A DNA stretch of 57,767 bases from a virus, in the IMG/VR virus record IMGVR_UViG_3300020392_000018, positions 1 to 57,767 of that record. One strand, 5' to 3'. The translations under genes and the position numbers were made by a program. The notes beneath the pieces were generated by a model that saw only the letters and a program-made list of their open reading frames with translations, searched no databases and was not told the origin of the DNA. Position 1 is the stretch's first letter; every line of letters begins with the position of its first letter. This document shows positions 1 through 57,767 of this stretch, one piece after another.

Positions 1-1179
1 CCTTCAGGTTTTTTTGCAAATCATTTAGATAATAAATTCTTTTTTCATAATGAAAAAGAAATGATAGAACACTTTATGGGAACTATGATGGTTAAAGACC
101 CCGATATGTTAATTGCATGGTTTGGTCTAAAATTCGACTTACCTAAGTTATTAGATAGAGCATGTGCTTTAGGTTTGAATCCTGTAGTTATGTCCCCTTA
201 TCATAAGATAGATGGAGTTAAGCAACTTAAGGATGGTTGTAGTTTCAAGAGACAGGATGGCTATTCCCCAATTGAACAACCTATTGGTGGTAGATTAACT
301 CTCAACTTAGACTTAGCATTTGAAAGACAATGGAATGATTCACAACGAGGAACATTACCGTCGTTAAGTCTTGATTATGTTTCTAAGATATTATTTAATG
401 AAGGTAAAGAAATGAATACTAAGTTTGAAGACCCTAACGAATTTTATCGTAGGGCATGGTTAGAAGATACAGAAGCATACTTACATTATGCTCTAGTAGA
501 TGTAGAACTATTAGTTAAGATAGACGAAACTAACTTTTGTAGTGAAGCAATAGTATCATTACAACGATTACTAAAAGCACCTTTCAAGGCATGCTTCTAT
601 GCTTCGCATATGGGTTCTATTTACTTTATGAGAAATGCTTGGTGGAAAGCACCAACAGGTATCAAGAGTGCTGATAGAAAAGAGTATGAAGGGGCTATGA
701 TTTATGACCCGCTTAGTGAAGATACTAACGGACTACATCTTAATGTAGCCGCTTTTGATTTTGCAGGTCTATATCCTTCGATGATGGTTGCTAGAAATAT
801 ATCTTGGGAAACTAAATCAAACGACCCCACTGCCTTTGCTGTAAATATATCTACCCCTAGAGATTTTAGTGAAGTAACTACAAGTAATATGATGTATTAT
901 TCTACAACTGAATTAGGTCTTTTACCGAAAGCAGTATTAGAATTAAAGGAGTTAAGAAACGATTACAAAAAAAGAATGAAAAACGCAGAGAATAAGTTAG
1001 AATATCAAAAGTGGTATAATAACCAAATGGCGGTCAAGAGATTGATGGCCTCATTTTACGGTGTATTGGCGTTTCAAGGCTTTGGTTGGGCTGATGTAGA
1101 CCTAGCCGCCTCGATTACAGCAAGTGCGAGAGAAGCCATTAGATTAGCCGCATTCAAGGCGAAGGAGTTGGAGGTTTGA
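1..1179 (+). CDS. polB: Family-B DNA polymerase, N-terminal part (5'-truncated by window edge)
   Basis: The reading frame is open from base 1, so the true start lies outside the window. Numbering from the Met at 61, I see part of the 3'-5' exonuclease domain (FDLP at 25-28; an Exo III-like YxxxD at 143-147), then palm motif A (DFAGLYPS, 233-240) and finger motif B (K326 to G334). Motif B reads KRLMASFYG, with Ala where the family usually has Asn. The chain stops right after the fingers, before motif C. The missing catalytic part is encoded by the gene starting at 3082, and the two ends join without loss of sequence at the position where intact PolB reads into motif C. The replicase is therefore probably assembled from two chains, as known for Methanothermobacter PolB. 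Identity is firm; the two-chain assembly is inferred. Confidence 0.93.
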   Translation, partial: PSGFFANHLDNKFFFHNEKEMIEHFMGTMMVKDPDMLIAWFGLKFDLPKLLDRACALGLNPVVMSPYHKIDGVKQLKDGCSFKRQDGYSPIEQPIGGRLTLNLDLAFERQWNDSQRGTLPSLSLDYVSKILFNEGKEMNTKFEDPNEFYRRAWLEDTEAYLHYALVDVELLVKIDETNFCSEAIVSLQRLLKAPFKACFYASHMGSIYFMRNAWWKAPTGIKSADRKEYEGAMIYDPLSEDTNGLHLNVAAFDFAGLYPSMMVARNISWETKSNDPTAFAVNISTPRDFSEVTTSNMMYYSTTELGLLPKAVLELKELRNDYKKRMKNAENKLEYQKWYNNQMAVKRLMASFYGVLAFQGFGWADVDLAASITASAREAIRLAAFKAKELEV

Positions 1180-1187
1180 CCTACTTG

Positions 1188-1949
1188 ATGGAGTTTGGTA
1201 AATACAAGGGTTTTCCTTTGCATCTAATACCAAATCAATATTTTACTTTCTTATTTGAAAGCAAAGATAATATGGCTTTAATTAAATACCCCACGCTCTA
1301 TTGTAAAACACACAAAGAATTAGCAAAAATAAAACCCGACTTTGAACAAAGATTAAATTTACAATGTGAGTGTAGAAAAAAATCATATAGTGTTGGCTAT
1401 CTAACTAGAAGAAAAGACTACAAAGGAGACTATGAAAATATAGTCAAAATAATATGTGCTAAATGCCGTAAAGACCAATTTAGAAGAACAAACAATGATT
1501 CTTTTTATGAAGTCGGTGCGGTTTTTGGTAAAATGTGCAATACTAATGGTTGTGGTGAAGATATGACAGTAGTTATAGTTCCTTCAATTAACACCATAGT
1601 TAAAAGAAATAAAAAATACCAAAGAGCATTGAATAGAGCATTAAGAGCAAAAATAGATACTAAAATAACAGATTTACCTTATACTAGTAATGAATTAAAA
1701 GAGCATCTCTCCTCTTTATTTGTTGAAGGTATGAGTTTGGAAAATTATGGTAGTTGGCACATAGACCATATCAAGCCAATATCGTCTTTCATCTTTTTAG
1801 ATGAAGAAGACTTTACTAAATGTTGGTCGCTAGATAATTTACAGCCATTGTGGGCCTATGATAATATAATAAAAGGCGGCTTCAATAGAAAAAAAGAGAG
1901 ACATAAATATAAAATGAGGAATAAAAATGAGTATAACAACAATATGTAG
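1188..1949 (+). CDS. HNH endonuclease with DUF3820-like N-terminus, inserted between PolB parts
   Basis: The N-terminus carries FGKYKGFPLHLIP, the pattern of DUF3820-type domains. Two CxC or CxxC cysteine pairs follow, and the C-terminal third has an HNH nuclease pattern: WHIDHIKP around residue 190, then LDNLQPLWAYDN. HNH proteins of this type nick or cut DNA, and many are homing endonucleases sitting inside or beside replication genes. Here it lies directly behind the N-terminal half of PolB, which fits a homing or split-gene history. A GGAGG at 1170-1174 supports ATG 1188 (13 nt) or TTG 1185 (10 nt); an in-frame TTG at 1176 is too close to it. The 3' end overlaps the next gene by 23 nt. 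Confidence 0.8.
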   Translation: MEFGKYKGFPLHLIPNQYFTFLFESKDNMALIKYPTLYCKTHKELAKIKPDFEQRLNLQCECRKKSYSVGYLTRRKDYKGDYENIVKIICAKCRKDQFRRTNNDSFYEVGAVFGKMCNTNGCGEDMTVVIVPSINTIVKRNKKYQRALNRALRAKIDTKITDLPYTSNELKEHLSSLFVEGMSLENYGSWHIDHIKPISSFIFLDEEDFTKCWSLDNLQPLWAYDNIIKGGFNRKKERHKYKMRNKNEYNNNM

Positions 1950-2370
1950 GGCGTGTGGAGTAACTTTTAGAAAGTTCTCTATGAAATCAAGAGAGCAGAT
2001 TTGTGAATCTTGTAGAGGAACTAAAGGAAAAAACCGATATAGGGTTATGACTAATAAAACTATGAATGCTATAGGAACTATAGAAACTTTAGATAAGAAG
2101 GTTGCAGAACTTTCAACTTCAATTGATGTATTACATAGCACCATTGCAGTTGAGGTTCAGCATCAAATAACTAAAGGTCTTGAGCCAATTATAGAGAAAC
2201 TAATAGAAGAAAAGAATAACGAATTAAAAGATATTATTATTTCTTCTATGACCAAAGCACAGAAAGCCCAAGAAGAAGTTAAAAAACTGACTAAACTAAT
2301 AAAGGGCTATAAGAGTTCTAACACAAGAATGAAAAACAAAATAAAAGAATTTGAGGAGAAATTGAAATGA
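1927..2370 (+). CDS. Zinc-knuckle coiled-coil protein
   Basis: A 147-residue protein with two CxxC pairs in the first 32 residues (CRAC and CESC), consistent with one bound zinc. A long helical, Lys/Glu-rich segment with heptad-like spacing fills the C-terminal two thirds and is probably a coiled coil. The start ATG lies inside the end of the HNH gene and the stop overlaps the next ATG, so it is translated as part of the operon. No family recognised. The zinc end may bind nucleic acid and the coil may oligomerise; both are inferences. Confidence 0.7.
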   Translation: MSITTICRACGVTFRKFSMKSREQICESCRGTKGKNRYRVMTNKTMNAIGTIETLDKKVAELSTSIDVLHSTIAVEVQHQITKGLEPIIEKLIEEKNNELKDIIISSMTKAQKAQEEVKKLTKLIKGYKSSNTRMKNKIKEFEEKLK

Positions 2371-2543
2371 AATATACAAAATATATAACGGCAAAAATAG
2401 AATATGATGATGATGAAACTTGGGAGGAAACTGAAAAAGACATCAATGATATAATAGAAATGCTCACTAACTTAAAGCGTAGAGCAACTATTATTGAAAT
2501 AAAACAAGGAGTGAACAACGATGTCAATGATGGACAAGACTAA
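2367..2543 (+). CDS. Small acidic hypothetical protein
   Basis: A 58-residue frame that starts with an ATGA overlap on the previous stop and runs to TAA at 2541. It is acidic, with a DDDETWEETE stretch near residues 14-23, and probably helical. No family recognised. The tight coupling on both sides (23-nt overlap with the next small gene) is the main support that it is real. Confidence 0.55.
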   Translation: MKYTKYITAKIEYDDDETWEETEKDINDIIEMLTNLKRRATIIEIKQGVNNDVNDGQD

Positions 2544-2655
2544 TGAACTCCTAGAAGACTTACTTGCTATGATAGCAAGAAGCAACAAGATATTGATGAT
2601 GGTAAATATCGTGAACATAATAACCATTATAACTATAGTAACGGTGATAATATGA
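2521..2655 (+). CDS. Small single-span membrane protein
   Basis: A 44-residue frame starting at ATG 2521 inside the previous gene and ending four bases into the next one. The last 18 residues are almost entirely Ile, Val, Thr, Met and Asn and look like one transmembrane helix. The N-terminal half is polar. Function unknown; it could be a small membrane anchor. Support comes from the operon-style overlaps and the clear hydrophobic segment. Confidence 0.5.
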   Translation: MSMMDKTNELLEDLLAMIARSNKILMMVNIVNIITIITIVTVII

Positions 2656-2873
2656 ATAATGAAGATAAGAAAGAAAAAGAAATAAAGCAATTGAAGTATA
2701 AAATAGAAGTATTAGAGGAAAGAATTGAAGGCTTAGAAAAAGACTTGGAGTATATCGTAGAGAATAGTCCCGACTTTGGAATGATAAAATATTGTATTGA
2801 AGAATTACAAGAAGAAGTCGCTAAGTTAGCAAATCAACCTGTTGGAATACTATTTACTCGATTAAAGAAGTGA
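2652..2873 (+). CDS. Small coiled-coil protein
   Basis: A 73-residue, strongly charged helical protein with heptad-like Leu/Ile spacing (IKQLKYKIEVLEERIEGLE) over residues 11-40, probably a dimeric coiled coil. It starts inside the stop of the upstream membrane peptide. It sits in the small-gene set that separates the PolB halves. No family recognised. Confidence 0.6.
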   Translation: MNNEDKKEKEIKQLKYKIEVLEERIEGLEKDLEYIVENSPDFGMIKYCIEELQEEVAKLANQPVGILFTRLKK

Positions 2874-2877
2874 TAAT

Positions 2878-3081
2878 ATGACAGATAATGCTCAAAAAAT
2901 AGCAATGGCTATTATTAACGATAAAAAAGCATTTAACAACATAAAGAAGTCTATCGCTTGGAGAGTGGGAGATGTAGTTCTCGATGAACAAATAAACTTA
3001 AGAGATACTATTAGGGCTATTATAATAGAAGAATTACCTAATGCCTTAGATGTCTTTCTCGCTATGTCGGAGGATGAATAA
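2878..3081 (+). CDS. Hypothetical protein before PolB C-terminal part
   Basis: A 67-residue, probably helical protein with no Cys and no visible motif. Its coding end contains the GGAGG (3069-3073) that serves as ribosome binding site for the PolB C-terminal gene, whose ATG follows its stop directly. No family recognised. Confidence 0.6.
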   Translation: MTDNAQKIAMAIINDKKAFNNIKKSIAWRVGDVVLDEQINLRDTIRAIIIEELPNALDVFLAMSEDE

Positions 3082-3963
3082 ATGAAAGTAGTTTACGGAC
3101 ACACAGATTCAATCTATGTGCAGATAGATACTGTAGCGAAAGCACAGATGATTTGTGCAGACATACAGGATAGTGTAAGAAAGCATTTTCCTAATGTCAT
3201 GGGATTGAAACAACATCCTGTTGTATTAGAGTTTGAGAAATACTATTCAGCATTAGGTGTTGGCACAACTAAGAATAGAAATGCAGGTATGATTACATGG
3301 AAAGACGGTGAGTGGTTAGACGAGCCGGAATTTGTAATGACAGGTTTTACTGCTAAGAGAGTTAGTGAAACTAAACTTGCTAAGGGAGTTCAAACTGATG
3401 TATTGACTATGTGGGTGAATGAAAAGTCTATGACTGAAATCAATAAATATCTACATGATAAATACAATAGTGTGCTAAATGGTGATATTCCTATCGAGGA
3501 TATTATCAAAAGAAGCAGACTTCGAGAAGATAGATTTACTGTAAGATGTAATGGTTGTAGAAAGAAACACAAGTTACATGAGTGTCTTGCTATCAAGTGG
3601 TGTTTAAAGTGCGGAGAAGACACTTCTAAGTTTACTACATTAGAAGGTAGAAGACCCTCGATAGGTTCGGGTATTGCAGGAGTTGTTCATGCTAAACAGA
3701 ATGGCATTAACTTCGATGATTCTTACCTGTATCTAAAAGTAAAGTCCAACGAAACATATACTAACCCACTTACTAAGGAAGTAAAGACAGTAGATTATGT
3801 TGCAGGTTCACGCTATGTTGATTTTGATAAGCATAAACCCGATTATCAACATTATGCAAACCAAGTAATAAAGAAAGCAGAACCAATTTATAAGGCTATG
3901 AATTGGGATTTGTCTAACATTAAAACGGGCAAGATACAAACTAAATTGGAGGAATGGTTTTGA
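3082..3963 (+). CDS. polB: Family-B DNA polymerase, C-terminal part with zinc knuckle
   Basis: A 293-residue chain that begins with MKVVYGHTDSIYV. This is PolB motif C, with His where the first metal-site Asp of DTD usually stands. The rest of the palm and the thumb follow. Between residues 156 and 177 there is a CNGC...CLKC pair (C156, C159, C174, C177), probably a zinc knuckle inserted in the thumb. It has its own start codon and a GGAGG 8 nt upstream, so it is translated independently rather than spliced. The product must pair with the N-terminal part encoded at 1-1179 to form an active site. Identity is firm; whether the His variant is normal for this group I cannot check. Confidence 0.9.
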   Translation: MKVVYGHTDSIYVQIDTVAKAQMICADIQDSVRKHFPNVMGLKQHPVVLEFEKYYSALGVGTTKNRNAGMITWKDGEWLDEPEFVMTGFTAKRVSETKLAKGVQTDVLTMWVNEKSMTEINKYLHDKYNSVLNGDIPIEDIIKRSRLREDRFTVRCNGCRKKHKLHECLAIKWCLKCGEDTSKFTTLEGRRPSIGSGIAGVVHAKQNGINFDDSYLYLKVKSNETYTNPLTKEVKTVDYVAGSRYVDFDKHKPDYQHYANQVIKKAEPIYKAMNWDLSNIKTGKIQTKLEEWF

Positions 3964-4865
3964 ATAACGATGAAAAATATAATGCTATAATAAATAGCAT
4001 GAGTGAATATACTTATGATTGGAAGCCGGAAAATTATGATGACCCAACAGAACCTATATTGAAGATTAGTAAATCTTCTTTAGGTAGTTTTGATTGGTGT
4101 CCTAAGAAATATACTTTTAGTTATATTCAAAGATTACCACAAGACCAAACAGAAGCAATGCGTAAAGGAACAATCTTGCATATTCACAGAGAAAACTTCT
4201 TTGATAACTTTGACATCAAGAAAGCAGAACATATGTCAGCAGACGAGTTACATGATTATTGTGCAAGTTTGACACCTATTGATGAATACTTTGACATATC
4301 TATGACTGTTGCGGCATTTGAAGCAGAACGCTTTTTAGATGCTAAGGCAGAAGATAAGGTATATGAGTATTTGCCTGTATGTAACGAAGGTTTATTTGAC
4401 GCAGAAATAACAATACCTGCTGATACTAACCCTAAGTTTCCATTAAGTAGGGACTACAAAATACATATTCAAGGTATCATAGATAGAATTTTCATGGAGA
4501 ATGGTGGGTATGTTCCTTTTGAATATAAGACAGGAGCATGGAAAGATTACAAGGCAACAATGATGAGAAAAGAAATGGCTTTCTATCAAATGCTTATAGA
4601 GAATGCAGAAGATGAGGTGTTAATTAAGAATGGCTTACGACCCAATGTTCCTGTAACACATTGGGGTTGGTATTATCCTGTCTCCAATTATGTATTTGCA
4701 GAAGAAGCAAAGGCTAGAACGATGAAGTCAGTATTGAAAAATATTGCTAAGTTAATTCATTCCTATGAAAATAAGACATTTCCAACTAAGTTTTTCTTTA
4801 AGACCTGTTCTCATTGTAGTTACTTTAGTTTGTGTGATGCGGCTGAAGAGGATTCGTGGGTGTGA
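3960..4865 (+). CDS. Cas4/RecB-like PD-(D/E)XK nuclease with Fe-S cysteines
   Basis: A 301-residue nuclease of the RecB/Cas4 family. With numbering from the in-frame ATG at 3954, the sequence shows C49, D177 (GIIDRI), E190-x-K192 (FEYKTG), a Q212-type motif helix, and three C-terminal cysteines (C285, C288, C294). C49 plus this triplet is the usual [4Fe-4S] set. Family members are 5'-3' or single-strand exonucleases in recombination or replication. TTG 3960 is the likelier start, because a GGAGG lies 7 nt upstream of it but only 1 nt upstream of ATG 3954. The gene overlaps the stop of the PolB C-terminal part, so a role in viral replication or end processing is likely. Confidence 0.85.
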   Translation: MNNDEKYNAIINSMSEYTYDWKPENYDDPTEPILKISKSSLGSFDWCPKKYTFSYIQRLPQDQTEAMRKGTILHIHRENFFDNFDIKKAEHMSADELHDYCASLTPIDEYFDISMTVAAFEAERFLDAKAEDKVYEYLPVCNEGLFDAEITIPADTNPKFPLSRDYKIHIQGIIDRIFMENGGYVPFEYKTGAWKDYKATMMRKEMAFYQMLIENAEDEVLIKNGLRPNVPVTHWGWYYPVSNYVFAEEAKARTMKSVLKNIAKLIHSYENKTFPTKFFFKTCSHCSYFSLCDAAEEDSWV

Positions 4866-4869
4866 TAGT

Positions 4870-5109
4870 ATGAATTATAAATTTAACAACGGAGATATAG
4901 AAGTAAAGTTTGCTAAGTCACCTAACGGACAAAGATATGCTAGAATAGATTTGAATGCTAAGGATGTAACTAAGACTACACCTTTATTCAATGAAGTTAG
5001 TGAATGGGTAAAAACTCAAAGGTTAGATGGTAAAGAATGTGAGCATACTATTTTACTCAACAAAAATTACACCCCTTACATTATAGTTTTCAAGAAGGTG
5101 AATGTATGA
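4870..5109 (+). CDS. Small hypothetical protein
   Basis: A 79-residue protein that starts at ATG 4870, five nt after the nuclease stop, and overlaps the next start by four nt. It alternates hydrophobic and charged residues like a small beta-rich fold and ends in YIIVFKKVNV. No family recognised. It lies between the nuclease and the primase and may be an accessory replication factor, which is a guess from position only. Confidence 0.6.
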   Translation: MNYKFNNGDIEVKFAKSPNGQRYARIDLNAKDVTKTTPLFNEVSEWVKTQRLDGKECEHTILLNKNYTPYIIVFKKVNV

Positions 5110-5489
5110 AAACAGTAGATTATATTTCTGAAATAATAAAACAAAAAGTATTGTCTAAGAATTGGACATTTAATGAAATAGCAGATTTAAACAGAACAAT
5201 CGAAAACCTCGCTACTGATGTATATGAAGAGATGAAACTAATAGAAAGATTTGATTTAATTAGAGAAATTAGAATCAGCGAATCTTTTGTGGGTCATGTC
5301 TTTGAAGATGTAATGAGAGAAACTGTAATGATTTCTCTTAGAGCAGAAGTAGCAGATACGGTGAGAAATATGTTAAATAACGCAACAGTTAATTTTGGTG
5401 GTAATAAAAATGAAGTTTCCGAGAGAAGTGTGGTCGGGGAGTCAAATGAAGAACGCTCCTCCACTACCAAGAAGAATAGTAAGAAGTAA
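5106..5489 (+). CDS. Helical hypothetical protein upstream of primase
   Basis: A 127-residue, mainly helical protein with a polar, low-complexity C-terminal tail (Asn, Ser, Thr, Lys) from about residue 90. The tail is encoded in the same DNA as the N-terminus of the primase in another frame: the overlap is 80 nt, unusually long for this genome. The body is therefore the better-supported part. No family recognised. Confidence 0.6.
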   Translation: MKTVDYISEIIKQKVLSKNWTFNEIADLNRTIENLATDVYEEMKLIERFDLIREIRISESFVGHVFEDVMRETVMISLRAEVADTVRNMLNNATVNFGGNKNEVSERSVVGESNEERSSTTKKNSKK

Positions 5490-6471
5490 AGAAGAATACT
5501 TGAGTTATGTAAAGGCTCAAAATAATAGGACTAATGTTTACACTAGTGTTTATGATTTTGCTGAATTTGCAGAAAAAGCCAAGATAGATTCATCAGTTAT
5601 ACTCGATAGAATCTTTCTTGATTTTGATGCTCATGGTGGAAGTATATTAGACGCATGGAGAGATGTAAAAATAGTTATGCGCTATGTCTTAGAAAGAGAT
5701 TATCAATACACTCTTTTCTTTTCCGGTAGAGGTTTTCACTTGTTTATTTTTGGTGAGGTCACAGACACAATTAGAAACATACAGGTTTTCTTTAGAGAAA
5801 TAAAAGCCTATCTAATATCCCAAGTCGCACAGCATTTGGGAGGGGACATTACACTTGATGATAGAGTAGGCCAAGCAACAAGACTTAGAAGAATACCTAA
5901 TACAGTAAACATGAGTTCTAGGGATGAGAATGGAAATCCATATTTCTGTATTCCTTTGTTAGAAGAAGACTTACGGAAAGACATTATATCAATACTTGAG
6001 TTAGCCAAAAAACCTAGAAAAATACCATTTAGAATAAGTGGCAAAAACTTGGCTGTATTTCCCGAAGCACCACCTATGCAACAAGTAAGTGGCGAGATAA
6101 GTGTTCCTAAAACAACAGGTAGACTACCTATGTTGCCTTGCTTACATAATGCTATTATGACCGAGAATCCTTCTCATATGGCTAGAGCATATCTAGTTTC
6201 ATGGTATAGAGATTTACTGTCCGGTTGTAGTAGTGTAGAAAGCACCGAAGACAAGAACAAAATACTTGATGCTATTGTAGATGAGATAAGACACTTGGTA
6301 GAAACTAATGAAGAAATATGGTTAGATTGGAATGAGAGAGAAACTAGGAAACATGCGAGGTTTACTGTGCATGGTAATTATAGTAGTCCACACTGTAAGA
6401 CTGTATTGATTCCTAATGGCTATTGTGTCGGTAAGTGTTGGAGATACCCCGAACATGCGGAGGAAGCATAA
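5410..6471 (+). CDS. Single-chain archaeo-eukaryotic primase (PriS-like core plus PriL-type Fe-S domain)
   Basis: A 353-residue primase. The catalytic PriS-like core shows D71-x-D73 (FLDFDAHG), the SGRGFH motif at 105-110, and a third acidic motif near D150-D151 (LDDRVGQATRLRRIPNT). The C-terminal part resembles the PriL iron-sulfur domain: LPCLHNAI with C243, then C329, C339 and C343 in SPHCKT and GYCVGKCWRYP. PriS makes the primer and the PriL C-terminal domain helps start synthesis; both in one chain is known from Nanoarchaeum and some archaeal plasmids. ATG 5410 is chosen because a GGTGG lies 8 nt upstream. It should prime synthesis for the split PolB. Confidence 0.88.
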   Translation: MKFPREVWSGSQMKNAPPLPRRIVRSKEEYLSYVKAQNNRTNVYTSVYDFAEFAEKAKIDSSVILDRIFLDFDAHGGSILDAWRDVKIVMRYVLERDYQYTLFFSGRGFHLFIFGEVTDTIRNIQVFFREIKAYLISQVAQHLGGDITLDDRVGQATRLRRIPNTVNMSSRDENGNPYFCIPLLEEDLRKDIISILELAKKPRKIPFRISGKNLAVFPEAPPMQQVSGEISVPKTTGRLPMLPCLHNAIMTENPSHMARAYLVSWYRDLLSGCSSVESTEDKNKILDAIVDEIRHLVETNEEIWLDWNERETRKHARFTVHGNYSSPHCKTVLIPNGYCVGKCWRYPEHAEEA

Positions 6472-7181
6472 TGTTAGTAATAGATAGTAGAGAGAAAAAA
6501 GGTTCTAGGTTAGTAGAACTAGTAGAGAGCGAAGCACTAAAAATGAAAGTGCCTTATGAAAAGAAGTGGATAGAGATAGGAGATTATGTTTACGATGATG
6601 TATGTTTTGAGGCTAAGTCAGCACATGATTTTTTAGCATCAGTAATGAATAAAAGATTGTGGACTCAATTAGATAACATGGATAGACACTATCAAACTAA
6701 TGTGGTTATTATCTATGGTAGTATTGATGAAGGAGTTACTCAATATAAAAAATACATTAAGACAGATAAAAAATTTACTAACGCACAACACGCCAATTGG
6801 TCTAATAAACTTAGAAGTAAGTTTCTAGGTGCGATTGGCAGAATAACATTAGATACTGATGCAAAAGCATTTTGGGTATCTAGTGAACAAGAAGCCGCTT
6901 TGATAATTGCTTCTATATGCAAGATGAAACCTATCAAGCGAGAAGTTATCAAACCGGAGATATTCAAAAGAATATCAACAGATGATTTGAGGATAGACAC
7001 CCTCATAACTATAAAGGGCTTATCAGTAGACAAAGCGAATGCGCTGATAAAGCAATATGGTTCGATTATGGAAATAGGCGAACAAACAGAAAAAGAACTT
7101 CAAGAAATGGATGGCATAGGAAAAACCCTAGCCCGAAGAATCTTGAATGTTTTGCATTCCGAAGAAAAGGTGAAAATATGA
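6471..7181 (+). CDS. XPF/ERCC4-type nuclease with (HhH)2 domain
   Basis: A 236-residue structure-specific endonuclease. The ERCC4 core is visible as IDSRE (4-8), IGDY (36-39), FEAKSAHD (46-53) and KRLWTQ. The usual ERKxxxD is EAKxxxD here, so the Arg is replaced by Ala. Two helix-hairpin-helix motifs follow (IKGLSVDKANALI and MDGIGKTLARRI) in the last 65 residues and bind branched DNA. Archaeal relatives (XPF, Hef) cut flaps and stalled forks. The start ATG shares its A with the primase stop TAA, so the two are co-translated. Confidence 0.88.
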   Translation: MLVIDSREKKGSRLVELVESEALKMKVPYEKKWIEIGDYVYDDVCFEAKSAHDFLASVMNKRLWTQLDNMDRHYQTNVVIIYGSIDEGVTQYKKYIKTDKKFTNAQHANWSNKLRSKFLGAIGRITLDTDAKAFWVSSEQEAALIIASICKMKPIKREVIKPEIFKRISTDDLRIDTLITIKGLSVDKANALIKQYGSIMEIGEQTEKELQEMDGIGKTLARRILNVLHSEEKVKI

Positions 7182-8818
7182 ATGAAGATGAAAATATAAA
7201 TGAAGAAGCATTGAACTATGAAGAGTTTGAATTAAGTAAAGAGCAAGAAGAATACTTGTATAAGATTGAAGAAAATACTAAAATTTTCAATACCAATCTA
7301 CCGAGTTTCATTAGGCGTTTTCAAGAAGACGCTGTGAAAGTTTCTTTTAAGAATGATATACCTGCGGCACTAAGTTGTTTTGTAATATTAGGGCAAATTT
7401 GTAAAGACTTTGTTCTAATACCAAACGGTAGAAGTATAGAAGATAGTAGAGTTCATTTCTGTCAAATACAAACTTCCGGTTCGGGTAAATCAACCCTATG
7501 GAATTTTGTCGGGCCAGTTTCAAAGAAACTATTTGAAAAGATAAATGACCCTACGAATAATATTCATGTGATGAATTACAACATTCCCTTGTCTACTGAT
7601 GAAGAAGGGCAGGAAGAATACGGAACTAAGAAGTTCGATGTGATGTCTACAACTGAATATACCGATGCCGCATTGATAGGCGGCTATGAAGAAATTTTTG
7701 CCGATGTTCCTGTTAAGGATAATGCAGGGCATTTAATCAAACAAGACGAAAACGGAAGAGAGATTCGTCACGGTCAAGATGGCTATGATGAAGCCTATAC
7801 TAAAACTAAAAGAGAATTGACATGGGTTAGAGAAGCGGGTTTGTTAGAAGGTAGTGGATTAGCACATTGGGATGAATTTGAATACTCCGGTATTTTCAAA
7901 CAAAGCCAAAACAAGGAACAGGCCATCGTTTATCTAAATACATTGATGAATACATTAGCCGGTGAATCGTGGATTATTAGTAAGAAACTAAAGCGTGGAG
8001 ATATAATGGAATGCTTTTGCGAGCGTTCTATTCTAGCCATGACTTATCCACCGGAAAAACTAGTCAAGGTTGTTGCTAACAAAGGTGTATTACAAAGAAT
8101 GATTCTATTTATTTGGGATGTTCCCGAAGCAATATTAGACAAAATGAGAAGAATGCAGATACTAAAGGCAGGTCAATTAGAAGAAATCAATCAACCTATT
8201 GACGAGTTTGCTGATGAGTTCTATGAGATTTATAAATTAGTCCAAGAAAGATTCAATCAAGTTGGTAAAGACCCATTAAAGACCATGAAATTCACTAAAG
8301 ACTTCAACGAGAATCTAATGCTAGAATACGAAACAATGCAGGAGTTCATTCAAGATACCGAGCCTGTAGTTAGAAAGATTGCATCTAACTTTACAACTAG
8401 AATGCTTAAGATTCTAATTAAGATGGCTGTTCTGTGTTCTATTGCAGAAGCAAAGACCATAGAGAATCCTAGTAGGAGATTTACTGTTAGTGGTAGAAAT
8501 GTTAGACAGGCAGGAAATGTAGTGCGACAATGTTATAACACATTGGTATTGTGGTTAGAGCGAAGCCTAAAGGTTAGCAGGAGGGTCGGAACACAAACTC
8601 AATCACCCAATGAACAATTATTCTTGGAGAAAATTAGAGAGTCAAAGAAAGATGAAAGTGGTTTCTTTAGTAAGAAATTAGTGATAGAAGAATTACAGAA
8701 ATCTATGGCAAGAGCAACAATACACCGGCTGTTTGCTAAATATAAAACTAAAAATATGTTTGAGGAAAATAAAGTGGGTCGTTCTGTTTACTTGAAATTG
8801 AAGGAGGAGAAGAAATGA
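7178..8818 (+). CDS. AAA+ helicase-like ATPase with C-terminal winged helix
   Basis: A 546-residue P-loop ATPase. Walker A is TSGSGKST (99-106). A Walker B-like LAHWDEFE follows near residue 230. A sensor/arginine-finger region (TYPPEKL, then GVLQRMILFIWDVPE) resembles the layout of MCM and DUF3987 proteins. The last 70 residues look like a winged helix (LVIEELQKSMARATIHRLF). Between primase and exonuclease genes, it is the best candidate for the replicative helicase. I cannot tell MCM-derived from DUF3987-type without profile searches. The start overlaps the ERCC4 stop (ATGA). Confidence 0.75.
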   Translation: MNEDENINEEALNYEEFELSKEQEEYLYKIEENTKIFNTNLPSFIRRFQEDAVKVSFKNDIPAALSCFVILGQICKDFVLIPNGRSIEDSRVHFCQIQTSGSGKSTLWNFVGPVSKKLFEKINDPTNNIHVMNYNIPLSTDEEGQEEYGTKKFDVMSTTEYTDAALIGGYEEIFADVPVKDNAGHLIKQDENGREIRHGQDGYDEAYTKTKRELTWVREAGLLEGSGLAHWDEFEYSGIFKQSQNKEQAIVYLNTLMNTLAGESWIISKKLKRGDIMECFCERSILAMTYPPEKLVKVVANKGVLQRMILFIWDVPEAILDKMRRMQILKAGQLEEINQPIDEFADEFYEIYKLVQERFNQVGKDPLKTMKFTKDFNENLMLEYETMQEFIQDTEPVVRKIASNFTTRMLKILIKMAVLCSIAEAKTIENPSRRFTVSGRNVRQAGNVVRQCYNTLVLWLERSLKVSRRVGTQTQSPNEQLFLEKIRESKKDESGFFSKKLVIEELQKSMARATIHRLFAKYKTKNMFEENKVGRSVYLKLKEEKK

Positions 8819-9036
8819 AATACGAAAATACATATGTTGTGTTTGATGTGACAAAAGGGCCAAAAGTAATAATAGAAACATTAGATACTTATGGTGATGA
8901 AGGTTGGGAATGTTGTTCCATGCTAAGTATAGCAGGAACTAACATTGTCGCCTTTTTGAAAAGAAGAATTGGCGCAGATGAACCAACAGTAGATGAAGAA
9001 AGCGAAAAGATTAGCAAACTTTGGTCTAGTGATTAA
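8815..9036 (+). CDS. DUF4177-like small protein
   Basis: A 73-residue protein with the pattern of DUF4177: a YVVFDV strand, then LDTYGDEGWECCSML and an AFLKRR strand. The Gly-x-Glu-Gly-Trp-Glu core is the recognisable part. Its function is unknown even in cellular families. It is coupled to the helicase by an ATGA overlap. Confidence 0.6.
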   Translation: MKYENTYVVFDVTKGPKVIIETLDTYGDEGWECCSMLSIAGTNIVAFLKRRIGADEPTVDEESEKISKLWSSD

Positions 9037-9038
9037 GC

Positions 9039-9632
9039 ATGTCAGTATTAGCGTTAGATATTGAAACAAAAAATATGTCGCATGAAATAGGCGGCTTTGG
9101 TAATACCCATATGTTTCAAGTTTCTACCGTTGCTACTTGGGATGGAAATACAGGAACAGTCTATGTGGATGAACCTGTAGATTCATTTGCTAAGTCCGGC
9201 CATGTTGTCAAAGGGTTAAGTGAACTAAAATATGATTTAGATGACCACTTATCTAAAGGTGGTAAAGTCTTGGGTCATAATATAGCAGTATTTGACCTGC
9301 CTATACTTAGAGATTCTATGGATATATATTGTATTCATAAATATCTAAATGAAGAAAGTTATATTGATACTAGTAAAATATTATTAAAAGAACATGGTGA
9401 AAGATTCCAGTTGAAGAATCTTGTGAAATGCACTATGGATGACTTCAAACTTATGGATAGTGCCGACGCACCTAAGTTATGGAAGATGGGTCAATATGAT
9501 GAAGTAGTAGAATATTGCATGAAAGACACCCAATTAGTTTATGACCTTTGGCAATATGGTAAAGAACATGGGATTGTTAAAGCATTCTCAATAGAAAAAG
9601 AAGAATTTGTAGATTTGGAGGTAGATTGGTAA
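9039..9632 (+). CDS. DnaQ-like DEDDy 3'-5' exonuclease
   Basis: A 197-residue RNase H-fold exonuclease: ALDIET (D7, E9) is Exo I, LGHNIAVFDLPIL is Exo II, and EYCMKDTQLVYDLW is Exo III of the DEDDy type (Tyr158, Asp162). Such enzymes proofread, trim or degrade single-stranded ends. The PolB N-terminal part already carries a proofreading domain, so this is a separate activity. It follows the helicase closely and precedes two very small genes. Confidence 0.83.
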   Translation: MSVLALDIETKNMSHEIGGFGNTHMFQVSTVATWDGNTGTVYVDEPVDSFAKSGHVVKGLSELKYDLDDHLSKGGKVLGHNIAVFDLPILRDSMDIYCIHKYLNEESYIDTSKILLKEHGERFQLKNLVKCTMDDFKLMDSADAPKLWKMGQYDEVVEYCMKDTQLVYDLWQYGKEHGIVKAFSIEKEEFVDLEVDW

Positions 9633-9781
9633 TGTCCACAGCAGAATGGATTGGCTTATTTATCTTCTTGATAATCTTGACACTATTGTTTTTTGCCGCA
9701 TTCGGTGGCACTAATATAACAGAACAAAGTGTTGATGATTACATCAAGAGGCTAATGGGTCAAACGGAAGAGAAGAAATGA
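9632..9781 (+). CDS. Small single-span membrane protein
   Basis: A 49-residue frame starting within the exonuclease stop (TAATG). Residues 6-25 (IGLFIFLIILTLLFFAAFG) form one clear transmembrane helix, followed by a polar tail. The stop overlaps the next start. Function unknown; too short to call a holin. Confidence 0.6.
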   Translation: MSTAEWIGLFIFLIILTLLFFAAFGGTNITEQSVDDYIKRLMGQTEEKK

Positions 9782-9933
9782 GTTTGAAACAAAAATGTCC
9801 TTATTGTAAGGATAAAACGCTAGCAAAGAGAATCTTAGGATTCTATGTTGGCTCTAGCGAACAAGTAAAACTTTGGGAATGTCGTTCTTGTAAAGGCGTG
9901 TGGTCGGTAGGCACAAAAATAGAGGGAGAGTAG
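9778..9933 (+). CDS. Zinc-ribbon mini-protein
   Basis: A 51-residue protein with CPYC and CRSC pairs about 30 residues apart, a classic zinc ribbon, and little else. It is the last gene of the plus-strand operon; its stop lies in the left arm of the terminator hairpin. It may bind nucleic acid or act as an adaptor. Confidence 0.65.
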   Translation: MSLKQKCPYCKDKTLAKRILGFYVGSSEQVKLWECRSCKGVWSVGTKIEGE

Positions 9934-9964
9934 TTTAGGCTACTCTCCTTCTAAATTTTTTTTT
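9923..9964 (+). terminator. Hairpin plus T-tract terminator of the early operon
   Basis: GGAGAGTAG (9925-9933) pairs perfectly with CTACTCTCC (9940-9948) around a 6-nt loop. The stem can extend by a G-T and an A-T pair. A run of nine T follows at 9956-9964. This is the form of an intrinsic terminator; archaeal polymerase mainly needs the T-tract. It lies right at the end of the plus-strand genes, facing the late operon. Confidence 0.75.
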
Positions 9965-9987
9965 GGTCTTTTTTTCAAAAATTTTCT

Positions 9988-10004
9988 AAAAAAGCAAAAA
10001 AAAA
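9988..10004 (-). terminator. Probable T-tract terminator of the late operon
   Basis: On the minus strand the 36 nt after the last late stop run into T9-GC-T6. Archaeal transcription often ends at such T-rich tracts without a hairpin. The rest of 9965-10023 holds no gene that I can support. Confidence 0.5.
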
Positions 10005-10023
10005 TTTTCTGAATAGGCGAAAG

Positions 10024-10140
10024 TTATTCGTCGTTTGAATTTAAAATAATAAAACCTAATGGTTTATCTTCAACGAATAATGCGCTAATGGTTAAATAAC
10101 CAATAGCGAAACTAAGACAGAACAAGAAAATTAAAAACAT
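10024..10140 (-). CDS. Tiny membrane protein at the end of the late operon
   Basis: A 38-residue frame whose ATG lies 1 nt after the stop of the methyltransferase-like gene. Residues 1-22 (LIFLFCLSFAIGYLTISALF) form a hydrophobic helix, followed by a short polar tail with EDK and NSNDE. No SD is visible, so translation would depend on coupling. It could be a small lysis or membrane factor, but nothing specific shows that. Confidence 0.45.
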   Translation of the reverse strand: MFLIFLFCLSFAIGYLTISALFVEDKPLGFIILNSNDE

Positions 10141-10141
10141 T

Positions 10142-10651
10142 TTAATAAAAAGTTATATTTTTTAAATCATAATCAATTAATCGTGTTCCTATTTTACCAC
10201 AAAATGTTCCATATTTATTTTTCATAGCATTAAGATGAGCAGTAAAAGATAAAGGATTTTCGCCATACCAAACATCAAACCATCCAATATCCCAATATGA
10301 ATCAACAGGAATATTCCATGTTTCTATGTCTGCTTTTATTAAAGTAAATCTATCATCTCTCGCACAGTAAGGCCAAACTAAATCTATTACATCTTGTGAA
10401 TTTTCTATGATTGTAATAGAATTAAAATTATGATTATCAATTAATTCTTTATTTAGAAAACCTATTCCTAAACCCGCTACTAATATATCTCCTGTCGCAT
10501 TATGCCAAAGCCATTCATGGCACATATATTCATAAGAACTATCTCTCATAACAGATGGCTGAAAAGTATTTTTAAACAAAGAACATTCTCCATTAATTGT
10601 TTCTATTTTCCAATCGCCTATTTCATTTTCTGGTATATTTATTCCTAACAT
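10142..10651 (-). CDS. Class I SAM-methyltransferase-like protein (spermidine-synthase-like)
   Basis: A 169-residue Rossmann-type protein: ILVAGLGIGFLNKEL is the SAM-binding glycine loop, ITIIENSQDVIDLV holds the acidic strand-2 end, and LIKADIETW is motif III-like. The pattern is closest to spermidine synthase-like methyltransferases. The usual C-terminal half is short, so it may be a reduced enzyme. It sits at the far end of the tail genes, where a virion- or host-modifying activity would be plausible; substrate unknown. Confidence 0.65.
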   Translation of the reverse strand: MLGINIPENEIGDWKIETINGECSLFKNTFQPSVMRDSSYEYMCHEWLWHNATGDILVAGLGIGFLNKELIDNHNFNSITIIENSQDVIDLVWPYCARDDRFTLIKADIETWNIPVDSYWDIGWFDVWYGENPLSFTAHLNAMKNKYGTFCGKIGTRLIDYDLKNITFY

Positions 10652-10660
10652 TTTATCGCC

Positions 10661-11497
10661 TCATGCTAATGTTAATACAACTCGATGAGTTGTTTTTTCT
10701 AACTGTCCTGCGGTATTATTAATGCTAACTTGATATTCAACCGTATAGGTTTGTCCTGCCGTTGGGTTTTGTCCTAACTTTGCCCTAACATCAATAACAT
10801 TTGCCATTATAAGTGTTTGAGTTTGCCCGTTAGGAGGGGGATTAAATTGGCTATATCCGGTTAATAAACCTGTTCCTAAAATTCCAAAATCGCCTGATGT
10901 TCCTTGAAATACTGAATTTTCAGCAAAAGGATAAGTCGTGCTTATAGCCAAAGAATTTACTAAAGGATAATTTGCGGCAATAGTTATTTCAGGGGGAACA
11001 AATGTAATAATTCCGGTCATGTTAGTTGAAGCCGAAACTAATCTAAAAAAGTTTATATTTGAAACTCCATTAGGAGTTTGTAGAAATGTGCCTATATTAA
11101 AAAATATCTGTTCATTTCTCGTTTTGCCTGTAAATGGGTCAGTAATAGCCGCATTAAAGGCAGAATCTAAAAAAGCAATCCAAGTAGCAGTAGGTATAGT
11201 ATAATCACTTTGAACTTCGTCAGCCGCTATTTGTGTAACAGTTGGAGAACTTAATCCTGTTATACTTGTTCCTGTCATAGATATAGTAGGAAAAGGCTGA
11301 CTGCCTACACCAAAACCAAGAAACCCCGCATTTCTAAATATATTAGGAACAATTCCTGCATTTGCTCCACTTACCGCACTATCGGAAAAATAGACTTGAT
11401 TTAATGTAACTCCCCCCGCAGGAGGCGTTCCTCCACCACCTGCATTAGCCTTATCTTCAGCACAAGCCCCTGCAACAGCAAGATAAATGATAATCAC
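10661..11497 (-). CDS. Tail-fibre-like structural protein
   Basis: A 278-residue protein rich in Gly, Thr, Asn and Ser with a GGGGTPPAGG linker near residues 20-29 and beta-type sequence after it. There are few charged residues, as in tail-tip or fibre proteins. GTG 11497 overlaps the previous stop as GTGA; an in-frame ATG at 11515 is possible. The first 15 residues are hydrophobic and end in GAC, but I do not regard this as a proven lipoprotein signal. It lies between the fibre gene and the methyltransferase. Confidence 0.6.
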   Translation of the reverse strand: MIIIYLAVAGACAEDKANAGGGGTPPAGGVTLNQVYFSDSAVSGANAGIVPNIFRNAGFLGFGVGSQPFPTISMTGTSITGLSSPTVTQIAADEVQSDYTIPTATWIAFLDSAFNAAITDPFTGKTRNEQIFFNIGTFLQTPNGVSNINFFRLVSASTNMTGIITFVPPEITIAANYPLVNSLAISTTYPFAENSVFQGTSGDFGILGTGLLTGYSQFNPPPNGQTQTLIMANVIDVRAKLGQNPTAGQTYTVEYQVSINNTAGQLEKTTHRVVLTLA

Positions 11498-12894
11498 ACT
11501 CCTAATGCAATCCAATTATTACTGCCAATAGCAATACAAGTTACACCATTAAATGTTCCAACGGTAATATCGGAAGCCGCATTGTTGATATTATTACCAT
11601 TTCTAGCAACGGTAATATTACCACCTGTTGTATTTAGAATAGTAAAATGCAATCCTGTAGCGGAGGTAGAAGGTAGCGTTACATTTCCTGCACAAATCAA
11701 ATATTTTCCTGCGTGAGTTGCTTCTGTTAAAGTAGTGCTTGCACTTACAGAAACCGTCGCTAATCTACGGCTTGTGAATGTTTCACAGACAAGTGATTGA
11801 CCACTATCAACTGCGACATTTCCTGTAAATATTCCACCTGCTAATGGCATAGCCCCAATATCCGATAATGTTTGAGCCGCAGTTCTACCTTCTATTTGTG
11901 TTCCATCTACTCTTAAGAAATCATCATCCGCTAAGTTAGCATTAGCCTGTAATATGTTATTGTTTGCTATGCCGAATGTTCCTGTCAATGCTCCTATATC
12001 CGACGCTAATTCGCTTGCGCTTCTACCTTCTATCTGTGTGCCGTCAACTCTCAAGAAGTCGTTATCAACTACATTTGCATTGGCTCTTAATATGTTATTA
12101 TTACCGATACCAAAAGCCGCACCACTTAACAATGCTAATTCAGTAGAAGTCACTGAACTTGCTGTAATATTTTTACTAGAATCTGTTACTAACGCCCTAC
12201 TAGCAGTAAGGTCTGTAGTTAATGTTCCATCCCCAGTTACAGCAAATTGTAGTTGGTCTGCGCTATCTGTAACTTGAAAAGCGTTAGAAGAACCAGTGCC
12301 GTTAAGTTTTAGCACCACTTGATTTTCTTCGGATAAAAGCGTTGTCTTCCCACTACCTCCTGTAATAGACATTGTTTGGTCATAGCCCGAATTATTGTAG
12401 CCAATGCTTAGGGCATTGGATGTCTTGTCAGTCGTTAAATATTGAACAGTCATACTACCGAATCCTGTAGTATAAGTTATTACCGCAATTATTACATCAT
12501 TACCATCTGCATAGTCCGGTATTCTGTTTGCTGTATTAGAACCATGAGGAATAATTTTCAATCTATTTGCTTGTGCTTCTGCAACATCAGCAACTAATAA
12601 ATGACTAACATTGGCAGGACTAGTAGTAAAAAGAGAAGCATCGAAGTTCTTAGCGTCACATGGAAAAAGATTTCCATTAGCAAAAACAAAACCGCTAGTT
12701 ACTTGAATTACATTTCCACTACCTGCTTGAGTTATATTAAATCCATTAGTAGTCTTTACTGCATAATTCCCTCGCATTCCCAATGATAGCGATTTGATTA
12801 AACCACTATGAGGAAAATCTACTGCATCTGTTATGTGGCCTAGTGTTCCACTTGTTCCGGCTGTGCTAAATCTATTCGGGTTTGTTAATGTCAT
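11494..12894 (-). CDS. Tail fibre protein with tandem repeat
   Basis: A 466-residue structural protein, low in charge and rich in Thr, Ser, Asn and Gly. Residues 261-303 and 307-349 are two copies of one unit containing DFLRVDGTQIEGR followed by LSDIG or ASDIG. This unit is familiar from tail fibres of marine phages. The C-terminus (LHFTILNTTGGNITV) has the look of a fibre tip. Its place after the hub gene supports a host-binding role. Confidence 0.75.
   Translation of the reverse strand: MTLTNPNRFSTAGTSGTLGHITDAVDFPHSGLIKSLSLGMRGNYAVKTTNGFNITQAGSGNVIQVTSGFVFANGNLFPCDAKNFDASLFTTSPANVSHLLVADVAEAQANRLKIIPHGSNTANRIPDYADGNDVIIAVITYTTGFGSMTVQYLTTDKTSNALSIGYNNSGYDQTMSITGGSGKTTLLSEENQVVLKLNGTGSSNAFQVTDSADQLQFAVTGDGTLTTDLTASRALVTDSSKNITASSVTSTELALLSGAAFGIGNNNILRANANVVDNDFLRVDGTQIEGRSASELASDIGALTGTFGIANNNILQANANLADDDFLRVDGTQIEGRTAAQTLSDIGAMPLAGGIFTGNVAVDSGQSLVCETFTSRRLATVSVSASTTLTEATHAGKYLICAGNVTLPSTSATGLHFTILNTTGGNITVARNGNNINNAASDITVGTFNGVTCIAIGSNNWIALGV
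11848..12114 (-). repeat. Tandem 46-residue repeat within tail fibre gene
   Basis: Two direct copies offset by 138 nt encode FGI[GA]NNNIL[RQ]ANAN..DFLRVDGTQIEGR..DIGA. The protein copies are more alike than the DNA copies, so the duplication is not very recent. Confidence 0.8.
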
Positions 12895-12895
12895 T

Positions 12896-13240
12896 TTATT
12901 CTACCTCTAAAAATATAAAAAATTCTATTGTATCATTTGAAGAGAATGGCCCAATTCCATCAAAATTTTCTCTAAACAACATATTAGAACTTGCGTCAAA
13001 AACTCCAACTTCTCTAAGGACTTGCCCCGTCATGGCCGCAGTTGCGCCACTAACTGTTAGTTTTATTTGAACAACATTGGCATCGGATTGGGTAGCCGTA
13101 GCGGTAGCGGTCGCTACAAGAGGAACATCTAAATCTGTTTGAGAAGAAAAGGTAGAGTTTCCACCTAAGCCAACCTTACCGTTATTTACTAGGCTGACCA
13201 AATGCGTAGCCAACAAATTCTGCATTTTTTCAGTTATCAA
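12896..13240 (-). CDS. Tail-associated protein
   Basis: A 114-residue protein with a helical N-terminus and a beta-rich rest ending in NDTIEFFIFLEVE; LREVGVFDASSNMLFRE looks like a baseplate or collar-protein strand pair. TTG 13240 is chosen because a GGAGG lies 7 nt upstream; ATG 13225 is the alternative. It overlaps the hub gene stop. Exact role unknown. Confidence 0.6.
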   Translation of the reverse strand: MITEKMQNLLATHLVSLVNNGKVGLGGNSTFSSQTDLDVPLVATATATATQSDANVVQIKLTVSGATAAMTGQVLREVGVFDASSNMLFRENFDGIGPFSSNDTIEFFIFLEVE

Positions 13241-16200
13241 AATTCTTCCTCCAATAATGTAGTAAAAGTGGTCACTCCTATATTCAGTGCATTGGTATTT
13301 GTATTTAGCGTTTCCGAATCTGTCGAGTTAGTTCCCAATGTAAATGCTCCGGCAGGGGTTGATTTTTTCTGTATTTTAAACTTGATAGGTTTTACATTAA
13401 TTTCTTCTATAAAATCAAAAATATTTTGATTATCATTAAATGAGTCTTCTCTTATTTTATTATTTACATTTCTATTTTCTATCGCTAGTTCAGCAAATCT
13501 ATCTTCTAATCCTTTGGTATAACTTCCTAACTCCAAGTCCATAGTTCCTCTAAGGTTATGTTGTATTTCTAAAACAATGAACTCGCTTTTAGGTATGTTT
13601 TCTTCGGGTATTTCTACCGTAATAATATCACCAACTCTAAGTTGAGAAACTCCTTTATGCCCTACATTTATCTTTAATCCAAAGCCTTCATCGTTGTGTA
13701 TTCTAAGAAGTTCGGTTGCCCTTTTATCAACATCTTCTTGAGTAATTAATTCATTTTCAAATACTTGTAAAGTTTTCCTGCCTTTCTTTTCTATGCTTCT
13801 AAGTTCTTTTCGTATTGCTCTATGGGTTCTACCAAATACTATAATTTCATTAAATAAATCGAATTGGCTTTTTTCTCTACTGTAAGAGTAAATCCTAGTG
13901 TCTGTATTTGCTGTGGTAAAAAGTATGTTAGGGAAGAAGTTAGAACTCGCAGATTCTTCAACTGTAAATTGTTCATTATTTTCTATTAAAATTTTGTCTT
14001 TTTTATTCATTAAGAATTTTATTGCAGAAAATAAATCCACTCCTCTATAATTAGGAGCAACAAAGTAAGGATAGGTTGATTCAGTTAAATTAAATTCAAC
14101 ATCATTTTCCTCTAGTATTTCATTGATTAGTTTATCAGCATCTTGACAAACGGAAACAGCAGAACCTATTATTGCTCTTTTTGCATTTATGCTATCATTA
14201 GTCCCCACTAAAACATCCATAGTCTCGGAAACAGAAACTATACCTAATAATTCTTTTTGATTTTCAAGGGTCATTTCAAAACCAATTTCATTACCCGCAT
14301 CAGTGAAATCTACTGTTGTAAAGTTATTGTTATCCCCATCACTAAAGTTCATCTGCAACTTACCTTCTGTCATTATATTATCTTTCATATTGACAGGATT
14401 TGTAATCACTATGTTATTTTCACTAGTTTGTCCATCTACATCTACTGCTACATACATGGAAAGAACCCCCTCATTGTTTCCTTCATCATTCCTACTGCCT
14501 AATTTATCTCCGTAAATGAAATTATTTATTGTAGTATAAGTTAAATTATCTTTAGGTTTTTTTGTATATTGTGAAGATAGTTGATTTAATCTAATTTTTT
14601 TAGGACTAAAATCATAAAAACAAGTATGGTTAGGTTGCATTATCCTAAATGTTTTCAATCTACTTGGGTCTAAAGCAGACGATTTTTCTGAAGGGAAATT
14701 ACCACTTACTGTTAATATATGAGTTCTGTCTCTTCTTGTCGTGTCTATTTCATGTGATATAACATAGAGAATATACTTAGGAGTTCCTAAATCAATAGAT
14801 GCGTTGTGTGAAAGCACATTATCTATTGACCTGCTTCCCCCCTTATTTGCTGTTTCGTAGTCTTCTACCCCTCCATCTCCATCATCAACCTTAACTTCTT
14901 CCGATACCAAATAACATCCTGTTAAGTCTACATGGCTTAACCAAAGAGGATTATCTGCTCTAATGTGGGTTTCACTAGTATTATTGCTACCTGCGTTGGT
15001 GGTTAAAAAATAATCAGTGAATGCTAATACCGTGACATCGGTTCCATTAGTTGCTTTTTTAGTCCCTACTTTATTTCTACTAAATGTAGTATCTGCTGTT
15101 CCCGATATTGTAGCATTGTTAGACATAGTAACAGTATCGGGCGTTGGGAATGTGCTGATTTCATGTGTTCTGGTAAAGAAAGGAACATTAGGGCTATCTA
15201 CATACAAATAAACTTCACTACCCCCTCCTAATGAAGTAAACTCTTCGTCATCATGAATTCGATTATCTGTGTCTTCTAATCTAGCGGCTGTTGCCGTTAC
15301 AGTATTGAAGACGCAAGGCGTTTTAAAACCTACATCAATTCTTAATGTCGGCTTGAATCCACCAAACACACCATCTGCATCATCATCATATTCTTTATCT
15401 GTATTAAAATCAGTAGGCGTTCCCGACGCAGGTCTTCCTCCATTGAATCTGTCTGTGCTAAGTGTTTTAGTGGCGAAACCTATTTGGTCGCCAATTACAC
15501 TTCCTTCAGTATCTCTAGTTCTAGTTACTGTAGATAATCCATATCTAATTTCTTGCTTAATACTACCATCTATGTTTAGGTTTCTAGCAGAACCAATTTT
15601 AGTAGCGGCCATGCCAATATCTACTTTAGCCCCATTGCCTCCGGTTATTCCCCACCTGTCTAAAAATACAGGAATAAAACCTTGATATTTTCTAACAGTC
15701 GCTTTATGAACCATATTTTGAAAATTTGACGCATTATGTTTAGTTACTCCAAATGCGCTTTGCGTAGACTGCGGAGTTGATAAAGTATTAGCCAACTCCG
15801 ACATCATTGGAAATGGTGAAAAGTTAGTCATTGACGCTAAACTAGTAGTGCCTGTAAATTTACTAAATTCTGCTAGCCAAGAAAAGTAAGAAAATCTTTC
15901 ACTTGTTAATACCATAGGCAATATAATACTATTATCTTGAGCAAAATTAGTCACTGACCCTCCCATAGCATTTACTCCAACTCTATCGCTAAATGAAGTA
16001 TCGCAGAAATTTGCACTGTTTCCACCATAGCCACTATCATTATTTCCTCTTGCCGCACCAGTTCCCGTTCCTTGACCTTGCGGAGTAAATGCCGAAACAT
16101 AGTTATTAGGAAAACCACCCCCATCACTCGCTAATCCTCGCATCGTTACAAATTGCATTGGGTTAATATCACCATCACCTTGAATGAAATCATTTTGAGT

Positions 16201-19200
16201 ATTATATCCCGAAATATTAGCAGTTCCTTGTTTATTTCTAAAGGTTAAATTTGTTGGGTTTTGAGAAGAATTCGAGTTAAACAATAATTCAAATTGATTG
16301 CTAGCAAAGTCTATGCTTGCTACTCTATCAGTAAAAGTCGTTTGAACTCCACTTCCTGTAACTGTCATTCCAACATGAATTTTATCCATATTACCTGCAA
16401 CAAGAACAGTAACGGTCTTACTTCCATTTACAGTTTGACATGCTATTACTTGTTCGAGTGCTTGGTTGGTAGTTGCATGTTTTATCACACAAATATACAT
16501 AATCGCTCCATTAGGCGCACTACCATCCTGTCTAGGAACAGTAGGCTGATAGTGAGCAACAGCGTTTGTTGCACCACTTATTATTGTTCTATGTGGTTTA
16601 TCTATTAATGTTATACTATTACTTGATGTGCTTGCTACTACTCCAATAAATCTACCTGCCCTGTCTACAATTATATCTTCGGGTTGAACTGTAGTGGTGG
16701 GGTTTGCGGCAACGGTTAGCACTTTTCCACTAACATTTGTAACATGCATGTTTAGCGAAGTAATGGTATGTTGTGGATATAGATTAATAGAGCCTATATT
16801 TTTAGTGCTTTCCGGTATATTTTCGGGGTCAAATTGATTATAGAAACAATCGAAAACTAACTCGGTTAATCTCATAATACTAAATCTTCTTAGTTTATTT
16901 ATCTCTTTATTATCAAAAGCAGAAAGAATATTATGTTGTCTATAAGAATCATCTAAAGCACTAATAGTATTAGTTATTCCTTTAGAACCTTCTTTCAATT
17001 CCGAATGATTTGTAATATTTAATTCACCTACAGTCAATAAAGAGTAGTTCACTATATTTCTATCTTTAGTTCTATTCAGTAGGCTATCCTTTCTTGTGGA
17101 AGAATAAGGCAATAAATCACTATTACTAAACAAAAACATTCTAGCAATTTTAGGGTCTATTTGTTCAAACTTATCTCTATATTGGTGAGAGTTTAAGTGC
17201 TTAACTTTATTGTTATTTGTTGGCCTTAAGTTAGGATATGAAGATGGGCCATATGTAGCCAATTTAGTATGAGCGTGGGGTGTATAGAATATTTTAGGTT
17301 TACCTCCCTGTCTAAATTGTGTTAATTCAAATGGGTTTGAGTGAAACTGCTCTAATGTTGTTGGTTCAAAAAATCTATCTCCGATGCTAGGTAAAAATCC
17401 TCTTGATTCTAATATTCTTTTATTGTCAAAAGAAAAGAAACTTGCCGTTATTGATGTATTAGAAGCGGTTGCGTTTACTGCCGTTCCTTCTAGTGTAACA
17501 AGTTTGGCCTGTAATACAAGGTCGCCCGAAGCACCGTCACCAACTGTAGCACCAATAAATGTATTATCGGGTATTCCTGTGCCTGTTATTTTTTGACCCA
17601 CTTTAAATACATTATGAAAGAAACTATTTGTGCTTCCCGAAATGAATGCTTCTACTGTTATATCTATTACAGAATTACCGCTAACGGTTTCTATTCTACC
17701 TTCTCCTATGAAGTTTCTTTGACATATATCTGTCCCTATTATATTATCTTGACGAATACCATCAACATATTGTCCCGCATTATATCTATATGCACTAGCA
17801 TAATATTTTATTTTACTAGTTTGGTCTTCATACATTGTAGAATTATCGAATAAAAGTTGTTTTGATTTGTTAAAATTACCTTTCTCTAAATTAATCAATC
17901 TATAATTAGAAGAACCAAATTGGGATTGATAACTCCCTAATCTATCAACTCTAGCACTAGTTGAAAGTCCATGCGCCCTAGTTCCGCTTTGATACATCAC
18001 GGGATGCTCGGCTTCCAGTTTAAAATCTAAGACACTAGTAATGTTATTTACATTTAGTTGATTGACCTGTGGATGTAACAATGCAATGTTTTTTCCTCCA
18101 TGTAAGTGACCACCATTTAATAAATTCAGTTCATGCGTAAACTTAGTAGTTTCTCTCACATCGTCTTGATTATGATGTCCTTCTAATCTATCTATTGGCA
18201 TTCCACTTTGGAAAGAAGCGGTGAATGCAGTTGTTATATTGATAGTAAGTTCCGCATTGTTGTCTAAAGTGATAGACCTTTCTTCTTTGTTTATGCTTTC
18301 AATTAAGTAAGTAGTTCCAACTGCTAAACCTGTGCCTACCACTTTCATGCCAACAAATAACTTTTCAGTATCTACATTTTTTATTACAGGAGAACCTGCA
18401 ACTATTGATGCTCTTATGAAAGTATGAACACCAACTTCTCGGTCTAATATTATTCTACATTGATTACTAGCCAATGAAAATTCAGTAGGGATATTTAAAT
18501 GACCGCTAGGGTCAGTATTATCGGCATCATTGCTCATTTCAACGCTATCGCTCCCTACGACAGTTATAGTGGTGGATGAAGGAATGTTAGAATGAGTTGT
18601 ATCATCTATTACCATACCCACTGATAATTTACTTGTATTTACGGTTAATGTAGCGTCACCATCTGCCGTTGATGCACTTATTGTAATATTAATATCCTTT
18701 TCAACTTGTAATATGTTTGCCAAAAACTTACCATTAACAAACAAAGGCTTACCGTGTAAATTCTTTTCTCCTCTAATATTATTAAAAGAAGATAGAGCAG
18801 TATCACTATCTACTTCTATAAATCTTCTAGCAATAGTCATATTATGTGTTAATTTACCAACCAAAGTAAAATCAGTATCTTGAGTGTTAGCATAATTAAT
18901 ATCAACTCTACCTAGAGTTAATGGATTATATGGAGCGATAGTTACAATAGTTCCTTTATTTTCACCTGCGGATTTGGTATTAACTATTTCAAAATCAATA
19001 AGAGTATTTACAGTATCAAAGGTTGCTTTATTAGAAAAAGTTAAACTTACTCCGGTTGCACTTCCTGTTGCGTTTGCGCTCAACTCTAAAGTGTTACTAT
19101 TCGTGATGCTACTGACTGTTGTTCCTGTTGGTATATTAGTTCCCAAAACTTCCATCCCTGCAAACAAATTAACAGTTGATGATAGGGCTGTTATTGTCGC

Positions 19201-21933
19201 ATCTCCCGAAACAGTAGTTCCTGTTAAGACAACATCGTTATGTAAGCGAGATTGAAAGTGTGCATCATTTAACATATTAGAAACATCGCTTATTTCATAT
19301 CCAATTGCATTTTCATGTGTGCTTCCGCTACTACCAACTAATCCATCTCCTTCTTCTCCTGTAGAAGTAATCTTAACACCGGAGTTAAAGAACAGACCTT
19401 TGTTAGAAGCACCGCTTAAACTAGTTGTTGAATCTACTAATGTGCTTGTAGCCAATGCTTTGTTTAGTAAATAATTTTTATTAGTTTCTTTATATCCTTC
19501 TAGTGCCGTTCCTTCTGCTCTAGCATTATCTACTAAAGTAAAGCCTGTTCCTGTTAGAGTAGAGGCAATCTCACCAATATAACTCATCATACCCGATGAG
19601 TGTTTTAGATGAACTTTAGTTCCTGCTGTTAATGTTATACTGCTCGACGAAGTTAGTGTTTTATTAGCAAAACTACAAGTAAAGTTAGCACCAACACTTT
19701 GTAATTTATTGTATGGGCTTTGGGTTGAATAAATGATGTCTTGAGAAAATAATGTGTTCTTAGTTATAACAGGAGAAATCAACTTTCTAATATTACTTCT
19801 CCCTGCTAATTTTACTTGTGTTAGACCGTTTTCCTTGAAGTTGTCTATTCTTTCTACTGCCCCATGTAATTTTTCAACTAGAATAGCATACTTTCCTTTC
19901 ATGTAGTCTAACATAGTTCCTTGAGAATGATAGGCCGCTTCATTGCTTGTGCTACCATCCGAATCAAAATATGCTTTATCAGAAAAAGATAAAGTTAGTA
20001 ATTTTTTATCAACATCTACTGCGCTTACTATGGCATACAAAAAGGAAAATTCTTTCGAGAAAAACTTTACCCGAAGCGCACTATCTCTATTTGCTACCAA
20101 TGGAAAATCTGTAAGTAATGTTTTATCTTTTTTATTGTAAGCCCTTCTTTCAAGAACGCTATCATTTGCTAAAGTGTAAGAGCCTGTTGTGAATATTGAT
20201 TCAGTTTCTAATCTATTTTCACTTCTAAAAGTAATACTTTGAGTCTTACCACTAATAGACGCTATGCTTTGCACAATAACTATTCTTGTGCCAACTCTAA
20301 CTTCATCCCCAACATTTAGATAACTTCCTAAATCATGGTCTGTTGTTGTAGCATAAGTATTGCCGCTAGTGTTGGAAGTTATTACAGCACCTATTGACTT
20401 AAATTCGTTCATATTACTACTAAATAATTGATGTCTAATTCTAAGAGGTTCTTCATCTCCTATCTTCTTTGTTAATATTCTAAACGGGTCTGCTAATTTA
20501 ACTTCGGCCAATGTTCCTTTTGCTCCCATAGATTCAAACAACAATTGGTCTAATACATTACTTGATAGATTGGCTTTATCTTTAGAAAGAGCATATGACA
20601 AATATCTATATGGGCCATTATAGTCTTGTGTTGATGTAGTGTTAGTTAAAGCATCATTATCATCTCTTCTAGCATTAGTAAAACATGCGTCACTTGTAAA
20701 TGGAGTATATGCTAATATTGTTTTTCCTTCATTACTAGTGTGTGTCGCAGGATTATCTTGATTTTTTAAGTTATCAACAAGTTTAGTTTTTAGAGTGTAT
20801 TTACTATAATCTATAATATCTGTTCCGAAATCGGGAGTAGTTGTAAAAAAACTTCTAGTGTTTATTGCATCACTACTAGCCGATACTCCAACAAAGTCTA
20901 GTTCAGAAAATAACATATTATATTTTTTGTTATGGTCGAGTTCATTTTTTTTATCTAAGTTTTCGTTGAAAAAATAAAACAGTGGCCTCGCTACTGAAAC
21001 AGAAGCAGAAAGAGAGTTTTTAATTCCTAAACCAATTGCCGCTATTGTTTTATCTGTCGGTATGGGCGTAGAATATAGTTTAAACTTAACATTCTTTGCT
21101 ATCTCATTCCCTAACTTTGGTCTAAACTCAAACGAGTCTCCGCTAATATCATCAGTAAATATTTCCGAAACTTTAGCAAAATGGTGTTTATTTTCATCAT
21201 CGGAATGAATCATTACAAATAAATGGGTAGTCGTTAAATCAATACTGTTTAGTCTCACTCCTGTTTGACTTATAACATCAAAACACTTTATTCTAATTCC
21301 TTCTGTTGTCTCTAAATTTCTGTGTTCTATTCCCAAAACAAGGATAGCACCAGTGGCACTAGTTGTTGCTTTTTCTGTTAATGTAAATTCTGTGCTAGAA
21401 CTTATGGACTTTATTCTAGCATTTTCTGTAGCAAAACCTGTGCCTTGAACAGATTGCCCTACATACAAATTATTGGTATTGCCACTAGATAAGACTACAG
21501 TTGCACTACCTTGAGTAACATTACAATTTGCTAATGTTGTTCTACCAACGGCTGTTAAATTAATACTACCGGAGTTTTCTTCTATTATCGCTACTCCGAA
21601 ATTATCTACTGTAGAACCATTAGAAGTGGGAGATAGCGCACTAACACAAAGTTGTGGGTTGGTTGGAACATCAAACGCTGTTCTAGTAAATGTAAGAGTT
21701 CCAGTAGCACCACTACCGCTTGCTTCCCTACTCATTGTTATGTTAGTGTTAGTTGAGATAGCAGTAACTATTGCGTTATTCTCTATGTTAGTTCCACTCA
21801 CTTTCATGCCTATTAGTATATTACTAGTATCACTAATCGGTAAAGTTTCACTACCCGATGTAGCAGTCGTTGTAGATTTAGTTACCGTAGCGGTTGGCCT
21901 ACTCAATGCAACTAAAGTAGAAACTTCTGTCAT
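13237..21933 (-). CDS. Giant tail hub / adhesin protein (2,898 residues)
   Basis: The largest gene of the window. About seven copies of an immunoglobulin-like beta unit with the core VGMxVxGTGI are scattered over it, including two in the first 200 residues and others encoded near 19.1, 18.6, 18.3, 17.6 and 16.4 kb. The last 400 residues look like a tail hub of the gp27 / late-control type: IIVFGRTHRAI, then LLRIHNDEGFGLKINVGHKG, VGDIITVEIPE and LEIQHNLRGTMDLELGSY. The protein probably caps the tail and carries the receptor-binding arms. The hub call rests on pattern and position; the middle 2,000 residues match nothing I recognise. Confidence 0.75.
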   Translation of the reverse strand: MTEVSTLVALSRPTATVTKSTTTATSGSETLPISDTSNILIGMKVSGTNIENNAIVTAISTNTNITMSREASGSGATGTLTFTRTAFDVPTNPQLCVSALSPTSNGSTVDNFGVAIIEENSGSINLTAVGRTTLANCNVTQGSATVVLSSGNTNNLYVGQSVQGTGFATENARIKSISSSTEFTLTEKATTSATGAILVLGIEHRNLETTEGIRIKCFDVISQTGVRLNSIDLTTTHLFVMIHSDDENKHHFAKVSEIFTDDISGDSFEFRPKLGNEIAKNVKFKLYSTPIPTDKTIAAIGLGIKNSLSASVSVARPLFYFFNENLDKKNELDHNKKYNMLFSELDFVGVSASSDAINTRSFFTTTPDFGTDIIDYSKYTLKTKLVDNLKNQDNPATHTSNEGKTILAYTPFTSDACFTNARRDDNDALTNTTSTQDYNGPYRYLSYALSKDKANLSSNVLDQLLFESMGAKGTLAEVKLADPFRILTKKIGDEEPLRIRHQLFSSNMNEFKSIGAVITSNTSGNTYATTTDHDLGSYLNVGDEVRVGTRIVIVQSIASISGKTQSITFRSENRLETESIFTTGSYTLANDSVLERRAYNKKDKTLLTDFPLVANRDSALRVKFFSKEFSFLYAIVSAVDVDKKLLTLSFSDKAYFDSDGSTSNEAAYHSQGTMLDYMKGKYAILVEKLHGAVERIDNFKENGLTQVKLAGRSNIRKLISPVITKNTLFSQDIIYSTQSPYNKLQSVGANFTCSFANKTLTSSSSITLTAGTKVHLKHSSGMMSYIGEIASTLTGTGFTLVDNARAEGTALEGYKETNKNYLLNKALATSTLVDSTTSLSGASNKGLFFNSGVKITSTGEEGDGLVGSSGSTHENAIGYEISDVSNMLNDAHFQSRLHNDVVLTGTTVSGDATITALSSTVNLFAGMEVLGTNIPTGTTVSSITNSNTLELSANATGSATGVSLTFSNKATFDTVNTLIDFEIVNTKSAGENKGTIVTIAPYNPLTLGRVDINYANTQDTDFTLVGKLTHNMTIARRFIEVDSDTALSSFNNIRGEKNLHGKPLFVNGKFLANILQVEKDINITISASTADGDATLTVNTSKLSVGMVIDDTTHSNIPSSTTITVVGSDSVEMSNDADNTDPSGHLNIPTEFSLASNQCRIILDREVGVHTFIRASIVAGSPVIKNVDTEKLFVGMKVVGTGLAVGTTYLIESINKEERSITLDNNAELTINITTAFTASFQSGMPIDRLEGHHNQDDVRETTKFTHELNLLNGGHLHGGKNIALLHPQVNQLNVNNITSVLDFKLEAEHPVMYQSGTRAHGLSTSARVDRLGSYQSQFGSSNYRLINLEKGNFNKSKQLLFDNSTMYEDQTSKIKYYASAYRYNAGQYVDGIRQDNIIGTDICQRNFIGEGRIETVSGNSVIDITVEAFISGSTNSFFHNVFKVGQKITGTGIPDNTFIGATVGDGASGDLVLQAKLVTLEGTAVNATASNTSITASFFSFDNKRILESRGFLPSIGDRFFEPTTLEQFHSNPFELTQFRQGGKPKIFYTPHAHTKLATYGPSSYPNLRPTNNNKVKHLNSHQYRDKFEQIDPKIARMFLFSNSDLLPYSSTRKDSLLNRTKDRNIVNYSLLTVGELNITNHSELKEGSKGITNTISALDDSYRQHNILSAFDNKEINKLRRFSIMRLTELVFDCFYNQFDPENIPESTKNIGSINLYPQHTITSLNMHVTNVSGKVLTVAANPTTTVQPEDIIVDRAGRFIGVVASTSSNSITLIDKPHRTIISGATNAVAHYQPTVPRQDGSAPNGAIMYICVIKHATTNQALEQVIACQTVNGSKTVTVLVAGNMDKIHVGMTVTGSGVQTTFTDRVASIDFASNQFELLFNSNSSQNPTNLTFRNKQGTANISGYNTQNDFIQGDGDINPMQFVTMRGLASDGGGFPNNYVSAFTPQGQGTGTGAARGNNDSGYGGNSANFCDTSFSDRVGVNAMGGSVTNFAQDNSIILPMVLTSERFSYFSWLAEFSKFTGTTSLASMTNFSPFPMMSELANTLSTPQSTQSAFGVTKHNASNFQNMVHKATVRKYQGFIPVFLDRWGITGGNGAKVDIGMAATKIGSARNLNIDGSIKQEIRYGLSTVTRTRDTEGSVIGDQIGFATKTLSTDRFNGGRPASGTPTDFNTDKEYDDDADGVFGGFKPTLRIDVGFKTPCVFNTVTATAARLEDTDNRIHDDEEFTSLGGGSEVYLYVDSPNVPFFTRTHEISTFPTPDTVTMSNNATISGTADTTFSRNKVGTKKATNGTDVTVLAFTDYFLTTNAGSNNTSETHIRADNPLWLSHVDLTGCYLVSEEVKVDDGDGGVEDYETANKGGSRSIDNVLSHNASIDLGTPKYILYVISHEIDTTRRDRTHILTVSGNFPSEKSSALDPSRLKTFRIMQPNHTCFYDFSPKKIRLNQLSSQYTKKPKDNLTYTTINNFIYGDKLGSRNDEGNNEGVLSMYVAVDVDGQTSENNIVITNPVNMKDNIMTEGKLQMNFSDGDNNNFTTVDFTDAGNEIGFEMTLENQKELLGIVSVSETMDVLVGTNDSINAKRAIIGSAVSVCQDADKLINEILEENDVEFNLTESTYPYFVAPNYRGVDLFSAIKFLMNKKDKILIENNEQFTVEESASSNFFPNILFTTANTDTRIYSYSREKSQFDLFNEIIVFGRTHRAIRKELRSIEKKGRKTLQVFENELITQEDVDKRATELLRIHNDEGFGLKINVGHKGVSQLRVGDIITVEIPEENIPKSEFIVLEIQHNLRGTMDLELGSYTKGLEDRFAELAIENRNVNNKIREDSFNDNQNIFDFIEEINVKPIKFKIQKKSTPAGAFTLGTNSTDSETLNTNTNALNIGVTTFTTLLEEEF

Positions 21934-23036
21934 TCATCTACCTCCTCGAATCTAAAATAGAATAATGCATTATCTAAATTGGGTAATAAGTTGTTTACAA
22001 AAAATTGTTTTTTGGTGGTATTAACCATAGACATTTCGTGTAGTTCGCCCATAAATTGCTTATTGGCAGTAGCACTTCCCGCCCCCGTTCCATTATTGCT
22101 AGAAGCACCGATAAAGTAATCTTCTTGCGCCATAGAAAAACTACTGGTTGTAGAAATAGTTTCTTTTTTTTGCACAATACCATTCAAAAATAATTGAAGT
22201 TCTTTTGTGTTATTATCATAAACACATGCTATATGAAATTGATTATTGATATAACTAGCGTCTTTGAAAGCAGGAATAAAAATATTAGTGCTACTACTAA
22301 TACTACTAGAAGGTGCAGTATTCAATATAATTCTATTAGGGCTAGAGGCTAAAGAAGAGATAGTTCCTAACGAAGTAAAATTAAAACCATCTCTTATGAA
22401 TACTTCTTGGTCTTCGTGAAACTTAGCAGTTGAAGCGACAGGTATTGTTTCTGCGCTGTTTGTTCCATTAGTTACTCCTCCGACAACATGAGTTATTCTT
22501 CCTGCATTATCAAACCCTTCTAAAGTATCGGCAGTATAGAACCAACCGACTCCTGTTGTAGCATTAATAACCGTGTCATCAGTTGATACACTGTGAACAG
22601 TTCCTCCTATTTTCAAATCTACTTTAATTTTATATTCCGATGGTTGATTTTCATTATGTAATGTAGAATTAACTAAAGAAATTGTGAAATTAGTGCTAGA
22701 AAAAATATTCATTTCATGCACTAATCTATTAGCAATTGGCATATATTCATTACTTTGAAAGTCTGCACTAGAAGCATTACTAAAAATTACAGTAGGCATG
22801 ACCTTTTGGGTGCTAGTTGTCGTGGGTCTTGCTGTTGCTGAATATTGCCCGAATCCATTTATGTCATAAGGCGTTAAAATAGCCTCAAATGTAAAACTAC
22901 CTGTATGAGAAAATATGCCGTATGCTTGATTATCTGAAGTGCTAGGAACATTGTCGCTATAATCTATTCTAACATGACCATTACACATGACAGGGAAGAT
23001 TAATCCTCGCTGTTTTCCAATAAGCACATCATACAT
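21930..23036 (-). CDS. LamG / concanavalin-like lectin tail protein
   Basis: A 368-residue protein. Residues near 255-350 show the LamG core: INNQFHIACVYDNNTKELQL, FLNGIVQKKE, an FIGASS strand and FMGELHEMSMVN. Such jelly-roll domains bind sugars. The N-terminal 200 residues are beta-rich and may dock to the tail. Position between the tape measure and the hub suggests a distal tail or tip component that touches host glycans. The stop overlaps the hub start (ATGA). Confidence 0.75.
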   Translation of the reverse strand: MYDVLIGKQRGLIFPVMCNGHVRIDYSDNVPSTSDNQAYGIFSHTGSFTFEAILTPYDINGFGQYSATARPTTTSTQKVMPTVIFSNASSADFQSNEYMPIANRLVHEMNIFSSTNFTISLVNSTLHNENQPSEYKIKVDLKIGGTVHSVSTDDTVINATTGVGWFYTADTLEGFDNAGRITHVVGGVTNGTNSAETIPVASTAKFHEDQEVFIRDGFNFTSLGTISSLASSPNRIILNTAPSSSISSSTNIFIPAFKDASYINNQFHIACVYDNNTKELQLFLNGIVQKKETISTTSSFSMAQEDYFIGASSNNGTGAGSATANKQFMGELHEMSMVNTTKKQFFVNNLLPNLDNALFYFRFEEVDE

Positions 23037-23044
23037 ATTATCAC

Positions 23045-23704
23045 CTATGGAACTATAATTGCTGTTTCAAATTCTAAATTAAAAGTCAATTCAAAAGTTT
23101 CTGCACTAATATCGCAAGAGAAACTTCTAACGAAGCCTGTTAATCCTGTGTCTGTAGCAGAATCGGGGAAAGAAGATATTTTACTCGGAACATTAGTATT
23201 ATCTAATTCATTATCATCTCCTCTTGAAGCAAAATTAAAAGGAACGAAAGTGCCTTCATCTCTATCACTTGTCGCATCTATTGTAGTTCCGCTATTTACT
23301 CCTGTTCTTTGATTATAGTTAGAATCAACAAACGATGGAATTAATATAACTAACTCATTAAATGCTTGATTCTCAGCAAAACCTGTAGAATCTACGCCCG
23401 AAGAAATCATTTGTGCAACTTCGTGCGCTGTAAAAAATCTATCTTTTAATGTTCCATCAAATGTTTTTTTGATTCTTTGGTCTAATATTACTCCACTAAC
23501 CGATATTGTTTTTTGAGCCATACCTAAATCCAAAGCCGCAGTTATGGACTCTCCGGTAAATACACCGGAAAGGGGAACAGGGAAAGCGGGTATAGTTTTA
23601 CTAACAGAAATACCAACAGAATTAGCCAACAATTCTATTACATTTGTTTCAAAACCATTTGAAGAACTATGCGATTGTAATTTTAAGAAAACACCTTGAG
23701 CCAT
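23045..23704 (-). CDS. Tail protein, distal-tail-like
   Basis: A 219-residue beta-rich protein with TFELTFNLEFETAIIV at its C-terminus. It lies directly after the tape measure, where distal tail proteins are normally encoded. No motif proves this; the call comes from gene order and composition. Confidence 0.55.
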   Translation of the reverse strand: MAQGVFLKLQSHSSSNGFETNVIELLANSVGISVSKTIPAFPVPLSGVFTGESITAALDLGMAQKTISVSGVILDQRIKKTFDGTLKDRFFTAHEVAQMISSGVDSTGFAENQAFNELVILIPSFVDSNYNQRTGVNSGTTIDATSDRDEGTFVPFNFASRGDDNELDNTNVPSKISSFPDSATDTGLTGFVRSFSCDISAETFELTFNLEFETAIIVP

Positions 23705-23708
23705 TTTA

Positions 23709-25382
23709 TCACCTCAACATTCCGCTAGAAGATACACTTCTGTTAATCTTATTTGTTATCATATTACCAACTTGGTCTGCTATTCTTCTAAGTTCCGCAT
23801 CGGAGGTATCTTTAGCATTAATTGTAACATTGACATGATTATTTACCGTATTACTTTTCATCATTCCAGAACTTTGAGTATTGTTATGAACTCTAGCACC
23901 CGCAGGTAAACTTACTAATTCCGGCCCACCTTCACCAACAACTGCCATACCACCACTAGAAACACCACCGCTAGCAAAGAATGGTATGCTACCTGTTAGT
24001 TTTTTAATAGCCGCCATAATAAAAGCCCCAACTGCAACTGCTATCAATAAAGGTATAGCATAAATAGCGGCTACTGTTAGCATTTGAATCGCTATTTGTT
24101 TAACAACATACGCCGCTAAAAAGATAAATAGTGCTTTCTTTGCTATGTTAAATACGGCACTTCTAAAATCGTCGTCGGTAAAGAACCTATGAATAATATC
24201 TAATCCTGTATAAAATACTCCTATTGCTAATGCTAGTAATCCTTTCAACACTACTTTAATTATTCCTAGTCCTATTAACATTAAGTTATCAACAAACTGT
24301 AAAGCATAATCTATGAATGTATAAATATCTCCCGATAATAAAGCACCTATCATACTAAATACTAACATAATATTTTCTAATACTAATGAAGCAATATTCT
24401 TTATGTCATCCACCACTCCCATTTCACTTAATATTCCTAAAGCATCATGGATGAACTTAGCCAAAACTAAGAATGCCAATATGCCTAACATTAACATTAT
24501 TAAAACTTTAAATGCATAATTAAGAACAGGCTTCATAGTTTTTTGAAGACCAACCATTCCTTTCCTATACCTTAAAGTTTTTTTAGCCATTTTTTCTTGA
24601 AATTTTTTCAATTTATCTCCTTGTTTGAAACTAGCAAGCATGTTATCTCTCATGTCTTCAAATAGAGTTTTCTCAACTTCTGCCGTTCCCTCTTTTGTTG
24701 CTATTGTTTTTGTTCCTCTTTTTTTACTCAAAAAGAAATCAGTTTTTCTTAGTGCTTCTTGTTCTGCTTTTATGTCGGCACTTATGCCTGCTCTACCTGC
24801 TTCAGTTTTCATTCCTTTTTGAAACTGTGCAACTTTTTGTGCTTCTTCGAAAACCTGCGCTTGTTGTTTTCCTTTTTCTATAAGTTCGTCTAATCCTTTT
24901 ATCATTGCTTCATTAACATCAACACCCTCTAATATTGCTACATTATACGCTAGAGTTCCTTTGATTGCTTCTCTTATTTGTTCATTTTCTTCGGCATGCT
25001 TTAGACTAATTATTCCGGCTTGTGTGCTTTGTTGTTCCCTCAATGCGTTTAGTTTTTCTAACTGAGGTTCAAGAGTTTTAAATGCTTGAACTTGTTGTAT
25101 AACTGCGTCATTTTGTTCTTTTGCTAACTTAGCATTTTGTTGTGACGCTTGTTCTATCTGTCCTAAAATGTCAACAAACGCTCTAAATTTATTTTGTAGT
25201 CTCCATAATGGACTACCGGAAACAAGCCTAGCAAAAATAGTCCATTTTTTACCTGCTTTACTAGTAGCATCCGATACTTCAATAAGTCTCTTTGTAAAAC
25301 CTTTGAACTCAACGCCAGCAGTTAAAGTGACCTTATTTAAATCACTAAGATTACCTGCTAGTTTTTCGATTTCATCGGCCAT
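23709..25382 (-). CDS. Tail tape measure protein
   Basis: A 557-residue protein with a helical, coiled N-terminal half, then several hydrophobic segments (for example VLIMLMLGILAFLVLAKFI) in the middle. The C-terminus has ASGGVSSGGMAVVGEGGPEL and LPAGARVHN, a hallmark of tape measure proteins. It sets tail length and is ejected with the genome; its size suggests a tail of roughly 80 nm by the usual 0.15 nm per residue rule. The chaperone genes lie immediately upstream, as in bacteriophages. Confidence 0.9.
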   Translation of the reverse strand: MADEIEKLAGNLSDLNKVTLTAGVEFKGFTKRLIEVSDATSKAGKKWTIFARLVSGSPLWRLQNKFRAFVDILGQIEQASQQNAKLAKEQNDAVIQQVQAFKTLEPQLEKLNALREQQSTQAGIISLKHAEENEQIREAIKGTLAYNVAILEGVDVNEAMIKGLDELIEKGKQQAQVFEEAQKVAQFQKGMKTEAGRAGISADIKAEQEALRKTDFFLSKKRGTKTIATKEGTAEVEKTLFEDMRDNMLASFKQGDKLKKFQEKMAKKTLRYRKGMVGLQKTMKPVLNYAFKVLIMLMLGILAFLVLAKFIHDALGILSEMGVVDDIKNIASLVLENIMLVFSMIGALLSGDIYTFIDYALQFVDNLMLIGLGIIKVVLKGLLALAIGVFYTGLDIIHRFFTDDDFRSAVFNIAKKALFIFLAAYVVKQIAIQMLTVAAIYAIPLLIAVAVGAFIMAAIKKLTGSIPFFASGGVSSGGMAVVGEGGPELVSLPAGARVHNNTQSSGMMKSNTVNNHVNVTINAKDTSDAELRRIADQVGNMITNKINRSVSSSGMLR

Positions 25383-25383
25383 G

Positions 25384-25596
25384 CTACTTACCTGCGTTCT
25401 TTTTTACTTTGTCAAGTTCTTCTTGTTTAACTTTTTCCATATTAAAGTGAACCATTAATAAATCCATCACTAGACTCGATGGCATTTTATAAATTTCTAA
25501 TGGACTTATAGATAGTGCCGTAGCCAATGTATAAGTCATAATTAAGAATACTGTTTTGGGATTACTCTTTTTTCCCTTAATAGCATTCTCAATCAT
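25384..25596 (-). CDS. Tail assembly chaperone, T-like part (frameshift product)
   Basis: A 70-residue frame between the first chaperone gene and the tape measure. It sits in the -1 frame relative to the upstream gene, and a canonical slippery heptamer lies just before the upstream stop. Slippage would fuse it to the first chaperone, as lambda G and T form gpGT. Its own ATG also overlaps the stop, so some free protein is possible. The sequence is helical with a hydrophobic centre. Confidence 0.75.
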   Translation of the reverse strand: MIENAIKGKKSNPKTVFLIMTYTLATALSISPLEIYKMPSSLVMDLLMVHFNMEKVKQEELDKVKKNAGK

Positions 25597-25958
25597 TCGT
25601 TTTTTTCTTCATCCTCCTGTAAAGCATTCATAGGATTTGGTAAAATTTCTTTTAATTGATTGCCAACATAAGGGCTTAGCCTTAGCATATCAAGTGTTGA
25701 GAGTGATGGTTCTGTTTTTGAAATAAAATTTTCGACCATATAACGATACATAGCATTAATATCAATATCTACATTTTGTGTTCTAGTGTCTATTTTCATA
25801 ACGCTATTCATGGCTTTTTCAGCCTCTAGCCATGTGGGTTCTTTTACCCACACTTTTAGATATTCTTCTTGGTCGGGTGCTACTTTAACATAGTGTAGCG
25901 TAGGCTCTTGTAGCGCAAATAGCGCATCTTTATTCTGTATTACTTTCTTTTCAGTCAT
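25593..25958 (-). CDS. Tail assembly chaperone, G-like part
   Basis: A 121-residue acidic, helical protein in the position of lambda gpG: after the tail tube and before the tape measure. It ends two codons after a slippery heptamer, so a fraction of ribosomes should make a G-T fusion of about 190 residues. ATG 25958 is chosen over an upstream TTG because a GGTGG lies 5 nt before it. The chaperones coat the tape measure during tail assembly and are not in the mature virion. Confidence 0.75.
   Translation of the reverse strand: MTEKKVIQNKDALFALQEPTLHYVKVAPDQEEYLKVWVKEPTWLEAEKAMNSVMKIDTRTQNVDIDINAMYRYMVENFISKTEPSLSTLDMLRLSPYVGNQLKEILPNPMNALQEDEEKNE
25599..25605 (-). promoter_or_regulatory. Canonical -1 ribosomal frameshift site A_AAA_AAC
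   Basis: In the zero frame the minus strand reads GAA AAA AAC GAA TGA, so A_AAA_AAC is in exact phase. A -1 slip continues as CGA ATG ATT GAG into the next gene. An AGGAGG seven nt upstream could act as a stimulator, as the SD-like element does in dnaX. No downstream pseudoknot was assessed. Confidence 0.75.
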
Positions 25959-26012
25959 ATTATCCACCTTCAAAACCAACAAACAAACAAACGGTGTTGG
26001 TGGAATTTATGT

Positions 26013-26138
26013 TTATTCGGCCTTTGGAGTTTCTTTTTTTGCCTCCTTAGCCTTCTTTTTTGCATCAGCCTTTTGTTGGGCTTTTGTCTTTTTTAGTCTT
26101 TCAGCGACTAGTTTTCTTTTTTCTTCTTTAGAAACCAC
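26013..26138 (-). CDS. Small Lys/Ala-rich basic peptide
   Basis: A 41-residue frame starting at GTG 26138, 4 nt after the tail tube stop, and ending at TAA 26013. Its composition is almost only Lys, Ala, Glu and Gln, a single charged helix. No SD is visible. It might bind DNA or the tail interior, but nothing is recognisable. It fills what would otherwise be a 180-nt gap. Confidence 0.45.
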   Translation of the reverse strand: MVSKEEKRKLVAERLKKTKAQQKADAKKKAKEAKKETPKAE

Positions 26139-26142
26139 TTAA

Positions 26143-27786
26143 TCACCCCTGTAAGACCCAATGAGTTTTAACTGTGCAAGACTCTAATGTTCTTGGCATA
26201 ACTGTTCCTTCTACTGTAATTGGCCCTTTATCATCAGGTATTGTAAAGTTAGCCGCACTTAAATAGTAATCTTGTAATTTGATTAATATTTGCTCTCCAT
26301 TTGCTTTATCGAATTGTAGAGTAAGAAGAGTATCACTTGGACTACCTACTTCTGTTTGTTCTAATAGTTCTTCGAATAACCTATCATCTGTTACCATAGC
26401 AGTAAAAGAAACTTCATATGTTCTTTGAGCAGGTATAGCATCTTTAATTGATTTATTACCAATACCAATAAATCTTTTATCTTGTAGATTGTTATTTATT
26501 GTTAGGGTCAAGTTTGTAACCTTTAGGAATTGTTGTCCAAATACACTAAACAAACCACTTGAGAAAAAGAATGGTTCTAAAAATTCTTCATCAAAGTCAG
26601 TAGTGCTATTATCATTGGCTTGTTCAAAGTTAAACAATTGTCTATTATCCGATATACCGCCTCTTGCTTCATACGACTCTTGTTTTCCTAATTTATGAAC
26701 TGCCCTTGAATTTAAATCTAAAGTCATTTTAACTTCTTCATTTTCATTAGCCGTCATAGTTAATGTATTGACTCTATTGCCTCTTGCTATTCTAACAAAA
26801 GTAGTGTCTTCAAAATCATTAGCAGTATTTGTAGTTAATGTGCTAGATTTAGCCATAGTTTGTTCTAAAGCAAAAGAAGGTAGTTTTTCTCCATTTGCTT
26901 CTTTGAAAGTATATGTAATCAAATGGTCTGTTCCTGCACCCGTAGTTCCGTCAGTTATCGCTCTTTGTAATAATTCTAAATCACTTGTAGCGTCTAAAGG
27001 ATGAAGGATAGGAGGCATTAGCGTAGTTCCACTTCTAATTGATTTGTAAAATATTGGCCCTTGTTCTAAAAATTCGGTAACATCATGGTCGCTAGCCGCG
27101 CCACCATTTGCGGCATCAATATAAACAAACCTTCTATCATCAACAGAACTTGTGTCGTGAGCAGTAAATAAACTACCTGCGGCTTGATTTTCTAAAGTAG
27201 CATTAACATTAGTGCAACGACCTAAAGCGTAATACAAAAATGCACCGTGATTAGTCACTAGTGCTAGATTACCTCCACTAGCAGTTTCGATACCTTTGTA
27301 TTGATGAGTAAAGTTTCTTGAACTACCCAAAGATAAGTTAAGTTGTTTCATTTCAACTTCTAAGTTAGGAAATGTAGCACTTTCTAAAAGACCTAGCCAA
27401 TTATCAGCATTTAATCTTTTAACAGAAGCATTTTTTGGACCAACACAAGGCGCACCATATCCTCTAATGTGTATAAAATCACCATTTGCTAGAGTGATTG
27501 AGTGAGCAGGACTAATTGTTATATCTTGATGGTCGTTAGCAGTAATAGTATGAGTTGATGCAGGAGTGGTTGTTGAAACATCATTGTCATATAATTCAAG
27601 AGTGCAACCAACATACAAATTGTTTACTAATAAATATAAATTTTCAAAATCTCCATGAGTTCTAAGTTTGACTTTATTTGTAAAGCCTGTTCCCGATGCG
27701 CTATGGTCTATATTGATAAATAAATCTACTTCGGGTATCATTGTTAAACTTGCTTGGCTTCCTAAAAATATGTCTTCTGTTGTCAT
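26143..27786 (-). CDS. Major tail tube protein
   Basis: A 547-residue beta-rich protein in tail-tube position, followed by chaperones and tape measure. Stretches such as LPSFALEQTM, RTYEVSFTAMVTDD, and ITVEGTVMPRTLES recall phage major tail tube proteins. It is longer than usual (about 150-400 residues), so extra surface domains are likely. A strong SD (GGAGAGGGGAG) precedes the ATG. Confidence 0.75.
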   Translation of the reverse strand: MTTEDIFLGSQASLTMIPEVDLFINIDHSASGTGFTNKVKLRTHGDFENLYLLVNNLYVGCTLELYDNDVSTTTPASTHTITANDHQDITISPAHSITLANGDFIHIRGYGAPCVGPKNASVKRLNADNWLGLLESATFPNLEVEMKQLNLSLGSSRNFTHQYKGIETASGGNLALVTNHGAFLYYALGRCTNVNATLENQAAGSLFTAHDTSSVDDRRFVYIDAANGGAASDHDVTEFLEQGPIFYKSIRSGTTLMPPILHPLDATSDLELLQRAITDGTTGAGTDHLITYTFKEANGEKLPSFALEQTMAKSSTLTTNTANDFEDTTFVRIARGNRVNTLTMTANENEEVKMTLDLNSRAVHKLGKQESYEARGGISDNRQLFNFEQANDNSTTDFDEEFLEPFFFSSGLFSVFGQQFLKVTNLTLTINNNLQDKRFIGIGNKSIKDAIPAQRTYEVSFTAMVTDDRLFEELLEQTEVGSPSDTLLTLQFDKANGEQILIKLQDYYLSAANFTIPDDKGPITVEGTVMPRTLESCTVKTHWVLQG

Positions 27787-27815
27787 GCTTTATCTCCCCT
27801 CTCCTTACAAACTTA

Positions 27816-28325
27816 CTAGGGAATACTTAATGCGAATCGTTTTGTCTCTACTGTCAATTTATATCCAAATAACCTCTTTGCCCTGTCGTTACTTTCACTT
27901 CTTGACCCTACAAACACTTGATGAAATTTAGAACCATCACTTGCAGTATATCCTCTACGACCTCGCTCAAGCGTATGACGGGCTATCAAGTATAAAGCCT
28001 TTAGCCTGTCTTTACCAAAGGCGGCATCTGTTCCTGCTCTTTCATCATGTATTGTTCTTATGTGCATTGTAAATGAATGTGTTTCATTTCTCACATCAAA
28101 GTGGACTGTTGGATATTCTAAACTTTGTGAGTCTTCAAAAAATACAATCACATCTTTAGCAGTTAAATCATATCTAACTCCTCTATTCTTATCTAGTGTT
28201 CTAACATCAACGAAATTAGGAGTCCCTGCATGGTCAGCAGTTATCTTTCCTTCGCTAATTAAAGTTGTAACAGAAGAACTCCATTTACTTGAAACTAAAT
28301 CTATAAGTAAACTTACTTCATCCAT
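27816..28325 (-). CDS. Tail completion / terminator-like protein
   Basis: A 169-residue alpha/beta protein that lies between connector and tail tube genes, where tail terminator proteins are found. It shows DVIVFFEDSQSLEYPTVHFD and FTMHIRTIH strands and a long helix (KDRLKALYLIARHTLERG), compatible with the small fold of such proteins. Called from gene order and general shape. Confidence 0.55.
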   Translation of the reverse strand: MDEVSLLIDLVSSKWSSSVTTLISEGKITADHAGTPNFVDVRTLDKNRGVRYDLTAKDVIVFFEDSQSLEYPTVHFDVRNETHSFTMHIRTIHDERAGTDAAFGKDRLKALYLIARHTLERGRRGYTASDGSKFHQVFVGSRSESNDRAKRLFGYKLTVETKRFALSIP

Positions 28326-28326
28326 A

Positions 28327-28524
28327 TTAAATCCTCAATGCTTTTTGTAAGTCTTCATTTATTCTTTGTGATATTGCTTTTACAAAACTATCCTGTGCGT
28401 TTTTTAGCATTTCTTCATTGCTAAATGATACATCTATTCCTAATGTTTCCGAAAGTTCCTGCATGGCTTTTTGTCTTTCCATTTCTATCTCTAAAAATTT
28501 CTTGAACAATTGTATCTCTTGCAT
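28327..28524 (-). CDS. Small coiled-coil protein in neck region
   Basis: A 65-residue helical protein (QEIQLFKKFLEIEMERQKAM at the start). ATG 28524 has a GAGTGAT upstream; a GTG at 28533 that overlaps the previous stop is the alternative. Unknown role between the connector and tail completion genes. Confidence 0.5.
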   Translation of the reverse strand: MQEIQLFKKFLEIEMERQKAMQELSETLGIDVSFSNEEMLKNAQDSFVKAISQRINEDLQKALRI

Positions 28525-28529
28525 AGCAA

Positions 28530-29648
28530 TCACTCAAGTAAATAAACCAAATCGCCCTTTCCTTTCAGTATATCCATAGCCTCTTTAGTTAGAATATCGT
28601 ATTTTTCTTTAGTGGTAATATTACCACCTGTTTCAGCAATCATAATTGTTTGGTCATCATGTCGTAACAATTCAGCCGCCACTAGCATTGTTGTGGCTTT
28701 ATGTATAGCCGAAGGAACTCTTGAAGAACCCGCAACATAAGTAATTATAATTGAGTTTTGAGTATGATACGGATAATCTCTTAAGAAAAATATCCTACCA
28801 TCATCCTTGATACTCCAAAAACTGCCTAGTCTTTTCATATCCTGTTTGTCAGTAAATATCTCCGAAGTTGATTGTGAATTTTGACCTGCTTTATCTGTAA
28901 CTGTTATCGTGCATCCCGAACCATCTTCTCCTGCTAAAAGACTTGAAATATTAATTTTATATCCATCATCGGGGTCAATAGAAGCATAAAAGAAATCACT
29001 TATGCTTAGGTTATTAGGCGAAGAAGTCCTCTCTTTTTCTCTATTTGCCCCTGTAAATTGAGCAGTATTAGCAGGAAACTCTTCATTAATTAAATGACAA
29101 ATATCTCTTGCCGTCGTTTTTGCTCCAAACCTACTATCGAATGTATTATGTGCGGCCATCGTTCCTTCTCCTTGAAAGAACAACTCAAAGGTATCTCCGT
29201 TATTTGGTAATTGTAAAGTTATCTTTCTAAGATGTTGAAAGTTGTCGGGGTCTAATGTAACGCTTGCCTGAGCCGATGCTAATTCAAGGTAACTATTACC
29301 TTGCCAAACTTTCAAAGATATTACTTTCTTTAGTTTCATTGTGGCTAATTGTATAAATCCAACATAGCCACCATAATATGCTTGCATTGGGTGTCTAACA
29401 AATTCAAAGTCATGGAACTCATCTTTGTGAATAATTGGTCTGTATGACCTCTTTACTTTATCATCAACTATGCCCTCTATGTTTTTTATTATCTTACCGA
29501 CTTGCGCTTGACTAGGAAAAGTAGAAGATGTAAATGCAGGTATCTGTAACATATCCGATACTGCGTCTTTGTCGGTATAGAATCCTTTACCTGTTGAATA
29601 ATCAACATCAATAGATGTGTAGTCGCTTGGGGATGATGCTATTGCCAT
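28530..29648 (-). CDS. Head-tail connector (adaptor) protein
   Basis: A 372-residue protein. The N-terminal part has the adaptor-like IIKNIEGIVDDKVKRSYRP (residues 48-66) and later VPSAIHKATTMLVAAELLRH, both typical of the helical bundle of gp6/gp15-type connectors. A beta-rich insertion of about 150 residues separates them. It joins the portal to the tail. The position between capsid and tail genes agrees. Confidence 0.7.
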   Translation of the reverse strand: MAIASSPSDYTSIDVDYSTGKGFYTDKDAVSDMLQIPAFTSSTFPSQAQVGKIIKNIEGIVDDKVKRSYRPIIHKDEFHDFEFVRHPMQAYYGGYVGFIQLATMKLKKVISLKVWQGNSYLELASAQASVTLDPDNFQHLRKITLQLPNNGDTFELFFQGEGTMAAHNTFDSRFGAKTTARDICHLINEEFPANTAQFTGANREKERTSSPNNLSISDFFYASIDPDDGYKINISSLLAGEDGSGCTITVTDKAGQNSQSTSEIFTDKQDMKRLGSFWSIKDDGRIFFLRDYPYHTQNSIIITYVAGSSRVPSAIHKATTMLVAAELLRHDDQTIMIAETGGNITTKEKYDILTKEAMDILKGKGDLVYLLE

Positions 29649-29658
29649 ATTATTACCT

Positions 29659-31473
29659 CTACAATTTTATTATTGCTAACTCTCGTTTTATCTCATTGAT
29701 GAATTTTTTTACTTTGGCTATTTTTATATATTGTCCTTTTGGTTTCTTCTCAGACTCAGGAGTTCTTTCAGCAACCTTACTTCCATACCTATCAAGTAAA
29801 ATCTTTTTGCTAAACACAAACGATTTTGGCCCCTTTTTAGGAGATTTGATAGCATAGTTTGTGCCACTCTTTGTTTCTGTTGCCTTTATTACTATTTGAA
29901 TATTATACACTTTATTTAAATCTCTTAATAAGTTTCCAAATAAATCAATTAGAGTCTTTTCACCATTATATATTTCTTCAGCAAAATTAGTTAGTTTACC
30001 TTCTGCTAATTTCTTTCTTGTATCGTCTCTAATTTCATCGGACTCAAGTTCGTTTATCTGTTGTTCAATATATTCTCTTTTGGCTATTCTAATTTCTTTC
30101 AGTTTATCTAAAACCTCTAAGTTATCAATATTTACTTTATACTCATCGGGTGTTGTTAGACTAGATAGTAAGTCCTTTTCTTCTCTATTACCTACCATAA
30201 TAAAATTATTTAACACTAAAGAATGCGTAGCATATGTATCTACTCCGGCAATTTTAGCCATTCTTTCTCTTAATTGTTTTTCCGTAGAGTTATCTCCGAA
30301 CTTAGTTCTTTTTATTTTAGTAAGGAATTCTTCTTTTTCTTTGTCAGTAACATCGTCTAAATCCTCGCCATATTCATCTTTAAACAACTTAATTAAATAT
30401 CTTCTATATGATTCCAAAACGGGTTTCATTTCTCTAAGAGGTTGGCTTAGTTGCCTATATCTCTTAACATCTTCTTTATTTTCTTGCTCCCATTTGCCAC
30501 CGTATAATATAAACAATGTATCGGGTATGGTTGATAATATTTCTCCGGTTTTTGATGATAGGTCTACAACTTGATTTTTTGCAGAAAAGTCCGGTGTTCG
30601 CATTTGTTTCATAGGAACTTTAACCGGCCCTTTTCCTTGAGTGTCTTCTGCGACTTGAATATCTTTAACATCTTTTACTTGTCTTGGAAAACGGGCGGCT
30701 GTTGATATAGGTCGTGCGCTATCAAGGTCTTTTTTATCGTTGAATTTATATTTACCCGCAGGAGCAAAAACTTCTCCAATTTCATTCAAAGGCAACCTTC
30801 CATCACCGCTTCCAAAAACAGAACCCTCGCTTTTTCCCTCATCTCCACCTGCTGTAGATAGCCCTATATTTTTGAAGCCTAATTTTTTTAAGGTTTGATA
30901 TTTAATATTATTTCTTTTGCCAAACAACTCCATGCCATCTAACTTAAAAATTCTAAACCCTTTTCTATTTTCTACTTCTATTCTATCTGTAAAATATTCG
31001 TCTACTTCTGCGGTAGTTAATCCTCTTTCTAATTTCATTTCTGCTTTTCTTGAAAGTTCTGTATCTTCAAACAACTCGCCAAGTGTGTCACCTACTAGTT
31101 CACTGATACTAAGTTTTTTCAATTCTTCGCCTTTTTTGCTATTCATGAATTCAGTCATATCTTCATTCAATTGAATTTTACCATCTTCTAGCAATTTACC
31201 AATAGATTCATCTTCTATTTTTTCTATGGCTTGTTTGTATATAGTAACGAATTCAGTTTTAGTATATCCCTTTGTTCCTTTAGTGTTCCTATCTACGGTT
31301 TTGGGTTTATACTTTCTGTTGTATTTTTTTATTCCCTCCAATTCATCAGAATATTTCGCTTTATTTAAAAAATCAGCAAAAATGAATTCTGTTAATTTTT
31401 TCTTAGCGATTGTAGCATTCCATGTTTCGGCAACAACTCTCTCCGAGCCTATTGGTTTAACTCGAATTTCCAA
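29659..31473 (-). CDS. Large charged protein of unknown function
   Basis: A 604-residue, Lys/Glu-rich protein with several probable coiled-coil parts and a disordered-looking middle (Gly/Ser/Pro-rich near residues 205-300). No Cys and no enzyme motif seen. TTG 31473 is used as the start because AGGTGAT lies just upstream. It is encoded between head and neck genes and could be an internal virion or ejected protein. Confidence 0.6.
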   Translation of the reverse strand: MEIRVKPIGSERVVAETWNATIAKKKLTEFIFADFLNKAKYSDELEGIKKYNRKYKPKTVDRNTKGTKGYTKTEFVTIYKQAIEKIEDESIGKLLEDGKIQLNEDMTEFMNSKKGEELKKLSISELVGDTLGELFEDTELSRKAEMKLERGLTTAEVDEYFTDRIEVENRKGFRIFKLDGMELFGKRNNIKYQTLKKLGFKNIGLSTAGGDEGKSEGSVFGSGDGRLPLNEIGEVFAPAGKYKFNDKKDLDSARPISTAARFPRQVKDVKDIQVAEDTQGKGPVKVPMKQMRTPDFSAKNQVVDLSSKTGEILSTIPDTLFILYGGKWEQENKEDVKRYRQLSQPLREMKPVLESYRRYLIKLFKDEYGEDLDDVTDKEKEEFLTKIKRTKFGDNSTEKQLRERMAKIAGVDTYATHSLVLNNFIMVGNREEKDLLSSLTTPDEYKVNIDNLEVLDKLKEIRIAKREYIEQQINELESDEIRDDTRKKLAEGKLTNFAEEIYNGEKTLIDLFGNLLRDLNKVYNIQIVIKATETKSGTNYAIKSPKKGPKSFVFSKKILLDRYGSKVAERTPESEKKPKGQYIKIAKVKKFINEIKRELAIIKL

Positions 31474-31485
31474 ATTTAATCACCT

Positions 31486-32160
31486 TCACATTAACCATTT
31501 AGCCCAAGCCGCACCTTTTTGTATAGCACTACCTAAACCTAATCCGCTTTGTGGAGGTTCGTAACTCATTTGTCCTTGAGCATCTATCCAATATGGTCTT
31601 CCATAATTATCAGTTCCCGATGGTGGAATAGGATAGCCACTACCATTATTCATAGCACCTTGCATTTGTTGATATTGTTGAGTTTGTCCTGTTATTCCTG
31701 CTATCGCCATACCTGCTGTCGGTTGCACCATTTGTTGTGTTTGCATACCACCGCCGCCACTAAATCCTTGAGATTCTAGGTATTGTTGTTTTGCTAACTT
31801 TCTTTGATTGACAACTTCTGTATTGATTGCCGCATCTAATATATTCTTAATATCCAACTCAATGTTCTCTTGAGTAATTTTCTCAAACTCTCTCATAGCA
31901 TCGTTATGAATCTTTAACATGCCTGTTGTAGAATCAGTTGTAAATTGTAACTTAGCCAACATTTTACTAACTACTCTTTCTACAACATCTTCCATAAGTT
32001 TCTCCATCTGTGTCAAAAACATTTGACCATGATATTGAAAGAACTCTTCGACATGATTATCTTGTAAAGAAAGTAAGTTATTTACATTCTTGAATTGTTG
32101 GTCACTCTGTTGTTGAACTGCTCCTAAAACTGTCCCATTACTTGTTCCGAATATTCCCAT
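31486..32160 (-). CDS. Gln/Gly-rich structural protein
   Basis: A 224-residue protein with a helical N-terminal half and a Gln/Gly/Met-rich C-terminal half (GGGGMQTQQM, YQQMQGAM) that looks flexible. It ends in GAAWAKWLM. ATG 32160 has AGGTGAG at good distance. Probably a virion component; family unknown. Confidence 0.5.
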   Translation of the reverse strand: MGIFGTSNGTVLGAVQQQSDQQFKNVNNLLSLQDNHVEEFFQYHGQMFLTQMEKLMEDVVERVVSKMLAKLQFTTDSTTGMLKIHNDAMREFEKITQENIELDIKNILDAAINTEVVNQRKLAKQQYLESQGFSGGGGMQTQQMVQPTAGMAIAGITGQTQQYQQMQGAMNNGSGYPIPPSGTDNYGRPYWIDAQGQMSYEPPQSGLGLGSAIQKGAAWAKWLM

Positions 32161-32161
32161 A

Positions 32162-32794
32162 TTACTCACCTTTCGCTCCCTTTAATAAATGATTTATCCT
32201 TTCTGTATTTAATTGTATTTCAGTATTCAATCTAACTATTTCTGCCAGTTGTGTTTCTTCGTCTGCTATTGGTGTTGGTGGCGTTATAGTCCATCCCATG
32301 CTAGTCAGCCTCATAACATCTTCTTTTGTTAAGTCAGTTATTTGTTGTCTTTTTAACATAGATGGCATTTTCGCTTTAGGAATAAATGCTTTAAAATCTA
32401 ATCCGTGTTCATCAGCCAGTATTTGTTGTTGTAGCATTTCCATTTGCTTATGGATAGCCGCATGTCTAGGACAGTAAGTTCCTCTAAGTGGCCTACCCTT
32501 CTCTACTTTATCTAGTGGTATTGGTGGTCTTAAATAATCACCGGACTCCCAAATATGATGAGTTCCACATACTACACACCTATCTTTAAAGTTAAACTTG
32601 TGACCATATCTTATGAAAAGAACCTTCTTCTTTTCCGGCAACAACACTTTTCTTATTTCTTTCATTTGCTTCTTTGGTTTTAGCGCATCAAACTTATAAT
32701 CTTCGATTGCCCCAACTGCTCTATACTGTTGTAGTTTAGGCAAAAAGGCATTCTTCGCTTGTTGCGTATTTATCAAATTCGGTTGCTGATACAT
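32162..32794 (-). CDS. Zinc-binding protein of unknown function
   Basis: A 210-residue protein with CVVCGTHHIW and, about 35 residues later, TYCPRHAAIH: four possible ligands (C, C, C, H) for one zinc. A helical tail contains TKEDVMRLTSMGW. No family recognised. It sits between two unknown virion genes. Confidence 0.5.
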   Translation of the reverse strand: MYQQPNLINTQQAKNAFLPKLQQYRAVGAIEDYKFDALKPKKQMKEIRKVLLPEKKKVLFIRYGHKFNFKDRCVVCGTHHIWESGDYLRPPIPLDKVEKGRPLRGTYCPRHAAIHKQMEMLQQQILADEHGLDFKAFIPKAKMPSMLKRQQITDLTKEDVMRLTSMGWTITPPTPIADEETQLAEIVRLNTEIQLNTERINHLLKGAKGE

Positions 32795-32797
32795 CTT

Positions 32798-33358
32798 TCA
32801 TTCCTCTAAGTTTTTTCTCCAATTTTCCGACTCTTCCATTTCTTCTTCTTGTTCGGGGGTAAGGTGCATAGCAGGGTTAATATTTGGTTCAAGCACCTTG
32901 AATCTTTCAATAATCTTTTTTTGTTCTTTATCAACAAATTGTGCTACTTGTGAATTTGGTTCATGGGTATGTATTTCAATATGAGGGGGGTCGCCATACT
33001 GACCTAGAAAATATATCCATATACTGCTTGAGGGAAGATTAAATAAATATTCTTCTCCTAATTTTTTCCATTCATCTTCTTTAATATCAATTTTATACCA
33101 TTCCGCCCCACTTGCCATCATTTCTGATTTAAAAGTATCGTCTCCGCCAAACTCACCATTCACTATATCGTCTAGGGTAAACCAAGCGATATTAAGCGTG
33201 TATTCCTTTGACATATAGACTTGACCTGAAAACCCTTCAACTAACTTGGCATCCTTTCCATATATTTTTTCAAGTTCGTCTAATATTTTTTTGGTCAAAT
33301 TATCAAGATATTTTTGAGCCGAATACCTACCCATGCTCTTTATAATTTTAAACCACAT
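32798..33358 (-). CDS. Hypothetical protein with N-terminal WxxIIK tag
   Basis: A 186-residue protein that begins with MWFKIIKS, one instance of the W-x-x-[IV]-[ILH]-[KR] motif shared by many late proteins here. ATG 33358 is preferred over TTG 33367. The body has a PPHIEIHTHEP stretch and an acidic C-terminus (EQEEEMEESE). No enzyme family is certain. The tag suggests packaging inside the capsid, which is my inference. Confidence 0.6.
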   Translation of the reverse strand: MWFKIIKSMGRYSAQKYLDNLTKKILDELEKIYGKDAKLVEGFSGQVYMSKEYTLNIAWFTLDDIVNGEFGGDDTFKSEMMASGAEWYKIDIKEDEWKKLGEEYLFNLPSSSIWIYFLGQYGDPPHIEIHTHEPNSQVAQFVDKEQKKIIERFKVLEPNINPAMHLTPEQEEEMEESENWRKNLEE

Positions 33359-33363
33359 AATAA

Positions 33364-34026
33364 TCAATAATCCTTTATCATACTAGTAATTCCTTTATAC
33401 ACCATTTCGGGGTCGGACTTTGCTGATACTATATATTTGAAACAAGGTATGCCCTTGTCATTCAACTGCCTCATCCCGTATGTAAATGGTTCAAATATTT
33501 CATGTTTATCTATGGACTTATCACTCTTGTATTTATCTCCCCACATATCATATTTGTTAGCCCATATACCAACAGCCATAGGATAGTCTGCCTCTTTCTT
33601 CTTTCTACCCGAAGGCCACCTGTCTGCTACAATAGTATCTACTAAAAACTTCCATGCTAATTGATGGTCTAAATTAGAAGGTGAATCTAAATGCCTGTGG
33701 TCTATCATGAAAATAATATACTTTACTCTACGCTTCTGCATATCCTTAACCCATTCTTTCCAATAGATTGCCTCTCCTCCTAAGTCAGCACTTTTAATTG
33801 TATGAGAGTCACCATCAATCTTTACATTTTTTCTAGTGGCTCTATGTAAACCAACAGTTCTATCGTTTATTGTGGGAACTTCGCCCCTTGTTCTAAGTTG
33901 ATGACTCAAAGTTGTTTTACCAACCATTGTAGAACCATAGACTCCAAAATTAATTGCGTGAACTCTTTTGTAGAAACCTATTATGGCTTCACCAACTAAT
34001 ATGGCAAAGCCTGTCATTATTGACAT
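33364..34026 (-). CDS. Arf/Ras-like small GTPase
   Basis: A 220-residue P-loop protein with the full small-GTPase motif set. G1 is GSTMVGKT (31-38), G3 is ADLGGE (D81-G84), as in the DxGGQ of Arf and Sar proteins, G4 is NKYD (157-160) and G5 is SAK (201-203). A hydrophobic N-terminal segment (residues 1-18) could anchor it to a membrane. The usual catalytic Gln after DxGG is Glu. The start (TAATG overlap with the GNAT gene) excludes a longer N-terminus. Neighbours are a tagged GNAT protein and two membrane proteins, so it may belong to a virion or host-manipulating set. Confidence 0.8.
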   Translation of the reverse strand: MSIMTGFAILVGEAIIGFYKRVHAINFGVYGSTMVGKTTLSHQLRTRGEVPTINDRTVGLHRATRKNVKIDGDSHTIKSADLGGEAIYWKEWVKDMQKRRVKYIIFMIDHRHLDSPSNLDHQLAWKFLVDTIVADRWPSGRKKKEADYPMAVGIWANKYDMWGDKYKSDKSIDKHEIFEPFTYGMRQLNDKGIPCFKYIVSAKSDPEMVYKGITSMIKDY

Positions 34027-34316
34027 TAAACAATCACTAATCCCTTTCCTTCCATGCGTTCCCAAAAAGTAATTGCTTCATCTACAGGCATATGAACTAG
34101 AGGAATATCATTAGTTTCAATTTCTCCTTCTAAATAATCAATAAATTCTCTTAGGTATTTTTCACCTAAGCCCTTATTTCTATATCCCTTTTTTAAACCA
34201 AATTGATTAATTTGCCAATAAGTTCCATATTCTCCATCAATTAATTCTGCTTCTCCATCACTTATTCTATCGTTAGAAATCCAAGAATAAGTGCTTTTGA
34301 GAACATCTTTCCACAT
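34026..34316 (-). CDS. GNAT-like acetyltransferase with N-terminal WxxVLK tag
   Basis: A 96-residue protein with GLKKGYRNKGLGEKYLREFI (39-58), the acetyl-CoA-binding loop and helix of GNAT enzymes, followed by PLVHMPVDEAITFWERMEG, the usual last strand-helix. It is short for the family. It begins MWKDVLKS, an instance of the late-protein motif, so it may be carried in the virion. Substrate unknown. Confidence 0.7.
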   Translation of the reverse strand: MWKDVLKSTYSWISNDRISDGEAELIDGEYGTYWQINQFGLKKGYRNKGLGEKYLREFIDYLEGEIETNDIPLVHMPVDEAITFWERMEGKGLVIV

Positions 34317-34317
34317 A

Positions 34318-34518
34318 TTAATGCCCCCAAATATCTTTAGCCCTCTCTATAATCCAACCCATTATATTAATGTCAAAGACTCCCATTATATTACCAATCA
34401 AAAAGGCTGATAGTGCCGCACAAGAACCCCAAAAATACATCTTCATTTTTATGAAGAACATATCTGCTGAATGCGCTCGACTTTGATTATATACATAGTC
34501 GGACTCACTAAAGCCCAT
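34318..34518 (-). CDS. Small membrane protein
   Basis: A 66-residue protein with one strong transmembrane segment (YFWGSCAALSAFLIGNIMGV) and a polar N-terminus. ATG 34518 is used; the in-frame TTG at 34536 is weaker. It is adjacent to another membrane protein and the GNAT/GTPase pair. Function unknown. Confidence 0.55.
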   Translation of the reverse strand: MGFSESDYVYNQSRAHSADMFFIKMKMYFWGSCAALSAFLIGNIMGVFDINIMGWIIERAKDIWGH

Positions 34519-34547
34519 TATGTCGCCAAAGACCAAATGACCACAAC

Positions 34548-34955
34548 CTACTGTTGTATAGTCGCTAAGAATTCATTTCCTATTGTGTTGTCGTCGTATT
34601 CTTCAGCCGCCATAACATTACTGCGCCAATTTTCACGCCTTACTGTTCCGAACTGTTTCATGCTTTCTTGTAGTTTAGACTTGATTTGTTCTTCTCTTTG
34701 TAATCTTTGGAAATGGTTTTCTATTTGTCTATCTAACAATCTAATCTCAATCTTGTCGTTTAATGATAAGTCAAATAGTGCTTTCATAACCATGATTGCT
34801 CCTACTGTAATAAGTCCAAATAAGACAGAATGCGCTAATGCTCCGTAGGGGAAACCTAGACCGTATGCTGAATAAAAATATACATTCGCTCCGCTAACCG
34901 TTCCGACAAATAGAATTGTCATAACCAACCTTGTATCTTGACTTAGTGCCGCCAT
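34548..34955 (-). CDS. Two-span membrane protein with cytoplasmic helix
   Basis: A 135-residue protein with two hydrophobic spans (residues 9-30 and about 38-60), then a charged helix (DRQIENHFQRLQREEQIK) likely to be a coiled coil. It might be a holin-like or virion-membrane protein. Position between decoration proteins and the GTPase is unusual for lysis genes, so no assignment is made. Confidence 0.55.
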   Translation of the reverse strand: MAALSQDTRLVMTILFVGTVSGANVYFYSAYGLGFPYGALAHSVLFGLITVGAIMVMKALFDLSLNDKIEIRLLDRQIENHFQRLQREEQIKSKLQESMKQFGTVRRENWRSNVMAAEEYDDNTIGNEFLATIQQ

Positions 34956-34964
34956 AATAAAACC

Positions 34965-35270
34965 TCAATTGAACTCAACGGAGATATTAGCCGTAGAACT
35001 TCCCGCTTCAGTTATTTCTAGGAATATTCCGTTCCTACACAAAACCCCATGCATATCATATTCTAAGTTATAGTGACCATTAGTTGCTTGATGTATTCTA
35101 GCAATTTCTGTTCCTGTGTTGTCTGTTCCATTGAAAACTTTAACCGTTACTGCATCTCCACCGGAGATTGAGATTGCCGCATGGATGCTAATTAACTTAG
35201 AATTCTCCTTGCTTACAACCGCACTTGCACCTAAAACGCCACTACTTCTGCAACCGCCTATACCCGCCAT
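34965..35270 (-). CDS. Small beta-rich virion protein
   Basis: A 101-residue, low-charge beta protein (VTVKVFNGTDNTGTEIARI, FLEITEAGSSTANISVEF) of the type that decorates capsids or tails. It is preceded by a good SD (GGTGAG). The 52-nt gap upstream has a small hairpin (TGGAG/CTCCA) and a TTAAATA. Called from composition and place near the capsid gene. Confidence 0.55.
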   Translation of the reverse strand: MAGIGGCRSSGVLGASAVVSKENSKLISIHAAISISGGDAVTVKVFNGTDNTGTEIARIHQATNGHYNLEYDMHGVLCRNGIFLEITEAGSSTANISVEFN

Positions 35271-35322
35271 ACTCTCACCTGTTCAATTGATGGAGATAGA
35301 CTCCACCTATTTAATGTAGCGA

Positions 35323-35667
35323 TTACTCTTTCTTTGTTTTAGAAGGAGTTTTTGCTTTTGGTTTAGGCTTTGGTTTAGGTTTAGGTTTAGACTTCTCTTT
35401 CTTAGGAAGAAGTTCATCTGCTAATTCTTTGACAGTTGAAATGTCCTTACCTATTTCCCTACAGCCTATTAGAACTAGTTTTTCATTAAGTCCTAATAAC
35501 TCTTCACGGTCTTCTTCGTCAAACCTAAAAAACAAGTTTGGGTCGGAAAGACGAACAACCGACCATTTTACTGAAACGGTTGCTTCGTCTTTCCTTGTTA
35601 TTTCTTGTTTTGGTGTAATGTTAAGCCTACCGATTTTTGAATCATCAGTTAATCTAACTGTTACCAA
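35323..35667 (-). CDS. Virion protein with Lys-Pro tail
   Basis: A 114-residue protein with a small beta N-terminal part and a C-terminal Lys-Pro dipeptide array (six KP units) followed by a basic end. TTG 35667 has GAGGTGG just upstream. Such tails bind DNA or other virion parts. Family unknown. Confidence 0.55.
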   Translation of the reverse strand: MVTVRLTDDSKIGRLNITPKQEITRKDEATVSVKWSVVRLSDPNLFFRFDEEDREELLGLNEKLVLIGCREIGKDISTVKELADELLPKKEKSKPKPKPKPKPKAKTPSKTKKE

Positions 35668-35677
35668 TCAAGCCACC

Positions 35678-36031
35678 TCAAAGGTTGCCCCAAACTCTTA
35701 GTCTAACAGAACCACCGTTGCCATCATCGGAAACGGTAGCGTTTGTTCCATCAAGTGAAGTGAACATTAGAGCAAGAGAAGTGCTTGATTCATAAGCCCC
35801 TGTTGCTGAACACTCGATTTGAGGTTGTATTCCGTTAGCGTTATCAAAACCTGTAATTGTTGCACAATGTATTGTAGACAATCCAAAGTCAGCCGCAGGT
35901 ATAACTGAACCTGCCGCAACAATGGAAGTTACATCAACTAGTGCATCAACAACATATTCATCACCGCTTACTTTAGGTCTAGTGATTCCCTTGTGGTCTG
36001 CTAGTAAAGTTACTGTAAATGCCAATGCCAT
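35678..36031 (-). CDS. Capsid decoration-like protein
   Basis: A 117-residue beta-rich, low-charge protein (MALAFTVTLLADHKGITRPK at the start) in a run of small genes behind the major capsid gene, where decoration proteins are usual. No motif decides. Confidence 0.55.
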   Translation of the reverse strand: MALAFTVTLLADHKGITRPKVSGDEYVVDALVDVTSIVAAGSVIPAADFGLSTIHCATITGFDNANGIQPQIECSATGAYESSTSLALMFTSLDGTNATVSDDGNGGSVRLRVWGNL

Positions 36032-36042
36032 TTAAAATCACC

Positions 36043-36363
36043 TTACTGTCCAATTGCGAAAAATGTTCCAACTTCATTAGAACCAGTAACAATTGTTACT
36101 TGAACATTCGCTACTGCGTTTGCATCAGAACTTCTTTCATCTGTTCCATCACCCGAAAACAGTAGTGGTAATGTTTCATTCACTACGGGTTGGTTTGCAG
36201 AAACAGAAGAACCCTTTGGTTGTAGTTGAACATGGAAAATTTCTTCCGTATTAGGGAAAGTAATATCCCCGCCTGTGCTACTACTAGTGTTCGTGTATGT
36301 TCCAAAAAACAACTTTAAGTTTCCTAGCGTTAATTCATTTTCTATTGTTGTGCTAAATGCCAT
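36043..36363 (-). CDS. Capsid decoration-like protein
   Basis: A 106-residue beta-rich, acidic to neutral protein directly behind the major capsid gene. Strands such as LKLFFGTYTN and VQVTIVTGSNEVGTFFAI suggest a compact beta fold. Probably a head decoration or stabilising protein by position. Confidence 0.55.
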   Translation of the reverse strand: MAFSTTIENELTLGNLKLFFGTYTNTSSSTGGDITFPNTEEIFHVQLQPKGSSVSANQPVVNETLPLLFSGDGTDERSSDANAVANVQVTIVTGSNEVGTFFAIGQ

Positions 36364-36384
36364 ATATATCCTCTCCTTTTTTCC

Positions 36385-37722
36385 TCACTGTATGTTTGTT
36401 ATCTTTCCTTGTCCTCTAAAGAATGAACATCCTACTTCACCTATTGTTCGGTATAATGCCCTGTTACCTAGAGTTCCAACACCGAATGGGTTTCCGTTAG
36501 CAATACCATCTTCAAAGTATTGAGTTGGCTTCATAACGGATAGCCATAGGTGGTCTGTATCAAGGAATAGTAAATCACTTATTTTTTCCGAACCGTTACC
36601 TGTTTGACACATATCCTTTACAGGAATAAGTGGCAAGTCATAGTAAGTAGCGACTCTAAATCCAACTTCTTGACCCTTTACACCACGAACACCATTTACA
36701 GTTGGGACAATTTCTTTTCTGTCCATGAATCTTTCTTGGCTTTGTAGCAAGTCAGCAATTGTTTGAATAGTATCATATCCGGTTAGAATAACCTTTGGAG
36801 AACCACCGGCTAGTCTTAGGTTTCTAATCATATCATTCAATCTTGTTAGAGTTAGTGAACGGACATCTCCTGCCGCATAACCACTACCAAAGTCTACTTC
36901 TGCATCAAGGAAAGAAGCGGCGGTAAATCTCTCTCTACCGTAAATCTTTCCTAGAGCGTTAGAAGCGGAAGTAACATCAGTTGCGATAGCCCCATCGTCA
37001 ATTGCTAGTAGTTCTGCTCTTGAGGTAATAACCTTGTTTAGAGAAGTATAGTTGTTACCGATGCTTGGCATAGCGGCTGATTCACCATAATGTTCTAGTG
37101 GCATAACCAACATCTTGTTTTGAACTTCAGCGTGATGCTTACCCATATCTTCACGCATTTGCGCTCTAATATCGCCAATACCATCATCAATTTGTGCCAT
37201 TTCCATAGCAAGTTCGCTGAAATCAAATTGGTGTGCAACTACTTTAGGACTCATGTTGAGTTGTGCATAAGTTGGTGCAATTGGGCCAAGTCCATCAGCC
37301 GCAGTTGAAAGTCCTGCGTTTTCAGGGACACCACCAATAAGGTCTGCTCTTGGACTATCCGAACCTAATTCGCCTAGTGATGCAGTTCCGCTTGTATCAA
37401 CAGTAAACAAATTACCGCTTCCACCGGCAGGTCGTGATTGTAGAACTCTCCATCCACTAGAAGAATATGGCCTCTTTGAAATCATTGAAAGAGCATTAAC
37501 TTCTCTATTCAACATTGACCAAACTTTTTGTCCGTAAACAATGTTGTAAAGTGCTGATACATCACTAATGCCACTACCGGAGAATGCCGGAGAACCATCA
37601 TGTCCTGTGTGTATTCCACCTACAGCACCGGCTTGCTTCAAAAGAGCGTTACCGGCAGGTAGATTGCTTATTCCATATGTGCTTGCTTCTAAATCTGCGA
37701 TTGTGTTAATATAACCTGTCAT
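36385..37722 (-). CDS. Major capsid protein, HK97-fold
   Basis: A 445-residue protein in the place of the HK97-type major capsid gene, directly after the protease-scaffold gene. The central helix region (MREDMGKHHAEVQNKMLV), the P-domain-like LNDMIRNLRLAGGSPKVILT and the late strand region (HLWLSVMKPTQYFEDG) fit HK97-like proteins of archaeal tailed viruses. A strong SD (GGAGG) overlaps the last codons of the protease gene. No separate N-terminal delta domain is evident, which agrees with scaffold being supplied by the protease fusion. Confidence 0.85.
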   Translation of the reverse strand: MTGYINTIADLEASTYGISNLPAGNALLKQAGAVGGIHTGHDGSPAFSGSGISDVSALYNIVYGQKVWSMLNREVNALSMISKRPYSSSGWRVLQSRPAGGSGNLFTVDTSGTASLGELGSDSPRADLIGGVPENAGLSTAADGLGPIAPTYAQLNMSPKVVAHQFDFSELAMEMAQIDDGIGDIRAQMREDMGKHHAEVQNKMLVMPLEHYGESAAMPSIGNNYTSLNKVITSRAELLAIDDGAIATDVTSASNALGKIYGRERFTAASFLDAEVDFGSGYAAGDVRSLTLTRLNDMIRNLRLAGGSPKVILTGYDTIQTIADLLQSQERFMDRKEIVPTVNGVRGVKGQEVGFRVATYYDLPLIPVKDMCQTGNGSEKISDLLFLDTDHLWLSVMKPTQYFEDGIANGNPFGVGTLGNRALYRTIGEVGCSFFRGQGKITNIQ

Positions 37723-37723
37723 C

Positions 37724-38968
37724 TTAAATTCCTCCTACCATTTTGTGAATGTCCGACCAATCCATTTCAGCCATCTCTTCCATACTTGGGAGTTTAATTG
37801 CGGATTCTTCTTGTGCCTTTAGAATAGTTTCCTTTTCTGCTGTCAAAGATTTCCTTAGTTGGGTAAATTCATCCTTAAGAGAAGCAATCTCGCTTTGTGC
37901 ATCATAGTTTTGCTTTGCGATAACATCCTCTCTTGTTGAAACTTCTCTTGCGAATCTTGCTTCAAAAGACTTCTTTAGGTTGTCGTAAGCAAGTGCTTCA
38001 AGTTGTTCTTGTCGGAAAGCCTCATATGCTTTCTCAATGTTTCCAACAGACAAATCAAGAGTATCAAACTCTCCATTGTTAAATGCCTTTACAACAGGCA
38101 TATCGGAAGCAGTCGGTTTACCGTTGTTGATAACAATACGGTCAGCAGGTTCTCCAATTTGATTACCCGCACCATCAACAGTTCTCAAGTAAGCCTTTGC
38201 CTCTTCATCTTGATATTCTGCATGTTCCATGTCTTCTTCATCTTCTTTCATGTCCATTTCTTTCATTTCCATGTTTTCATCATCTTCTTTCATGTCCATT
38301 TCCTTCTCTTCATTCATTTCTTTTTCATACATGCTCTTTTCATCGTCGAGCATCTCTTCTTCTTTACGAAGCGTATTTACCTCTTCTAGCAAAGTATCTA
38401 ACTCCGCCAGTGCTTTTTCCAGTTTATTACTCATGTTTTTTTCTCCTTTATCTTGTTTCAAAATATCGAACCTCGCTTCGGGGTTAATTCCTTTTTCGCA
38501 TATAGTAATTTCATGCAATTCTAACTTGCTGATTTCATTATATTCACCCAAGTTTTCATTACTTTTCTTTACTTTTTGGAGGGCTTGTCCTCCTATGCTA
38601 AAAGACCTCAACGACCCCTTGCGAATGTTTCTACCAACTTCTTTGGCTTTTTCTATATCATCTCGTAGTTTAATTACTACAAAGAAACCAACATCATCTA
38701 CTTCGGATTTCCAAAGTCTGCCAGTGCTGTCTCTATAAGAATCTACAACTTCTCCAACTTGAACATTGGAATGATTTGTCATGACATTTCTAAATTTAGA
38801 ATCTTTCATGAACTTAAGAACTGCTTCCTTCAAAGCAGGTAATGTAATTAGGTCGTTTTGCTTATCTACAATTTCAATGCTAGCATAACCACCAATCATT
38901 AAATCGTCACTTCTAGCCTTAAGAATGGTAAACCCATCATTCCTAGTTGCTAGAACTGCTGATGTCAT
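37724..38968 (-). CDS. Prohead protease fused to scaffold, C-terminal WxxIHK tag
   Basis: A 414-residue two-part protein. Residues 1-170 are an HK97-type (S78) prohead protease: H66 in VMTNHSNVQVGEV, S122/S124 in LRSFSIGG and E153 in ELHEITICEKGINPEA. The rest is an acidic, helical scaffold with Met/Glu/Asp-rich coils. The C-terminus is MDWSDIHKMVGGI, matching the last part of the protein at 42780-43028 and the N-termini of many late proteins. ATG 38968 lacks an SD and lies 30 nt behind a TATA-like box, so a leaderless mRNA is likely. Scaffold C-termini usually contact the capsid protein, which is the basis for reading the tag as capsid-binding. Confidence 0.85.
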   Translation of the reverse strand: MTSAVLATRNDGFTILKARSDDLMIGGYASIEIVDKQNDLITLPALKEAVLKFMKDSKFRNVMTNHSNVQVGEVVDSYRDSTGRLWKSEVDDVGFFVVIKLRDDIEKAKEVGRNIRKGSLRSFSIGGQALQKVKKSNENLGEYNEISKLELHEITICEKGINPEARFDILKQDKGEKNMSNKLEKALAELDTLLEEVNTLRKEEEMLDDEKSMYEKEMNEEKEMDMKEDDENMEMKEMDMKEDEEDMEHAEYQDEEAKAYLRTVDGAGNQIGEPADRIVINNGKPTASDMPVVKAFNNGEFDTLDLSVGNIEKAYEAFRQEQLEALAYDNLKKSFEARFAREVSTREDVIAKQNYDAQSEIASLKDEFTQLRKSLTAEKETILKAQEESAIKLPSMEEMAEMDWSDIHKMVGGI

Positions 38969-38992
38969 TGCGCTCGTATGGAAAAAATTTAC

Positions 38993-39004
38993 TTTTAATA
39001 TATA
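38993..39004 (-). promoter_or_regulatory. TATA-like promoter of the capsid genes
   Basis: On the minus strand TATATATTAAAA lies in a 59-nt intergenic gap, the longest in this part of the late operon. Its centre is about 30 nt before ATG 38968, the normal archaeal TATA-to-start distance, and no SD is present. This suggests a separate, strong, leaderless transcript for protease-scaffold and capsid. Confidence 0.65.
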
Positions 39005-39027
39005 ATACACACGGTCATTTTAAACTA

Positions 39028-41577
39028 TTAATCCTCTTTTGGAGGCAATTTAAGAACGCTGTATTTATCTTCATAAATATTCCAAAGCCCCTTATCTGCA
39101 TCAGTGTCAGCAGGTTTTTGTTCATAGCCTGTCCACGCTAACCACATCTTTTTTCCTTTAACTTCAAGCATTCTAACATGAAGTTTAGTTTCAAACTTGT
39201 TTCCATCTAAGAAGTATTCATGATAGCCTTCTTTTTGAACACCTAATTTAACATCACCACTATCAATTAATTTACGCTTAGAAATATTCTTAGCAACAAT
39301 AGCAGGGAACTTACCTGCTTTTCCAAATAATTCAAAAATGTCATCTTGTGAATCTAATCTAACCATCCAGTTGATGCTCTCATCACCTAACTTCATTACT
39401 ATATTTAGATTATCGTCATCTCTAAGATATATCTTAAACTCACCACTTCTATATTTTTCGGGTGTTTTGTATTCTTTTTTGATAGTGTCCATCAGTATCT
39501 TATCATTTTCTGCGAACAACTTTTTTGTTTTAACATCAAAAGATATACCATCTCTATTTTCAAACCAATCTTTTACTCTACTTTCTTTACTTTCCAGTAT
39601 ATCTTGATACTTCTTTTTGTGATTTTTAACTAAAAAGTTGTGAACTTCTTTTGGTGTTTTAGCACCTTTTTGTTTTAAGAAATTAAATATAGCAACAGTA
39701 AGTTTAGATTGTTTTGTTTTCATTATTTCTTCTGCTTGCTCTTTCCACAAGTCTAAATCCATTAATGCATTTTTAGACATTAAATTGTCTTGCTCAAAAC
39801 CATAAATAGTAAAGCCATCCATATCTCCCTTAATTATTATATTAGCCTCACCGTGAATATGGTCAGTAACTATAATCCCTTTTTCTACTTCTTCTACATT
39901 ATATTTTAGAGACTTATCAGTATCGTTAATTAACATCTGCAAAGTCACTAACTTATCCGGTGTTTTACATTCAGCAATCTCATTTATCTTTGCTGAGTAA
40001 ACTACAGGCTTACCCTTTACCTCCTTTACTTTATCAATAGAAACTCTAACTACTTCTCCAACATCTGCTGAAACTTTAGTATTAGTAGCACTACCCACAT
40101 CAAGATAGTTTATACCTTCTATTTTTTCCCCATCCTCTTCAATTGGCCCTGCTCCTAATTTGTATGAAAAGTTAGAACCGCTTTTCTTTTTATCAAGAAC
40201 AATTAAATCTAATTCTACAACAGGTTTCCATCTAATCCATTTAGGATTCTTCTTTGTTCCTAAGAAATATGTAGAAGTTGCATCTTTAATCATAGCCCCT
40301 TCTGCTGTTGGCATTTCCATAATTTTCTTAGCATACTCATCTACATCTTTTAGATTGTCTGCTACTCTAGTATCTTTTTTAGAAGGAAATGTCAATGCTT
40401 CACTAGAATGTATAGAATAATTATTAAACATTATTTGCATTCTGTTTTGTAATGTGTCTTCCATGAGGTTTTCTTCATTGTGTCTCATAATGTCAAATAC
40501 ATGGATTCTTGGCTTACCATCTCTTTTTCCTGCTAAATACTCAACCGCTTCTTTTCTTTTAAGAGAGTCATCTTCATCAAACAGAACAAAAGAAGCATCC
40601 AAGATACAATCACCAAAATGTTTTTTGTTTAGTTCTTCAACTGCTTCTTTACATTTTGATGTAATATCTTTACCTGTATAATCATAGACTTTTATGTTCT
40701 TATCTATTTTATGTAGTTGAATTCTAAAACCATCATACTTTTCTTGAACATAGAACTCACCACTAAATCCTTTTAGTTCATTCATGTCTTCTATTGTAAA
40801 TATTCTATACATTGGTTTGTTAGGAATTATGAAATCACTTTGGGCTTTTTCTTCATCTGATTTTTCCTCTTTTAGAATAGTTTTTTTATTATCATTTTTT
40901 TCTTCTTTAGCCTTAGCCTCATCTAAATCTGTATCTATGTCTTCTAATTCAGCCCACTCTTCTTTGCTATTATTAGATAAGAATATTAATTCTAGCATAT
41001 TCATAGCGGCTTTTACTTTTGTTTCTACTTTCTTAGAGTCTTTACCATCACCATAATGTTCTATGATGTAAAGTGCAACATCATCAACTTCTAAATCTAA
41101 TCCTGTTAAACCGTCTGTAATATTATCGGGTTTCATATCTTTAATTGAATATGCTTCTTTTGGTAGTGCTTTATCATCTTCTCTAATAGCATAGTGAACA
41201 AATTTAATCATAAGTTCAGGTGAATCCAACAGTGCTTCTAAAACATCACCTTTAAATTTTTTAGCGAAAGGGTCGCTAACTTCTTCCGAAGAATATCTTA
41301 ATGCCTTGATTCCTTCGTATAATTTTTCAGCATTATTAGTGCTAACATCGGAAACATCATTTGCTTCTAGTAAATCATCATCAATAAAATCTTTAAGTTC
41401 ATTTGAAAGAGCATCAGTCATTTCATATGCTTCTTTGATTTTGTTTACTGCGTTTCTCCATTTAGAACCGTATTCCTTTGGGTCGGTTCTTGCTGAAAGA
41501 TAAGCAACTCTTGTTCTCTCAAAGAGTCTTAGAATATCTGTGGATATTGACTTATCCTTCTCAATAAGAAGTGGCAT
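39028..41577 (-). CDS. ATP-dependent DNA ligase-like protein in the late operon
   Basis: An 849-residue protein. The nucleotidyltransferase core shows motif I EKYDGFR (K280 would take AMP), motif III-like ILDASFVLFD, IIIa-like PRIHVFDIM, motif IV EGAMIK and motif V WIRWKP, then an OB-fold-like part. In motif III the usual Asp-Gly-Glu is Asp-Ala-Ser, so a metal ligand may be missing. A long helical N-terminal region (about 250 residues) and a C-terminal part (LGVQKEGYHEYFLDG, MWLAWTGY) that recalls LigD-type phosphoesterase domains surround the core. Its position among capsid genes, not replication genes, suggests packaging or virion use. Activity uncertain. Confidence 0.7.
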   Translation of the reverse strand: MPLLIEKDKSISTDILRLFERTRVAYLSARTDPKEYGSKWRNAVNKIKEAYEMTDALSNELKDFIDDDLLEANDVSDVSTNNAEKLYEGIKALRYSSEEVSDPFAKKFKGDVLEALLDSPELMIKFVHYAIREDDKALPKEAYSIKDMKPDNITDGLTGLDLEVDDVALYIIEHYGDGKDSKKVETKVKAAMNMLELIFLSNNSKEEWAELEDIDTDLDEAKAKEEKNDNKKTILKEEKSDEEKAQSDFIIPNKPMYRIFTIEDMNELKGFSGEFYVQEKYDGFRIQLHKIDKNIKVYDYTGKDITSKCKEAVEELNKKHFGDCILDASFVLFDEDDSLKRKEAVEYLAGKRDGKPRIHVFDIMRHNEENLMEDTLQNRMQIMFNNYSIHSSEALTFPSKKDTRVADNLKDVDEYAKKIMEMPTAEGAMIKDATSTYFLGTKKNPKWIRWKPVVELDLIVLDKKKSGSNFSYKLGAGPIEEDGEKIEGINYLDVGSATNTKVSADVGEVVRVSIDKVKEVKGKPVVYSAKINEIAECKTPDKLVTLQMLINDTDKSLKYNVEEVEKGIIVTDHIHGEANIIIKGDMDGFTIYGFEQDNLMSKNALMDLDLWKEQAEEIMKTKQSKLTVAIFNFLKQKGAKTPKEVHNFLVKNHKKKYQDILESKESRVKDWFENRDGISFDVKTKKLFAENDKILMDTIKKEYKTPEKYRSGEFKIYLRDDDNLNIVMKLGDESINWMVRLDSQDDIFELFGKAGKFPAIVAKNISKRKLIDSGDVKLGVQKEGYHEYFLDGNKFETKLHVRMLEVKGKKMWLAWTGYEQKPADTDADKGLWNIYEDKYSVLKLPPKED

Positions 41578-41583
41578 GAAACA

Positions 41584-42123
41584 TCACTTTTTCATAAACT
41601 CTATTTTTTTGATAGTATAGTCTTCCGAATCTCCCCTAGTAGATTCAGCATAAATAATTAAATTTATAGGAACAATAAAACTAGGGTAGTATGAAGAAGT
41701 AGAACCGTCTGTTACTTTGCCGAACTCTTTTTCAATCATATCCTGTATTTCATCAACTGCTCCTGTTTTACCAATTAATTTTTCTACATTTAAGGGTTTT
41801 TTATCTTTATATGATTCAGCACTCCTTACATCTTTAGTAGTATTTTTGAAACTTACCATTTTTTTTGGTTTATCTTGTTTCTTTAAACTCTCACCTGCTA
41901 AACCATATCCCGAATGTGTGCCGTCATTGTTAGTAATTTTAGTTTTAACATCTTGCACCTTTGGCCTCTTAATCTTTTCAACTTCGGGGTCTGTATTTAT
42001 TTCCAATACTTGAGTTGGCTCAATGTTCTTTCTCTTTTTTGCGCTTAATTCTTCTTTAGCCTTTCTTGCTTTTTCAATAGCAAGGCTAACCATCCTTTCT
42101 TCTCTTGTTACTCTTTCCGGCAT
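41584..42123 (-). CDS. Charged hypothetical protein
   Basis: A 179-residue, Lys-rich protein with a helical N-terminus, a probably disordered middle and a small folded C-terminus (SFIVPINLIIYAESTRG). No family recognised. It lies between the ligase and the tagged small proteins. Confidence 0.5.
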   Translation of the reverse strand: MPERVTREERMVSLAIEKARKAKEELSAKKRKNIEPTQVLEINTDPEVEKIKRPKVQDVKTKITNNDGTHSGYGLAGESLKKQDKPKKMVSFKNTTKDVRSAESYKDKKPLNVEKLIGKTGAVDEIQDMIEKEFGKVTDGSTSSYYPSFIVPINLIIYAESTRGDSEDYTIKKIEFMKK

Positions 42124-42137
42124 TATATCAACTCTCT

Positions 42138-42503
42138 TTATATTTCATCTTCTTCGGGTGGTTCTTTTATTCCCTCAAATCTTATCTCTTTATCCATGAT
42201 TACTACCTTATCTGCTTGATATTCTTGGGCTAATTTTTGCTCTAGCATTTGTTTTATTTTTTGGGGTTGTCCTCTAAATCTAAATTTTTGAGAAATTCTA
42301 TTAAAAATAGGGGAGGGAACTGTGTATGTTGTTTGGTCGGGATTTGCTCTAACTGCTTTTCCTAATTTTTTATTTAGCCTATCAGTATATTTAGTCTCTT
42401 TAATTAATTTATTCACGATATTGCTTAAATTACTTTCTGTATCTCTTTGCATTTGTCCTATCGGCATTGCCGCCTTCAATATTTCTTTCCAATTTTCAGC
42501 CAT
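42138..42503 (-). CDS. Hypothetical protein with N-terminal WxxILK tag
   Basis: A 121-residue, mostly helical protein that begins MAENWKEILKAAM, an instance of the shared late-protein motif. The remainder is rich in Lys, Gln and Arg with an acidic end (PPEEDEI). No family recognised. Likely a capsid-interior or assembly factor by the tag and place. Confidence 0.6.
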   Translation of the reverse strand: MAENWKEILKAAMPIGQMQRDTESNLSNIVNKLIKETKYTDRLNKKLGKAVRANPDQTTYTVPSPIFNRISQKFRFRGQPQKIKQMLEQKLAQEYQADKVVIMDKEIRFEGIKEPPEEDEI

Positions 42504-42504
42504 A

Positions 42505-42780
42505 TTATTTTGCCTCCCTTAATTCTTTTCTAACTGTATCAAAAGCCGAAAGTATTTCTAATTTAGCATCATAAGATATATAATCGGTTTGATGCAAAGC
42601 ATCTATTAGTTCCTCTACTTCATCTTCCATCTTATCAAGTCTTTTCATAAATTCTTCTTTGCTTATATAGGCGGAAAAACCCCTACCATCAGTAGGAACA
42701 TTAGGGTCAGTAAATTTTTTACTTGCTCCGTATCTATCGGGGTTTCGGAATGCATTTTTCAATATTTTATCCCATGTCAT
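42505..42780 (-). CDS. Small helical protein with N-terminal WxxILK tag
   Basis: A 91-residue protein that begins MTWDKILKNAF. A helical, acidic C-terminal half (EEFMKRLDKMEDEVEELID) is likely a coiled coil. It overlaps the previous stop by one nt. It may be a minor scaffold or internal protein. Confidence 0.65.
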   Translation of the reverse strand: MTWDKILKNAFRNPDRYGASKKFTDPNVPTDGRGFSAYISKEEFMKRLDKMEDEVEELIDALHQTDYISYDAKLEILSAFDTVRKELREAK

Positions 42781-43028
42781 TATTGTCCACCTACATTTTC
42801 TACCATCTTATGAATGTCTTTCCAATCCATACTACCCACATCTTTCAATGGTGAACCACCAATAGTTCCATGATTCATCTTAGGAGTTGGACTATCAACA
42901 ACAACAAAGCCGGACTTCATTAGTAGATTATCGTCATTGTAAACTGCTTTCTCTAAACTTTCTATCTTAGCACTAAGGGCTTTAATGATTTCAAGTAGTT
43001 CTTCATTAATCGTATTTTCTTCACTCAT
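42780..43028 (-). CDS. Small scaffold-like protein with C-terminal WxxIHK tag
   Basis: An 82-residue protein with an N-terminal coiled coil (LLEIIKALSAKIESLEKAV) and a C-terminus reading MDWKDIHKMVENVGG. Ten residues of that end match the protease-scaffold C-terminus with one change. A coil plus a C-terminal capsid-binding peptide is the plan of small scaffolding proteins, so I call it scaffold-like; this is inference. Confidence 0.65.
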   Translation of the reverse strand: MSEENTINEELLEIIKALSAKIESLEKAVYNDDNLLMKSGFVVVDSPTPKMNHGTIGGSPLKDVGSMDWKDIHKMVENVGGQ

Positions 43029-43384
43029 CTCTTTTCCTCCTTTGGTGGATATACTAAATCTCTTAATTGTCTGTAAAGCAATTCATAGTCCTTACGAAGT
43101 TCCGTAGCCGAAGCGACTATATCTACATTCCGTTCTTCCATAGATTTCATTTTCTTTGTGAGTTTTTTATCTGATTTAACTAGTTCAACATCCTTTAATG
43201 CTGATACTAATTCACCCAACTTAGTAAAATCTTGACCAAAAAATTCTGTTGGTTGTGCGGCTTGTAGTGTTTTCTTTAGACGCTTAGTTTGTTTTTTATC
43301 TAATGAGTCTAATATATTCTTCTTTACCTTTTCTTGCTTTTTTATGGTAAACTCTTTACCTTCTTCATAATAATCCCATGTCAT
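43025..43384 (-). CDS. Helical hypothetical protein
   Basis: A 119-residue, Lys-rich helical protein. It begins MTWDYYEEG, which resembles the start of the tagged proteins but lacks the I-L-K part, so it is a decayed or unrelated case. Overlaps its neighbours by 4 nt on both sides. Confidence 0.55.
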   Translation of the reverse strand: MTWDYYEEGKEFTIKKQEKVKKNILDSLDKKQTKRLKKTLQAAQPTEFFGQDFTKLGELVSALKDVELVKSDKKLTKKMKSMEERNVDIVASATELRKDYELLYRQLRDLVYPPKEEKR

Positions 43385-46300
43385 TTTTCAGCCTCCATCT
43401 CTCTTCTTTGTTCTTCTAAGAATCTTAATCTTTCTTGTTCTTTTTGGTCTTCTTCTTGCTTTTGTGCTTTGAAATCCTCTAATAGTTCTTTGAATGTTCC
43501 TTGTTTCTTGCTATCATTATACTTTAGTTCATAACTATCCCTTGTATCTTCTTTAGCAAATTTTTCAGCAAACTTAGGATTGTTTTCTGCTAATACTCGC
43601 ATGCGGCCTCTTTTCATAAACTGTATTCTAATCTTAAAAGTTTCATATTTTTCATCTTTTTCTTCTTCAATGGTTGGCCTTTCTTCTGTAGAAACTAAAT
43701 CCATATCAAAACTACCTCTAAAGTTTTTAATTATATCTGCCAAAGAGTCATCTGCTTCTTTTTGAATTTTTTTCTGTCCTTCTATATTTTCTAAATGTTT
43801 TTCTTGCACTTTCTTGTGTTGTTTTCTGTAAGCATCAAAAGCATCTGTTAAATCAATCATCTCTGCAAATTCCTTTCCTATTATTTCATTGGCCAACAAT
43901 TCTTTTATGTTATCCTGCGAAGCATCTATTTTCAATTTACTAAAATCAAAAACTTTAGTCTTAGTTTTGAAAGTTTTAACTAGTGCGTCAAAGGCTTTTT
44001 CTGCTTCAGCAACTTCTTTAACTTCTTCTGCAAATGTTTCAACATCACCTCTTGCTCTAGTGGTGGCTAGTTTATCATAGTCTTCCTTTGAAACTACTTT
44101 AGTAGCCTCTAAAATAATCTCTCTTGCTAAACCTTCATCAGTCATGTTTGAATCAAATAACTCTTGTAGTGAATCCTTTTCATTGGCTCTAGCAGTATCT
44201 TCTAATATTTTTTCGCTTTGTTTTGCTGATAGTCTTATGATTCCTTCAAACTTAAATAAATTAGGAAGAGTCTCTTTTGCTTTTTTATTTTGTTCTTTAA
44301 GACGAGCCTCTACTTTTTTATATTCACTAAGTTTTTTATCTTCTTTACCTTCTGCCAAGAATCTTTCTTCTGCGCTTACTAAATCAACCTTATTAGTTCT
44401 AGCCCACATTGCCATTGCTTCGCCCACATCAACTTCTTTTGGTATTTTCATACCTTTATCTATGAAATCATCAAACCTATCTATCATAGTATCTGCATAT
44501 TCTTTCAATGCTTCTGCGTAGTTTGGTTGCTTAGTTGGCTCTAAAGCATCGGCCTTGCTTGCGAAAGACTTTCTAAGTTTAGTAATTTTATCTACAAACA
44601 CTTCTACTTCTCGCATTACTGTGAGTATTTCTTGTTTTTCATCCATCAATTCTATGAATTGTTCCATCTGTTTCTCGATTTCTTCTTGTTCCTTTGTTTT
44701 AATACTTAGATTATTTAGTGCTTCTATTACAGTTCCAAACCGTTCTTCGCTTGGTTCTTTAGCATCTTCTAATTGTTTTATAGCATCTGCTTTAACCCTG
44801 ACCTTATCGAATAAAACATCCCAATAGTCTTTGACTTGCTGAACTCCAATTTCTTTTGTCTTACCGACCTTTACATCTTCTTCTATTTGTTTTAAGTTCC
44901 TAGTAAACTCCGAATGAATTATCATAGGGAATATAGGTGCAAACTTTTGACCCTCTATAGTGACTTTCTTTCTTTCCATTTCACTTAACTTCCAAGTCCT
45001 AGTATCTTCAACACCAAAAGACATTGGACTATTATCATCTATTAACCCAACAAGACTTAGATTTTTTAGAGCAGAAAGTAAACCTGTTGAAAGTTCTGCT
45101 TCTTTCTTTAGCATATCTTTTACAATGAAGTCGGGGATGGGTGAAAGCATTTCTTTCATTTCAACCCTTCTTCTAACAAAGTCAGGTAATTGGTCTAAGG
45201 CTCGCTTAAGTTGCTTTTTCTTATCAGTAGTAGTGGTGTCTTGTTCAAAAACAGTTTTTCCTGTGAGTTTTTTATATGTTCCTCTAATTGCATTTATAAT
45301 TTTATCATCTTCTAATATTTCTTGTATTTTCTTTACTACTGTTTCTAAATCATCGAATCCTTCTATTTCACCAAACATCGGGAACTCTCTTCTAGCAAAA
45401 TAATAATCTCCACTAGTCGGCATAATAACATCAAAGTGCTTGTATGCTTCTTTACCAATTAGGTCTGCTTTCTTGAAATAATACTTTGGTTTCTTATCCT
45501 GTCTTCTTTTAGCGTCAGAAACTTCAACCTCGCTCAGTAATTTTGGCAAACTCTTTAGCCTTCTATCAATGTCTTTCTTCATACCTCTTAGTTTCTTTTC
45601 GTTTCCTTGTATTTTTTCATCTAATTCAGCCACTTTACTTCTTATTTTATTTGCGACTTCATTTTTCTTATCCTTTCTTTGTGGTGCAGGAAGTGACATT
45701 AATTTTTGTTGTTCTTTTTCTCTTCCCTTTCTTTGCTTATCTATTTTTTTAGTTAGTTCTGTAATTTTTTGTCTTATTTCTAGTAGAGCCTTTCTAGTTT
45801 TATCTAAGTCTTCTTTACTCTTTTTTCCTTTTTCTGTCAAAGACTTTGCCTCTCTTTCTTCTAACCTTTCTAACTTATCATTACTTACACTATCTCCTTG
45901 TAATATGGTAATGGCATCTCTTATCATCTCCAATCCATATTTTGTGCCTTCAAATATTTGTTTAGCAACCAACATTCTTTTTTCGTCGCTAGTTCCTTTT
46001 AGTCTTGAAATATCCTTTAACTCATTCAATTCAGATAATAGTGTTTCATAGAATGGTTTAGTGTATTTTGTTAATCCTTCAGTTTCTCTTTGTTGTAAAC
46101 TTGCTAATACTTTTTTATTTTGTGCAGTTAGTAATCTTTGTAGATTTTCTATTTTCTTGCGAGTAGTTCCTTCTTCTTCTTCTTGTATAGAATTTAGTAG
46201 GTAACTTAAATAATTGAATACTCTTTGTATTGCTTCTTTTTGAACACCTTTACCATCAGTTATCATAGCACCCTTTCTGCCCTTAGATTGCTTTATTCCC

Positions 46301-47652
46301 CTTGCTTTGGCATCAGTTTCTAAAAATGCTCGTAATTTTTCGTCAGTATATTTTCCTTTGAACGATATAGAATGATAAGGTAATACAATGTTTGGTATTC
46401 TAGGAGGTATTTTTTTTCCTTCTTCTGTAGTTCTCTTTCCTAGCACAGCCTTTACTCTTTCATCTTCTAATATTTCTTTTAAATCCTTTATAGGCTGTCC
46501 GGTATTTTCTTTCGTATTCTGTAAGACTTTCAACGAACTGACTCTAATAGTATTAAAGTTATCTTTAGCAATTTTTTTCCTGTTTTTGTTTACTTTATCA
46601 GTTAATTCTTTTATTTTTGCTTGAGTTTCTTTTATTTCTTTAGCAGTTGCTTGTCTATTCACTAATAAATCGGGCCTACCTTTTTCATCGAGAGCAAAAC
46701 CTCTTTCTTTCCAATCTTCTGCAAACTCTTTTTCTGCATTTTGTAGTTGCTCCTTGAGTTTCTTTTCTTTTTCATTCAGTTTCTTGGCTTGCTTTTCTCT
46801 TTCTTTGTCGTCTTCTATGTAAGGTTTTATTCTGTTTTTAGTTTTCTTTTTATCTTGAAGTTCTGTTTGCTCAATTACTAAATTAGCAAGTTGCTTTCTC
46901 AATCTTTCTCGCTTGCCTACAAAAGCGGCTATTCTTTTTCCTTCTTTACTACTAGGAGCATACTCGCCAAATCTTGTCTTAGGTGCAGGAACATCGAATT
47001 CATCCTTGTTGGTAAATTTGAAACCTAGCCGAGACTTAGGCTTAACTCTTCTATCCTTTTGTTGAAACGCCGCAAGTTCATTCTGCAATTGAGTTAGTTT
47101 AATTGTGTCAGCCCTCAATTCTTCTCTTGCTAAAAATAACTTTCTGCTATTGGTATATTCTTTCCAAGTGTTTTTTATTTCATCAACCGTGTAAGAATAT
47201 TCAGTTTCTCCTAGTTTAAACTCCATTGGTTTATCTTCTTGTATGAATTTGTCGTAATATTTCTTTCTAACTTTGTAGACAATATCTAATTTTTCTTTTT
47301 GAGTCAAGTCTTTATTCTTTTTTGCTTTATCTAATTCTCTTTTTACTTCGGGATAGAAACCAGAACTGAACATTAATTTTTTTTCGGTTTCATCTTCTTC
47401 ATCAAGAACTTCTTTTGGTTTGTCAAATTCACTATTTTCAATCGCTTCTTGCTCAAGTTGTTCAAACTCATCTTGTGAATCAAAAATTTCATCTTCTAAA
47501 GCATCATTAGCATTACTATCTACATCAAGATAATTTTTGTCTTCGTCTTCATCTGCTTTTATGATGGCTTTATCTTCTAACTCTTCAACTAAGCATTTCA
47601 AAAGAAAATGAAGGTCATCTTCTTTATTGTATAAGATAGCCTTCACAAACAT
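43381..47652 (-). CDS. Giant coiled-coil protein (1,423 residues)
   Basis: The second largest gene. It is extremely rich in Lys and Glu, with many coiled-coil stretches (for example ELTKKIDKQRKGREKEQQK) and an acidic N-terminal region. A more globular part near residues 740-960 contains GDYYFARREFPMFGEIEGF. No catalytic motif was found. It lies between portal and scaffold genes and may be an internal core or ejected protein, but I do not recognise the family. Confidence 0.6.
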   Translation of the reverse strand: MFVKAILYNKEDDLHFLLKCLVEELEDKAIIKADEDEDKNYLDVDSNANDALEDEIFDSQDEFEQLEQEAIENSEFDKPKEVLDEEDETEKKLMFSSGFYPEVKRELDKAKKNKDLTQKEKLDIVYKVRKKYYDKFIQEDKPMEFKLGETEYSYTVDEIKNTWKEYTNSRKLFLAREELRADTIKLTQLQNELAAFQQKDRRVKPKSRLGFKFTNKDEFDVPAPKTRFGEYAPSSKEGKRIAAFVGKRERLRKQLANLVIEQTELQDKKKTKNRIKPYIEDDKEREKQAKKLNEKEKKLKEQLQNAEKEFAEDWKERGFALDEKGRPDLLVNRQATAKEIKETQAKIKELTDKVNKNRKKIAKDNFNTIRVSSLKVLQNTKENTGQPIKDLKEILEDERVKAVLGKRTTEEGKKIPPRIPNIVLPYHSISFKGKYTDEKLRAFLETDAKARGIKQSKGRKGAMITDGKGVQKEAIQRVFNYLSYLLNSIQEEEEGTTRKKIENLQRLLTAQNKKVLASLQQRETEGLTKYTKPFYETLLSELNELKDISRLKGTSDEKRMLVAKQIFEGTKYGLEMIRDAITILQGDSVSNDKLERLEEREAKSLTEKGKKSKEDLDKTRKALLEIRQKITELTKKIDKQRKGREKEQQKLMSLPAPQRKDKKNEVANKIRSKVAELDEKIQGNEKKLRGMKKDIDRRLKSLPKLLSEVEVSDAKRRQDKKPKYYFKKADLIGKEAYKHFDVIMPTSGDYYFARREFPMFGEIEGFDDLETVVKKIQEILEDDKIINAIRGTYKKLTGKTVFEQDTTTTDKKKQLKRALDQLPDFVRRRVEMKEMLSPIPDFIVKDMLKKEAELSTGLLSALKNLSLVGLIDDNSPMSFGVEDTRTWKLSEMERKKVTIEGQKFAPIFPMIIHSEFTRNLKQIEEDVKVGKTKEIGVQQVKDYWDVLFDKVRVKADAIKQLEDAKEPSEERFGTVIEALNNLSIKTKEQEEIEKQMEQFIELMDEKQEILTVMREVEVFVDKITKLRKSFASKADALEPTKQPNYAEALKEYADTMIDRFDDFIDKGMKIPKEVDVGEAMAMWARTNKVDLVSAEERFLAEGKEDKKLSEYKKVEARLKEQNKKAKETLPNLFKFEGIIRLSAKQSEKILEDTARANEKDSLQELFDSNMTDEGLAREIILEATKVVSKEDYDKLATTRARGDVETFAEEVKEVAEAEKAFDALVKTFKTKTKVFDFSKLKIDASQDNIKELLANEIIGKEFAEMIDLTDAFDAYRKQHKKVQEKHLENIEGQKKIQKEADDSLADIIKNFRGSFDMDLVSTEERPTIEEEKDEKYETFKIRIQFMKRGRMRVLAENNPKFAEKFAKEDTRDSYELKYNDSKKQGTFKELLEDFKAQKQEEDQKEQERLRFLEEQRREMEAEK

Positions 47653-47661
47653 ATTATAGCC

Positions 47662-47889
47662 TCAAAATGGAATATTCTCTTTCTTACCTCTCCTTTTTTG
47701 TGGGGGTAAGATAACATCGGGAACATCATTAGATGCTCTTGTTGGTTTGTGAGTTGTGTCCGGTGGTAATCCACCGATAGAAAAATCACGATTCTTCGTA
47801 GTCTTTCTAGTTTCATTTGCATTCTGCGTTCTAACCTTTGCTAGTTCTTTCTTTAGTCTAATCTCTTTCTGTCTATTATCTTCTGTCAT
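47662..47889 (-). CDS. Small basic protein behind portal
   Basis: A 75-residue, Lys/Arg-rich and probably disordered protein; ends in PPQKRRGKKENIPF. Its start overlaps the portal stop. Family unknown. Confidence 0.5.
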   Translation of the reverse strand: MTEDNRQKEIRLKKELAKVRTQNANETRKTTKNRDFSIGGLPPDTTHKPTRASNDVPDVILPPQKRRGKKENIPF

Positions 47890-49535
47890 TAACCTGTCCT
47901 CCTTTCACTCCTTCTATCTACATTTTGATTACCTGCGTCTTCCGGTAATCCGCTTAATCTTTTATCCGGTCCAACACTCATAGAGGGTTTATTTCTAGTA
48001 GCCGGTGGATTTTCTTGTGGCTTACTACCGCCACCTTCTGCAAACATTCTTGCTTGTTCATTTAAATCCCTTTGGTCTAAATTAGAACCTGCTAGTGGGT
48101 CTTTTTCCATTTGTCTATCTTCGCCTTTTGGTTGTTGTTCTTCTTCTTTTGGTTCGGGTTTCTTGTAAGTAAAGTTACCATCCTCATCCATATCAACTTC
48201 AAATCCTAAGTTCTTTATTGAAGCCGCAATATTAACTTCAATTTCTTTCTTTCTTAGTCCTGCAATCTCATCTTCTTCTTCACTCGGAGGTAACTTTAAT
48301 TTCCAATCTGTGATTCCAAATTGCTTTACAAGATAAGGAAATACATATTCATTGTAAACATTTTGTGCCATTTGAACGGCTCTATTAGTTACAAGTATTT
48401 GCATGCCTTCGTTATTTAATCCACCACTTGTAGTATTATCAGCCATGAAGACTTTACTTACTCCATAAAACGCTGATATTCTATCTCTTAAATCATCCTT
48501 AACAGAAATATAATCCATTTCTTTTAGGCTGTCCATGAACTTAATCCATTCAACAGCACCTTTACCACCTTCTGCTTCTATACCCATAACAGGAATAAAG
48601 TGTGGGTCTGCCTCCATCTTTTCTTTTACTCCTCTCCAAAAGGCTCTCATCGAATCCATGTTCCTAGTTTGAACCGCTAATAAGCCTCTTGGCATTCTGC
48701 TCTTAGTATAGGCTGAATTGACATAGTTCTCCATAGCAATCAAAGTCATGATATGATTATACAATGTAATTACAGGCGAGAAGCCATAGAGCCTTGATGG
48801 ACTATACTTACTAAAATGTAATACTTCTCCTTCAATGAAATACTGTTCATCACCTTTTGCTCGATTAACATAATGAATAGGCATAAGAGGAGAGCCACAA
48901 GTTTCACAACTTTCGTGTGGTTCTTTTGAAATAATATCTCTATGATGAACACAAGTAAATCCCTTGTTACCTTTTACACCATCTTCATCAGCATAAATAA
49001 ACATAGTAACAGGGTCGCCACGATAGACTTCTTTAACACGGTGCATTCTAATTTTACCGTTACCATCTAAGAAATATTCTTTGACCATAACTATGTATGC
49101 GTCATCCATAATATTCAAGTCGTCTTCTAATTCTTTTAGAACATCAATAAATAATTGCTCAGATGAGTTTACATAACCTTCTAAGAATTTTTCAGCGTAT
49201 TGTAATTGTTTAACATCGGGTATCTTCAAATCAATGGACTTACATCTCGAACACTCTTGAACAGGTCTAGTATGTTCTTTACCACAATCATTACATCGTG
49301 CTTCAAATGCCTTTTCCCAAACATAGCCTCTTCTGTAGACTTCTTGTTTTAATTGAGTTATACAAGTTCTAACAATTACTGATTGTTGAACCATAGAGTA
49401 GATGATGGGGGCTGTCATCATGTAATTATTCTGCCTTTCTTGAATACCCATGTTGTAGATATTCCGGTCAGCAGGTTTCGGAGTAGTGCGTCTGAAAAGA
49501 TTAGTGAAAGAGAACCGCCTTCTTTTTTCTGCCAC
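47889..49535 (-). CDS. Portal protein with two zinc knuckles
   Basis: A 548-residue portal. The central part (MPRGLLAVQTRNMDSMRAFW, KDDLRDRISAFYGVSKVFM, GLNNEGMQILVTNRAVQMAQ) is typical of HK97/SPP1-like portals, and the C-terminal 100 residues are Glu/Gln/Pro-rich and disordered. Two metal-binding insertions are visible: C81, C84, C95, C98 and C195, H198, C210, C213. Zinc knuckles are not normal in portals. The start is GTG 49535 with GGGGG about 8 nt before it and a TATA-like palindrome further upstream. It forms the dodecameric vertex ring for packaging with TerL. Confidence 0.87.
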   Translation of the reverse strand: MAEKRRRFSFTNLFRRTTPKPADRNIYNMGIQERQNNYMMTAPIIYSMVQQSVIVRTCITQLKQEVYRRGYVWEKAFEARCNDCGKEHTRPVQECSRCKSIDLKIPDVKQLQYAEKFLEGYVNSSEQLFIDVLKELEDDLNIMDDAYIVMVKEYFLDGNGKIRMHRVKEVYRGDPVTMFIYADEDGVKGNKGFTCVHHRDIISKEPHESCETCGSPLMPIHYVNRAKGDEQYFIEGEVLHFSKYSPSRLYGFSPVITLYNHIMTLIAMENYVNSAYTKSRMPRGLLAVQTRNMDSMRAFWRGVKEKMEADPHFIPVMGIEAEGGKGAVEWIKFMDSLKEMDYISVKDDLRDRISAFYGVSKVFMADNTTSGGLNNEGMQILVTNRAVQMAQNVYNEYVFPYLVKQFGITDWKLKLPPSEEEDEIAGLRKKEIEVNIAASIKNLGFEVDMDEDGNFTYKKPEPKEEEQQPKGEDRQMEKDPLAGSNLDQRDLNEQARMFAEGGGSKPQENPPATRNKPSMSVGPDKRLSGLPEDAGNQNVDRRSERRTG

Positions 49536-49562
49536 GACAACAACCCCCGTTTACTTTGGACT

Positions 49563-49581
49563 ATTCTATATATTATAGAAT
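49563..49581 (-). promoter_or_regulatory. TATA-like element within a perfect 19-bp palindrome before portal
   Basis: ATTCTATA-N3-TATAGAAT is a perfect 8-3-8 inverted repeat. On the minus strand it contains TATAATATATA about 36 nt before the portal GTG and covers the stop of the upstream gene. It may be a promoter, an operator, or both. Confidence 0.5.
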
Positions 49582-49800
49582 CTTCGCAAACGCTTTTTTC
49601 AAAACTCTACGCCATCCACCCTGTATGCTTTTTTTTCTTTTAGGTTTAGCATCATATTTTTTTGTGCTTTTATTAGCATACAAAGCGGCCATGTATCTTT
49701 TTGCCTTTGACTTTGACATACCCCGTTTATTTTTTCTTTTGTTAGTATCGGTATTCACTACATAATAGCCGTTTTTACCAACTCTTAGTTCAAACGGCAT
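49573..49800 (-). CDS. Small basic phage-type protein with C-terminal WxxVLK tag
   Basis: A 75-residue protein starting MPFELRVGKNGYYVVNT, a pattern seen in many marine phage small proteins, followed by SKSKAKRYMAALYAN and a basic linker. It ends GGWRRVLKKAFAKIL, the late-protein motif in C-terminal position. Probably DNA-associated and packaged. Confidence 0.7.
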   Translation of the reverse strand: MPFELRVGKNGYYVVNTDTNKRKNKRGMSKSKAKRYMAALYANKSTKKYDAKPKRKKSIQGGWRRVLKKAFAKIL

Positions 49801-49802
49801 AG

Positions 49803-50141
49803 TTACGACCCCTTTCGCCACTTCTTGTTTTTCTTTTCTTTAGTTTTCTTTGGACTCCATTTAACTTTATCAGCCCAATAAGCGGCAGACATTTTACCTC
49901 TTTTGATATTTTTTCTATGCCTACTTTTGAAAGCCCTTCGTTGCCCTGCTGTTTGATTTGTTTTAACTCCTTTTTGACCAAACCTAATAGTCTTAACTTT
50001 ATCACCATCTTTGACAACTACAATATGTGATTTGGTTTTGTGTTTTATTCTCTTTGGTTTACTAAAACCACTAACACCTGCTCTTACTAAAGCAGGGTGT
50101 CTTTTTCTTTTTTTTGTTTTAAGAATATCTTGCCAAGTCAT
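49803..50141 (-). CDS. Basic protein with N-terminal WxxILK tag
   Basis: A 112-residue, very basic protein. It begins MTWQDILKTKKRKRHP. The rest resembles a small family common in large viruses and phages (IRFGQKGV, FKSRHRKN, KMSAAYWADKVKW). The high charge suggests binding to packaged DNA. Overlaps the next gene by 4 nt. Confidence 0.7.
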   Translation of the reverse strand: MTWQDILKTKKRKRHPALVRAGVSGFSKPKRIKHKTKSHIVVVKDGDKVKTIRFGQKGVKTNQTAGQRRAFKSRHRKNIKRGKMSAAYWADKVKWSPKKTKEKKNKKWRKGS

Positions 50142-50407
50142 TTCTTATCCCTTTTCTTTTCCATTTCGGGATGAAATTTCATTGTGACTTTTTTCGCATC
50201 TTTCTTAATTGACTTACCATCAACTAAAACTTCAACGGGATAGGGTTTATGTTCACCCGCCCAATATGCCATTTCATATCCACCATTTTTTAATAACTTA
50301 ACAAGAAGCCCTCTATCATAATCTTTATCTTCTGCTTTGAGAACTTTTTGCTTCCCTCTAGGCAAAACTAAATCTATGTCTTTTTTTATGATTTTTTTCC
50401 AAGACAT
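50138..50407 (-). CDS. Small protein with N-terminal WxxIIK tag
   Basis: An 89-residue Lys-rich protein beginning MSWKKIIKKD. The body has YEMAYWAGEHKPYPVEVLVD, a small alpha/beta fold of unknown function. One of six neighbouring tagged genes. Confidence 0.65.
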   Translation of the reverse strand: MSWKKIIKKDIDLVLPRGKQKVLKAEDKDYDRGLLVKLLKNGGYEMAYWAGEHKPYPVEVLVDGKSIKKDAKKVTMKFHPEMEKKRDKK

Positions 50408-50422
50408 AGTTAATCAACTCGC

Positions 50423-50827
50423 TTATCTCTTAGGCTTGTGAGTGTAGAAATCACCATTAGTATGTTCGTGAATAGTTCCTCTCTTTTTCATATCTGCAAG
50501 AACCATCCTTAGTTTTTTAGGAGAGCCTATTCCTTTTAGATTTTTCATACCTAAAGCCCCTCCTTCTTTCTTTACTTCTGCTAGAATCTTTCTTTCCATG
50601 TCTTTACATTCATCATGACTAATAGTAGTGCTACCCTCTTTTAATTCTCTTTTGTTTATTTTCTCTCTTCTAAGCATAGCAAAATCTTTACCTGTTATTT
50701 TACCGTCTTTGTCTTTGTCAATTCTTTTTTGATTTCCATACAATGCTTTTTCTTCTTCATTGTCATCTTCATCTGCTTTTTCTCTATTGCCACCGCAATG
50801 CATTTTTAATATATCTTTCCAACTCAT
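50423..50827 (-). CDS. EF-hand protein with N-terminal WxxILK tag
   Basis: A 134-residue protein beginning MSWKDILKMHCGG. Residues 37-48 form an EF-hand-like calcium loop (DKDKDGKITGKD). The C-terminal 60 residues look like a winged helix (SPKKLRMVLADMKKRGTIHE). It combines a likely targeting peptide, a metal site and a DNA-binding part; calcium sensing on entry would be an attractive role but is a guess. Confidence 0.7.
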   Translation of the reverse strand: MSWKDILKMHCGGNREKADEDDNEEEKALYGNQKRIDKDKDGKITGKDFAMLRREKINKRELKEGSTTISHDECKDMERKILAEVKKEGGALGMKNLKGIGSPKKLRMVLADMKKRGTIHEHTNGDFYTHKPKR

Positions 50828-51267
50828 CTTGTAAACGCTCCTCTACTTCTGCTTTTTGTTTTTTGCTTACTCGCTTCCTTTCTTTGCTTGGCGTAAGTAT
50901 GTGCCGTTTTTAGCCTTTTCTTTGTTTTAGGGTCTTTAGCATTTTTAACGGCGGCTCGTAATCTTTGTTCCACTAAGTTAATTATTTGTGATTGTCTTTT
51001 GTGTGATTTAGATTTAAATGCACTACTGCTAAATGTTTCTTGAACATCTTTTCTTGTTTTAAATTTTACAGGAACAGTATCTTTTGGGTTTTCATCTGTG
51101 TATAATCTTCTTGCTGAACCTTTTGGTTTTTTACCCGTTCCTTTTTTCGGGTCAGCCTTTTTCATTTCTTTACTTCGACAATGTGCTTTACAAGTAAATC
51201 CTTTAGTTTTATTTGGCCCACTACAAACGCAGTAAGACATATCTTTTTTTAGGATTTGTTGCCACAT
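50824..51267 (-). CDS. Basic Cys-containing protein with N-terminal WxxILK tag
   Basis: A 147-residue, very basic protein that begins MWQQILKKDMSYCVC. Four early Cys (with CKAHC) may bind zinc. The rest (ARRLYTDENPKDTVPVKF, then Lys/Arg-rich helices) resembles small phage proteins of unknown role. ATG 51267 is preferred to the upstream GTG. Confidence 0.65.
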   Translation of the reverse strand: MWQQILKKDMSYCVCSGPNKTKGFTCKAHCRSKEMKKADPKKGTGKKPKGSARRLYTDENPKDTVPVKFKTRKDVQETFSSSAFKSKSHKRQSQIINLVEQRLRAAVKNAKDPKTKKRLKTAHTYAKQRKEASKQKTKSRSRGAFTR

Positions 51268-51272
51268 AATAA

Positions 51273-51557
51273 TCACTTTTGACTAAACTTTTTTCCTGTT
51301 GGCACATGCTGAATGCCCTTCTTACGACCCTTTCTTTTCTTAGCATCTTGATACCTTAGAGTCTTTTTATCTGTTCTTTGATAAGTTGCTCTTGGCATAT
51401 ATCTTCCTTTAGTTTTTGATTTAGGTTTTTTTCCTTTTGCTTTCGCTCTATGTTGTTCGGCACTTCCCCAATCTTCTTGTGTCCATTGGGTCAAATCCTG
51501 TTGCCTTTTTGACTTGGCTTTTAGGATATTCCACCACTTAATTACGATAGCCGCCAC
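51273..51557 (-). CDS. Basic protein with N-terminal WxxILK tag
   Basis: A 94-residue, strongly basic protein reading IKWWNILKAKSKRQ after a GTG start at 51557. Comparison with the other tagged proteins, which have Trp at position 2-3, suggests initiation at ATT 51542 instead. Contains WTQEDWG and KTKGRYMP, known from small phage proteins. Likely DNA-binding and packaged. Confidence 0.6.
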   Translation of the reverse strand: MAAIVIKWWNILKAKSKRQQDLTQWTQEDWGSAEQHRAKAKGKKPKSKTKGRYMPRATYQRTDKKTLRYQDAKKRKGRKKGIQHVPTGKKFSQK

Positions 51558-51744
51558 CTGCCTTTTTGTAGGCTTGTGCTAACATCTGTGCTTTTCTAGC
51601 CGACCATTGACCTGCCGCACCACCTTTAGTTCCTCTCTTTATTCTATTGAAGATTCTTTTACGCATAGCAGGTTTAGTATAATTACCCGCTTGGTTTACA
51701 GTGGATTTTTTCTTTTTCTTTTTTAATATATCTTGCCAACTCAT
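51538..51744 (-). CDS. Small basic phage-type protein with N-terminal WxxILK tag
   Basis: A 68-residue protein: MSWQDILKKKKKKS, then NYTKPAMRKRIFNRIK and GQWSARKAQMLAQAYK. The second part is widespread in marine phages; here it is preceded by the tag. Overlaps neighbours on both sides. Confidence 0.7.
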   Translation of the reverse strand: MSWQDILKKKKKKSTVNQAGNYTKPAMRKRIFNRIKRGTKGGAAGQWSARKAQMLAQAYKKAGGGYRN

Positions 51745-51887
51745 TTCTTCATCACCTTTGGCTTATCTGCCTGTTTCCAACATCTTCTACAAAAACCAAA
51801 TGGGTGAACATCTCTTGTCACATAACATCTACCGCAATACTTGAATTGTAGTTTTTGTTTACTGATTACCCAATCTTCTGTGTTCAT
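51741..51887 (-). CDS. Zinc-ribbon mini-protein
   Basis: A 48-residue frame with CGRC and CRRC pairs 13 residues apart, a zinc knuckle, and basic ends. The ATG overlaps the stop of the LAGLIDADG gene and its stop overlaps the next ATG, both as ATGA. Probably a small nucleic-acid-binding protein. Confidence 0.6.
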   Translation of the reverse strand: MNTEDWVISKQKLQFKYCGRCYVTRDVHPFGFCRRCWKQADKPKVMKK

Positions 51888-53239
51888 GCCAGTATGCCCC
51901 CTATGTTTTCCATACTATCCATTAAAGACATTTTACAGTTGTCTTTGTATTTCTGTATATTGTCGAGATATATTCCTTCTTTTAACCAATCAAAACCAAC
52001 ATGGTCTTTATGATTCTCCCACTTCATTAATTTAAAAATTTCATCACAACGACCCTTATACCAATCTTCTTTTTTGTAAGATTTTTTCATTCGTATAAGT
52101 TCCATGAGTAATTTAGCATTACCTTTCTTTAGTTTGAAATGAGGTAAACATTTTTCTAACAAACTATAGACATCATTTTGAGAATAGAAATTTAGTCTTT
52201 GAACAGGTCTAGTTTGTTGAGGAGACTTTTGGTTTAGGTGTAATTTACCAAAACCTATACTCTTGTGCATTTCCTCCATAAATGCCCTACCTCTCTCTCC
52301 TGTAGCAATAAGACCAACTCTAGGATTGTGGTTTCTATCCATTGTAATGTAGCCATCCGAATCAATAAATGCCGCAGTATAAGCCCAAATATTTTTCTTA
52401 AGCATTGTTGGTAATTTGTAGTATGCTCCATCAACATTAGCAACATCTAACTTCTTTACCATTTTAGAAATCATATTTGTTGTTGTGCTTTTATGTAAAG
52501 TATTTGGCATTCTGTCATGTATTTGTTTAGCACCAATAGAAGGACTCTTAATGATTTCACTTTCAATGAAAGACATAATTCTTTCTTTCTTGCTTTTAGT
52601 AATAGATTGGTCTGTAATGCTTTTTATTTGTTGCTTATAATCTCTTTTAGCAAGACGGCATTCTTTTTCTAATTGAGCATATTCTTTAGAGTAAACCATG
52701 TCTGTTTTCTTTAAGTCACACTCCCAATACTTACATATTGCATCAATAATATTTCTTCTACCATTTACAGAATCAATCTTGTTTATTTTCATAAGGTCTT
52801 TCTCACTGAAGCCCATCTTAAGTATTGCAGGCTTGTATGGTTTAATCCAATAGATAGAATCTATACATTTGTTGATGTGGTCGGAATAACCATCAATGAC
52901 AGTATCAATAGCCTTAGCCATTCTTTCTCTTTGTTCGCCTTTTAATTGTCTTCGAGCCTTTCGCATTTTCTTTACAAGGTCGGGTATATTTTCACCATCA
53001 ATAGAATATTCACTAGGGAAAGAACTTAATTGTTTTCTAGCATCACTAGCATTAATATTTAGATTTTTAGAAAGTAAATTTACTGCTTCATAATCGGACA
53101 TAATATAATCATTTACAGAAGTCAATTTAGTTCCTAATGTTTCCTCTATTTCATCTTTAGTTTCATCTTCTTCTCTTTGAAGTTCAGCAAGCCTAGCCAT
53201 GTTTCGTGAACCTTCTTCATACTCTTCTGCTGTTGGCAT
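51884..53239 (-). CDS. Winged-helix / LAGLIDADG-domain protein next to terminase
   Basis: A 451-residue protein. Residues 1-215 are helical and charged without a recognised family. Residues 220-276 look like a winged helix (FIESEIIKSPSIGAKQI...TTTNMISKMVKKL). From 285 on there is a LAGLIDADG-like domain: YTAAFIDSDGYITMD (287-301), then VGLIATGERGRAFMEEM. Only one such motif is evident, so the enzyme would act as a dimer, or the fold is kept only for DNA binding as in WhiA. Position directly behind TerL allows either a homing gene or a terminase small-subunit role. Confidence 0.65.
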   Translation of the reverse strand: MPTAEEYEEGSRNMARLAELQREEDETKDEIEETLGTKLTSVNDYIMSDYEAVNLLSKNLNINASDARKQLSSFPSEYSIDGENIPDLVKKMRKARRQLKGEQRERMAKAIDTVIDGYSDHINKCIDSIYWIKPYKPAILKMGFSEKDLMKINKIDSVNGRRNIIDAICKYWECDLKKTDMVYSKEYAQLEKECRLAKRDYKQQIKSITDQSITKSKKERIMSFIESEIIKSPSIGAKQIHDRMPNTLHKSTTTNMISKMVKKLDVANVDGAYYKLPTMLKKNIWAYTAAFIDSDGYITMDRNHNPRVGLIATGERGRAFMEEMHKSIGFGKLHLNQKSPQQTRPVQRLNFYSQNDVYSLLEKCLPHFKLKKGNAKLLMELIRMKKSYKKEDWYKGRCDEIFKLMKWENHKDHVGFDWLKEGIYLDNIQKYKDNCKMSLMDSMENIGGILA

Positions 53240-53248
53240 TCACATCAC

Positions 53249-54679
53249 CTAAAAGTTAATTCCTATGACTCCTTGAGAGCGTTTATACTTATTGACCTTT
53301 GGCGGGTCAAATAATCCCATGTCATCTAAGAGTATGAATGTTTCACTCATTGTATGAGTAGCGGCATTTGCCAATGCTAAACTCATAACCATGTCATCAT
53401 GCGCTCCTATTCCCTCAAATTTTCCTTTGTCGGTTATAGCAAACATAGATAATTCTTCTATCAAAGTAGAGGTAACTCTACGACTTTCTTCATTAGCGTA
53501 AGGTAATATTATCTTACCGTTTTCAAAGTTCATTTGTAAACTTAGAATAATCTCTTCTTTCTTTTTTCTAGTGGTGTTAAAGTCATGAACATTTAAGTCT
53601 GTAACATTTCTAATTTCTTGTGTAAATGATTTAGCAAATGTATTTGTTTCAAACAATATTGCTTCGGGCTGAAATACTTTACCAATCAATTTTACTTTCT
53701 GTATGTTTTCTCTAAACTCTACATTCTTAGAACGGTCAATGAACACAATGGTTTTATTATCATTTTCATCTACTTCTAATACAGTAATTACATTGTAATC
53801 ACCATCGGTAGAAATAGCAGGGTCAATACCGACATAATATTTGTAGCCTTCTCTACGCATTGGTTTCAAAACATGGTCTTTGCTCTTTGCCGCTTCCAAA
53901 TATTCGGGATTAAATAGAGAAGTTCCTGTAGATATTGGAACGCACATATATTCTCTTGTAAACATTAGAGAGCCGACTTCAGCCTTTCTTGCCATAAGAG
54001 CATCATAATCCCATCTGTTCGGCCATAGCGGTTCATTAAGAGCATTAAGACAGGGATATGTTCTAAGTGTATATGCAGGATTTTCAGCGAGTTGTTGGTA
54101 AATATCTGTATAACTAAATGGAGTTCCAATAACTCTTAGAGAAGCAGTATGGTGAAGTGTTGGTATCATGTCACCATAAAACCAATCTGTAACCTTTTGA
54201 ATTCCTGTCATGCTAAACTCTTTCAAAGGGTCGTCAATGATAATCTCTTGAGGGTGAAGTCCACGAATCTGTGAACCGACAGAACGCTCTAAGATTTGAT
54301 TACCATTAGTCAATGTAATATTTCCTATCGCCCATCCCTTAGCAGGTTTGAATTTTTTAAGCATAGGATGATTGAATAGTTTATCTATATCTCTCATGTG
54401 AACCAAAGTCTGCTTTTGGTTAGAAGAAATGTATAGCATTTGATATGGTGGTTCTCTAAAAACTAAATTCCATACAACCCAACTGTGCATAAATACTGAT
54501 TTACCGTGACCTCTTGAACAAATGATAACAGTTCTTTGTGTATCATTCATTAATTCATGCCATTCCTGTTGATGGGTAGCAAACTCCCAACCTAATACAT
54601 TTTGAAAGAAGTATGGAAATGAATTTTTAGATAACTCCATATCCATTTGATGTTCAAAATTAAAATTATCTAAATCCAT
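53249..54679 (-). CDS. Terminase large subunit (TerL)
   Basis: A 476-residue packaging motor. The ATPase has Walker A CSRGHGKS and a Walker B-like EIIIDDP, with Asp where the catalytic Glu usually is. The nuclease has VGIDPAIS, LFETN and GAHDDMVMSLALA with the expected acidic residues. ATG 54679 with GGGTGAT upstream is chosen over TTG 54691. It cuts and translocates viral DNA into the prohead through the portal. Confidence 0.93.
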   Translation of the reverse strand: MDLDNFNFEHQMDMELSKNSFPYFFQNVLGWEFATHQQEWHELMNDTQRTVIICSRGHGKSVFMHSWVVWNLVFREPPYQMLYISSNQKQTLVHMRDIDKLFNHPMLKKFKPAKGWAIGNITLTNGNQILERSVGSQIRGLHPQEIIIDDPLKEFSMTGIQKVTDWFYGDMIPTLHHTASLRVIGTPFSYTDIYQQLAENPAYTLRTYPCLNALNEPLWPNRWDYDALMARKAEVGSLMFTREYMCVPISTGTSLFNPEYLEAAKSKDHVLKPMRREGYKYYVGIDPAISTDGDYNVITVLEVDENDNKTIVFIDRSKNVEFRENIQKVKLIGKVFQPEAILFETNTFAKSFTQEIRNVTDLNVHDFNTTRKKKEEIILSLQMNFENGKIILPYANEESRRVTSTLIEELSMFAITDKGKFEGIGAHDDMVMSLALANAATHTMSETFILLDDMGLFDPPKVNKYKRSQGVIGINF

Positions 54680-54683
54680 GTTA

Positions 54684-55496
54684 TCACCCAAATACTCTTC
54701 TCAAAAAAGTTTTATTTTCTTCTGACAAATTCTGCATACCATATCTTCTATAAGCATCGTTTACATTTCTTATTATTGGTTCTCTAAATTCTCTACCCCT
54801 CATGCCTTCATTCCTTGCTCTAAGACCTAACTCAAGTGCAACTATTTTGTTTTTATCTTTTAGAGGTAGTGGCTTTATAGTTCTTTTAGATTTAACTTTT
54901 AATGAATCTACCCATTGAATTAATTGTGCCATAGCCTTAGTATTTTTCTTAAATGGAACAACACCTACGCCCGTTGAACCGAAATAACTATCAATAAATT
55001 TAGCCTTTGTCTTGTCGCTTGTTGCAGGGTGTTTTAGATAGTTCTTTATTTTTAGATATGGATTCTTTGGAAACTCCGAAGTGTATGCGGCATATTCCTG
55101 TCTTTCGGGATTCTCAAAATATTCTCTAAATAAATTAGGTGTGTCTAAATCTCTAGCATAGAAATATCCTTCATGCCCTGCTTCGTGGGATATAAGTCTC
55201 TTAATTATTTCTTCCATTGCTTTTTCTTTTTCCTCATCAGTTATTTTTATTTTTTCTCCGCCTTTTTTGTAGTCGAGTTCTTTCTTACGAGCCATCATGT
55301 CTACTGCTTTTTTTATTCTAGTAAGATAGATTCTAATAATTCCTTCATGAGTAAAATCATTGTAATCATTGTTTATAGTTGGATGGACATATTCTGCTAA
55401 AGCACCACTAGGAACTCTCAACTTTTTTTCATTAAGTTGCTTATCAGTGAGGTATTTGACCTCACCCTTTCTAATAACGCCCCACCACTTTAGCAT
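54684..55496 (-). CDS. HEAGH metalloprotease-like protein with N-terminal tag-like sequence
   Basis: A 270-residue protein with ISHEAGHEGYFYAR (102-115), a zincin HExxH site, and downstream acidic candidates for the third ligand (E131 or E134 in NPERQEYAAY). It begins MLKWWGVIRKGE, a variant of the late-protein motif (W-W-G-V-I-R). A packaged protease could act on host proteins after entry or on virion proteins during assembly; neither is shown. Overlaps the TerL upstream TTG region only. Confidence 0.65.
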   Translation of the reverse strand: MLKWWGVIRKGEVKYLTDKQLNEKKLRVPSGALAEYVHPTINNDYNDFTHEGIIRIYLTRIKKAVDMMARKKELDYKKGGEKIKITDEEKEKAMEEIIKRLISHEAGHEGYFYARDLDTPNLFREYFENPERQEYAAYTSEFPKNPYLKIKNYLKHPATSDKTKAKFIDSYFGSTGVGVVPFKKNTKAMAQLIQWVDSLKVKSKRTIKPLPLKDKNKIVALELGLRARNEGMRGREFREPIIRNVNDAYRRYGMQNLSEENKTFLRRVFG

Positions 55497-56473
55497 TATC
55501 TTCGCCTACTTCTTGTTTGATTCAAAGCAAAAACATTTTCCGGCTTATCTCCTTGTCTTTTTCTTCTGCTACCCATTTTTTCTCTATGCTTTGGTTTTGT
55601 TTGCCCAGTATAATTAAACGGTATTGGGTCATATTGACTAAAATAATCATGCCCGTCATCTATATGATGGAAAACGAAAGCACCTTCTATTGTTTCACCA
55701 TCCCTCAATGATAGATTCTCTAATTTCATTCCAGTTTGTTTTATGTTATCGCTTGGATTAGTTATGTAATCAAATAGAACCTGTGAAAAATCCTTAGCAT
55801 CATCTTTAATATACATTCTATATGTTTTACCTGCAACTATTTCTCCCGATTCAACTTTTCTTATTAACTTTCTAATAGAACTAGCAGTAAAGGCTTCGTA
55901 TCTTATTGCTCTCCTTTTATCATAATCATCCAAATATTTTCCTGTAAATATACCAAGGTAGCCATCCACTAATAGTATTTTCAATTTACCTAGAGTATCA
56001 AATCCCGTCGGAACAAATTTTAGAATATCAAACCATTTCTTTATGCCGAAGTCTTCTCCATATCTATTTCTAAACTGTTCTATTAATTTAGGGTCTATTC
56101 CCATTTCATCTTCGGGAGGTATATCAAAATTATACACTTGTCTATTCTTTTCTTTCCATGCTTCATTAGGAATAGTTTTTGCCTTAAATCCCGCTATCTT
56201 GGGTTTATCTCCTATTAGTTCTAATCTTTTTTCGGACATCGGCCTCCAACTTTTTGAGCCTTTTTTAGATTTCATTCCTCCCATTATAGCATAAGTTCCC
56301 TTATCACTATATCCTGCAATGCCAACCACTTTACCATCTACTCTTCTTATAACATACTTATCCAAGTCATACCAAACAGGAACATTCCTATTTATTTTAT
56401 CATCGGGATTATCATTATTCCAAGCACCTTCCGCTTCTATTTTAGAATGTGGGCCGGTTACTTCATCGGTCAT
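55496..56473 (-). CDS. Unknown two-part protein with internal WxxILK motif
   Basis: A 325-residue protein. The first 115 residues (VIRRVDGKVVGIAGYSDKG, then YAIMGGM) could be GNAT-like. At 145-152 there is KKWFDILK, the late-protein motif in internal position, followed by an alpha/beta part (LKILLVDGYLGIFTGKYLDD) and a basic tail. The internal motif might mark a domain fusion or a cleavage point. Family not recognised. Confidence 0.5.
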   Translation of the reverse strand: MTDEVTGPHSKIEAEGAWNNDNPDDKINRNVPVWYDLDKYVIRRVDGKVVGIAGYSDKGTYAIMGGMKSKKGSKSWRPMSEKRLELIGDKPKIAGFKAKTIPNEAWKEKNRQVYNFDIPPEDEMGIDPKLIEQFRNRYGEDFGIKKWFDILKFVPTGFDTLGKLKILLVDGYLGIFTGKYLDDYDKRRAIRYEAFTASSIRKLIRKVESGEIVAGKTYRMYIKDDAKDFSQVLFDYITNPSDNIKQTGMKLENLSLRDGETIEGAFVFHHIDDGHDYFSQYDPIPFNYTGQTKPKHREKMGSRRKRQGDKPENVFALNQTRSRRR

Positions 56474-56477
56474 ATTA

Positions 56478-57752
56478 TCACCTAAAGTTAGCCTTGATTA
56501 AATATACATGCTCACTACTAATCCCATACGCTTTACTTATGCTATCAAACGAATTTACTTCATTAACCACACCAACTAACTCACTAGCGGTCATATCTAA
56601 ATTGTGTTCTGTTTGCATTTTTGCTAGCATGTCTTCTACATGCTCAAAGTTATCTTCATTCATAGTGCCATAATGTATGGTTTTTCCTTTCAATATTCTC
56701 AAAGAATCATGTGCTTCTAGCAACTTATAGTAAATATCGGATTTCATTAATTTTTTAGCCTCGCTCAAAAAGTCATCTACTGCTTCTATTAAGTTTTTAT
56801 TTGCATCGGATTGTTTGATAAATTCATCTCTTCTATCTTCTAAAGCATCTATCAATGTGCTTATTGATGTCAATTCACTAGCGTTAGATATATCCATTTT
56901 ACTATATTCTTCGTCAGCATCAAAGTTCTCATATTCGGTAATTATTTTTTTGTTTGTTATTCGATTTATTGCACCAAATATAGAGGCAATTTCTTTTTGT
57001 GCCAACTTTTCTATTTTATCATTGTTTTTTGTAGAGGTTGCGTATATTTCTACTAGAGTTTCAACAAAATCGTCGGCTAATGCCAATGTCTTTTTCTTGT
57101 CACTAAATATACCGCCCCTGTTCAAGTCATTCAAGAAAGGTATAAGTTCTCTTAGTTTTGAAGGTTTAACAAATTCATTCTGCGAGTCCACTATTTTTTG
57201 ATTTATTATTTTGTATGGCAAAAAACCATCTTTACCTATCCTACCCTGCCCACCTTTCAAGTCTATTAGTGTGCTGACTATTCTTAGGTTTCCACTCTTA
57301 GCAAAAGGTAACTTTTGTCCTGCGTTTACACTTGGTAAATTTATAGGAGCAATAAATAATTCACCAATCAATTCTCCTATTTTGTTTAGGGTTGTAGCCA
57401 AACTTCCTAGATTTCTTCTTACTCCTTTCTTACCGGACAAAAGCCTAATTATCTTTTCAGTTCCTCGACCTTCATCAGTTGTTTGAAAACCTCTAGGTGG
57501 AGGGTCTTTCTTTTGTCCTCCCTCTTTACCAAATAATTCTAGGTTAGTAAATGTTTCAAGGGCAGACTTAGTTTCTCCTTCTAATATCATAGCCAATGCC
57601 CTAAATAAATCCTTTATGGCTGTTAAAGATTTATTTGCCTTCGATGTCGCATCTTGGGGGAGATATTCTTGTAGTTCTTTTGCCTTGAATAAAAACTTAG
57701 GTAGATACATTTCACTAGCATTATAATCTTCTATTTTTTCAAATGTCATCAT
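56478..57752 (-). CDS. Large helical protein of unknown function, possibly 5'-truncated
   Basis: A 424-residue helical, charged protein counted from the first Met at 57752. The frame is open to the window edge and no SD precedes that ATG, so the true start may lie outside. The C-terminal 24 residues (SFDSISKAYGISSEHVYLIK) look like a helix-turn-helix. No other motif recognised. It is upstream of the metalloprotease and TerL in the late operon. Confidence 0.55.
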   Translation of the reverse strand: MMTFEKIEDYNASEMYLPKFLFKAKELQEYLPQDATSKANKSLTAIKDLFRALAMILEGETKSALETFTNLELFGKEGGQKKDPPPRGFQTTDEGRGTEKIIRLLSGKKGVRRNLGSLATTLNKIGELIGELFIAPINLPSVNAGQKLPFAKSGNLRIVSTLIDLKGGQGRIGKDGFLPYKIINQKIVDSQNEFVKPSKLRELIPFLNDLNRGGIFSDKKKTLALADDFVETLVEIYATSTKNNDKIEKLAQKEIASIFGAINRITNKKIITEYENFDADEEYSKMDISNASELTSISTLIDALEDRRDEFIKQSDANKNLIEAVDDFLSEAKKLMKSDIYYKLLEAHDSLRILKGKTIHYGTMNEDNFEHVEDMLAKMQTEHNLDMTASELVGVVNEVNSFDSISKAYGISSEHVYLIKANFR

Positions 57753-57767
57753 TAGTTTTTGTATTAA

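Follow-up and report, generated by a model that had tools for sequence, protein, structure and literature searches.

Across 18 magrovirus genomes, 236 of 1121 late genes but 1 of 966 early genes begin with a short tryptophan-anchored peptide, M[STN]W..[IV][LI]K. Carried at the end of about a fifth of late proteins, from some 100 unrelated families, the peptide suggests a general particle-loading signal. Hence, we propose that the motif, mostly N-terminal and sometimes C-terminal or between domains, would direct proteins into the procapsid. The procapsid would be built on a fused protease-scaffold protein, the last ~13 residues of which may fold into a short helix anchored by tryptophan. A second, small protein with the same end probably co-scaffolds. 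The two would then be a scaffold and mini-scaffold pair with a common shell-binding end, as in herpesvirus UL26/UL26.5. We infer that tagged proteins would dock on a part of the head as it assembles, either the capsid shell or the scaffold core, be enclosed in the head, and later be delivered with the DNA. As the signal is short and modular, cargo could turn over quickly while the tag stays constant. That tagged proteins are loaded into the head we hold with good confidence. The reading as a whole, a procapsid-loading tag together with a co-scaffolding small protein, is probable.

The virus and its head module

The window, meaning the whole stretch of DNA analysed, is a virus record of 57,767 bases. 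It is a magrovirus-type tailed virus with a capsid protein related to those of haloviruses HCTV-1 and HVTV-1, and IMG/VR holds 577 relatives of this protein. Magroviruses are known from marine waters and the literature gives Marine Group II archaea as hosts; for the window virus, this host is taken from the literature on the group and not from our own data. The features of the head module that concern us are as follows.

37724-39010, minus strand: S78 prohead serine protease with a long-helical scaffold domain on the same chain (PF04586, E=2.6e-9; PHROG head maturation protease, E=3e-16; AF2 helices at residues 322-403)
37727-37765, minus strand: scaffold C-terminal tag MDWSDIHKMVGGI (W418 invariant; modelled as a separate short helix, residues 418-427)
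36385-37722, minus strand: major capsid protein, the presumed shell partner (PHROG major head protein, E=3e-21; HCTV/HVTV relatives; best structural matches of the HK97 fold)
42780-43028, minus strand: small protein with the C-terminus of the scaffold, a putative mini-scaffold (syntenic in magroviruses; 10 invariant residues)
42783-42830, minus strand: small-protein C-terminal tag MDWKDIHKMVENVGGQ (varies together with the end of the scaffold)
43025-43384, minus strand: p43025, a conserved head-region protein with the diverged N-terminal tag MTWDYY (W3 invariant, 28/28)

Protease and scaffold lie on one chain, N-terminal and C-terminal respectively, and their gene ends directly before that of the capsid protein. 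Phage P2 gpO has the same arrangement of serine protease and scaffold domain; conversely, neither a second protein sharing its end nor cargo tags are described in the sections of the P2 account drawn on here (PMC7552001). The capsid protein and head protease are related to those of the HVTV/HCTV haloviruses (tblastn E down to 1e-21 and 5e-15). Compared with HCTV-1/HVTV-1, identity is 24-25% for the capsid protein and 28-30% for the protease, with the genes in the same order. Although HCTV-1 is a relative by both proteins, it was found to have no tryptophan-anchored terminal tags and no such scaffold end.

The scaffold tail was also modelled with its presumed partner, by joining the last 46 scaffold residues to the capsid protein as one chain in AlphaFold (a natural TGA stop in L159 was read as Gly). 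The tag and the capsid N-arm both had pLDDT values below 50, and the tag was given no confident placement on the capsid protein. A fold search with this model returned HK97-type capsid proteins. The extreme N-terminus of the capsid protein is well conserved (residues 4-17, YINTI.DLEA.TYG, alignment A3) and is followed by a variable stretch; residues 4-17 are a possible contact for the scaffold or tag.

Two further genes of this region were noted. Directly before the scaffold, in the head module, 39028-41577 encodes a protein of 849 residues that contains a DNA ligase domain of the ATP-dependent type (PF01068, E=2e-22). It occupies the same place in the relatives examined and has no N-terminal tag. 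Between the terminase and a cluster of tagged genes, 51884-53239 encodes a LAGLIDADG-like protein (AFIDSDGYITMD), possibly a homing endonuclease.

The tag on late proteins

Genes sharing a strand with the capsid gene were defined as late and those on the opposite strand as early. Genes were called by a simple script, such that single starts may be wrong; the motif was not used in choosing starts. A smaller set of 14 genomes comprised the window and 13 long relatives, and the set of 18 includes four more divergent genomes. In the smaller set, the first residues were searched with the pattern W..[IVLM][ILVHMNF][KRH]. There were matches in 177 of 857 late genes versus 0 of 717 early genes (Fisher p=2e-51); the internal rate predicts about 1.9 in late genes. 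Tryptophan was the third residue in 12.1% of genes, against a background of 1.0%. Among genomes with readable gene order, only 3 of 205 tail module genes were tagged, compared to 190 of 720 other late genes (p=1e-19).

A typical genome has about 12-17 tagged late proteins. Their genes cluster around the p424-terminase-portal-scaffold stretch and beside the capsid gene. The terminase, portal, capsid protein, ligase and tracked tail proteins are without an N-terminal tag. In the window, open frames of at least 40 residues contain 16 matches to W..[IVL][ILVHM][KR], of which 14 are within a few residues of a protein end. The tags of the window, including one between domains and one at a C-terminus, are listed here.

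50804-50827, minus strand: N-terminal tag MSWKDILK of 50423-50827, which has weak EF-hand similarity (open-frame motif match)
51721-51744, minus strand: N-terminal tag MSWQDILK of 51538-51744, phrog_17747 (marine phage homologues lack the tag)
50118-50141, minus strand: N-terminal tag MTWQDILK of 49803-50141 (marine phage homologues lack the tag)
50384-50407, minus strand: N-terminal tag MSWKKIIK of 50138-50407 (motif match)
51247-51267, minus strand: N-terminal tag MWQQILK of 50824-51267 (family in 4 genomes)
51519-51557, minus strand: N-terminal tag (MAAIVIK)WWNILK of 51273-51557 (true start uncertain; family in 5 genomes)
42757-42780, minus strand: N-terminal tag MTWDKILK of 42505-42780 (motif match)
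42474-42503, minus strand: N-terminal tag MAENWKEILK of 42138-42503 (motif match and family comparison)
34293-34316, minus strand: N-terminal tag MWKDVLKS of 34026-34316, which has weak GNAT similarity (motif match)
33335-33358, minus strand: N-terminal tag MWFKIIKS of 32798-33358 (motif match)
55467-55496, minus strand: N-terminal tag-like sequence MLKWWGVIRK of 54684-55496 (motif match)
56018-56035, minus strand: internal tag WFDILK at residue 147 of 55496-56473 (border of conserved N-domain and variable C-domain)
49576-49614, minus strand: ILK-type C-terminal tag WRRVLKKAFAKIL of 49573-49821 (family in 4 genomes)

By similarity outside the tag, the 177 tagged genes fall into 101 families. 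When 102 tagged representatives were aligned, the tag was the sole common sequence kept. Its consensus is M[STN]W[KEQF][DNE]I[LI]K and MSWKDILK is typical. Searches of the 102 representatives with Pfam, PHROGs and PADLOC gave a handful of matches and no common function. Downstream of the tag, there is lysine richness but no conserved residue; hence, no protease site is visible. The DNA pattern of a typical tag was found in at least 119 stretches of viral contigs, versus one match in 85,000 prokaryote genomes, which argues against a host origin. The lone match is in a MAG titled Candidatus Merdinaster equi. This capsid protein is present on 26 of 30 viral contigs that bear the tag.

The tag behaves as a modular add-on because close phage homologues of two tagged proteins do without it. 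Protein 51538-51744 shares up to 79% identity with pelagiphage, roseophage and related proteins. The phage versions start, for example, MSTKKKSTVN... or MATPKKKSTVN..., whereas the magrovirus copies start MSWQDILKKKKKKSTVN... Similarly, the body of 49803-50141 is 59-72% identical to roseophage proteins that start without MTWQDILK. Both are small basic proteins, and gene exchange between archaeal-virus and bacteriophage lineages is seen here. In protein 55496-56473, homology to relatives reaches residue 155-156, just past the internal tag. The sequence beyond differs between genomes, and in G015 the tag ends the protein.

The tag of p43025 has diverged in the window group. Tryptophan is at alignment residue 3 in 28/28 relatives, within MTWDYY in the window group and within MSWETILK or MWERILK elsewhere. 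The protein has no family match and, in the most distant group (L348-L351), it forms the C-terminal portion of a larger protein of 740-830 residues. Upstream of the ligase in L078, L079, L145 and L148, several adjacent small genes start MTWDYYN.., so that W..ILK is not the only tag-like beginning. L202 and L236 contain series of adjacent tagged genes that begin alike (for example MKWQEILKNIQ, MKWEDILKNIQ, MNWEDILKNIQ) and resemble expanding cargo arrays; L202 has 22 W-starts within 14 kb.

The scaffold end and its relation to the tag

The protease-scaffold at 37724-39010 (minus strand) ends ...MAEMDWSDIHKMVGGI and the small protein at 42780-43028 (minus strand) ends ...GSMDWKDIHKMVENVGGQ. The protein at 50423-50827 (minus strand) begins MSWKDILKM, and its N-terminal sequence reads MSWKDILKMHCGG. 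The original prediction had named these three peptides and each is in place (the last Q was missing from the earlier copy of the 42780-43028 end). It had also claimed that the two C-termini are the same peptide, and this holds throughout the relatives examined. The common form, M[SDE]W.[DE][ILV], persists in relatives as distant as about 52% identity in the capsid protein. The peptide was present on 76/76 readable scaffold ends among the first 80 relatives or loci. W418 does not vary among 39 diverse scaffolds, taken from viruses whose capsid proteins are as little as about 52% identical, whereas the scaffold part around it is to a large extent free to change. AlphaFold modelling of the scaffold alone gave a separate short helix at the tag, with moderate confidence.

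A profile seeded with the small protein picks up the scaffold C-terminus unaided. In 43/43 loci searched, this profile recovers at least one of the two (small protein, scaffold end). The stretch DNLLMKSG is likewise conserved in the small protein, making it more than a coil plus tag. A profile search of the PDB with the small protein found nothing significant (best E=0.05; GCN4-type coils at 0.76), and its coiled-coil nature is weakly indicated. On balance, we favour a role for it as mini-scaffold.

The two ends co-vary genome by genome. Across 40 distinct pairs, they are more alike within their own genome than across genomes (31.9 versus 28.4, permutation p=1.5e-4). The distance matrices of the two ends were still correlated when rest-of-scaffold distance was controlled (partial Mantel r=0.26, p=2e-4), a test in which genome relatedness is partly controlled. 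For example, DIHKMV of the scaffold is paired with DIHKMV of the small protein in the window group, and DINAL is paired with DINDL or DINTL in L344-L346. In the L078 group, the scaffold has SMDDV..MSW and the small protein SMDDV..MSF. Scaffolds lacking the motif alongside small proteins that retain it were not seen; if anything, as in this last group, the small protein loses the tryptophan first. Such co-variation is what a common partner would cause, and it does not specify the identity of that partner.

Herpesviruses provide a parallel. Their scaffold exists in two forms, one fused to the protease and one shorter, and the C-terminus common to both binds the capsid protein (PMC12474303). The magrovirus pair resembles UL26/UL26.5 in that a protease-scaffold and a shorter protein have a common C-terminus, for which capsid binding is putative in magroviruses. 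Conversely, the magrovirus partner is not made from a nested, internal start: it has a separate gene several kilobases away and, in its roughly 80 residues, a conserved DNLLMKSG stretch of its own.

The original prediction went further and held that the N-terminal cargo tag is the same peptide, a copy of the scaffold end. We find the two to be related only. The tag, W..[IV][LI]K, and the scaffold end, W.[DE]I[HN], have in common M at -2, which in cargo is the start codon, one of S/T/D/N just before the tryptophan, frequent D/E at +2 and I at +3. They differ at +4 and +5. In the 101 cargo families, +4 is L, I or V (one F) and never H or N, though either would have matched the search pattern; +5 is K in 98 and R in 3. 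In scaffold ends, +4 is H or N (one G) and +5 is variable. Furthermore, the cargo tag does not track changes in the scaffold end. Scored with the cargo profile, most scaffold and small-protein ends are in the top few percent of tryptophan sites, and some are at 10-22%. Position alone does not explain the difference, since ILK-type tags are also C-terminal in some cargo (49573-49821; families 7, 8 and 11). Given the differences at +4 and +5, we treat the scaffold end and the cargo tag as related submotifs. The original prediction survives in part. A loading role fits the restriction to late, non-tail genes and the modular gain of the tag, but the tag is not a copy.

Receptors, rival explanations and implications

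The nearest precedent for the tag is the capsid targeting sequence (CTS) of phage T4. T4 internal proteins have this sequence at the N-terminus, with residues 4 and 7 important for targeting, and it has affinity for the core (PMC9026906). The internal proteins are diverse and the targeting sequence alone is conserved (PMC3012670). In the T4 record, ipII and ipIII both read MKTYQEFIAEA. The magrovirus tag is like the CTS of IPI, IPII, IPIII and Alt in being a short N-terminal peptide on unrelated, fast-changing small proteins. In both, an aromatic residue is followed by a hydrophobic residue three on (Y4/F7 in T4, W/I in magroviruses), giving i, i+3 spacing. However, this aromatic/+3 spacing is all that matches; the sequences (MKTYQEFI and MSWKDILK) and the virus lineages differ. 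T4 has about four tagged genes, against about 12-17 in a typical magrovirus genome. Unlike the CTS, the magrovirus tag is also found at C-termini or between domains, is related to the C-terminus of the virus's own scaffold, and has no visible protease site.

Whether cargo and scaffold would share a receptor is a separate matter from loading. That both ends use a single shared site we suggest tentatively. The same caution applies to the fuller form of this idea, namely one terminal peptide code, C-terminal in the scaffold and N-terminal in cargo, read by one site in the assembling shell, so that about eight acquired residues would make a protein virion cargo delivered into the archaeal cell; we lean slightly against it. 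The alternative is two signals with two receptors. Here, the C-terminal WxDIHK would bind the capsid protein and the N-terminal WxxILK another head part, most likely the scaffold core, as for the T4 tag with its core affinity (PMC9026906); cargo would still enter the head, though not by the scaffold's site. That the cargo tag never has the H/N of scaffold ends at +4 and nearly always has K at +5, where scaffold ends vary, speaks for this alternative, as does the co-variation of scaffold and small-protein ends with each other. Against it are the shared W, frequently acidic +2, I at +3 and preceding M-[STDN], the high rank of most scaffold ends under the cargo profile and the ILK-type tags at some cargo C-termini. 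We consider two receptors possible but somewhat doubtful.

Three further explanations are less likely. Short W-containing amphipathic helices are common targeting elements, and tagged N-termini have a median helical moment of 0.49 versus 0.28. The tag could, therefore, route late proteins away from the head, for example to a membrane or complex of the host or to a site of viral assembly, with the likeness to the scaffold end a convergence of tryptophan-containing amphipathic helices. This is unlikely, as the tag is nearly absent from tail and early genes, tagged genes cluster around the terminase, portal and scaffold, and the scaffold and p43025 bear versions of the motif. A nucleic-acid signal, such as a translation or recombination element, is very improbable. 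Serine at tag residue 2 is encoded by AGT in 33/38 families, where 12 are expected from the start regions of other late genes, and amino-acid selection alone does not explain this bias; the upstream profile of tagged genes is also somewhat stronger. Conversely, the codons for I, L and K vary, with all six Leu codons used, and the motif is also found at offsets, internally and at C-termini. Examination of codons and upstream sequence has thus led us mostly to reject a DNA-level explanation, the AGT bias excepted. Finally, coincidence or common descent of the ends has a negligible probability. Some tandem paralogues exist, for example the ILKNIQ array in L202, but about 100 families have no detectable similarity outside the tag, and the enrichment (177 matches for about 2 expected) contradicts it.

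Loading of tagged proteins into the procapsid remains our preferred reading. Against it count the differences from the scaffold end at +4 and +5, the missing protease site, the AGT bias and the lack of tags in HCTV-1; a virion proteome of these viruses was not found either. In its fuller form, with one peptide code read by one site, the reading would describe a general protein-loading system engaging about a fifth of late genes. In the papers searched, no archaeal capsid targeting sequence was found and, to our knowledge, a general system of this kind would be the first in archaeal viruses. Under the preferred reading, injection of proteins with the genome would reach archaeal viruses, on a larger scale than in T4. 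It would also show a route of cargo recruitment, by the addition of eight residues to a known marine phage protein, and would provide a short, swappable loading peptide for studies of capsid cargo. If the tag marks virion cargo, about 100 orphan families would be sorted at once as particle-carried, each of them testable.
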